Shown: positions 1 to 35,853 of the stretch, one piece after another
Numbering within the stretch: position 1 is the first letter of the stretch
How the letters are laid out: every line of letters begins with the position of its first letter
NCBI GenBank assembly: GCA_947589485.1
Contig: CANQBK010000016.1
Coordinates: forward strand, 1-35,853
Reading direction: 5' to 3'
DNA from: an uncultured Clostridia bacterium
GTDB taxonomy: Bacteria; Bacillota; Clostridia; Oscillospirales; Acutalibacteraceae
DNA: 35,853 nt
Program-made: the position numbers and the translations under genes
The notes under the pieces: model-generated
What the model saw: only the letters and a program-made list of their open reading frames with translations
What the model was told of the DNA's origin: nothing
Databases searched by the model: none

Positions 1-50
1 CAGTACGAGCGAACGGAGTGAGCGACAGCGCGAATTGAGAGCGCAGGCAC
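1..50 (-). repeat. Module A of the composite element (partial, at window edge)
   Basis: CAGTACGAGCGAACGGAGTGAGCGACAGCGCGAATTGAGAGCGCAGGCAC; a near copy recurs at 254-303. Confidence 0.75.
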
Positions 51-123
51 TGCGCGTTTTTCGGTGGGGAACCCACGTAAGGGGTTCCCCGTAAACAATA
101 AGTTTTTGCCTTTGTTAATGATA

Positions 124-305
124 GTTAAGGGCTTTGCCCTTAAAAACCCACCAAAGGCTCCGCCTTTGGAATCCGCAAGCCTTTAAAAAGGCTTGACCGA
201 AACTTTTAACTATGGGAACATTAGCTAATGCCGCGCGAATGTAGTTTTGGCTTACAGTACGAGTGAGCGGAGCGAACGACAGCGCGAGTCGACAGTGCGG
301 GCACC
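124..305 (-). repeat. Composite intergenic multi-hairpin element, copy 1 (inverted relative to copy 2)
   Basis: GTTAAGGGCTTTGCCCTTAAAAACCCACCAAAGGCTCCGCCTTTGGAATCCGCAAGCCTTTAAAAAGGCTTGACCGAAACTTTTAACTATGG, then ATGCCGCGCGAATGTA spacer and CAGTACGAGTGAGCGGAGCGAACGACAGCGCG. Confidence 0.85.
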
Positions 306-402
306 GCACCTTGAGCGAAACTTTTAATTTTGTAACATAAACTTATAATGTCTTTGGAAGATAAAAATATTTGAACAAGTTAATATAAATTAATTGAAAC
401 AG

Positions 403-453
403 GAAACCGAATATGATACAATATCTATGTATATAATATCGGTTTCTTTTTTT
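403..453 (+). terminator. Terminator/attenuator-like hairpin upstream of pyrK
   Basis: GAAACCGA (403-410) pairs with TCGGTTTC (439-446), followed by T7. Confidence 0.7.
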
Positions 454-517
454 ATTGAAAATAATCTTTTATAAACAATGAATAAAATAATTTTACAATA
501 TGCCTTGAACAGTATAT

Positions 518-1300
518 GTGAATATTCGGAAAGGAATGGTTTTATTGAAATATGACGCTCAGGACTGTGTTGTTACCGAAAAAAAACAACTTACATCAAC
601 AATATATGACTTTAAACTTAAAAATAGTGAACTTGCCAAAATAACAAAGCCCGGACAATTCGTTCAGGTTTTTGTACCCGGTAAAACTCTTCGCCGCCCT
701 ATTTCGGTTTGTGATGTTATTGACGATACAATTCGTATTGTCTTTGAAGTTAGGGGAGAGGGTACCGCAATTATGTCACAAACCAAAGTCGGCGATACCG
801 TAAATATTATTGCCCCGCTCGGAAAAGGTTTTGACATTGACCCGTCAAAAAGAACTGTTCTTATCGGAGGAGGAATAGGTGTCCCGCCTATGCTGTATGC
901 GGCAAAAAAATCGGGAAAAAATACCGTTGCCATAAACGGATTCAGGAATAAGGACGCTGTTATATTATCCGACGATTTTAAAAGCTGTGTTTCAAAATTG
1001 ACGATTACAACAGATGACGGCAGTTACGGTATTCACGGATTTGTTACTATGCCGCTTGAAGAAGAAATTAAAAACGCCGAGCTTGTATGCGCCTGCGGAC
1101 CGCTGCCAATGTTGAAAAATATTGCGGAAATTGCAAAAAAGAATAATGTCCCTTGTCAAATTTCCCTTGAACAGCGTATGGCGTGCGGTATCGGAGCGTG
1201 CTTGGGCTGCGCCGTTGAAATAAATCGTAACGGCAAAAATACTTTTAAACACGTCTGTAAAGACGGACCGGTATTCAATGCTGAGGAGGTTGTTTGGTAA
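518..1300 (+). CDS. pyrK: Dihydroorotate dehydrogenase electron transfer subunit (PyrK)
   Basis: Ferredoxin-reductase-like fold with RRPISV, GGGIGVPPM and C-terminal Cys cluster MACGIGACLGCAVE...HVCKDGPVF typical of PyrK; overlaps pyrD. Start uncertain: GTG 518, ATG 536 or TTG 545 (AAGGA around 530). Confidence 0.95.
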   Translation: MNIRKGMVLLKYDAQDCVVTEKKQLTSTIYDFKLKNSELAKITKPGQFVQVFVPGKTLRRPISVCDVIDDTIRIVFEVRGEGTAIMSQTKVGDTVNIIAPLGKGFDIDPSKRTVLIGGGIGVPPMLYAAKKSGKNTVAINGFRNKDAVILSDDFKSCVSKLTITTDDGSYGIHGFVTMPLEEEIKNAELVCACGPLPMLKNIAEIAKKNNVPCQISLEQRMACGIGACLGCAVEINRNGKNTFKHVCKDGPVFNAEEVVW

Positions 1301-2211
1301 TGGCAGATTTGGGAGTGAATATTGCAGGCGTACATTTTAACAATCCGATTATTGCAGCTTCGGGAACAATAGGTTTCGGACACGAATACGGAGAATTTTA
1401 TCCTTTGTCTGTTTTTGGAGGTATTTCCTGTAAAGGTACTACTCTTAAAGAACGTCCCGGAAACCCTCCGCCAAGGATTGCGGAAACTCCTATGGGTATG
1501 CTTAATGCTGTCGGACTTCAGAACCCCGGCGTTGAACACTTTATTGAAAAGGAATTGCCATGGCTTACCCAACAAAATACCGTAATTATTGCAAACGCTG
1601 CGGGAAGTACGGAAAGTGATTACTGTAAAATGGCTGAAATTCTTTCGGATACCGATGTCGATATGATAGAACTTAATATATCGTGTCCTAACGTAAAAGA
1701 GGGCGGAGTGCAATTCGGCACTTCCGTTCGGTCTGTTGCATCTGTTACAAAGGCGGTCAGAAAATATTGCAAAAAGCCGCTTATAATTAAGCTATCTCCC
1801 AATGTTTCCGATATTGCGTCAATCGCAAAATCTGCCGAGGCGGAGGGTGCCGATGCGGTTTCGCTTATCAATACGCTTACCGGTATGCGGATTGATATAA
1901 ATACAAGAAAACCGATTATAAAAAATATTACCGGCGGTATGTCGGGACCTGCGGTGTTCCCCGTTGCGGTAAGAATGGTATGGCAGGTTAAAAATGCGGT
2001 TTCCATTCCCGTTATAGGTATGGGCGGTATTGCAAAATGGCAGGACGCAGTTGAAATGATGATGGCGGGAGCAGACGCAATACAGATAGGTACGGCACTT
2101 TTTGGGGATCCTTACTGTCCGATAAAAATAGCCGACGGACTTAACAATTATCTTGACAGCCATAATATGAAATCCGTAACCGAGCTTACGCATACGGTTG
2201 TGACGGACTGA
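1300..2211 (+). CDS. pyrD: Dihydroorotate dehydrogenase, class 1B catalytic subunit
   Basis: NPIIAASGT, CKGTTLKERPGNPPPRI, ELNISCPNVKEGG, KLSPNV and GMGGI motifs; GAGGAGG RBS at about 1283 supports ATG 1300 over the listed 1294 start. Confidence 0.95.
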   Translation: MADLGVNIAGVHFNNPIIAASGTIGFGHEYGEFYPLSVFGGISCKGTTLKERPGNPPPRIAETPMGMLNAVGLQNPGVEHFIEKELPWLTQQNTVIIANAAGSTESDYCKMAEILSDTDVDMIELNISCPNVKEGGVQFGTSVRSVASVTKAVRKYCKKPLIIKLSPNVSDIASIAKSAEAEGADAVSLINTLTGMRIDINTRKPIIKNITGGMSGPAVFPVAVRMVWQVKNAVSIPVIGMGGIAKWQDAVEMMMAGADAIQIGTALFGDPYCPIKIADGLNNYLDSHNMKSVTELTHTVVTD

Positions 2212-2230
2212 GCTGAAAGGCGGTAAAGTT

Positions 2231-2959
2231 GTGATTGAAACAGATTCTATCAAAATTATATATTCAAAAGAAAATGATGAATTTAAAGTAGTAAAAGGAA
2301 CTGTTAATTTGGGCTATACGGGAGTATATAATACGTGTAATATTCAACTCGGTTCACCGAATATTTCCTTGAAAAAAATATTTGAACCCGATAAAGAAGA
2401 TGATTATTATACGAAAACCTATTCCCCTTTAAAAGATTATCTTCGTGCCGATATGACAAACGATGAGATTGCAAAGGGACTTTCGGATTTTTACAATTCA
2501 AGAATAAAGGATATAAACAAGCACCAAACAGCACTTAATCAGCTTTTTCTTATATACATTCTTTATGAACACTGCTTTACGAATTTTCCGTTTTGGGAGG
2601 AATGTTCGGATTATGTCATAACGGATAATATGCCTGATTGTGACGAAAGCGATATTGAAGATGAAATATACAGCGATGAAACCGTAAATATTGTCTATAA
2701 GGTTTTTGACGATATTTACAAAAGACCAAACAATGGGAAAGTTGATAATTCCACTCCTGCTGAGGATATTTACAGAAAATATTTTCCTATGTTTAATCTT
2801 AACAAATTCTTATCCGATATAGAGGGGGAATATCTTACATTTAAAGATGCGAATATTTCTTTTCAGTGTTCCGGCAAAGGTCAGGCTTTGGAAATTGCTT
2901 GCGGGGCTTATGCTCAAATAACCGCAGATAATTCTTTTTATGACTGGCACAACCACTAA
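2231..2959 (+). CDS. Hypothetical acidic protein, function unknown
   Basis: Intact 242-aa ORF with GTG start, 19 nt after pyrD, AAAGGCGG upstream; no recognised motif. Confidence 0.75.
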   Translation: MIETDSIKIIYSKENDEFKVVKGTVNLGYTGVYNTCNIQLGSPNISLKKIFEPDKEDDYYTKTYSPLKDYLRADMTNDEIAKGLSDFYNSRIKDINKHQTALNQLFLIYILYEHCFTNFPFWEECSDYVITDNMPDCDESDIEDEIYSDETVNIVYKVFDDIYKRPNNGKVDNSTPAEDIYRKYFPMFNLNKFLSDIEGEYLTFKDANISFQCSGKGQALEIACGAYAQITADNSFYDWHNH

Positions 2960-3014
2960 GATTGAGGTTTTTTAAAAAACAAATAGTATCAAAAGATTGC
3001 GGGAGAGATAATAT

Positions 3015-3626
3015 TTGACAAAAGTAATAATTGTACGCCATTGTCAGGCGGAGGGAAATTTAAAAAGATTTTTTCAGGGTAAAATAGATACTGACATCAC
3101 ACCGCACGGAAAAAAGCAAATAGGACAGGCAGCAGAGCTTCTGAGCAGAGAACCTATTGAAGAGATTTATTGCAGTCCTTTGCTTCGTGCAAGAAAAACA
3201 GCGGAGGGTATAAATATTTACCACGAATTGCCGATACATATTGAAAATTCGCTTATCGAAATAAATGCCGGAGAATGGGAAGGAAAATTCCTGAAGGATT
3301 TGGAAAAAATGTATCCCGAACAATATTACAACTGGTACAATAATCCTTCGGTATTTAAAGCGCCGGGCGGAGAAAGTATGGAGCAGGTATATGAACGTGT
3401 AAAAAAAGCAATTCTTAAAATTGTACTCGAAAATAAAAATAAAACGGTCTGTATAGTATCTCACGGGTGTGCAATAAGGAATATGATGTGCTTTGCACAC
3501 GGGCTTGAAATCAGCGATATAAAAAATATTTCTATCGGAACAAATTTATCGGTCAATGTTGTTTGCTTTGATGACGATTTAAAGCCGACTGTAATTGTTG
3601 ACAATTATACGGACCATCTTCAGTAA
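3015..3626 (+). CDS. Histidine phosphatase family protein (phosphoglycerate mutase-like)
   Basis: N-terminal VRHCQAEGN (RHG-type motif), ...CIVSHGCAIRNM second catalytic His; TTG start with GGGAGAG upstream. Confidence 0.9.
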   Translation: MTKVIIVRHCQAEGNLKRFFQGKIDTDITPHGKKQIGQAAELLSREPIEEIYCSPLLRARKTAEGINIYHELPIHIENSLIEINAGEWEGKFLKDLEKMYPEQYYNWYNNPSVFKAPGGESMEQVYERVKKAILKIVLENKNKTVCIVSHGCAIRNMMCFAHGLEISDIKNISIGTNLSVNVVCFDDDLKPTVIVDNYTDHLQ

Positions 3627-3666
3627 GTCTTACAGTTACCAACAAAATTTTAACGGAGATTTTTTT

Positions 3667-4086
3667 ATGATTATTTTGTCTGTTGATTATGGAAAGGTAA
3701 GAACAGGCATAGCGATATGTGATAAACAGGAAATAATTGCTTCGCCGGTAACAGTTATAACCGAAACCCGTCAGGAAGCTCTTGCGGAAAAAATCGCCGA
3801 AATTTCCTCAAAAAAAGGAGCCGAGCTGATTGTAATGGGTCTGCCGAGAAATATGGACGGTACAGAGGGAGAGAGTGCGGAAAATGTTCGTGCATTTGCT
3901 GAAATTCTTAAAGAAAAAACTCGGCTCAATGTTGTATTGAGAGATGAACGCTGTACGACCATTACCGCTCACGAGTACCTTAATATTACCGATACAAAGG
4001 GTAAAAAAAGAAAAGCGGTGGTAGACAGTGTTGCGGCGGTTATAATCCTTGAAGATTATTTGAGCTTTAGGAGGAATAATTTATGA
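3667..4086 (+). CDS. ruvX: Putative pre-16S rRNA nuclease / Holliday junction resolvase-like (RuvX/YqgF)
   Basis: LSVDYGKVRTGIAICD, VMGLPRNMDGTEG, DERCTTITA and DSVAAVIILEDYL motifs; ACGGAG upstream of ATG 3667, so the listed 3595 start is probably too far upstream. Confidence 0.93.
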   Translation: MIILSVDYGKVRTGIAICDKQEIIASPVTVITETRQEALAEKIAEISSKKGAELIVMGLPRNMDGTEGESAENVRAFAEILKEKTRLNVVLRDERCTTITAHEYLNITDTKGKKRKAVVDSVAAVIILEDYLSFRRNNL

Positions 4087-5006
4087 GTATTCTTCCAAGC
4101 CAAAAATTGACGATTGGTGAGCTTTTTGTATCTATTGCCGCAGGACTTATGATTTTCCTTTTGCCGAATGATGCGGGCAGGCAAATTGAGTCGACCTCTT
4201 TGGCGGAAAGCCTCGTTTTTATTTATTCTGTTATAATTACTTTAGTTCTTATGTTTATAATCAAACGCTATCAGGCGGTCGGAGCGGCGATTTTGTCTAT
4301 GGCTGTTTTTACCGTTACTTCATTTTTTATAGAGATGGTAAGAGGAATATTTACAAAAGGAGCGGATTATTGGCCGACGTTTGACGAATATAGTCTTATT
4401 ACTATGTTCATAATGTGGACGGCTCCGTTTTTTGTGATAGTTACAATAAGACTTTTTACCGGCGGCAGCAAGGATAACAACGAATCCAGAAGGGGCTTTT
4501 CACGCTTTCTTTCAATGAGCATAAAAGCTCTTATGATAATATATATTTTGGTTATAGTGTTTAAAATGCTCATACCGCAAAAGCCGAATATGACGTCCGA
4601 AAGGCAAATGGATTTGATTTTGTTTAGCAGAATATCTGCCTGCCTTATGGGAACCCACGAAAACGGTATTATGTACATTATGTGGCACAGTCTTATTCTT
4701 GCGCCGTTAACGTTCAGCATATCAATACTTAATCCCAAAATTAAAATATGGCATTTGCTGGTGATAGCAGCGGCAACAGGCTTTACCATTGAAATGATAC
4801 AGTATTCACTTAATACATCGACGGCTTGTTTGGACGATTTGATTATGTATATTATCGGTGCGGCTGCGGGTATATGTATAAAAAGGTTTATTGATTTTCT
4901 GCGTCGTTTGTTTACCGCAGGAAGTGACAAATGTATGCTCAGTTTCAGCTATACGCCTTTGCCTCCGAAACAATCAAATACCGTTACGGTTCTGACGGAG
5001 GATTAA
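4083..5006 (+). CDS. VanZ-like family membrane protein
   Basis: Multiple TM segments; TGFTIEMIQYSLNTSTACLDDLIMYIIGAAAGI matches the VanZ-like pattern. Confidence 0.8.
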   Translation: MSILPSQKLTIGELFVSIAAGLMIFLLPNDAGRQIESTSLAESLVFIYSVIITLVLMFIIKRYQAVGAAILSMAVFTVTSFFIEMVRGIFTKGADYWPTFDEYSLITMFIMWTAPFFVIVTIRLFTGGSKDNNESRRGFSRFLSMSIKALMIIYILVIVFKMLIPQKPNMTSERQMDLILFSRISACLMGTHENGIMYIMWHSLILAPLTFSISILNPKIKIWHLLVIAAATGFTIEMIQYSLNTSTACLDDLIMYIIGAAAGICIKRFIDFLRRLFTAGSDKCMLSFSYTPLPPKQSNTVTVLTED

Positions 5007-5027
5007 ACGAAATTTTTACAGTAATAT

Positions 5028-5073
5028 AAAACAGCCGATAAAGTGTTTTTTGCATTTTATCGGCTGTTTATTA
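5028..5073 (+). terminator. Rho-independent terminator-like hairpin after the VanZ-like gene
   Basis: AACAGCCGATAAA-loop-TTTATCGGCTGTTT inverted repeat followed by T-rich sequence. Confidence 0.8.
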
Positions 5074-5159
5074 TGTATTAAAAATTTGATTTGTGAAATT
5101 TTAAATTTAACACGGTTTTTCATATTTGCTATTCTATTTCTATTAATATAACCTATTTA

Positions 5160-5189
5160 TTGTAAACTTACACAATTGTAAGCTTACAA
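5160..5189. promoter_or_regulatory. Paired operator-like palindromes upstream of the sdh promoter
   Basis: TTGTAAACTTACAC (5160-5173) followed by perfect palindrome TTGTAAGCTTACAA (5176-5189), 16-bp periodicity. Confidence 0.55.
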
Positions 5190-5204
5190 TTTGATAAAAA
5201 TATA

Positions 5205-5233
5205 TTGAAAAATTTCTTGCTGAATGATATGAT
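5205..5233 (+). promoter_or_regulatory. Sigma-A-type promoter for the sdh/frd operon
   Basis: TTGAAA - 17 bp - TATGAT. Confidence 0.65.
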
Positions 5234-5330
5234 TAAAATAAGGTATTGAAGATAAAATCAAAAATGTGTTCCATATAAAATTTTAGTTTTTGTGTAAATA
5301 CATTATCAAAAATGGGGTGACGGTGAGATT

Positions 5331-5897
5331 ATGGAAAGATTCGGGTCGATTGTTAAAAAAATAAATGCACTGGCAGGATTAGCGGTAATAGCAGCGTTGT
5401 GCTGTCATGGCGGAAGTATGTGTTATTCGATGCTTACGGGGTGGTACGATTTCAATATTGCAAAGACTTTTGCAAATATAATCCTTATAGCAGTTGCAGT
5501 TCATGTTTTTCTAAGTATAACGATATTTTTCTTTTTTCATGACGGTGCGGTTTTAAAGTACAAAAAGGAAAATATTTCAACGCTTCTGCAGCGAATTTCT
5601 GCTGTTGCAATTTTAATACTTCTGCATATACATATAAATACTTATTCATTTATGGCAACGGGAGAAACTTTGGGTGTGGAACAGATTATTATACACTGTA
5701 CGAGCGAGATACTGTATTTTGCATCAATTATGACTCATATTGCAGTGTCAATAGGCAAGGGAGCTGTTACTCTCGGAATGGTTAAATCTTCGGCTTCTTT
5801 AAAAAGAATAAATCTGATTTCTTATATTATATGCGGAATAGCTATGGCGGCGGCAAGTATAAGTATGCTTCTCTTTTTTATTAGGGGGAACGTATGA
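5331..5897 (+). CDS. sdhC: Succinate dehydrogenase/fumarate reductase cytochrome b subunit (SdhC-like)
   Basis: About 5 TM segments with His in several helices (CCHGG, VAVHVFL, LLHIHIN, MTHIAVS); directly precedes and overlaps the flavoprotein gene. Confidence 0.8.
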   Translation: MERFGSIVKKINALAGLAVIAALCCHGGSMCYSMLTGWYDFNIAKTFANIILIAVAVHVFLSITIFFFFHDGAVLKYKKENISTLLQRISAVAILILLHIHINTYSFMATGETLGVEQIIIHCTSEILYFASIMTHIAVSIGKGAVTLGMVKSSASLKRINLISYIICGIAMAAASISMLLFFIRGNV

Positions 5898-7519
5898 TGA
5901 AAAAACTTATCATTGTAGGCAGCGGTATCGCAGGTCTTACTTGTGCTGTTGAATGTGCGGCACAGGGCGGAAGTGTTGTGTTGGTATCCCCGTATGTTTC
6001 CGAACGTTCACAGTCGGTAATGGCTGCCGGTGGTATAAACGCTGCTCTTGATACAAAGGGTGAAAATGACAGCATATTATGTCATATTGAAGATACAATG
6101 AGGGGCGGTGCATATATTGCCGACAGGAAAGCGGTTGAGGGAATGTGTACCGCAGCTCCCGAAATTATTAAATGGCTCGAAAGTTTAGGAACGGTATTTA
6201 CAAGAGATGAGAAAGGCAATATTGACCTTAGAGCTTTCGGCGGACAAACGCACAGGAGAACGGCATACGCAGGAGCGTCTACCGGAAAACAGATAGTTAC
6301 GGCACTGGTTCGGAAAGTGCGTGAATACGAATGTAGAGGTCTGATAAGTCGGAGGCTCGGTATGCAGTTTCACTCCGCACTTATAAACGACGGTAAATGC
6401 TATGGCGCTTTATTTTACAATGAGAAAGAATATAAAACCGAGGCTCTATACGCAGATGCCGTTATTATGGCGGTAGGCGGTCAAAACGGTCTTTTCGGGA
6501 AAACTACGGGTTCATTGCTATGCGACGGATATGCGGCGGGCAAGCTGTTTTATCAGGGAGCAAACCTCAAAAATCTTGAATTTATACAATATCACCCAAC
6601 GACCATAGAAACACCGCAAAAGAGAATGTTGATAAGTGAGGCTGCCAGAGGGGAAGGCGGCAGGCTGTATTATCTGAACGGAGATAAGCGAGTGTATTTT
6701 ATGGAGGAAAAATACGGCGAAAGAGGCAACCTTATGTCGAGGGATATAGTGTCGAAATGTATTTATGATGCTCCGTCGCAGGTATTTCTTGACATATCAT
6801 TTTTAGGAAAAGAAAAAATAAAGCATAAACTTAATGAAGTCAGCGATATATGTGACAGGTATGCGGGAATTGATGTTTTGAGGGAGAGTATCCCCGTATA
6901 TCCGTCGGTGCATTTTTTTATGGGCGGGTTGAGTGTAGACAGAAATCATAGGACAAATATAAAGCATTTATATGCTGTCGGTGAATGTGCGTCAATGTAT
7001 CACGGGGCAAACCGTTTAGGGGGCAATTCACTGCTTGCGGCGATATACAGCGGTAAATCAGCCGCATTATCTGCTGTTAATGAACCTTATGAGGATAGAA
7101 AACCTAATTTCGGGACATATATTTCGGAAAATGAAAGGAAGATAAGCAAAACGCTTTCTGCCGAAAGCAAATTTCCTGCTATATATATAAAACAGGAGCT
7201 TGCTAATATTATGAATGAAAATCTCGGTATAACAAGGACAGGCGATAAGATAAAAAAGGGTATTGAAAATATTGATTACTTTTTGTCGATAAGCGACAGG
7301 CTTAATTTTGACAGTTCCATATCACCCTATCAGTGTTACAGTCTTGAGGGAATGATAATGCTTGCCAAAGCTGTACTTATGTGTGCGGGAGAACGCAAAG
7401 AAACAAGGGGGGCTCATATACGTGATGATTACCCCGAAAGCAGAAAGGAATTAGAATGTTCGACCGTAATATCATACGATGAGGGGAATTATAAAATTTC
7501 TTTTAAGGAGGAGGTATAG
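5894..7519 (+). CDS. sdhA: Succinate dehydrogenase/fumarate reductase flavoprotein subunit
   Basis: GSGIAGLTCAVE FAD motif, MAAGGINAAL, FGGQTHRRTAYAGASTGK, FIQYHPTTI, SEAARGEGG, HFFMGGLSVD, GECAS..HGANRLGGNSLL motifs. Confidence 0.95.
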   Translation: MMKKLIIVGSGIAGLTCAVECAAQGGSVVLVSPYVSERSQSVMAAGGINAALDTKGENDSILCHIEDTMRGGAYIADRKAVEGMCTAAPEIIKWLESLGTVFTRDEKGNIDLRAFGGQTHRRTAYAGASTGKQIVTALVRKVREYECRGLISRRLGMQFHSALINDGKCYGALFYNEKEYKTEALYADAVIMAVGGQNGLFGKTTGSLLCDGYAAGKLFYQGANLKNLEFIQYHPTTIETPQKRMLISEAARGEGGRLYYLNGDKRVYFMEEKYGERGNLMSRDIVSKCIYDAPSQVFLDISFLGKEKIKHKLNEVSDICDRYAGIDVLRESIPVYPSVHFFMGGLSVDRNHRTNIKHLYAVGECASMYHGANRLGGNSLLAAIYSGKSAALSAVNEPYEDRKPNFGTYISENERKISKTLSAESKFPAIYIKQELANIMNENLGITRTGDKIKKGIENIDYFLSISDRLNFDSSISPYQCYSLEGMIMLAKAVLMCAGERKETRGAHIRDDYPESRKELECSTVISYDEGNYKISFKEEV

Positions 7520-7521
7520 GA

Positions 7522-8205
7522 GTGGTTGTAAAAATAAAAAGACAGAAGAACAGGGATAGTAAAGCATACTGGCAGTATTTTGAATACAGCGGTGACGTTA
7601 ATACAACAGTTGCGGCTGTACTTGACTTTCTCAATTACAGCGACGACCTTTATGATATAGACGGAAATTATGCTCCGAGAATAAGATGGGAATGCAGCTG
7701 CCTGCAAAAAGTGTGCGGTGCGTGTGCTATGGTTATAAACGGCAAACCGTCACTTGCATGCAATACATTTCTTGATAAGATGAAAGGAAAAGAGCTGGTG
7801 CTGGAGCCTCTGTCAAAATTTCCCGTTGTTGCAGACCTTATAACAGACAGGAGCATTATAGATAATAATTTAAGACAGGTTCAATTATATATCGGAGAGC
7901 GGGACGAGAATGACGGCGGATTGTATGAATTGCAGTATACGGCGGCTAAATGTCTGAAATGTGGTTTGTGTCTTGAAATATGCCCGAATTACATTAAGGG
8001 TGATAATTTTTTCGGAGCTTTATTTGCGAATGATACTTTTCTCACGCATAGTCTTTCAAAAAACAGAAAGAAAGAGCTGAAAAGGGAATACACCAAACAT
8101 TTTAGCTCGGGGTGTTCCAAGGCTTTGTCGTGTGAAAGTATATGCCCGACGGGTATTTCGACACTTTCCTCTATTTTCTCAATGGAACATTCTAAAAGAA
8201 AATAA
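7522..8205 (+). CDS. sdhB: Succinate dehydrogenase/fumarate reductase iron-sulfur subunit
   Basis: [2Fe-2S] motif CSCLQKVCGACAMVINGKPSLAC; CLKCGLCLEICPNY and CSKALSCESICPTG cluster motifs. GTG start, GGAGGA upstream. Confidence 0.93.
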   Translation: MVVKIKRQKNRDSKAYWQYFEYSGDVNTTVAAVLDFLNYSDDLYDIDGNYAPRIRWECSCLQKVCGACAMVINGKPSLACNTFLDKMKGKELVLEPLSKFPVVADLITDRSIIDNNLRQVQLYIGERDENDGGLYELQYTAAKCLKCGLCLEICPNYIKGDNFFGALFANDTFLTHSLSKNRKKELKREYTKHFSSGCSKALSCESICPTGISTLSSIFSMEHSKRK

Positions 8206-8273
8206 TGGTAAAAACTATATGTCAAAATTGATTTATTACCAAATTGTGCTTTTAATCTTGATTCAGACATGAA

Positions 8274-8302
8274 TTGACAAAAGAGAAGTGTTATGGTATT
8301 GT
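8274..8302 (+). promoter_or_regulatory. Sigma-A-type promoter of the BspA-like gene
   Basis: TTGACA - 17 bp - TATTGT, about 80 bp upstream of the start codon. Confidence 0.65.
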
Positions 8303-8379
8303 AATTGTATATGAAAATATAAAAAAATAAATCAAATATTTTTATATTATCGACAAATAAATTAAGGGGGTTATTTACA

Positions 8380-11300
8380 GTGAAAAGCGAAAGAAAGAAA
8401 AAAGCAGTTCAAAAAATACTTTGTGTTGCTCTTGCGGCGGCAATGCTCGGAGTTTATGCGGAAACTGCTCTGCCTGTGTATACGGGTACGGGAGTTGTTG
8501 CCAAAGCGGCGACATCAATGGATGTTGAAGCAGGCGATGATTACAAGTGGAAAGAAAATCAAGACGGCAGTGTGACAGTTACAGATTATACCGGAAACGG
8601 CGGAGATGTTGTTATCCCGTCTGAAATTGACGGAAAGCCTGTTACATCAATAGGCAAAAGGGCGTTTAAAGATTGCACAGGACTGACAAGCGTAACCATT
8701 CCCGACAGTGTTACATCAATAGGTGATGATGCGTTTTCAGACTGCACAGGACTGACAGTAATAAGTGTTGATAAAAATAACGAAAGCTACACATCCGAAG
8801 ATGGTGTTTTATTTGACAAAAATAAAACTACTTTGATGACATATCCCCAAGGTAAGAAAGGCGCCTACACCATACCCGATAGTGTTACATCAATAGGCAA
8901 AAGGGCGTTTTCTGACTGCGCAGGACTGACAGACGTAACGATACCCGACAGTGTTACATCAATAGGTGATGGTGCGTTTGTCGATTGCATAGAACTGAAA
9001 AATGTAACGATACCCGACAGTGTTACATCAATAGGTGAAGAGGTGTTTTTTGGCTGTACAGGACTGACAAGCGTAACGATACCCGACAGTGTTACGGATA
9101 TAGGCAGTAGTGCGTTTTACGGTTGCACAGGTCTGACAAGTGTAATCATACCCGGCAGTGTTACTAAGATAGAGGCATTTTTATTTAGTGAGTGCACGGG
9201 ACTGACAAGCGTAACAATACCCGACAGCGTTACATCAATAGGCTATTATGCGTTTAAAGATTGCACAGGACTGACAAGCGTAACCATTCCCGACAGTGTT
9301 ACATCAATAAGTGATGATACGTTTTCAGGCTGCACAGGACTGGCAGTAATAAATGTTGATAAAAATAACGAAAGCTACACATCCGAAGATGGTGTTTTAT
9401 TTGACAAAAATAAAACTAATTTGATAATATATCCCGTAGGTAAGAAAGGCGCCTATACCATACCCGATAGTGTTACCGAGATAGGCTCGAGTGCGTTTGA
9501 CGGCTGCATAGGACTGACAAGTGTAACGATACCCGACAGTGTTACATCAATAGGTTATGGTGCGTTTTTCGGCTGCACAGGACTGACAGACGTAACGATA
9601 CCCGACAGCGTTACATCAATAAGCAGTTTGGCGTTTTACAATTGCACAGGGCTGACAAGTGTAATCATACCCGGCAGTGTTACATCAATAGGCAGTAGTG
9701 CGTTTTACGGATGCGATAATATTACCATTCACGGCTACAAAAACAGCTACGCCGAAACTTATGCAAATGAAAACGGAATTACTTTTGCTGAAATAGATGT
9801 TGAAACAGCCGATGATTACGAGTGGAAAGAAAACGAGGACGGCACTGTGACGATAACAGGTTATACCGGAAACGGCGGAGATGTTGTTATCCCGTCTGAA
9901 ATTGACGGTAAGTCTGTTACATCAATAGGCAATTGGGCGTTTGAAGATTGCACAGGACTTACAAGCGTAACGATACCCGGCAGTGTTACGAAGATAGGCA
10001 ATTGGGCGTTTTTTAGATGCACGGGACTGACAGACGTAAAGATATCCGACAGTGTTACGGAGATAGGTATGGCGGCGTTTTATGGCTGCACGGGACTGAC
10101 AAGCATAACCATACCCGACAGTGTTACGAATATAGGTATGGCGGTGTTTTTTGGCTGCACAGGACTGACAAGTATCGATGTCGATAAGAATAACGAAAAT
10201 TATTTATCCGAAAGCGGCATTGTATTTAACAAAGACAAGACTGCTCTTATATTATATCCCGTAGGTAGAATAGGTGACTATACTATACCCGACAGTGTTA
10301 CGTCAATAGGTACGTCGGCGTTTGTGGATTGCACGGGACTGACAAGTATAACAATACCCGACAGTGTTACGGAGATAGGTATGGGGGCGTTTGCAGGCTG
10401 CTCGGGACTGACAAGTATAACAATACCCGACAGTGTTACGAAGATAGGTGCTGAGGCGTTTTCATATTGCACAGGACTGACAAGTATTGATGTTGATAAG
10501 AATAACGAGAATTATTTATCTGAAAACGGCGTTCTGTTTAACAAAGACAAAACTTCTCTGATAGCATATCCCGGAGGTAAGAATGGTGCCTACACTGTAC
10601 CCGGAAGCGTTACGGAAATAGGTGCCGGGGCGTTTGCAGATTGCACAGGACTGACAAGTATAACAGTTCCTGACAGTGTTACGTCAATAGGTGATTATGC
10701 GTTTTCACATTGCACAGGACTGACCAATATAACAATACCTGCAAGTGTTACCGAGATAAGTGATGGTATATTTGCCGGATGTGACGATATTGTTATTTTC
10801 GGTTATAGTGGCAGTTATGCGGAAACTTATGCAAATGAAAACGAACTTGCTTTTGTTGCAATAGATGCTGATTACGAGTGGGAAGAAAATGAAGACGGCA
10901 GTGTGACAATTACAGGTTATACCGGAAACGGCGGAGATGTTGTTATTCCGTACGTAATTGACGGAAAACCTGTTACATCAATAGGCAATTGGGCGTTTGA
11001 CAGCTGCATAGGACTGACAAGCATAACCATACCCGACAGTGTTACATCAATAGGTGATGGTGCGTTTGCCGACTGCACAGGACTTACAGTAATAAGTGTT
11101 GATAAAAATAACGAAAGCTACACATCCGAAGATGGTGTTTTATTTGACAAAAATAAAACTACTTTGATAAGATATCCCGGAGGTAAGAAAGGCGCCTACA
11201 CTATACCGGGCAGTGTTACATCAATAGGTTATGTTGCGTTTGCCGACTGCCCGGGACTGACAGACGTAACGATACCGGGCAGTGTTACATCAATAGATGA

Positions 11301-13500
11301 TGGTGCGTTTTTATACTGCCCGAGACTGACAAGCATAACCATACCCGACAGTGTTACATCAATAGGTTATAGTGCGTTTTTCGACTGCACAGGACTTACA
11401 GTAATAAGTGTTGATAAAAATAACGAAAGCTACACATCCGAAGATGGTGTTTTATTTGACAAAAATAAAACTACTTTGATAACATACCCCGGAGGTAAGG
11501 AAGGTGCCTACACTATACCGGGCAGTGTTACATCAATAGGTGATCGTGCGTTTGGGTATTGCAAAGGACTGACAAGCATAACCATACCCGACAGTGTTAC
11601 ATCAATAGGTTATAGTGCGTTTGTCGTCTGCAAAGGACTGACAAGTGTAACCATACCCGACAGCGTTACCGAGATAGGCTTGGGTGCGTTTGCCGACTGC
11701 ACAGGACTTACAGAAATAAATGTTGGTCAAAATAACGAAAGCTACACATCCGAAGATGGTATTTTATTTGACAAAAATAAAACTACTTTGATAATATATC
11801 CCGCAGGTAAGAAAGGTGCCTACACTATACCGGGCAGTGTTACATCAATAGGTGATGGTGCGTTTGGGTATTGCAAAGGACTGACCAATACAACAATACC
11901 TGCGAGTGTTATTGAGATAGGCAGTGATGCATTTTACGGATGTGATAATGTTACCATTTACGGCTACAAAAACAGTTATGCCGAAACTTACGCCAAAGAC
12001 AATGATATTCCTTTTGTTGCCATTGAAGAACCTATCGTTACACCTACGGAAATAACTCTTGACACGACACGCACATGGATGGGCAGAGGTGAAACCTATC
12101 AGCTTAGCGCAACTGTAAGCCCGAACAATGCCGCCGATAAAAGTATAACTTGGACTTCGAGCAACAATAATATAGCAACCGTAAGCAACGGAAAAGTAAC
12201 GGCTAAAAAAGACGGAACGGTTACTATTACTGCAAAGACGAGCAACGGAAAAACCGCAGAGTGCAAAATAACCGTTCAGCCGCCTGCAAGCAAAATAACC
12301 CTTAATAAATCGACCTTGTATCTCGGTATCGGGGAAACATTCCAACTCACAAGCTCGGTTCAGTCGGGAACAGCCTCGGCAAAGCGTGCTTTTGCGTCAA
12401 GCGATAACAGTATATGCTACACAAGCGGCAAAGGACTTTTGACCGCCAAAAAGGCAGGTACGGTATATGTTACCGTTAAGACGTTCAACGGAAAGACGGC
12501 GCAATGTAAAGTCGTAGTACAGCCGCCTGCAAGCAAAATAACCCTTAATAAATCGACCTTGTATCTCGGTATCGGAGAAACATTCCAACTCACAAGCTCG
12601 GTTCAGTCGGGAACAGCGTCAACAAAACGTGCTTTTGTGTCAAGCGACAACAGTATATGCTACACAAGCGGCAAAGGACTTTTAACAGCCAAAAAGGCAG
12701 GTACGGTATATGTTACCGTTAAGACGTTCAACGGAAAGACGGCGCAATGCAAGGTTGTAGTTCAGCCGCCTGCAAGCAAAATAACCCTTAATAAATCGAC
12801 CTTGTATCTCGGTATCGGAGAAACATTCCAGCTCACAAGCTCGGTACAGTCGGGAACAGCGTCAACAAAACGTGCTTTTGCGTCAAGCGACAACAGTATA
12901 TGCTACACAAGCGGCAACGGACTTTTGACCGCCAAAAAAGCAGGTACGGTATATGTTACCGTTAAGACGTTCAACGGCAAGACGGCGCAATGCAAAGTTG
13001 TAGTACAGCCGCCTGCAAGCAAAATAACCCTTAATAAATCGACATTGTATCTCGGTATCGGGGAAACATTCCAGCTCACAAGCTCGGTTCAGTCGGGAAC
13101 AGCGTCAACAAAGCGTGCTTTTGCGTCAAGCGATAACAGTATATGCTACACAAGCGGCAATGGACTTTTGACCGCCAAAAAAGCAGGTACGGTATATGTT
13201 ACCGTTAAGACATTCAACGGCAAGACGGCGCAATGCAAAGTTGTAGTACAGCCGCCTGCAAAAGCCGTACACATAAGCAAATCGTGGCTCACACTTCACG
13301 TTGGACAGAAATTCCAGCTTTCAAGCTGGGTTGAAGCAGGCACGGCATCAACAAAGCGTGCTTGGAGTTCAAGTGACAACAACACAGTTCATACAAGCGG
13401 CAACGGACTTTTGACCGCAAAGAAAACGGGTACTGCTAACATTACGGTCAAGACATTTAACGGCGTATCTTCTACTCTTAAAGTAAAGGTTATAAAATGA
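8380..13500 (+). CDS. BspA-like leucine-rich repeat (LRR_5) secreted/surface protein with C-terminal bacterial Ig-like (BIG2) repeats
   Basis: GTG start after AAGGGGG; signal peptide MKSERKKKAVQKILCVALAAAMLGVYA; many CTGLTSVTIPDSVTSIGxxAF repeats; Ig-like ITLDTTRTWMGRGETYQLSATVSPNNAADKSITWTSSNNNIATVSNGKVTAKKDGT. Confidence 0.95.
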   Translation: MKSERKKKAVQKILCVALAAAMLGVYAETALPVYTGTGVVAKAATSMDVEAGDDYKWKENQDGSVTVTDYTGNGGDVVIPSEIDGKPVTSIGKRAFKDCTGLTSVTIPDSVTSIGDDAFSDCTGLTVISVDKNNESYTSEDGVLFDKNKTTLMTYPQGKKGAYTIPDSVTSIGKRAFSDCAGLTDVTIPDSVTSIGDGAFVDCIELKNVTIPDSVTSIGEEVFFGCTGLTSVTIPDSVTDIGSSAFYGCTGLTSVIIPGSVTKIEAFLFSECTGLTSVTIPDSVTSIGYYAFKDCTGLTSVTIPDSVTSISDDTFSGCTGLAVINVDKNNESYTSEDGVLFDKNKTNLIIYPVGKKGAYTIPDSVTEIGSSAFDGCIGLTSVTIPDSVTSIGYGAFFGCTGLTDVTIPDSVTSISSLAFYNCTGLTSVIIPGSVTSIGSSAFYGCDNITIHGYKNSYAETYANENGITFAEIDVETADDYEWKENEDGTVTITGYTGNGGDVVIPSEIDGKSVTSIGNWAFEDCTGLTSVTIPGSVTKIGNWAFFRCTGLTDVKISDSVTEIGMAAFYGCTGLTSITIPDSVTNIGMAVFFGCTGLTSIDVDKNNENYLSESGIVFNKDKTALILYPVGRIGDYTIPDSVTSIGTSAFVDCTGLTSITIPDSVTEIGMGAFAGCSGLTSITIPDSVTKIGAEAFSYCTGLTSIDVDKNNENYLSENGVLFNKDKTSLIAYPGGKNGAYTVPGSVTEIGAGAFADCTGLTSITVPDSVTSIGDYAFSHCTGLTNITIPASVTEISDGIFAGCDDIVIFGYSGSYAETYANENELAFVAIDADYEWEENEDGSVTITGYTGNGGDVVIPYVIDGKPVTSIGNWAFDSCIGLTSITIPDSVTSIGDGAFADCTGLTVISVDKNNESYTSEDGVLFDKNKTTLIRYPGGKKGAYTIPGSVTSIGYVAFADCPGLTDVTIPGSVTSIDDGAFLYCPRLTSITIPDSVTSIGYSAFFDCTGLTVISVDKNNESYTSEDGVLFDKNKTTLITYPGGKEGAYTIPGSVTSIGDRAFGYCKGLTSITIPDSVTSIGYSAFVVCKGLTSVTIPDSVTEIGLGAFADCTGLTEINVGQNNESYTSEDGILFDKNKTTLIIYPAGKKGAYTIPGSVTSIGDGAFGYCKGLTNTTIPASVIEIGSDAFYGCDNVTIYGYKNSYAETYAKDNDIPFVAIEEPIVTPTEITLDTTRTWMGRGETYQLSATVSPNNAADKSITWTSSNNNIATVSNGKVTAKKDGTVTITAKTSNGKTAECKITVQPPASKITLNKSTLYLGIGETFQLTSSVQSGTASAKRAFASSDNSICYTSGKGLLTAKKAGTVYVTVKTFNGKTAQCKVVVQPPASKITLNKSTLYLGIGETFQLTSSVQSGTASTKRAFVSSDNSICYTSGKGLLTAKKAGTVYVTVKTFNGKTAQCKVVVQPPASKITLNKSTLYLGIGETFQLTSSVQSGTASTKRAFASSDNSICYTSGNGLLTAKKAGTVYVTVKTFNGKTAQCKVVVQPPASKITLNKSTLYLGIGETFQLTSSVQSGTASTKRAFASSDNSICYTSGNGLLTAKKAGTVYVTVKTFNGKTAQCKVVVQPPAKAVHISKSWLTLHVGQKFQLSSWVEAGTASTKRAWSSSDNNTVHTSGNGLLTAKKTGTANITVKTFNGVSSTLKVKVIK
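12277..13248 (+). repeat. Four tandem 243-bp (81-aa) near-identical Ig-like coding repeats
   Basis: CAGCCGCCTGCAAGCAAAATAACC recurs at 12277, 12520, 12763 and 13006; a diverged fifth unit follows from 13249. Confidence 0.95.
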
Positions 13501-13567
13501 TTCTTTCATTTGTGTGACATTACCGCTATTTAAAACACATAATGAAAGACGCAGAACCGCATAAAAA

Positions 13568-13604
13568 AACAAGCGACAGTAAATAAAGCTGTCGCTTGTT
13601 TTTG
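13568..13604 (+). terminator. Rho-independent terminator after the BspA-like gene
   Basis: AACAAGCGACAG-TAAATAAAG-CTGTCGCTTGTT perfect 12-bp stem followed by TTT. Confidence 0.88.
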
Positions 13605-13687
13605 TGCTTTATTGTACACTTTACAATCGTTTTGCTATACTGCTTTATTGTCGGGATTTAGAATTGCAGTGATTTTTCTTTGTTTGT

Positions 13688-13716
13688 TTGCAAATTAATA
13701 TTTGAAATGCTATAAT
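13688..13716 (+). promoter_or_regulatory. Sigma-A-type promoter of the U32 peptidase gene
   Basis: TTGCAA - 17 bp - TATAAT. Confidence 0.65.
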
Positions 13717-13849
13717 ATCTTAAATAAACTTAACCCTATGGGTAAGAAGTCTTTCGTCTTTAATCGAAGTATCTTAGGCGAGAGTATACTGAGAATGTAA
13801 TGATTTATATTATTTACCGAAAAATATAATAATATCGGAGGAAACAAAA

Positions 13850-15064
13850 ATGCTTAAAGGGGAGCTTCTTGCGCCTGCCGGAGATTCCGAATGTTTTGAA
13901 AATGCGTTGAAATTCGGTGCAGATGCAATTTATCTTGCCGGCAAACGGTTTGGAATGCGTACCGCATCTGAAAATTTTGATATGGATATGCTTAGTGCCT
14001 CGGTCAAAAAAGCACATAAAAAGGGCGTTAAGGTATATGTTGCCTGCAATACTCTTCCGAGGAACGGCGAAATTGATACGATGCCCGAATTTTTGGAGCA
14101 GTGCGAAAATTGCGGAGTGGACGCTTTTATAATTGCCGACCTTGGTGTAATGTCGCTTGCCGAAAAATATGCGCCGAACGTAAAACGTCACGTTTCCACA
14201 CAGGCAGGAATAGTAAACTACCAAACCGCAAGATTTTTAAATGATGCAGGCGCTTCAAGAGTAGTTCTTGCAAGGGAACTTACGCTTGAAGATATTGCCG
14301 AAATAAGAGCGAAAACAAATCCCGAACTGGAGCTTGAGGTATTTGTACACGGTTCTATGTGTGTATCGTTTTCCGGAAGATGTTTGATTTCAAGCTATAT
14401 GACGGGCAGAGATGCTAACCGCGGTGACTGCGCACAGCCTTGCAGATGGAAATATTACCTTTACGAAGAACACCGTGACGGTCAATACTTCCCTGTAACA
14501 GAGGAAAACGGCGGTACATATCTGTACAATTCACGGGACCTTTGTATGATAGGACATATAGATGATATACTAAAGGCAGGAGTAACAAGCCTTAAAATCG
14601 AGGGCAGAGCAAAATCGGCTTATTATACTGCGGTGGTAACGAACGCTTACCGGCACGCAATTGACTCTTATTACGAATCAGGCGGAGAGTACAAGCCCGA
14701 ACAGTGGATTTTTGAAGAGCTTGAAAAAGTAAGCCACCGAGAATACAGTACCGGATTTTTTTATGGCGGAGAGCCGGGACAGGTCACGTCAAACGGAGGA
14801 TATATCCGCAATTACGATGTTGTTGCGGTATGTGATGATTATAAGGACGGGACGGCATATATAACTCAGCGCAACAGATTTTTTACGGGCGATATTCTTG
14901 ATGTGCTTCCTCCGAGTGGTGTTCCGTTTAATGTTAAAGTTGAAAAAATGTTTGATGAAAAAGGAGAACCTGTAAGCGTTGCACCTCACGCAATGCAAAA
15001 GCTGACAATACCGACGGAAATTGAGATACCGTCAGGCTCGATGTTAAGAAAAAAGCGTGTATAA
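13850..15064 (+). CDS. Peptidase U32 family protein (RlhA/TrhP-type)
   Basis: ELLAPAGDSECFENALKFGADAIYLAG, VHGSMCVSFSGRCLISSYMTGRDANRGDCAQPCRWKY and LKIEGRAKSAYY motifs; CGGAGG RBS. Confidence 0.93.
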   Translation: MLKGELLAPAGDSECFENALKFGADAIYLAGKRFGMRTASENFDMDMLSASVKKAHKKGVKVYVACNTLPRNGEIDTMPEFLEQCENCGVDAFIIADLGVMSLAEKYAPNVKRHVSTQAGIVNYQTARFLNDAGASRVVLARELTLEDIAEIRAKTNPELELEVFVHGSMCVSFSGRCLISSYMTGRDANRGDCAQPCRWKYYLYEEHRDGQYFPVTEENGGTYLYNSRDLCMIGHIDDILKAGVTSLKIEGRAKSAYYTAVVTNAYRHAIDSYYESGGEYKPEQWIFEELEKVSHREYSTGFFYGGEPGQVTSNGGYIRNYDVVAVCDDYKDGTAYITQRNRFFTGDILDVLPPSGVPFNVKVEKMFDEKGEPVSVAPHAMQKLTIPTEIEIPSGSMLRKKRV

Positions 15065-15153
15065 ATAAGGTCATACAGTTAAGTCGGCATATTATACTGA
15101 TGAGTTGATGAAGAAACCAAATAAAAGATTTGAGTGACATTCAAGGTGAGATA

Positions 15154-17115
15154 ATGGACAAATTTAAACTTGTATCGAATTACAATCCCACGGGCGACCA
15201 GCCTCAGGCAATTGACACACTTGTAAGAAGTATCAAGTCGGGCAATAAAGAACAAACTCTTCTCGGAGTAACAGGTTCGGGAAAAACATTTACAATGGCA
15301 AATATAATTGAACGTATGAACCGTCCTACCTTGGTGCTTGCTCACAACAAAACGCTTGCGGCACAGCTATGCAGTGAATTTAAGGAATTTTTTCCCGAAA
15401 ACGCGGTAGAATATTTCGTAAGCTATTATGATTATTATCAGCCGGAGGCTTATGTTCCGACTACTGACACATATATAGAAAAAGACAGTTCCATAAATGA
15501 CGAAATAGATAAGCTCCGACATTCGGCAACGCTTGCGCTTTCCGAAAGACGTGACGTGATTATCGTTTCAAGTGTTTCCTGCATATATTCTCTCGGTAAC
15601 CCGATAGACTATCGGACAATGGTTATTTCACTTCGTCCCGGTATGCAGAAATCAAGGGACGAGCTTTTGAAAAAGCTCGTTGACTTACAGTACGAACGCA
15701 ATGATATAGATTTTACACGCAACAAGTTCCGTGTAAGAGGAGATGTGGTGGAAATTTTTCCCGTATCATCATCGGATACAATTATACGGGTCGAATTTTT
15801 TGGTGACGAAATTGACAGAATAACAGAGGTCAACCCTATTACGGGTGAAGTTAAAAGTACCGTTCGTCACGCGGCTATTTATCCCGCATCGCATTATATT
15901 GTTCCCCGTGACAAAATGGAGAGTGCAATCAGCGAGATAGAAAGGGAGCTTGAAGAACGCATAGAGTTTTTTAAGGATAGAGGAAAGCTGCTTGAGGCGG
16001 AGCGCATAGAACAGCGCACACGTTATGACATTGAAATGCTCAGGGAAATAGGATTTTGTACGGGAATAGAGAATTACTCAAGAATTTTGTCGGGCAGAGA
16101 AGCGGGTTCGTCCCCGTACACACTTCTTGATTATTTTCCCGACGACTATTTGCTTTTCGTTGACGAGTCCCACGTTACGCTGCCCCAAGTCAGGGGAATG
16201 TACGGAGGCGACAGGGGCAGGAAAGAAAATCTTGTAAATTTCGGATTTCGTCTGCCATCAGCATTTGACAACAGACCCTTGAATTTTGACGAATTTTATG
16301 ACAGAATAAATCAGGCGGTGTTTGTCAGCGCAACGCCCGGAGATTTTGAAAAGGAAAAAAGCAGTATAATTGCCGAACAAGTGATACGTCCTACGGGACT
16401 TCTTGACCCCGAAATAAGTGTACGTCCCGTTGAGGGGCAAATGGACGATTTAATTTCGGAGATAAATATTCGAGCCTCGAAAAAGCAGAGAGTTCTTGTC
16501 ACAACGCTGACGAAAAAAATGGCGGAAGATTTAACGGAATATTTTACCACAATGGGAATAAGGGTAAGATATATGCACTACGACATTGACACGGTTGAAC
16601 GTATGCAAATAATCCGTGATTTACGGCTGGGAGAATTTGATGTTCTTGTCGGCATAAATCTTTTGCGTGAAGGTCTTGACATACCGGAAGTTTCTCTTGT
16701 TGCGATACTTGATGCAGATAAAGAGGGATTTTTAAGAAGTGAGCGTTCGCTTATTCAAACGATAGGACGTGCGGCGCGAAATTCGGAAGGCAAGGTAATA
16801 ATGTACGCTGATGTTGTTACGGATTCAATGGAAAAGGCAATAACAGAAACAGAGAGGCGTCGTGCGATACAACGTCAATACAACGAAGAACACGGAATCA
16901 TTCCCAAAACAATTGTTAAAAAGGTAAATGATATTATAGAAATATCGTCACACGATGACATTGAAAAACGTTCAAAGACCAAATTATCAAAGGCGGAACG
17001 AGAAAAGCTGATTGAACAGCTTACAAAAGAAATGAAAGCGGCGGCAAAAATCCTTGAATTTGAACACGCCGCATATCTCCGTGACAAGATAAAAAAACTT
17101 AGAGGCGATTATTAA
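15154..17115 (+). CDS. uvrB: Excinuclease ABC subunit B
   Basis: [85 protein letters not shown] and C-terminal UVR motif; AAGGTGAG precedes ATG 15154. Confidence 0.98.
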
Positions 17116-17118
17116 TGC

Positions 17119-17304
17119 GCCGAGCCTGCGCTGTCGATTCGCGTTGTCGATCACTCCGTTCGCTCGTACTGCAAAAGATAAGTACAATCGCGCGGCATAA
17201 GTTTTTTTAGCCATAGTCAAAAGTTTCGGTCAAGCCTTTTCAAAGGCTTGCGGATTCCAAAGGCAGAGCCTTTGGCGGGTTTTTAAGGGCGGAGCCCTTA
17301 ACTC
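17119..17304 (+). repeat. Composite intergenic multi-hairpin element, copy 2 (between uvrB and parE)
   Basis: Module A (reverse complement of CAGTACGAGCGAACGGAGTGA...GACAGCGCAGGC), conserved spacer, then module B with three hairpins: AAGCCTTTTCAAAGGCTT, CCAAAGGCAGAGCCTTTGG, AAGGGCGGAGCCCTT. Confidence 0.85.
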
Positions 17305-17340
17305 TGCATGAATAATGTTTACATTGAAAAGAGGGAAAAA

Positions 17341-19326
17341 ATGGCAAAGAAAAAAATACAGGAATACGGTAACGAAAGTATAAGTTCGCTGAAAGGTGCG
17401 GATAGAGTGCGTAAACGTCCCGCAGTTATATTCGGCTCGGACGGTATAGAAGGCTGTCAGCACTCTGCTTTTGAAATATTGTCTAACTCGATTGATGAAG
17501 CAAGAGAGGGATACGGAAAAGAAATTATTGTAACAAAATACGCCGATAATTCGATAGAAATTGAGGACTTCGGCAGGGGTATCCCCGTTGATTATAACAA
17601 AAACGAGGAACGCTATAATTGGGAACTCGTTTTTTGCGAGCTGTATGCCGGAGGAAAATACAATAACAGCGAGGCTGAAAACTATGAGTTCTCCTTGGGA
17701 TTAAACGGTCTTGGTCTTTGTTCTACACAGTATTCGTCCGAATATATGGATGTCGATATTCGCCGTGACGGCACACGCTTTACTCTGCATTTTGAACACG
17801 GAGAAAATGTTGGAGGACTTCATCGTGAACAGTATACCGGTAAGAAAACCGGTACAAAAATTCATTGGAAGCCCGATATAGAGGTGTTTACCGATATAAA
17901 TATATCCGATGAGTATTTTGAGGATACAATAAAACGTCAGGCGATAGTAAATGCAGGTATAAATTTTATTTTCCGTACCGAAAAAAACGGAAAATTTGAA
18001 ATCTCCGAGTTTAAATACGATAACGGTATTGTAGACCATGTAAAGGAAATTGTGGGAGAAAATGCTTTGTCGCAGGTTCAATTATGGCAAACTGAAAAAA
18101 TGGTTCGTGACCGTGACGATAAACCCGAATATAAAACGAAAATAAACATAGCCCTTGCCTTTTCAAATAAAAATGCCGTTGCCGAATATTACCACAATTC
18201 GAGCTTGCTTGAATACGGCGGAGCGCCCGAAAAGGCTGTCAGAAATGCGTTTGTTTATTCCATAGATTCATATTTGAAACAAAACAGCAAATATACTAAA
18301 AACGAAAGTAAAATAAATTTTGACGATGTTAAAGATTGTCTTGTAATTGTTATCTCTTCATTTTCAAATGTGACTTCATACGAAAACCAAACCAAAAAAG
18401 CCATAACAAACAAGGGTATTCAAGACGCAATGACGGAATATTTGCGTCATCAGCTTGAAATATATTTTATTGAAAACAAACTTGATGCGGAAAAAATTTC
18501 AAATCAGGTTCTTATAAATAAAAGGAGCCGTGAAAGTGCCGAGAAAACACGCCTTAACATAAAGAAAACTCTTGCGGGAAATATGGATATGACGGGACGT
18601 GTCGCAAAATTTGTCGATTGCCGAAGCAAAGATAAATCCGAACGGGAACTTTTTATAGTTGAGGGAGATTCGGCTCTCGGAGCCTGCAAACAGGCACGCA
18701 ACCCCGATTTTCAGGCTATAATGCCGATTAGGGGAAAAATATTGAACTGCCTGAAAGCAGACTATGACAAGATTTTTAAAAGTGAAATAATAACCGACTT
18801 GTTAAAGGTTCTCGGATGCGGTGTTGAAGTAAAATCAAAAGCAAACAAGGAGCTTGCATCGTTTGATATGGATTTACTGCGTTGGAACAAGATAATATTT
18901 TGTACCGATGCCGATGTTGACGGCTTTCATATAAGAACGCTCTTGTTGACTATGATATATCGGCTTGCCCCTACTCTTATAAAAGAGGGAAAGGTGTTTA
19001 TTGCCGAGTCGCCCCTTTATGAAATAACATCAAAAGAAAAGGTGTATTTCGCCTATAATGAAACAGAAAAAGAAAACTTTATAAAAGAAATAGGCGATAA
19101 AAAATTTACCGTACAGCGTTCAAAAGGACTTGGTGAAAACGAGCCTGATATGATGAGCTTTACAACAATGAACCCCGATACTCGCCGACTTATCAAGGTA
19201 ATGCCTGATAATGCCGCCGCGACATCTGAAATGTTTGATATACTTCTTGGCGACAACCTCAGTGTAAGACGTGATTATATAATTGAGAACGGAGCAAAAT
19301 ATATTGACGACCTTGATGTTTCTTAA
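17341..19326 (+). CDS. parE: DNA topoisomerase IV subunit B (divergent ParE/GyrB-type)
   Basis: GHKL ATPase motifs (SNSIDEA, EDFGRGIPV, YAGGKYNN), TOPRIM ELFIVEGDSALGACKQARNPDFQAIMPIRGKILN and FCTDADVDGFHIRTLLLTMIYR; AGAGGG RBS before ATG 17341. Confidence 0.93.
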   Translation: MAKKKIQEYGNESISSLKGADRVRKRPAVIFGSDGIEGCQHSAFEILSNSIDEAREGYGKEIIVTKYADNSIEIEDFGRGIPVDYNKNEERYNWELVFCELYAGGKYNNSEAENYEFSLGLNGLGLCSTQYSSEYMDVDIRRDGTRFTLHFEHGENVGGLHREQYTGKKTGTKIHWKPDIEVFTDINISDEYFEDTIKRQAIVNAGINFIFRTEKNGKFEISEFKYDNGIVDHVKEIVGENALSQVQLWQTEKMVRDRDDKPEYKTKINIALAFSNKNAVAEYYHNSSLLEYGGAPEKAVRNAFVYSIDSYLKQNSKYTKNESKINFDDVKDCLVIVISSFSNVTSYENQTKKAITNKGIQDAMTEYLRHQLEIYFIENKLDAEKISNQVLINKRSRESAEKTRLNIKKTLAGNMDMTGRVAKFVDCRSKDKSERELFIVEGDSALGACKQARNPDFQAIMPIRGKILNCLKADYDKIFKSEIITDLLKVLGCGVEVKSKANKELASFDMDLLRWNKIIFCTDADVDGFHIRTLLLTMIYRLAPTLIKEGKVFIAESPLYEITSKEKVYFAYNETEKENFIKEIGDKKFTVQRSKGLGENEPDMMSFTTMNPDTRRLIKVMPDNAAATSEMFDILLGDNLSVRRDYIIENGAKYIDDLDVS

Positions 19327-19333
19327 AGCACAT

Positions 19334-19452
19334 TAAGGCGGCATAAATTTATATCAGCCAAAATTAAAGGTTTCGCGCAAGCCTTTTTAAAGTCTTGCGT
19401 TTTTCAAAGGCACAGTCCTTTGGCGAAGTTTCGGGAGCGGAGCCTCCGATAA
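19334..19452 (+). repeat. Composite intergenic multi-hairpin element, copy 3 (degenerate, module A lost; between parE and parC)
   Basis: GGCGGCATAAATTT..AGCCAAAATTAAAGGTTTCGCGCAAGCCTTTTTAAAGTCTTGCG..CAAAGGCACAGTCCTTTGGCG..GGGAGCGGAGCCTCCG aligns to the 3' part of copy 2. Confidence 0.75.
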
Positions 19453-19480
19453 TTTATTACTTGCAGGCAGGAGAAAAAAT

Positions 19481-21721
19481 ATGGCAAAAAGGAAAACAAC
19501 AAAAAATACTGCGTCAACACAAAAAATGCAGGGATATATTGAGGGTGCGGGAGAGGTAGTTGAAGAAAAAATAGTATCAACGCTTGAAGAAAATTTTATG
19601 CCCTACGCTATGAGTATAATACTAAGCCGCGCAATACCCGAAATAGACGGATTTAAACCGTCACACAGAAAGCTGCTGTATACAATGTACAAAATGGGAC
19701 TTTTAGGCTCGACGCGCACTAAATCGGCAAATATAGTCGGTCAGACAATGAGACTGAACCCCCACGGAGATGCGGCGATTTATGACACTATGGTAAGGCT
19801 TAGCAGGGGATATGAGGCACTTTTACACCCATATATAGATTCAAAAGGAAATTTCGGTAAATTTTACAGTCGTGATATGGCTTGGGCAGCGTCAAGATAT
19901 ACCGAGGCAAAGCTCGACCCTATATGCAGCGAACTGTTTAACGATATTGATAAAGATACTGTCGATTTTGTAGATAACTATGACAATACCCTGAAAGAAC
20001 CCTCACTTTTGCCCGCCGCATTTCCATCGGTTCTGGTCAATGCGAATACGGGCATTGCGGTAGGTATGGCAAGCTCTATATGTTCGTTTAACCTTGCCGA
20101 GGTCTGCCGCACGACCGTAGGGCTGCTTAAAGACCCCGATTTTGATATTATGTCAACGCTTATCGCACCCGATTTTACGGGAGGCGCACAAATAGTATAC
20201 GACAAAAAGGTTATAGAAAACATATATAAAACGGGCAGAGGAAGCATTAAGCTGAGAGGGCGGTACCGTTACGACAAGACTGCAAACTGTATAGATATTT
20301 TGAGTATACCTCAAACCGCAACAGCCGAGGCTTTGATAGAAAAGGTTATTGACCTTGTAAAACAAGGCAAAATAAAAGAAATATCGGATATTCGTGACGA
20401 AACAGGACTTGACGGTCTTAAAATAACCATTGACCTTAAACGCGGAATAAATCCCGACAAGCTGATGCAAAAGCTGTATAAGATGACCCCGCTTGAGGAC
20501 AGCTTTTCCTGTAACTTCAATGTGCTTATTGCGGGTACGCCCAAGGTTATGGGAGTTCGTGAGCTTTTGAACGAGTGGTCGGCTTTCCGCATTGAGTGCG
20601 TAAAAAGAAGAACGTACTTTGACCTGCATAAAAAACAGGAAAAACTGCATCTTTTGCGTGGACTTGAAAAAATTTTGCTTGATATAGACAGAGCCATAAG
20701 TATTATACGGGGTACAAAAGAGGAAAGTATGGTCGTTCCGAACCTTATGAGCGGTTTCGGCATTGATGAAACACAAGCCGAATATGTTGCCGAAATAAAA
20801 CTGCGTCAGCTTAACCGTGAATATATATTGAAACGCACCGATGATATTTCACGTCTTGAAAATGATATTGAAAAACTGGAATCTGTTTTAAAAAGTAATG
20901 CCAAAATAAAAAAAATTATCATCAAAGAACTTGAAGATATTGCCGAAAAATACGGTCAGCCCCGTAAAAGTATGATTATATATGCCGATGATATTGTCGA
21001 AGAGGATACAGCCGAGGAAATTCCGGATTATGCCGTTAATTTGTTCTTTACAAAGGACGGTTACTTCAAGAAAATCACGCCCCAGTCTTTAAGAATGAGC
21101 AGTGAACACAAGCTCAAAGAGGGCGATAAAATTATCGAGCATTTTGAAACGACAAACAACACCGACATTATATTCTTTACCGATAAACAGCAGGCGTACA
21201 AGACAAAAGCACCCGAATTTTCGGATACAAAGGCAAGCGTTTTGGGAGAATACATTCCGTCAAAGCTCTCTTTTGACGAGGGTGAAAACGCCGTATATAT
21301 GGTGCCGACAAAAGATTATAAGGGATTTGTTTTATTCGTGTTTGAAAACGGAAAAATAGCTAAAGTGCCGTTGTCGGCATATTTTACCAAAACTAACCGA
21401 AAACGGCTTACCGGCGCATATTCCGACAAGGAGCGTCTGGCGTCTGCGGTATATGTTGAAAATGACGATACCGATATTGTTCTGAGGTCGTCGTCGGGCA
21501 GGATACTTATTATAAAATCGTCCGACCTCCTTGCCAAAACAAGCCGCAATACACAGGGCGTGGCTGTTATGAAACTAAGAAAGGGACACAGAATTGTATA
21601 TGCCGAGGTATATAATGAGTCAATGCTGCGTAATCCCGAAAAATACCGAGCAAAAACAATTCCGGCATCGGGACGTGTTCCCTCTGCCGACGAATCCGGT
21701 GAACAGATTACGTTCGGATAA
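19481..21721 (+). CDS. parC: DNA topoisomerase IV subunit A (divergent ParC/GyrA-type)
   Basis: SRAIPEIDGFKPSHRKLLYTMYKMGL, NPHGDAAIYDTMVRLSRG, DSKGNFGKFYSRDMAWAASRYTEAKL (catalytic Tyr in RYTE). Confidence 0.93.
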   Translation: MAKRKTTKNTASTQKMQGYIEGAGEVVEEKIVSTLEENFMPYAMSIILSRAIPEIDGFKPSHRKLLYTMYKMGLLGSTRTKSANIVGQTMRLNPHGDAAIYDTMVRLSRGYEALLHPYIDSKGNFGKFYSRDMAWAASRYTEAKLDPICSELFNDIDKDTVDFVDNYDNTLKEPSLLPAAFPSVLVNANTGIAVGMASSICSFNLAEVCRTTVGLLKDPDFDIMSTLIAPDFTGGAQIVYDKKVIENIYKTGRGSIKLRGRYRYDKTANCIDILSIPQTATAEALIEKVIDLVKQGKIKEISDIRDETGLDGLKITIDLKRGINPDKLMQKLYKMTPLEDSFSCNFNVLIAGTPKVMGVRELLNEWSAFRIECVKRRTYFDLHKKQEKLHLLRGLEKILLDIDRAISIIRGTKEESMVVPNLMSGFGIDETQAEYVAEIKLRQLNREYILKRTDDISRLENDIEKLESVLKSNAKIKKIIIKELEDIAEKYGQPRKSMIIYADDIVEEDTAEEIPDYAVNLFFTKDGYFKKITPQSLRMSSEHKLKEGDKIIEHFETTNNTDIIFFTDKQQAYKTKAPEFSDTKASVLGEYIPSKLSFDEGENAVYMVPTKDYKGFVLFVFENGKIAKVPLSAYFTKTNRKRLTGAYSDKERLASAVYVENDDTDIVLRSSSGRILIIKSSDLLAKTSRNTQGVAVMKLRKGHRIVYAEVYNESMLRNPEKYRAKTIPASGRVPSADESGEQITFG

Positions 21722-21753
21722 ATATTGCACTGCGAAATAATGACATAATCAAA

Positions 21754-21783
21754 ATTCCGCAGCCCATAATTTGGACTGCGGAA
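21754..21783 (+). terminator. Hairpin after parC, possible terminator
   Basis: TTCCGCAG...CTGCGGAA inverted repeat; T-run only several bases downstream. Confidence 0.5.
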
Positions 21784-21911
21784 CTTATCGAGTGTTTTTC
21801 GTATTGATGAAAGCAAACGCTTTTTTCATCAATAATATTATTCTACATTTTGCACAGATTTATAGCAGGAAAAATATACAAAAAAGAAAATCTTAAATTA
21901 AAATAAATTAC

Positions 21912-21940
21912 TTGATTTTAACATTTAAATATGGTATTAT
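21912..21940 (+). promoter_or_regulatory. Sigma-A-type promoter of secG
   Basis: TTGATT - 17 bp - TATTAT, about 50 bp upstream of the start. Confidence 0.65.
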
Positions 21941-21989
21941 AAAAAAGTATTGTTAAAACATTAGTTACTTTTTAGGAGGATTTTAAAAT

Positions 21990-22493
21990 ATGGGAGTTTG
22001 GGAAATTATTGTTGCCGCTTTGGTTCTTGTTTTTTCGGTTTTGATGATTATAGTAATCATTCTTCAGGAAGGTCACGAAGCCGGTCTGGGTACGATAACC
22101 GGAGGAGCCGATTCATTTCTTAGCAGGGGCAAAGCGCGTACCGCAGATGCGATTTTTGCAAGAATAACAAAATACTGCGCGCTTTTGTTTTTCGTTTTGG
22201 TCGTTCTTCTTAACGCAATGCAGTATTTTAATTTTACCGGAGCTCCCGATAAGAATGTTACCGAAACTTCGGTAGTTTCCGATGCTTCAACCGAATCGTC
22301 TGCCGAATCAAAATCCGAGAGCAAGACGGAATCGTCAGCCGAGTCAAAAACCGAGAGCAAAACAGAATCGTCAGCCGAGTCGAAAACCGAAAGCAAAGCC
22401 GAATCAAAAGCCGAGAGTAAAGCCGAATCGTCTGCTGTTTCAAATACGCAAAGCGGTCAGGCGTCTGCAAATTCAACATCAAGCCAAGGCTGA
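21990..22493 (+). CDS. secG: Preprotein translocase subunit SecG with extended Ser/Glu/Lys-rich C-terminal tail
   Basis: Two TM segments, LQEGHEAGLGTITGGADSFLSRGKARTADAIFARITKYCALLFFVLVVLL; AGGAGG RBS. Confidence 0.93.
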   Translation: MGVWEIIVAALVLVFSVLMIIVIILQEGHEAGLGTITGGADSFLSRGKARTADAIFARITKYCALLFFVLVVLLNAMQYFNFTGAPDKNVTETSVVSDASTESSAESKSESKTESSAESKTESKTESSAESKTESKAESKAESKAESSAVSNTQSGQASANSTSSQG

Positions 22494-22518
22494 TAAAAGA
22501 ACGGTTTAGAAATTTCAA

Positions 22519-22566
22519 CGCATCTTCAATGTACGGCAAACGCATTGGAGGTGCTTTGTTTTTAAC
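22519..22566 (+). terminator. Terminator-like hairpin after secG
   Basis: GCATCTTCAATG-loop-CATTGGAGGTGC (12 bp with G-U pairs) followed by TTTGTTTTT. Confidence 0.75.
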
Positions 22567-22587
22567 GGAAATTAGGGTGATTCTGTT

Positions 22588-23925
22588 ATGAAGATACAAT
22601 TGCCGTTTACGGTAAAAATGATTATTGAAAAGCTCGAAAGCAAAGGATACGATGCTTATGCTGTCGGCGGGTGCGTGCGTGACACCGTTATGGGGAAATG
22701 TCCCTCCGACTGGGATATATGTACCTCCGCACTGCCGTGTGAAACGCTTGACGTGCTTAAAAAAGACAATATAATAAAAAACGGAATTAAACACGGTACC
22801 GTAACCGTAAGGTTCGACGGACAAAATTATGAAATAACAACTTTTCGTACAGACGGCAGTTACCTTGACAATCGCCGCCCAAGCAATGTGACGTTTGTGA
22901 GCAGTCTTAGGGAGGATCTCTCGCGCCGTGATTTTACCATAAACGCAATGGCGTATAACGATAGGGACGGTTTAACAGATTATTTTTCGGGTGCGGCTGA
23001 TATTGAAAAAAAGCTCGTCCGTTGTGTCGGAGAACCTGATAAGCGTTTTAACGAAGACGCCCTAAGAATATTGCGTGCCTTGAGATTTTCATCCGTACTC
23101 GGTTTTGATATAGACAAAAAGACTTCCGAGGCAATTCATAAAAATGCGGAGCTTCTCAAGAATATATCATTTGAAAGAATAATGTCCGAATTTGTAAAAA
23201 TCCTTATGGGGAAAAACGTCGAAAGTGTTCTTCTCGGTTACAGCGACGTTATTTCGGTATTCATTCCCGAAATAATCCCGATGATAGGTTTTGAACAGAA
23301 AAATCCTCATCACGTTTATGACGTATGGACACATACGGTTAAAACGGTTGCGGCGGTAAAGAACGAAAAAACACTGCGCCTTGCGGCTTTGCTCCACGAC
23401 TTTGGAAAGCCGCAGAAATTTACCGTTGACGAAAACGGCGTGGGACATTTTAAAGGACACCCGAAAGTAAGTGCGGAAATGGCAAAAAATATACTGACAC
23501 GCCTTAAAGCGGATAATAAAACAAAGAATGATACGGTCAAGCTGATAGAATTACACGACGTGCGTATAAGCCCCGAACCGAAATATGTAAGGCGTTTGGC
23601 GGCAAAAATAGGGGAGGAACTGTATCCGAGCCTTATTGAACTGAAGCGTGCGGATTCTTTGGCGCAAAATCCCGATATGCGCTCACAAAAGCTCGAATAT
23701 GCCGATAAATTGCAAAGGATATTTAATGAAGAAGTAAGCAGGGGAGCCGTATTTTCAATGAAGTCGCTTGCGCTTAACGGAAACGACATAATAAATTTGG
23801 GAATAACCGACGGAGTAGAAATCGGAAAATGCCTTAAATATCTTTATACGCTGGTCATAAACGGCGAAGCGGAAAATACTAAACAGGCATTGACGGAAAA
23901 ACTTAGGGACATAAAAAAGGATTAA
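22588..23925 (+). CDS. cca: CCA tRNA nucleotidyltransferase
   Basis: YAVGGCVRDTVMGKCPSDWDICTSALP, RRDFTINAMAY, RFNEDALRILRALRFSS and HD-domain LAALLHDFGKP motifs. Confidence 0.96.
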   Translation: MKIQLPFTVKMIIEKLESKGYDAYAVGGCVRDTVMGKCPSDWDICTSALPCETLDVLKKDNIIKNGIKHGTVTVRFDGQNYEITTFRTDGSYLDNRRPSNVTFVSSLREDLSRRDFTINAMAYNDRDGLTDYFSGAADIEKKLVRCVGEPDKRFNEDALRILRALRFSSVLGFDIDKKTSEAIHKNAELLKNISFERIMSEFVKILMGKNVESVLLGYSDVISVFIPEIIPMIGFEQKNPHHVYDVWTHTVKTVAAVKNEKTLRLAALLHDFGKPQKFTVDENGVGHFKGHPKVSAEMAKNILTRLKADNKTKNDTVKLIELHDVRISPEPKYVRRLAAKIGEELYPSLIELKRADSLAQNPDMRSQKLEYADKLQRIFNEEVSRGAVFSMKSLALNGNDIINLGITDGVEIGKCLKYLYTLVINGEAENTKQALTEKLRDIKKD

Positions 23926-23988
23926 ATTGAAGCGGATATTTTGATATGCTGTAATTGACCGATAGGACTGTAAAAGTGGGGAAAGAAA

Positions 23989-25017
23989 ATGGAATATAAC
24001 ATAAATCTTGGAGCGTGGCAAAGCGTTTTTGCTGTACCGACGGAAATTGTTGACAAACACATAAAGCTCGCCGGTGCCGCACAGCTTAAAGTTATACTTT
24101 GGTTCCTGCGTCACGCAGGCGAAAATTTCACGGTTGAGGATATTGCAGGTTCACTGTCAATGCAGCCCGCCGACGTCCGTGACTGTATGCAATATTGGAT
24201 TCAGACGGGAGTTATTTCTATGAACGGCAGTACGTTAGAGCCTGCCTCACAGACAAAAAGTGCCGAACCGCAAAACGAGGCGGCAGCCGAACGCTCCGAG
24301 TCGGACAAGCCTGCAGATACCGAACAAAAACCTGTTGAAGCGGCAGTTCAGAGCAAGAAAAGACTTCTTTCCCGCCCCGAAAAACCCGACGCAAAATACC
24401 TTGCACAAAGAATGACGAACGATAAGAGCATTGAATATTTAATGCAGTCGGCTGACGAAATATTCGGCAGGATAACAAGCAATAACGATAGAGCAACATT
24501 GCTGTTGATACACGAATATGACGGACTTCCCGTTGAGGTAATAATAATGCTTTTACAGTATGCGTGCAGCATAGGAAAATGTAATATGAGGTATATAGAA
24601 AAAATGGCGATTTCGTGGGCAGATGAAGAAATTACCACACTTGATGCCGCAGATAAAAAGATAAAAAAACTTACCTGCGGAAGAAATGCGGCGTCAGCGG
24701 TTCAGCGTATAATCGGCGCAGACGAACATTCGCCCACGGAAAGGGAAACGGAGCTTGCGGATACATGGATAAACAAGTGGAAGTTTACCTCCGATATGAT
24801 ACGCAAGGCGTATGAAATTTGCGTAGATACCAAGGGAAAGTATATACCGAGATATGTAAATTCGGTGCTTGAGCGGTGGTACAATTCGGGAATATCGACC
24901 GTTGAGCAGGTCGACAAGGAAAAAGCGTCAAGAAAGACAAAAAAACATAACGGATACGGAGCCACATACGATATATCCGAATACGAAAGTACGAGCATCG
25001 CCGATGAGGAGTGGTAA
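23989..25017 (+). CDS. DnaD domain-containing replication/primosome protein
   Basis: N-terminal wHTH-like region; C-terminal WINKWKFTSDMIRKAYEICVDTKGKYIPRYVNSVLERWYNSGI typical DnaB_2/DnaD domain; directly upstream of the dnaC-like ATPase. Confidence 0.88.
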   Translation: MEYNINLGAWQSVFAVPTEIVDKHIKLAGAAQLKVILWFLRHAGENFTVEDIAGSLSMQPADVRDCMQYWIQTGVISMNGSTLEPASQTKSAEPQNEAAAERSESDKPADTEQKPVEAAVQSKKRLLSRPEKPDAKYLAQRMTNDKSIEYLMQSADEIFGRITSNNDRATLLLIHEYDGLPVEVIIMLLQYACSIGKCNMRYIEKMAISWADEEITTLDAADKKIKKLTCGRNAASAVQRIIGADEHSPTERETELADTWINKWKFTSDMIRKAYEICVDTKGKYIPRYVNSVLERWYNSGISTVEQVDKEKASRKTKKHNGYGATYDISEYESTSIADEEW

Positions 25018-25019
25018 CA

Positions 25020-26018
25020 ATGGGATATTCCCGTGAAATATACGAGGAAGCTGAAACAATAATGGAGCGCAGACGATTGTTTGCCGAACAGGAGGCTGAA
25101 AAACGGCGGAATCTTTTGTATATGCGTTCGCCGCGTGCGGAACAGATCGTACACGATCTTGCACGGACGTCTGTTAAAGCGGCAAAGGCGGTGTTCGGAG
25201 GTTCCGATGTTAAAAAAGAGCTTGAAAAGCTGAAAATAAAAAATCAAGCGATGCAAAAGGATTTAAAAAAAATCATATCCGAGCTTGGTTTTCCGGAAAA
25301 TTATCTTGAAGAGTGGTACAAGTGCGATAAATGCAGGGACACGGGATATATTGACGGAAAAATGTGTTCCTGTATGAAAACCCTTTTGAGAAAAACAGCA
25401 TACGAAAAGCTGAATAAAATTTCACCGCTTGCCTTATCGGATTTTGACAGCTTTTCGTTGGATTATTATTCCAAGACGCCTCTTGCCGACGGCAAACCTT
25501 CGGCATATACCGTTATGTCAAGGGTACTTAATTTTTGCCGAAAATATGCGTATGAGTTTTCCGAAAATTCACAAAGTCTGCTGTTCCAAGGCGGTCCGGG
25601 ACTCGGAAAAACACATCTGTCGCTTTCGGTCGCAAAATGTGCGATTGACAACGGATACGGCGTTATTTATGTTTCGGCGCCTGCAATACTTTCAAAGCTG
25701 GAAAACGAGCGTTTTTCCGGCAAAGCAAAAAACGAAAACACGGAACAGCTTGTAATGGACTGCGATTTGCTGATAATTGACGATTTGGGAACAGAATTTA
25801 CAACAAAGTTTTCCGTACCGGCAATATACAATATTATAAATTCCCGAACAATAATGTCAAAGCCTACAATAATAAGCACTAATCTTTCTCTTGCGGAGCT
25901 TCAGGAAAAGTACAGCTTCAGAATGGTGTCAAGGATAATAGGTATGCTGGACAGAGTTGAATTTGTGGGCAGTGATATTCGTCAGCAGAAAAGACGTGAA
26001 AGAAAAAACAGGCAGTGA
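25020..26018 (+). CDS. dnaC: DnaC/DnaI-like ATP-binding helicase loader
   Basis: CKDTGYI-type zinc motif (CDKCRDTGYIDGKMCSC), LLFQGGPGLGKTHLSLSVA Walker A, LLIIDDLGTEF Walker B; GAGGAG RBS favours ATG 25020. Confidence 0.92.
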   Translation: MGYSREIYEEAETIMERRRLFAEQEAEKRRNLLYMRSPRAEQIVHDLARTSVKAAKAVFGGSDVKKELEKLKIKNQAMQKDLKKIISELGFPENYLEEWYKCDKCRDTGYIDGKMCSCMKTLLRKTAYEKLNKISPLALSDFDSFSLDYYSKTPLADGKPSAYTVMSRVLNFCRKYAYEFSENSQSLLFQGGPGLGKTHLSLSVAKCAIDNGYGVIYVSAPAILSKLENERFSGKAKNENTEQLVMDCDLLIIDDLGTEFTTKFSVPAIYNIINSRTIMSKPTIISTNLSLAELQEKYSFRMVSRIIGMLDRVEFVGSDIRQQKRRERKNRQ

Positions 26019-26251
26019 AATTAAAATTTCCGTTGAGTTTTTAAATTTGCCCGAAAGACGAAAAATTTTGAGCCGTTTATTTCGGCTGTCGGAGTTTTGC
26101 TGTTATATTATGAGGACGTCGGGCAAACAATATATGAAGATAAAATATTTACTTTCTATCGCCGAATTTGCTTATACATTAACGGATTATTTACTTATAT
26201 GATAAACGGACGTATGACGTGCGGATTCGGAAAAAATAAGGAGTCTTATTG

Positions 26252-28363
26252 ATGAATAAACAGGATAATGAAATAATCCTTGAAACTCTTAAAGAGCAGA
26301 AAGAACCTGTACTTCGGCGTGATTTACAGATTATGACGGGTCTGCTCGAAACCGAGGATTTCAATAACGCAATATCTTTTCTTGAATCAAAAGGTAAAAT
26401 CGTTATACTTAAAAGGAAAAAAATTGCGCTTCCCCAAACAGTCGGATATAAAACCGCAACGATTTCAAGGCAGTCAAAGGCGTTTTCGTTTGCACATTCC
26501 CAAACCGAGGGTGAGGAGGATATATATATACCGTCATCTTCGGCAAAGGGTTCAATGCCCGGCGATGTGGTAATGTTGAAAAATATTTATTCGACCGAAA
26601 AAGGTCCCGCCGGAGAGGTTTATAAAATACTTGAAAAAGGTTCCGGCGTTGTTACCGGCACCATAGAACGTGAGAGAGGCAAAAAGGGAAAGGCTTATAT
26701 TCTGCCCGACAGCGGCTTTTCTTACCGTATCGGCATAGTAAAGGGCGGCGAATTAAAAAGCAAAAACGGCGATAAGGTCAAAGCGGCGATTTCATACGAC
26801 AAAAAAGAGAAACGAGTACGCGCCCGTGTTATAAAAATATACGGAAATTCATCGTCGGCAAAAATTTGTTCCGACGCTATAATAGATAACTGCGGAATAC
26901 CGAGTAAATTTTCGGTAGCCGTAAAACACGAGGCGGCTTTGAAAGCGGCAATGCAGATAACGGACGATGAAATTTCAAAACGTCTTGATTTGCGTGAGGA
27001 ACCGATATTTACAATTGACGGCGAGGACGCAAAAGACCTTGACGATGCCGTGTCGGTCAAAAAACTTGATAACGGCTGGGAACTCGGCGTTCATATTGCA
27101 GATGTATCACATTATGTTACCGAGGGCAGCCGACTTGACGCAGAGGCTATGGAAAGGGGTACGTCCGTTTATTTTGCCGACAGAGTTATACCTATGCTTC
27201 CCACGGAAATATCAAACGGCTGCTGTTCCCTTAATCCAGGCGTAAAAAAACTGACATTTTCAGCCATATTAAATCTGAACGAAAAAGCGGAGCTTATCGA
27301 CTATCGCTTTGAAAAATCCGTAATAGTTTCAAAGGTAAGGGGAGTTTATTCCGAGGTAAATGCAATTTTTGACGGAACCGCAGACGAAACGGTAAAAGAA
27401 AAATATGCACCCGTGTACGATTCCTTGTCGGAGGCAAGAAAGCTCGCCGATTTGCTGAAAGAAAGAGCAAGGCTCAGGGGTAATCTTGATATTGAGAGTA
27501 CGGAGCTGCGTTTTGTGCTTGACCCTCAGGGAGTATGTGTAGGCGTTTCCTCAAGAGAAAGGGGAGAGGCTGAGGAGCTTATAGAACAGTTTATGGTCAC
27601 GGCAAATATGGCTGCCGCACTCTATGCAAAAAGTGCTAATATCCCGTTTGTATATCGTGTGCATGAGGCACCCGAACCCGAACGGCTCGATACTCTTGCA
27701 CAGCTTGCCTCAGCCTGCGGATTTGAAACACGGAGACTGAAAAGCGGAGTCCGTCAAACGGATTTGGCGGCGCTTACGGAAAAGGCAAAGGAAACAAAAT
27801 ATTCACGTCTTATATCCGCCCAAGTCCTCAGAACTATGGCAAAGGCAAAGTATGACCCGCGTCCGCTCGGACATTTCGGGTTGTCCTTGGAAGATTATTG
27901 TCATTTTACGTCGCCCATAAGACGCTACCCCGACACGTCCATACACCGCATATTGTCGGAGCTTGTAAGCGGAGAACCCATTGATAAAATAAACCGTAAA
28001 TATGCGGAATTTGCAAAGCAGTCCGCCGCTATGTCGTCCCGGCGTGAGCTGCGTGCGATGAGAGCGGAGCGAGAGGCGGAAAAATGTTATGCCGCAGAGT
28101 ATATGTGCAGGCATATCGGCGAGGAGCATAACGGAACGGTTTCGGGCATTACAAACAAGGGACTGTTTGTAATGATTGAAAACGGTATAGAGGGCTTTGT
28201 TAATTTCTCCGAAAATGAAAAATCGTTTTTTGAGTTTAACGGCACTACAACTGCAACGGACAGAAAAAGCGGTGTAAGCTATTCAATAGGGGACGAGGTA
28301 AAAATAAAGGTTATTGCGGCAAACGTTTCTCTCGGAACGGTAGATTTTTCACTGTGTGAATGA
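26252..28363 (+). CDS. rnr: Ribonuclease R
   Basis: TIDGEDAKDLDDAVSV, LGVHIADVSHYV, FADRVIPMLPTEISNGCCSLNPG, HFTSPIRRYPDTSIHR and C-terminal S1 domain; AAGGAG before ATG 26252. Confidence 0.96.
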   Translation: MNKQDNEIILETLKEQKEPVLRRDLQIMTGLLETEDFNNAISFLESKGKIVILKRKKIALPQTVGYKTATISRQSKAFSFAHSQTEGEEDIYIPSSSAKGSMPGDVVMLKNIYSTEKGPAGEVYKILEKGSGVVTGTIERERGKKGKAYILPDSGFSYRIGIVKGGELKSKNGDKVKAAISYDKKEKRVRARVIKIYGNSSSAKICSDAIIDNCGIPSKFSVAVKHEAALKAAMQITDDEISKRLDLREEPIFTIDGEDAKDLDDAVSVKKLDNGWELGVHIADVSHYVTEGSRLDAEAMERGTSVYFADRVIPMLPTEISNGCCSLNPGVKKLTFSAILNLNEKAELIDYRFEKSVIVSKVRGVYSEVNAIFDGTADETVKEKYAPVYDSLSEARKLADLLKERARLRGNLDIESTELRFVLDPQGVCVGVSSRERGEAEELIEQFMVTANMAAALYAKSANIPFVYRVHEAPEPERLDTLAQLASACGFETRRLKSGVRQTDLAALTEKAKETKYSRLISAQVLRTMAKAKYDPRPLGHFGLSLEDYCHFTSPIRRYPDTSIHRILSELVSGEPIDKINRKYAEFAKQSAAMSSRRELRAMRAEREAEKCYAAEYMCRHIGEEHNGTVSGITNKGLFVMIENGIEGFVNFSENEKSFFEFNGTTTATDRKSGVSYSIGDEVKIKVIAANVSLGTVDFSLCE

Positions 28364-28524
28364 AATATTCCCGATAAACTGCAATAATTGTATTTTATTG
28401 AAATTAAAAGGAGCTTTTGTCCGTAATTTTAAGTTTTTGTTAGGATTAACGAAATACGGCTTTATTCTTTTGAATTTTTACCCCGAATTAAAAGAATTAA
28501 AAGGAATAAATTTTAAATTTACAG

Positions 28525-28553
28525 TTGATTTTTTTTATTGTTTGTTGTATAAT
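28525..28553 (+). promoter_or_regulatory. Promoter of SRP RNA
   Basis: TTGATT - 17 bp - TATAAT. Confidence 0.75.
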
Positions 28554-28560
28554 AGCTTTG

Positions 28561-28760
28561 TTGCCGTAACAGGTAAAATACAAGACAGAAACATATTTTT
28601 TGATATGTGTGCGGACAGGCGCTGTGCAACGGCGTACCGTGAACCATGTCAGGCGGGGAACCGAGCAGCATTAAGCGTGATATGCGGTGTGATGCAGTTA
28701 GTCTGTTCGTACGCATATCCGAAAATATGTGCCGTTTTTACGGTCTGTCTTGTTTTTTTA
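28561..28760 (+). ncRNA. ffs: Signal recognition particle RNA
   Basis: GTCAGGCGGGGAACCGAGCAGC matches the SRP helix 8 consensus GUCAGGYCCGGAAGGAAGCAGC with compensatory GG/CC change around GGAA; long flanking helix GATATGTGTGCGGACAG / CTGTTCGTACGCATATC and outer ACAAGACAGA / TCTGTCTTGT, then T7; upstream of dnaX. Exact ends estimated. Confidence 0.9.
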
Positions 28761-28803
28761 AGTTGTTTTTGTTCTTTATATTTTTTGAAAGGGACGTGAT
28801 AAA

Positions 28804-30387
28804 ATGTATAGAGTATTATACAGAAAGTACCGTCCCCGTTTTTTTTCTGATGTTATCGGTCAGACCCAGGTAACCGATACATTAAGGAATGAGCTTAAAG
28901 CAAACAGAGCGGCACACGCTTATCTTTTTACAGGCTCAAGAGGAACGGGTAAAACTACCTGTTCAAAAATACTCGCAAAAGCCGTTAATTGTCTTGACCC
29001 TCATGACGGCGACCCGTGCGGTGTTTGTGAAATTTGTCGTGGTATTGATAACGGGAGCATAATGGACGTTGTCGAAATAGACGCGGCAAGCAACAACGGT
29101 GTCGATGATGTGCGTATGCTTCGCGAGGAGGCAAATTTTACTCCGGCAAGTGCTAAATACAGGGTTTATATTATCGACGAAGTTCACATGCTTTCAATAG
29201 GGGCGTTCAACGCTTTACTTAAAACACTGGAAGAACCGCCCGAACACGTTATATTTATACTTGCAACAACTGAGGTGCATAAACTGCCCGCAACCATAGT
29301 GTCAAGGTGTCAGCGGTTCGATTTCCGCAGAATATCGCCGCAGGATATAGCTCAAAGGTTGGAGTTTGTTTGCGGCAAAGAAAATACAGCCATAAGCCAT
29401 GAGGCGGCTCTTCTTATTGCCGGTGCGGCGGACGGTGCAATGCGCGACGCGCTTTCCCTGCTTGACCGATGTATGGGTGACGGTGCCGAAATAACGGAAG
29501 AAAGCGTCAGAAAAATGGTCGGTATTGCCGACAAGGAACACTTGTTCCGTCTTACCGAAGCTGTTGCGGAACAAAACGCCGCAGGAGCTATACAAATAGT
29601 CGGTCAGCTCTATGATTCGTCGAAAGATATGGTAAGGCTGTGTGAGGAACTGACCGAGTACTTCCGTTCGATTATGCTTATCAAGGCAATGAAACGTCCC
29701 CGTGATGTTTTGGTTATGTCGGAAGACGATTTTGCCAAAGCAAGTGCCTTGGCAGAAAAATTAAAACTCTCCTTTGTGATAGAATCTATCGGCATTTTGC
29801 AGGACTCTAAAGAAAAAATGCTTAGGGGAGCCAACAGGCGAACCGAAACGGAAATGGCGGTTATACGGCTATGTACGCCAAACAGCAGTTCGGCTGATGT
29901 TTCGGCTCTTGAATCGAGAATAGCCGCCCTTGAAAAAGCGGTGGATTCTATTAAGGCTAACGGTTTACCCCACGAAGAAAGCAAACCGGTACAGCGTGCT
30001 CTTCCGTCGGCGCCGATTAAAAGACCGACACGGGAGGAAATGGAAAAGCTCAGACGCGATGCCGTTCCTATGACACAATGGCCCGACGTCGTTGAAGATA
30101 TAAAAAAATATTCGCATACCGTAGGGTCGGGCTTTGAGGGAAGCACGGCTTATATAAGCGGAAAATACGTTTTGGTCGATTCTCGGAACGATATATGTTT
30201 TGAACTGCTCCGAAAACCTGCTCAGCGTGATAAAATGCGTGATTCCATAAAACGCATAACGGGAAAGGAATATAAGCTGGGACGATATTCCTATCCGGAC
30301 GAAGAAAAATCCGAAGATGCCCTTACAAAATTGGCGTCTGATTTAAAATCGGCGGGTATACCCGTTGAGGATATAAATAAAAAATAA
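28804..30387 (+). CDS. dnaX: DNA polymerase III subunit gamma/tau
   Basis: LYRKYRPRFFSDVIGQTQVTDTL, GSRGTGKTTCSKILAKAVNC, EIDAASNNGVDDVR, YIIDEVHMLS, KTLEEPPEHVIFILATTE. Confidence 0.97.
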   Translation: MYRVLYRKYRPRFFSDVIGQTQVTDTLRNELKANRAAHAYLFTGSRGTGKTTCSKILAKAVNCLDPHDGDPCGVCEICRGIDNGSIMDVVEIDAASNNGVDDVRMLREEANFTPASAKYRVYIIDEVHMLSIGAFNALLKTLEEPPEHVIFILATTEVHKLPATIVSRCQRFDFRRISPQDIAQRLEFVCGKENTAISHEAALLIAGAADGAMRDALSLLDRCMGDGAEITEESVRKMVGIADKEHLFRLTEAVAEQNAAGAIQIVGQLYDSSKDMVRLCEELTEYFRSIMLIKAMKRPRDVLVMSEDDFAKASALAEKLKLSFVIESIGILQDSKEKMLRGANRRTETEMAVIRLCTPNSSSADVSALESRIAALEKAVDSIKANGLPHEESKPVQRALPSAPIKRPTREEMEKLRRDAVPMTQWPDVVEDIKKYSHTVGSGFEGSTAYISGKYVLVDSRNDICFELLRKPAQRDKMRDSIKRITGKEYKLGRYSYPDEEKSEDALTKLASDLKSAGIPVEDINKK

Positions 30388-30411
30388 AAACAGAAAACGG
30401 AGGAAAATGCA

Positions 30412-30765
30412 ATGAAAGCAAGATTACCCAAAGGTTACGAAAAAAGCGGCGGTCCGACAAATATCCAACAGCTTGCACGTCAAGCTCAGAAAATGCAGGA
30501 AGAAATGGATTCGGCAAGCAAGGAACTTGAGGAAAAGGAGTACTCTGCAACAGCAGGAGGCGGAGCGGTTACCGCTGTTGTTACCGGAAAATTGGAGGTC
30601 AAGTCTCTTGAGATAAAAAAAGATGTTGTGGACCCCGAAGATATTGATATGCTGTCCGATTTGATAATAGCTTCCGTTAATATGGCAATTAACGATGCTC
30701 GGAACGAAAGGTCCGATATAATGGACAAGATTTCGGGCGGGCTTAATGTTCCGGGACTGTTCTGA
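30412..30765 (+). CDS. YbaB/EbfC family nucleoid-associated protein
   Basis: [38 protein letters not shown]...[19 protein letters not shown]; dnaX-ybaB-recR synteny. Confidence 0.95.
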
Positions 30766-30767
30766 TT

Positions 30768-31370
30768 ATGCCGGAATACAGTGTAGCATCGTTATCAAGG
30801 CTTGTAGAACAATTTGAACGTTTGCCGGGTATAGGTCATAAATCGGCAACAAGGCTTGCTTATTATGTGATTTCAATGCCTGAAAGCGAAGCAAAAAAAC
30901 TTTCGGACGCGATACTTGACGCACATAAAAAAATCCACCGTTGCCGTATATGCTGCAACCTTACGGATACAGACGTCTGTTCAATATGCTCGGACGTTCG
31001 GCGCGACAAATCAATAATTTGTGTTGTTGAAAATTCCCGCGATGTTGCGGCTCTTGAAAAAACAGGTGAATTTAACGCGGTATATCATATACTCCACGGT
31101 GTTATATCGCCCATTAACGGGGTCGGTCCCGATATGATTACGGTAAAAGAGCTTCTCAGCAGGCTTAATGACGATGTTGTCAAAGAGGTTATTATGGCGA
31201 CAAATGCTACCGTTGAGGGCGAAGCAACGGCAATGTATATTTCCAAACTGATTAAGCCTTTGGGCATAAAGGTTACAAGGCTTGCATACGGTATTCCGGT
31301 GGGCGGTGACCTTGAGTATGCCGACGAAGTGACGCTTTCAAGAGCTATAAAGGGCAGAAACGAAATATAA
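30768..31370 (+). CDS. recR: Recombination mediator protein RecR
   Basis: [32 protein letters not shown] zinc finger, [36 protein letters not shown]. Confidence 0.97.
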
Positions 31371-31395
31371 CCTATTCTTTGGAAAGGAGTTTTTC

Positions 31396-31860
31396 ATGGC
31401 AAAGGAATCTCTTAAAACCATAGCAAAAAACAAAAAGGCGTTTCATGAGTACTTTGTCATGGAAAGCCTTGAAGCCGGTATAGAACTTATGGGAACCGAA
31501 GTTAAATCCATAAGGCAGGGCAGGGTCAATCTTAAAGATTCATGGTGTACTGTCGATAACGGTGAAGTATTTGCAAAAGGAATCCATATAAGTCAATACG
31601 AACAGGGAAATATATATAATCACGAGCCCACAAGAGTACGGAGACTGCTTTTGCACAAAAGGGAAATTTTGCGTCTTTACGGTACTTTAAAGCAGGAGGG
31701 TTATTCCCTTGTGCCGATTTCAATGTATTTTAAAGGTTCCAAAATAAAACTTCAGATAGGACTTTGCAAGGGCAAAAAGCTGTACGATAAGCGCAGTGAT
31801 ATGGCGGCAAAGGCTGCAAAACGTGATATGGAACGTGCAGTAAAAATAAGGAACCGCTGA
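31396..31860 (+). CDS. smpB: SsrA-binding protein SmpB
   Basis: [37 protein letters not shown]...[29 protein letters not shown]. Confidence 0.97.
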
Positions 31861-31962
31861 TATTTCGGGATTGTGTTTTACTTGGTTTGTGCATTGAAAA
31901 TCCACGTTATATGCACCGGTATAAATGTTATACAGTATTAATATAAGTTTCATATTATATAT

Positions 31963-32318
31963 GGGGGCGTAAAGGTTTCGACAGGGAGTATGAGCTTCGG
32001 CAAGCGAGCAGCGGCACTGTGGAACCGCTATAAAATCCGCAGATTTTAAAATTAAACGACAACAATAAAACTGTTGCTATTGCCGCTTAATTAAGCGCAA
32101 TCGTTCTTAACGAAAGTACCACGGTTCATTAAGAGCGTCGATTAGTGGTGAACGTGAACAAAACAATGCTTTGGGTTTTGTCATGAATTAAAAGCTACCG
32201 AAACACGGAGTTTGCTGCCGGACGCCGTGTCGGGGGAATCTCAATTTGGCAGATGCGCTCGGAGAAAACCGTTGTAAGTGCTTTTTGGACAGGGGTTCAA
32301 TTCCCCTCGCCTCCACCA
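31963..32318 (+). ncRNA. ssrA: tmRNA
   Basis: GGGGGCGTAAAGGTTTCGACAGGG 5' end; CAGGGGTTCAATTCCCCTCGCCTCCACCA 3' end with 7-bp acceptor stem; ORF ending NDNNKTVAIAA-stop; directly downstream of smpB. Confidence 0.96.
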
Positions 32319-32378
32319 TATTTTTATATTTTGGTAGTTTAATTTAACTGAGAAGTATAGCAATAATCGCTTTTATTA

Positions 32379-32495
32379 CTATGTCATAGCTTTTTTGGTA
32401 ACACGATATGACATTTTGGTAACAAATATGGTAACACCAAACCGTTGATTTTTTAATACTTTCCTATTATATAATAGATTTAAGAAGAGTGTCGT
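32379..32495 (-). pseudogene. Possible remnant of a tyrosine-integrase C-terminal tail next to the tmRNA 3' end
   Basis: Minus-strand reading TLLLNLLYNRKVLKNQRFGVTIFVTKMSYRVTKKAMT-stop ends 61 bp from the tmRNA CCA; resembles the repeated V-T-K tails of some Firmicute phage/ICE integrases. No upstream catalytic domain. Confidence 0.35.
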
Positions 32496-32561
32496 TAAGT
32501 ATATTATATTTAGGCTCTATGTCAATAGTTGGGGTAAACCGGAAAAAAGTATATTAGAATA

Positions 32562-32598
32562 AGCAAGCGATAACAAATCAAGCTGTCGCTTGTTTTGT
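32562..32598 (+). terminator. Terminator-like hairpin between tmRNA and apt
   Basis: CAAGCGATA...TGTCGCTTGTTTTGTGTTT; 7-bp perfect stem followed by TTTT. Confidence 0.65.
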
Positions 32599-32698
32599 GT
32601 TTGACAAGAAAAGATATGTAAAATACGATTACGGAAACGCTTGAAAAACTTGTAACCGTAAGCATTACGTTTAAGAATTTTAATAAGGAGATGGAGTT

Positions 32699-33226
32699 TT
32701 GAATAAGACGCTGAAAGAGTATGTAACGGATATTCCCGATTTTCCAAAAGAAGGGATACTGTTTCATGATATTACATCTGTCATTCAAAGCAGCGAAGGA
32801 CTTAAGCTCGCTGTTGAGGGTCTTTTAGAGTCGGTAAAAGAGCTTGAATTTGACAGCATTGCAGGAATTGAAACAAGAGGCTTTATTTTCGGAGCAATTC
32901 TGGCTGAAAGGCTTGGAAAAGGGCTTGTACTGGTACGAAAAAAAGGAAAGCTCCCAAGAAAGACGATTTCGGAAAGTTATGCGTTGGAATACGGAACAGA
33001 AAAAATTGAAATACATATAGATGCTGTAAAACCGGGAGAGAAAGTATTGATTGTAGATGACCTGATTGCGACAGGCGGTACGGTAAAAGCAGCGGCAAAT
33101 TTGATAGAAAGGCTCGGAGGAGAGGTTGCAGGAGCAGTGTTTCTGATTGAGCTTGTCGGACTTAACGGACGTGAAAAATTAAAAAATTACCCTGTCCGTT
33201 CCGTAATTACCTACGAAGGAAAGTGA
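32699..33226 (+). CDS. apt: Adenine phosphoribosyltransferase
   Basis: IPDFPKEGILFHDITSVI, GIETRGFIFGAILAERLGKGLVLVRKKGKLP, VLIVDDLIATGGTVKAA; AAGGAG RBS, TTG start. Confidence 0.96.
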   Translation: MNKTLKEYVTDIPDFPKEGILFHDITSVIQSSEGLKLAVEGLLESVKELEFDSIAGIETRGFIFGAILAERLGKGLVLVRKKGKLPRKTISESYALEYGTEKIEIHIDAVKPGEKVLIVDDLIATGGTVKAAANLIERLGGEVAGAVFLIELVGLNGREKLKNYPVRSVITYEGK

Positions 33227-33316
33227 CGGTAATTGATTGAAATTATCGGTGCAATGTATGATAAAGTCGGACAGCTCAAACAACTTATGACAAATCGAGT
33301 ACAGAGTTTTAATAGG

Positions 33317-33352
33317 AACACCGCCGAAATTTTAAATATCGACGGTATTATT
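33317..33352 (+). terminator. Hairpin downstream of apt, possible terminator
   Basis: ACACCGCCGAAATT-TTAA-ATATCGACGGTATT imperfect inverted repeat followed by A/T-rich ATTTATT. Confidence 0.4.
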
Positions 33353-33425
33353 TATTGATTTTAAGTTTATGTACATTATGTGTTTTCGGAATGTTGTATT
33401 ACAATTTAAATTTATTCATAAAATT

Positions 33426-35336
33426 CTATAAAAAGTTTTTTATATCTTCGGGTAAGGAAATTTGCTGAGCTTGTTCTCCGGGACGTTTAAACTCTATTTT
33501 ATTGTCGCTGTATATTTTTATAATTCCCAGCTTTCTGCTGTTGTCTGAATATATATGTAGTCTTGTGCAGCCGTTTGCCGGTTCCTCCTGATAATTATAA
33601 TTTTTAATTATATTTTTTATCTTATCTGTAATGTCAAATGAAGTTTCAGGCGGTGTAATTGCTGTATTAATAGTTGCCTGATTATTTGCTGTACTAATAG
33701 CTGCCTGAGTATTTGGTGTATTAATAACGGTTTGAGTATTTGCTGTATTAATAGTTGTCTGAGTATTTGGTGTATTAATAAATGTTTGAGTGTTTGCTGT
33801 ATTAATAGTTGTCTGAGTATTTGGTGTATTAATAAATGTTTGAGTGTTTGCTGTATTAATAGCTGTCTGAGTATTTGCTGTATTAATAGTTGCCTGAGTA
33901 TTTGGTGTATTAATAACGGTTTGAGTATTCGTTGTATTAGTAGCTGTTTGAGTATTTGCTGTTTGTTTATTGATATTCTGTGGTTTTACCTCAGAATAAA
34001 TTATATCGCCATCGGGTATGCGGGCAGACATATTATACTGTTCGGCAAGAGCAGTCATTTTAAATTCGGCGGTCGGCTGAATCTTATGTACTAATTGTTC
34101 AAGTTCGTTAAGGCTAACATTAAAAAATTCCTTACGTTTATTAATCTTATTAAGACGTTTATTATCAAGAGCCTTATGGAGCATAGTTTCAAGCTCTATG
34201 GCATTATCGGAAAAAATAAAGCAATGTACGTCAAACGGAAACGGCACGCTTGCGTTTGACAGTTCATCAATTCTGTCCTGTGGCTCAATACGTCTTGTCA
34301 TTCCTACTTTAAATACATTTTCGCCGAACGAGCCTATATTACTTATAACATATACATTTCCTGCCTGTCCGTTCTGGAGGTTAATTATCTGCTCTTTTTT
34401 ATCTTCAACATTGTTCAGCATATTTTCAAGCTCCGCAAGCCTTTGCTTTAGTTTTTCCATTTCATCATCATTGGCGGTGGAAATAGAAATCTTAACATTT
34501 TCTATTTCATTTTGATATTTTTTCTCTTCTTTTTCAATATGCTTTTGCTGTTGTTGTAATATTCTTTGTTCTTCTGCTTCCTGCCTCATCTGTTCCTTGA
34601 TAGCTTTTTGTTCTTCCTTTATTCGTTCCTTTTGGGCGTAATATTCGTACTCAATATCAACAGCTTCCATATAGTATACAACAAGCTCATCTATAAATTT
34701 TTTAAGAGTAGGAGCGATACTCTGATTGCCGTTAGCGGTTATCTCATAGTAACGCTTTGTTACGCTGTTGACTTTTTCTTTTGCTTTATCCGCTGTGCCG
34801 AAACGTAAATTAAGAAGTATGTTTTGCAGTTCGGCTTCGAGTCCCAGTATCATAAGCTGATATAACGCCTTATTTGTTTTTGTTGTATAACGATTCTCAT
34901 ATTTAAGTATTAGTTTTTTAATATTGGTTTTGTTTGCACTGAATAATTTCCTTAAATCAGGAACATCAAGGCAATTATAATGAATTTCAGATATATGAGT
35001 AAAAAGGGAGAAAGTATTAATTATCATATTGGGAGCTTCGGGTTCATTATTCATATCAGCCTTAACAGCTTTTTGAGCGGCTTTGATAATGGTTTTTAGA
35101 GATTCTGTTTTTAACCGTGTTTTTTTCAGCTCATCATCAGCCTTTGCCTTAGCGTCATTTAGGCTTTTGATTTGTTCGGTCAATGCCTCTATTTCTTTTT
35201 TTAAATCCGACAGCTTTTGTCCGCTTATCGTATTGTACAAGTCCGTATTTTCCGCTTGAAGTCTTGCCAGTTCACGTTTTAATCTTTCATTTTCTTCTTT
35301 TATTTGATTCACTTGAAATATATCCGATATTCCCAT
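33426..35336 (-). CDS. Coiled-coil protein with GIY-YIG (T5orf172/Mug113-type) nuclease domain, DUF4041-like central region and NTQT repeat linker
   Basis: N-terminal coiled coil; central RLKTESLKTIIKAAQKAVKADMN..; NVYVISNIGSFGENVFKVGMTRRIEPQDRIDELSNASVPFPFDVHCFIFSDNAIELETMLHKALDNKRLNKINKRKEFFNV is T5orf172/GIY-YIG-like. ATG 35336 has AAAGG upstream. Confidence 0.82.
   Translation of the reverse strand: MGISDIFQVNQIKEENERLKRELARLQAENTDLYNTISGQKLSDLKKEIEALTEQIKSLNDAKAKADDELKKTRLKTESLKTIIKAAQKAVKADMNNEPEAPNMIINTFSLFTHISEIHYNCLDVPDLRKLFSANKTNIKKLILKYENRYTTKTNKALYQLMILGLEAELQNILLNLRFGTADKAKEKVNSVTKRYYEITANGNQSIAPTLKKFIDELVVYYMEAVDIEYEYYAQKERIKEEQKAIKEQMRQEAEEQRILQQQQKHIEKEEKKYQNEIENVKISISTANDDEMEKLKQRLAELENMLNNVEDKKEQIINLQNGQAGNVYVISNIGSFGENVFKVGMTRRIEPQDRIDELSNASVPFPFDVHCFIFSDNAIELETMLHKALDNKRLNKINKRKEFFNVSLNELEQLVHKIQPTAEFKMTALAEQYNMSARIPDGDIIYSEVKPQNINKQTANTQTATNTTNTQTVINTPNTQATINTANTQTAINTANTQTFINTPNTQTTINTANTQTFINTPNTQTTINTANTQTVINTPNTQAAISTANNQATINTAITPPETSFDITDKIKNIIKNYNYQEEPANGCTRLHIYSDNSRKLGIIKIYSDNKIEFKRPGEQAQQISLPEDIKNFL
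33657..33965 (-). repeat. In-frame minisatellite (21-bp units, partly in 42-bp higher-order repeats) in the GIY-YIG gene
   Basis: On plus strand, alternating GTATTTGGTGTATTAATAAATGTTTGA / GTGTTTGCTGTATTAATAGTTGTCTGA; encodes (A/P)NTQTxINT repeats. Confidence 0.9.
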
Positions 35337-35363
35337 AATTTTACACAACCTTTATGTTTTTAC

Positions 35364-35765
35364 TTATTTGGTTAAGGTAAGCCCTCGACCGTCACTGAAA
35401 GTTCCGCTGGCTATTTTTATTATGTCATATATCCAGCCGAAACAAAACAGTCCGGCTGTTAAAAAGTACAGAATAGCCGAACCGACTTTTCCTACATAAA
35501 ATCTATGTATACCGAGATAACCTAAAAAAATTGAAAGCATAAGAGCAACGGTTTTGCTTTTTGGACTGCTTAAAGCGGCCAACGGGTCAAAACTGTTATT
35601 AAACGCGTTCGGGTCGGCGTTTTGATTGTTTAAAACATTTTGCACAACAATTACAGGCTGGCTGTTATTTGCCTGTGTATTGTTAGTATGTTCTATTTCG
35701 GTGCGGCAATAAGGACACAACCGATATTCGATTCCTACTTCTGCTCCACAATTTTTACATTCCAT
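35364..35765 (-). CDS. Zinc-ribbon and TM2 domain membrane protein
   Basis: MECKNCGAEVGIEYRLCPYCRTEI zinc ribbon; SKTVALMLSIFLGYLGIHRFYVGKVGSAILYFLTAGLFCFGWIYDIIKI TM2 domain; AAGGA before ATG 35765. Confidence 0.9.
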   Translation of the reverse strand: MECKNCGAEVGIEYRLCPYCRTEIEHTNNTQANNSQPVIVVQNVLNNQNADPNAFNNSFDPLAALSSPKSKTVALMLSIFLGYLGIHRFYVGKVGSAILYFLTAGLFCFGWIYDIIKIASGTFSDGRGLTLTK

Positions 35766-35853
35766 TTGTACCAAATCCTTGTATTATAAAGTAGTAGTGT
35801 TTAAAGTCCCTCTCCAAGGACTATATGCTATACTGTTTAGAGATACTGTGGAT

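Follow-up and report, generated by a model that had tools for sequence, protein, structure and literature searches.

What is the stretch of about 190 nt between uvrB and parE in a contig of an uncultured Clostridia bacterium (the whole stretch of 35,853 nt analysed here is called the window): a mobile DNA repeat or a structured RNA? An earlier note had described it as a composite with three consecutive hairpins, and proposed a MITE/REP-like mobile unit or a structured RNA family. Sequence, coordinates and fold agree with the description. Between the end of uvrB at 17115 and the start of parE at 17341, as placed by Pfam, positions 17114-17304 hold a module A, a spacer S and a module B with three adjacent hairpins, and folding of the composite as DNA gave z = -3.17 and placed 8-bp hairpins within module B. 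No ORF of at least 80 aa was found across the composite, which bears out the view that it encodes no obvious protein. The parts are as follows, where R1 is a covariance model of the three hairpins:

17117..17171, + strand: module A, one 27-nt unit and then TTGTCGATCACTCCGTTCGCTCGTACTG
17117-17143, + strand: the 27-nt unit of module A, a palindrome GCGCCGAGCCTGCGC (mixed type) plus GATTCGCG
17172..17218, + strand: module S, a variable spacer CGCGCGGCATAAGTT...CCATAGTC, 74-95% identical among own-genome copies
17219..17304, + strand: module B, a three-hairpin unit that is the short form of a family-wide element; R1 score 68.6 bits, E 2.6e-16
17231..17250, + strand: hairpin 1 of module B, CAAGCCTTT-TC-AAAGGCTTG
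17257..17275, + strand: hairpin 2 of module B, CCAAAGGC-AGA-GCCTTTGG
17283..17301, + strand: hairpin 3 of module B, short-form type, TTAAGGGC-GGA-GCCCTTAA

In many other genomes the place of this short-form hairpin 3 is taken by TCGnnnnn-CGCA-nnnnnCGA. A marginal match of R1 inside uvrB (15649-15702; 17.3 bits, E 0.008) is probably due to chance.

The composite recurs within the window. An inverted recurrence had been proposed near 124-305, and alignment confirmed it: 123-312 is 83% complementary to 17114-17303 across 190 nt, and a 25-mer from module A has just two occurrences in the window, where chance predicts 0. A third copy, a decayed S plus B, lies between parE and parC, and its hairpin 3 is unlike that of other copies while its pairing is kept. 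The further copies are:

123..302, - strand: second composite copy (B 123-207, S 209-246, A 255-302)
56..122, - strand: fragment of module C, a paralogous five-hairpin element oriented opposite to B
1..58, - strand: further copy of module A at the contig end, where the assembly breaks inside an array
19338..19365, + strand: decayed S fragment in the parE-parC gap, GCGGCATAAATTTATATCAGCCAAAATT
19366..19444, + strand: decayed B copy in the parE-parC gap, R1 36 bits, E 9.6e-8; hairpin 3 is TCGGGAGCGGAGCCTCCGA

Repeats of other kinds were also seen in the window: two terminator-like palindromes at 13564-13602 and 32558-32596 (AAGCGACAGTAAATAAAGCTGTCGCTTGTTTT) form a pair that is 85% alike, and tandem repeats lie within ORFs at 8380-13500 (a 1706-aa ORF with long internal repeats), 22289-22454 (12-nt period) and 33605-34009 (27-nt).

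Outside the window, the BLASTN search that the earlier note had suggested returned at least 91 matches to the composite in the bacterium's own 2.39-Mb assembly, a number obtained by scoring 40 of 233 candidates and far above chance, and R1 found at least 150 copies of the hairpin module there. Many contigs of this genome begin or finish within the repeat. The copies form mosaic arrays of A (1-5 units of 27 nt), S and B. Module B is either whole or broken off, at one of several points, by the start of the next A, and A+S is also present in inverted orientation. The palindrome of module A takes the forms GCGCAGTGCCTGCGC, GTGCGGTGCCCGCAC and GCGCCGAGCCGGCGC, all of them paired, and rarer mixed forms such as that of the window. 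Module C, a five-hairpin relative of B in the opposite orientation, is present at about 40 places. The earlier note had taken the spacer to be conserved and had concluded that the composite moves or is inherited as one unit, and the comparison corrected both claims in detail. Among the own-genome copies, B is the best-kept module (mostly 94-100% identity), A is intermediate (about 75-95%) and S is the most variable; A+S recur in tandem with variously cut B, and in other species B is present without A or S. Judging from these sequences, the A-S-B composite is a species-level, local assembly of separately dispersed modules.

Among 36 congeners searched by BLAST, module B was found in 31, and modules A and S were not among the matches. 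R1 detected carriers in 37 of 150 genomes of the same family and in 10 of 243 of the class, with 1 to at least 150 copies per carrier genome. The matches listed for a DNA pattern of hairpins 1 and 2 came mostly from rumen and gut MAGs labelled Ruminococcus, Oscillospiraceae, Clostridium or Clostridia, and also from Pseudoruminococcus massiliensis. Throughout the repeat family the architecture is one of 3-5 adjacent hairpins over ~80-200 nt, with fixed loops and linkers and freely variable stems. The fuller form, ~190 nt long, consists of hairpins 1 and 2, a hairpin 3 with an 8-bp stem and a CGCA loop, then a linker with GGGGTGAATT or GCAGGAGGGG at its end, followed by hairpin 4 (CAGTCC..GGACTG) and hairpin 5 (GGGGACGCC..GGCGTCCCC); the window copy is the three-hairpin short form. 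The earlier note had named a match to a known Rfam model as grounds against its reading, and none was obtained for the window or for 10 relative loci. Phage and plasmid records gave no match to a 176-nt five-hairpin consensus, and a module A pattern had 0 matches in the genome_contigs set, which possibly does not include the bacterium's own record. The hairpin sequences appear in no paper of the open-access literature searched, where the related papers that turned up dealt with REPs, repeats and template switching in general, and an earlier description in a subscription journal is possible.

Units resembling module A were seen in two relatives. The parE-parC gap of one congener (G064:C96:3730-4230) contains an A-like unit with GGCAGCGTGACGCTGCACCCGATTTGCG and an S-like stretch, so that A has relatives with other stem sequences. 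At two loci of Ruminococcus sp. RUG11102, A-like units (GCGGCGAGCCGCCGCCGTCAAGACGCGGAATCGCTCG...) follow B immediately, which suggests that the A-B neighbourhood is older than the species of the window.

The hairpins keep their position, length and loop, while in their stems the two arms change together. In an alignment of 22 sequences, both-side changes were seen in 15 of 25 pairs, with 47 double changes against 1 single-sided change. The proposed covariance-model check for compensatory changes, extended to 133 sequences, gave double changes in 24 of the 25 pairs, 579 double-change cells and 98% of cells paired; all controls were exceeded, the shuffled and slid ones being far lower, although these counts lean towards R1 because the alignment was fitted to it. 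Read directly, hairpin 3 had 18 different stems, and 381 of 384 cells were Watson-Crick. Helix 1 had zero single-sided standard-pair changes among the 133 sequences, and helices 1 and 2 together contained 7 G-T and 14 A-C among about 2190 cells. Helix 3 contained 30 G-T and 5 A-C, counts that are blurred by the short-form hairpin being forced onto the model. Terminator-like hairpins of the same loci had 39 G-T and 28 A-C in 995 cells, a weak control in that G-T barely exceeds A-C. Substitutions in the stems are thus almost exclusively double and Watson-Crick-preserving, and the G-U excess expected of RNA is absent. An RNA drifting through G-U intermediates would look different, whereas copying of one DNA arm onto the other would produce the pattern observed, and template switching in quasi-palindromes is known to raise the complementarity of their arms (PMC7202029). 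Covariation with hardly any G-U intermediates speaks more for hairpins formed by DNA than for a family of RNAs.

Comparison of collinear relatives gave a second line of evidence. In a genus of the same family (g25), two species carry 27 (G246) and 68 copies, and two others, whose genomes are 93-100% complete, carry 0. Collinearity with the three other g25 species extends over most of a 19.9-kb stretch of G246. At one site the same two conserved genes are separated by 851 bp with the element in G246 and by 24 bp in G328, G326 being occupied; at another the distance is 1882 bp in G246, made up of the repeat and further sequence, versus 324 bp in G328 and 397 bp in G327, both of which lack the element. 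Loss is an unlikely alternative source of this presence/absence, because two g25 congeners have zero copies genome-wide. The decayed copy in the parE-parC gap is missing from five syntenic relatives. The uvrB-parE gap itself yielded no empty site in the relatives read and is unusable for this purpose, since the gene upstream of parE is another one there. Together, these results support dispersal and an insertion-like presence/absence of the repeat.

In g25 the hairpins sit in larger repeat units of roughly 750-950 bp, which occur at many places of G326 and, in the G246 stretch, at these positions:

33-979, 5866-6604, 11145-11907 and 19000-19901: larger repeat units

The reading of the element as a transcribed structured RNA at gene 3' ends, with a terminator, processing or mRNA-stability function and spread by selection, draws on its covariation and on its surroundings. 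With ORFs called mechanically, the upstream ORF was co-directional at 41 of 51 usable genome_contigs sites (41:10), convergent gaps outnumbered divergent ones by 17 to 3, and the median distance from the upstream ORF end was 41 nt. No clear orientation bias was seen, however, in the bacterium's own genome (15:10) or in G246, G223 and G288 (12:9), and the bias is compatible with a 3'-end role as well as with a 3'-end insertion preference of the repeat. The RNA half of the earlier proposal has very strong covariation on its side and falls short elsewhere: G-U pairs are nearly absent, A-C being at least as frequent as G-T in helices 1 and 2, no Rfam family matches, the distribution is patchy down to the copy-free g25 congeners, and length ranges from three hairpins to units of several hundred bp. 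We regard a structured RNA as unlikely.

The mobile half of that proposal stands as far as dispersal and presence/absence go, and is not supported as membership of either named class. A genuine REP/REPIN family, mobilised by a Y1 (HUH) transposase of the RAYT type, would fit extragenic palindromes in many copies, in tandem and inverted clusters and with a single-strand hairpin logic, and one intact Y1_Tnp frame, 174 aa long, is present in the own genome. But Y1_Tnp is absent from G246, G288, G223 and G048, which are 99-100% complete and carry 27, at least 11, at least 19 and 4 copies, and from most element-bearing genomes tested; no convincing A, B or C module lies around the five own Y1 loci, one of which is partly N. 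The hairpins, moreover, are perfect and variable instead of one conserved imperfect palindrome, and they are preceded by GGT/GCT and GCGGWTT, with no GTAG-type guide. Because Y1 is missing in the four near-complete carriers and no module flanks the own Y1 genes, we rejected REP/RAYT membership, which we hold to be highly improbable. A MITE, bounded by terminal inverted repeats and derived by deletion from an insertion sequence with a DDE transposase, would likewise be non-coding, 100-850 bp long and intergenic and would leave an empty site. Of the two signs of insertion that the earlier note had proposed to look for, the empty site in g25 was found, while target-site duplications were not in excess (3 of 27 versus 2.0 expected, with element ends inferred). 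Flanking inverted repeats are barely above chance (mean 7.7 versus 6.9), except in JAQXLO, where at four loci an imperfect ~20-bp inverted repeat (TCACGGATTTTTGTGGGATT ... AAATCCCACAATTTTCCGTGA) encloses five hairpins. The classical TIR/TSD-type MITE was also rejected, since the search for general terminal inverted repeats and for target duplications revealed neither, and we give it very little credence. Binding sites of a chromosome-organising protein, selected and passively amplified, would account for high copy number, intergenic location and palindromes, and BIMEs do bind gyrase or IHF. Yet a protein that binds duplex DNA would read the stems, and no part of the element is less conserved; copy-free species also exist, and this explanation strikes us as extremely unlikely.

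We lean towards a dispersed, non-coding DNA repeat of which the element is one copy: short perfect palindromes lined up in a chain, which would act as a folded single strand and be copied by a putative trans-acting enzyme. The repeat is multi-copy, intergenic and patchy, sits at sites that are vacant in collinear relatives, and forms mosaic arrays in which B is cut where module A begins; it is probably mobile. The co-directional bias towards the upstream gene is a counter-point, since simple insertion does not predict it. In the mechanism that we propose, the unit acted on would be a single DNA strand folded into adjacent hairpins, and the putative enzyme, recognising this folded strand, would copy it to new intergenic sites. 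Replication template switching inside each hairpin would turn a change in one arm into the matching change in the other, and the stems may stay perfect because arm is copied onto arm in this way. In the species of the window, tandem duplication and illegitimate joining at the GC-rich palindromes could then have given rise to the A-S-B(-C) arrays.

The repeat behaves as REP, BIME and MITE elements do, as a hairpin repeat dispersed through the genome. With REP/BIME and with REPINs and their RAYT (TnpAREP) (PMC3116915, PMC6006769) it shares dispersed extragenic palindromes, tandem or mosaic clusters, a non-coding nature, patchiness and an ssDNA hairpin logic, but it differs in that it links 3-5 distinct perfect hairpins whose stems can change, and in having several carriers without Y1. 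Stem-loop intergenic repeat families have been described in 40 bacterial genomes, for example Bcr1 in Bacillus and Clop-1 and Clot-1 in Clostridium (PMC2267715); Ruminococcus is absent from the main text of that study. Those families are similar in length (mostly 31-200 nt), in having tens of copies, in their often intergenic location and in a predicted common stem-loop structure, but they were defined by sequence within one species, whereas here one hairpin architecture with replaced stems extends over many genera. Like MITEs, the repeat is short, non-coding and multi-copy, with insertion-like presence/absence; unlike them and unlike a classical transposon, it showed neither a terminal inverted repeat of general occurrence at its ends nor a target-site duplication. 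Adjacent small perfect hairpins in mosaic clusters also make up the double-hairpin elements of organelle genomes. Compared by description only, the present repeat differs from these in being bacterial and in having 3-5 hairpins and long conserved linkers.

More tentatively, such repeats may represent a class of mobile DNA in bacteria for which hairpin architecture is the sole recognition feature, with exchangeable stems kept perfect by template switching during replication, loops and linkers serving as the conserved signals, and a putative non-Y1 enzyme that would copy the folded strand into new intergenic sites in many genera of gut Clostridia. In some gut bacteria the repeat family accounts for a visible portion of the genome and breaks the assembly. 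If the reading is confirmed, the near-total lack of one-sided stem changes would be a natural record of palindrome-perfecting mutation, and setting carriers against their empty congeners would make the hunt for the mover directly testable.
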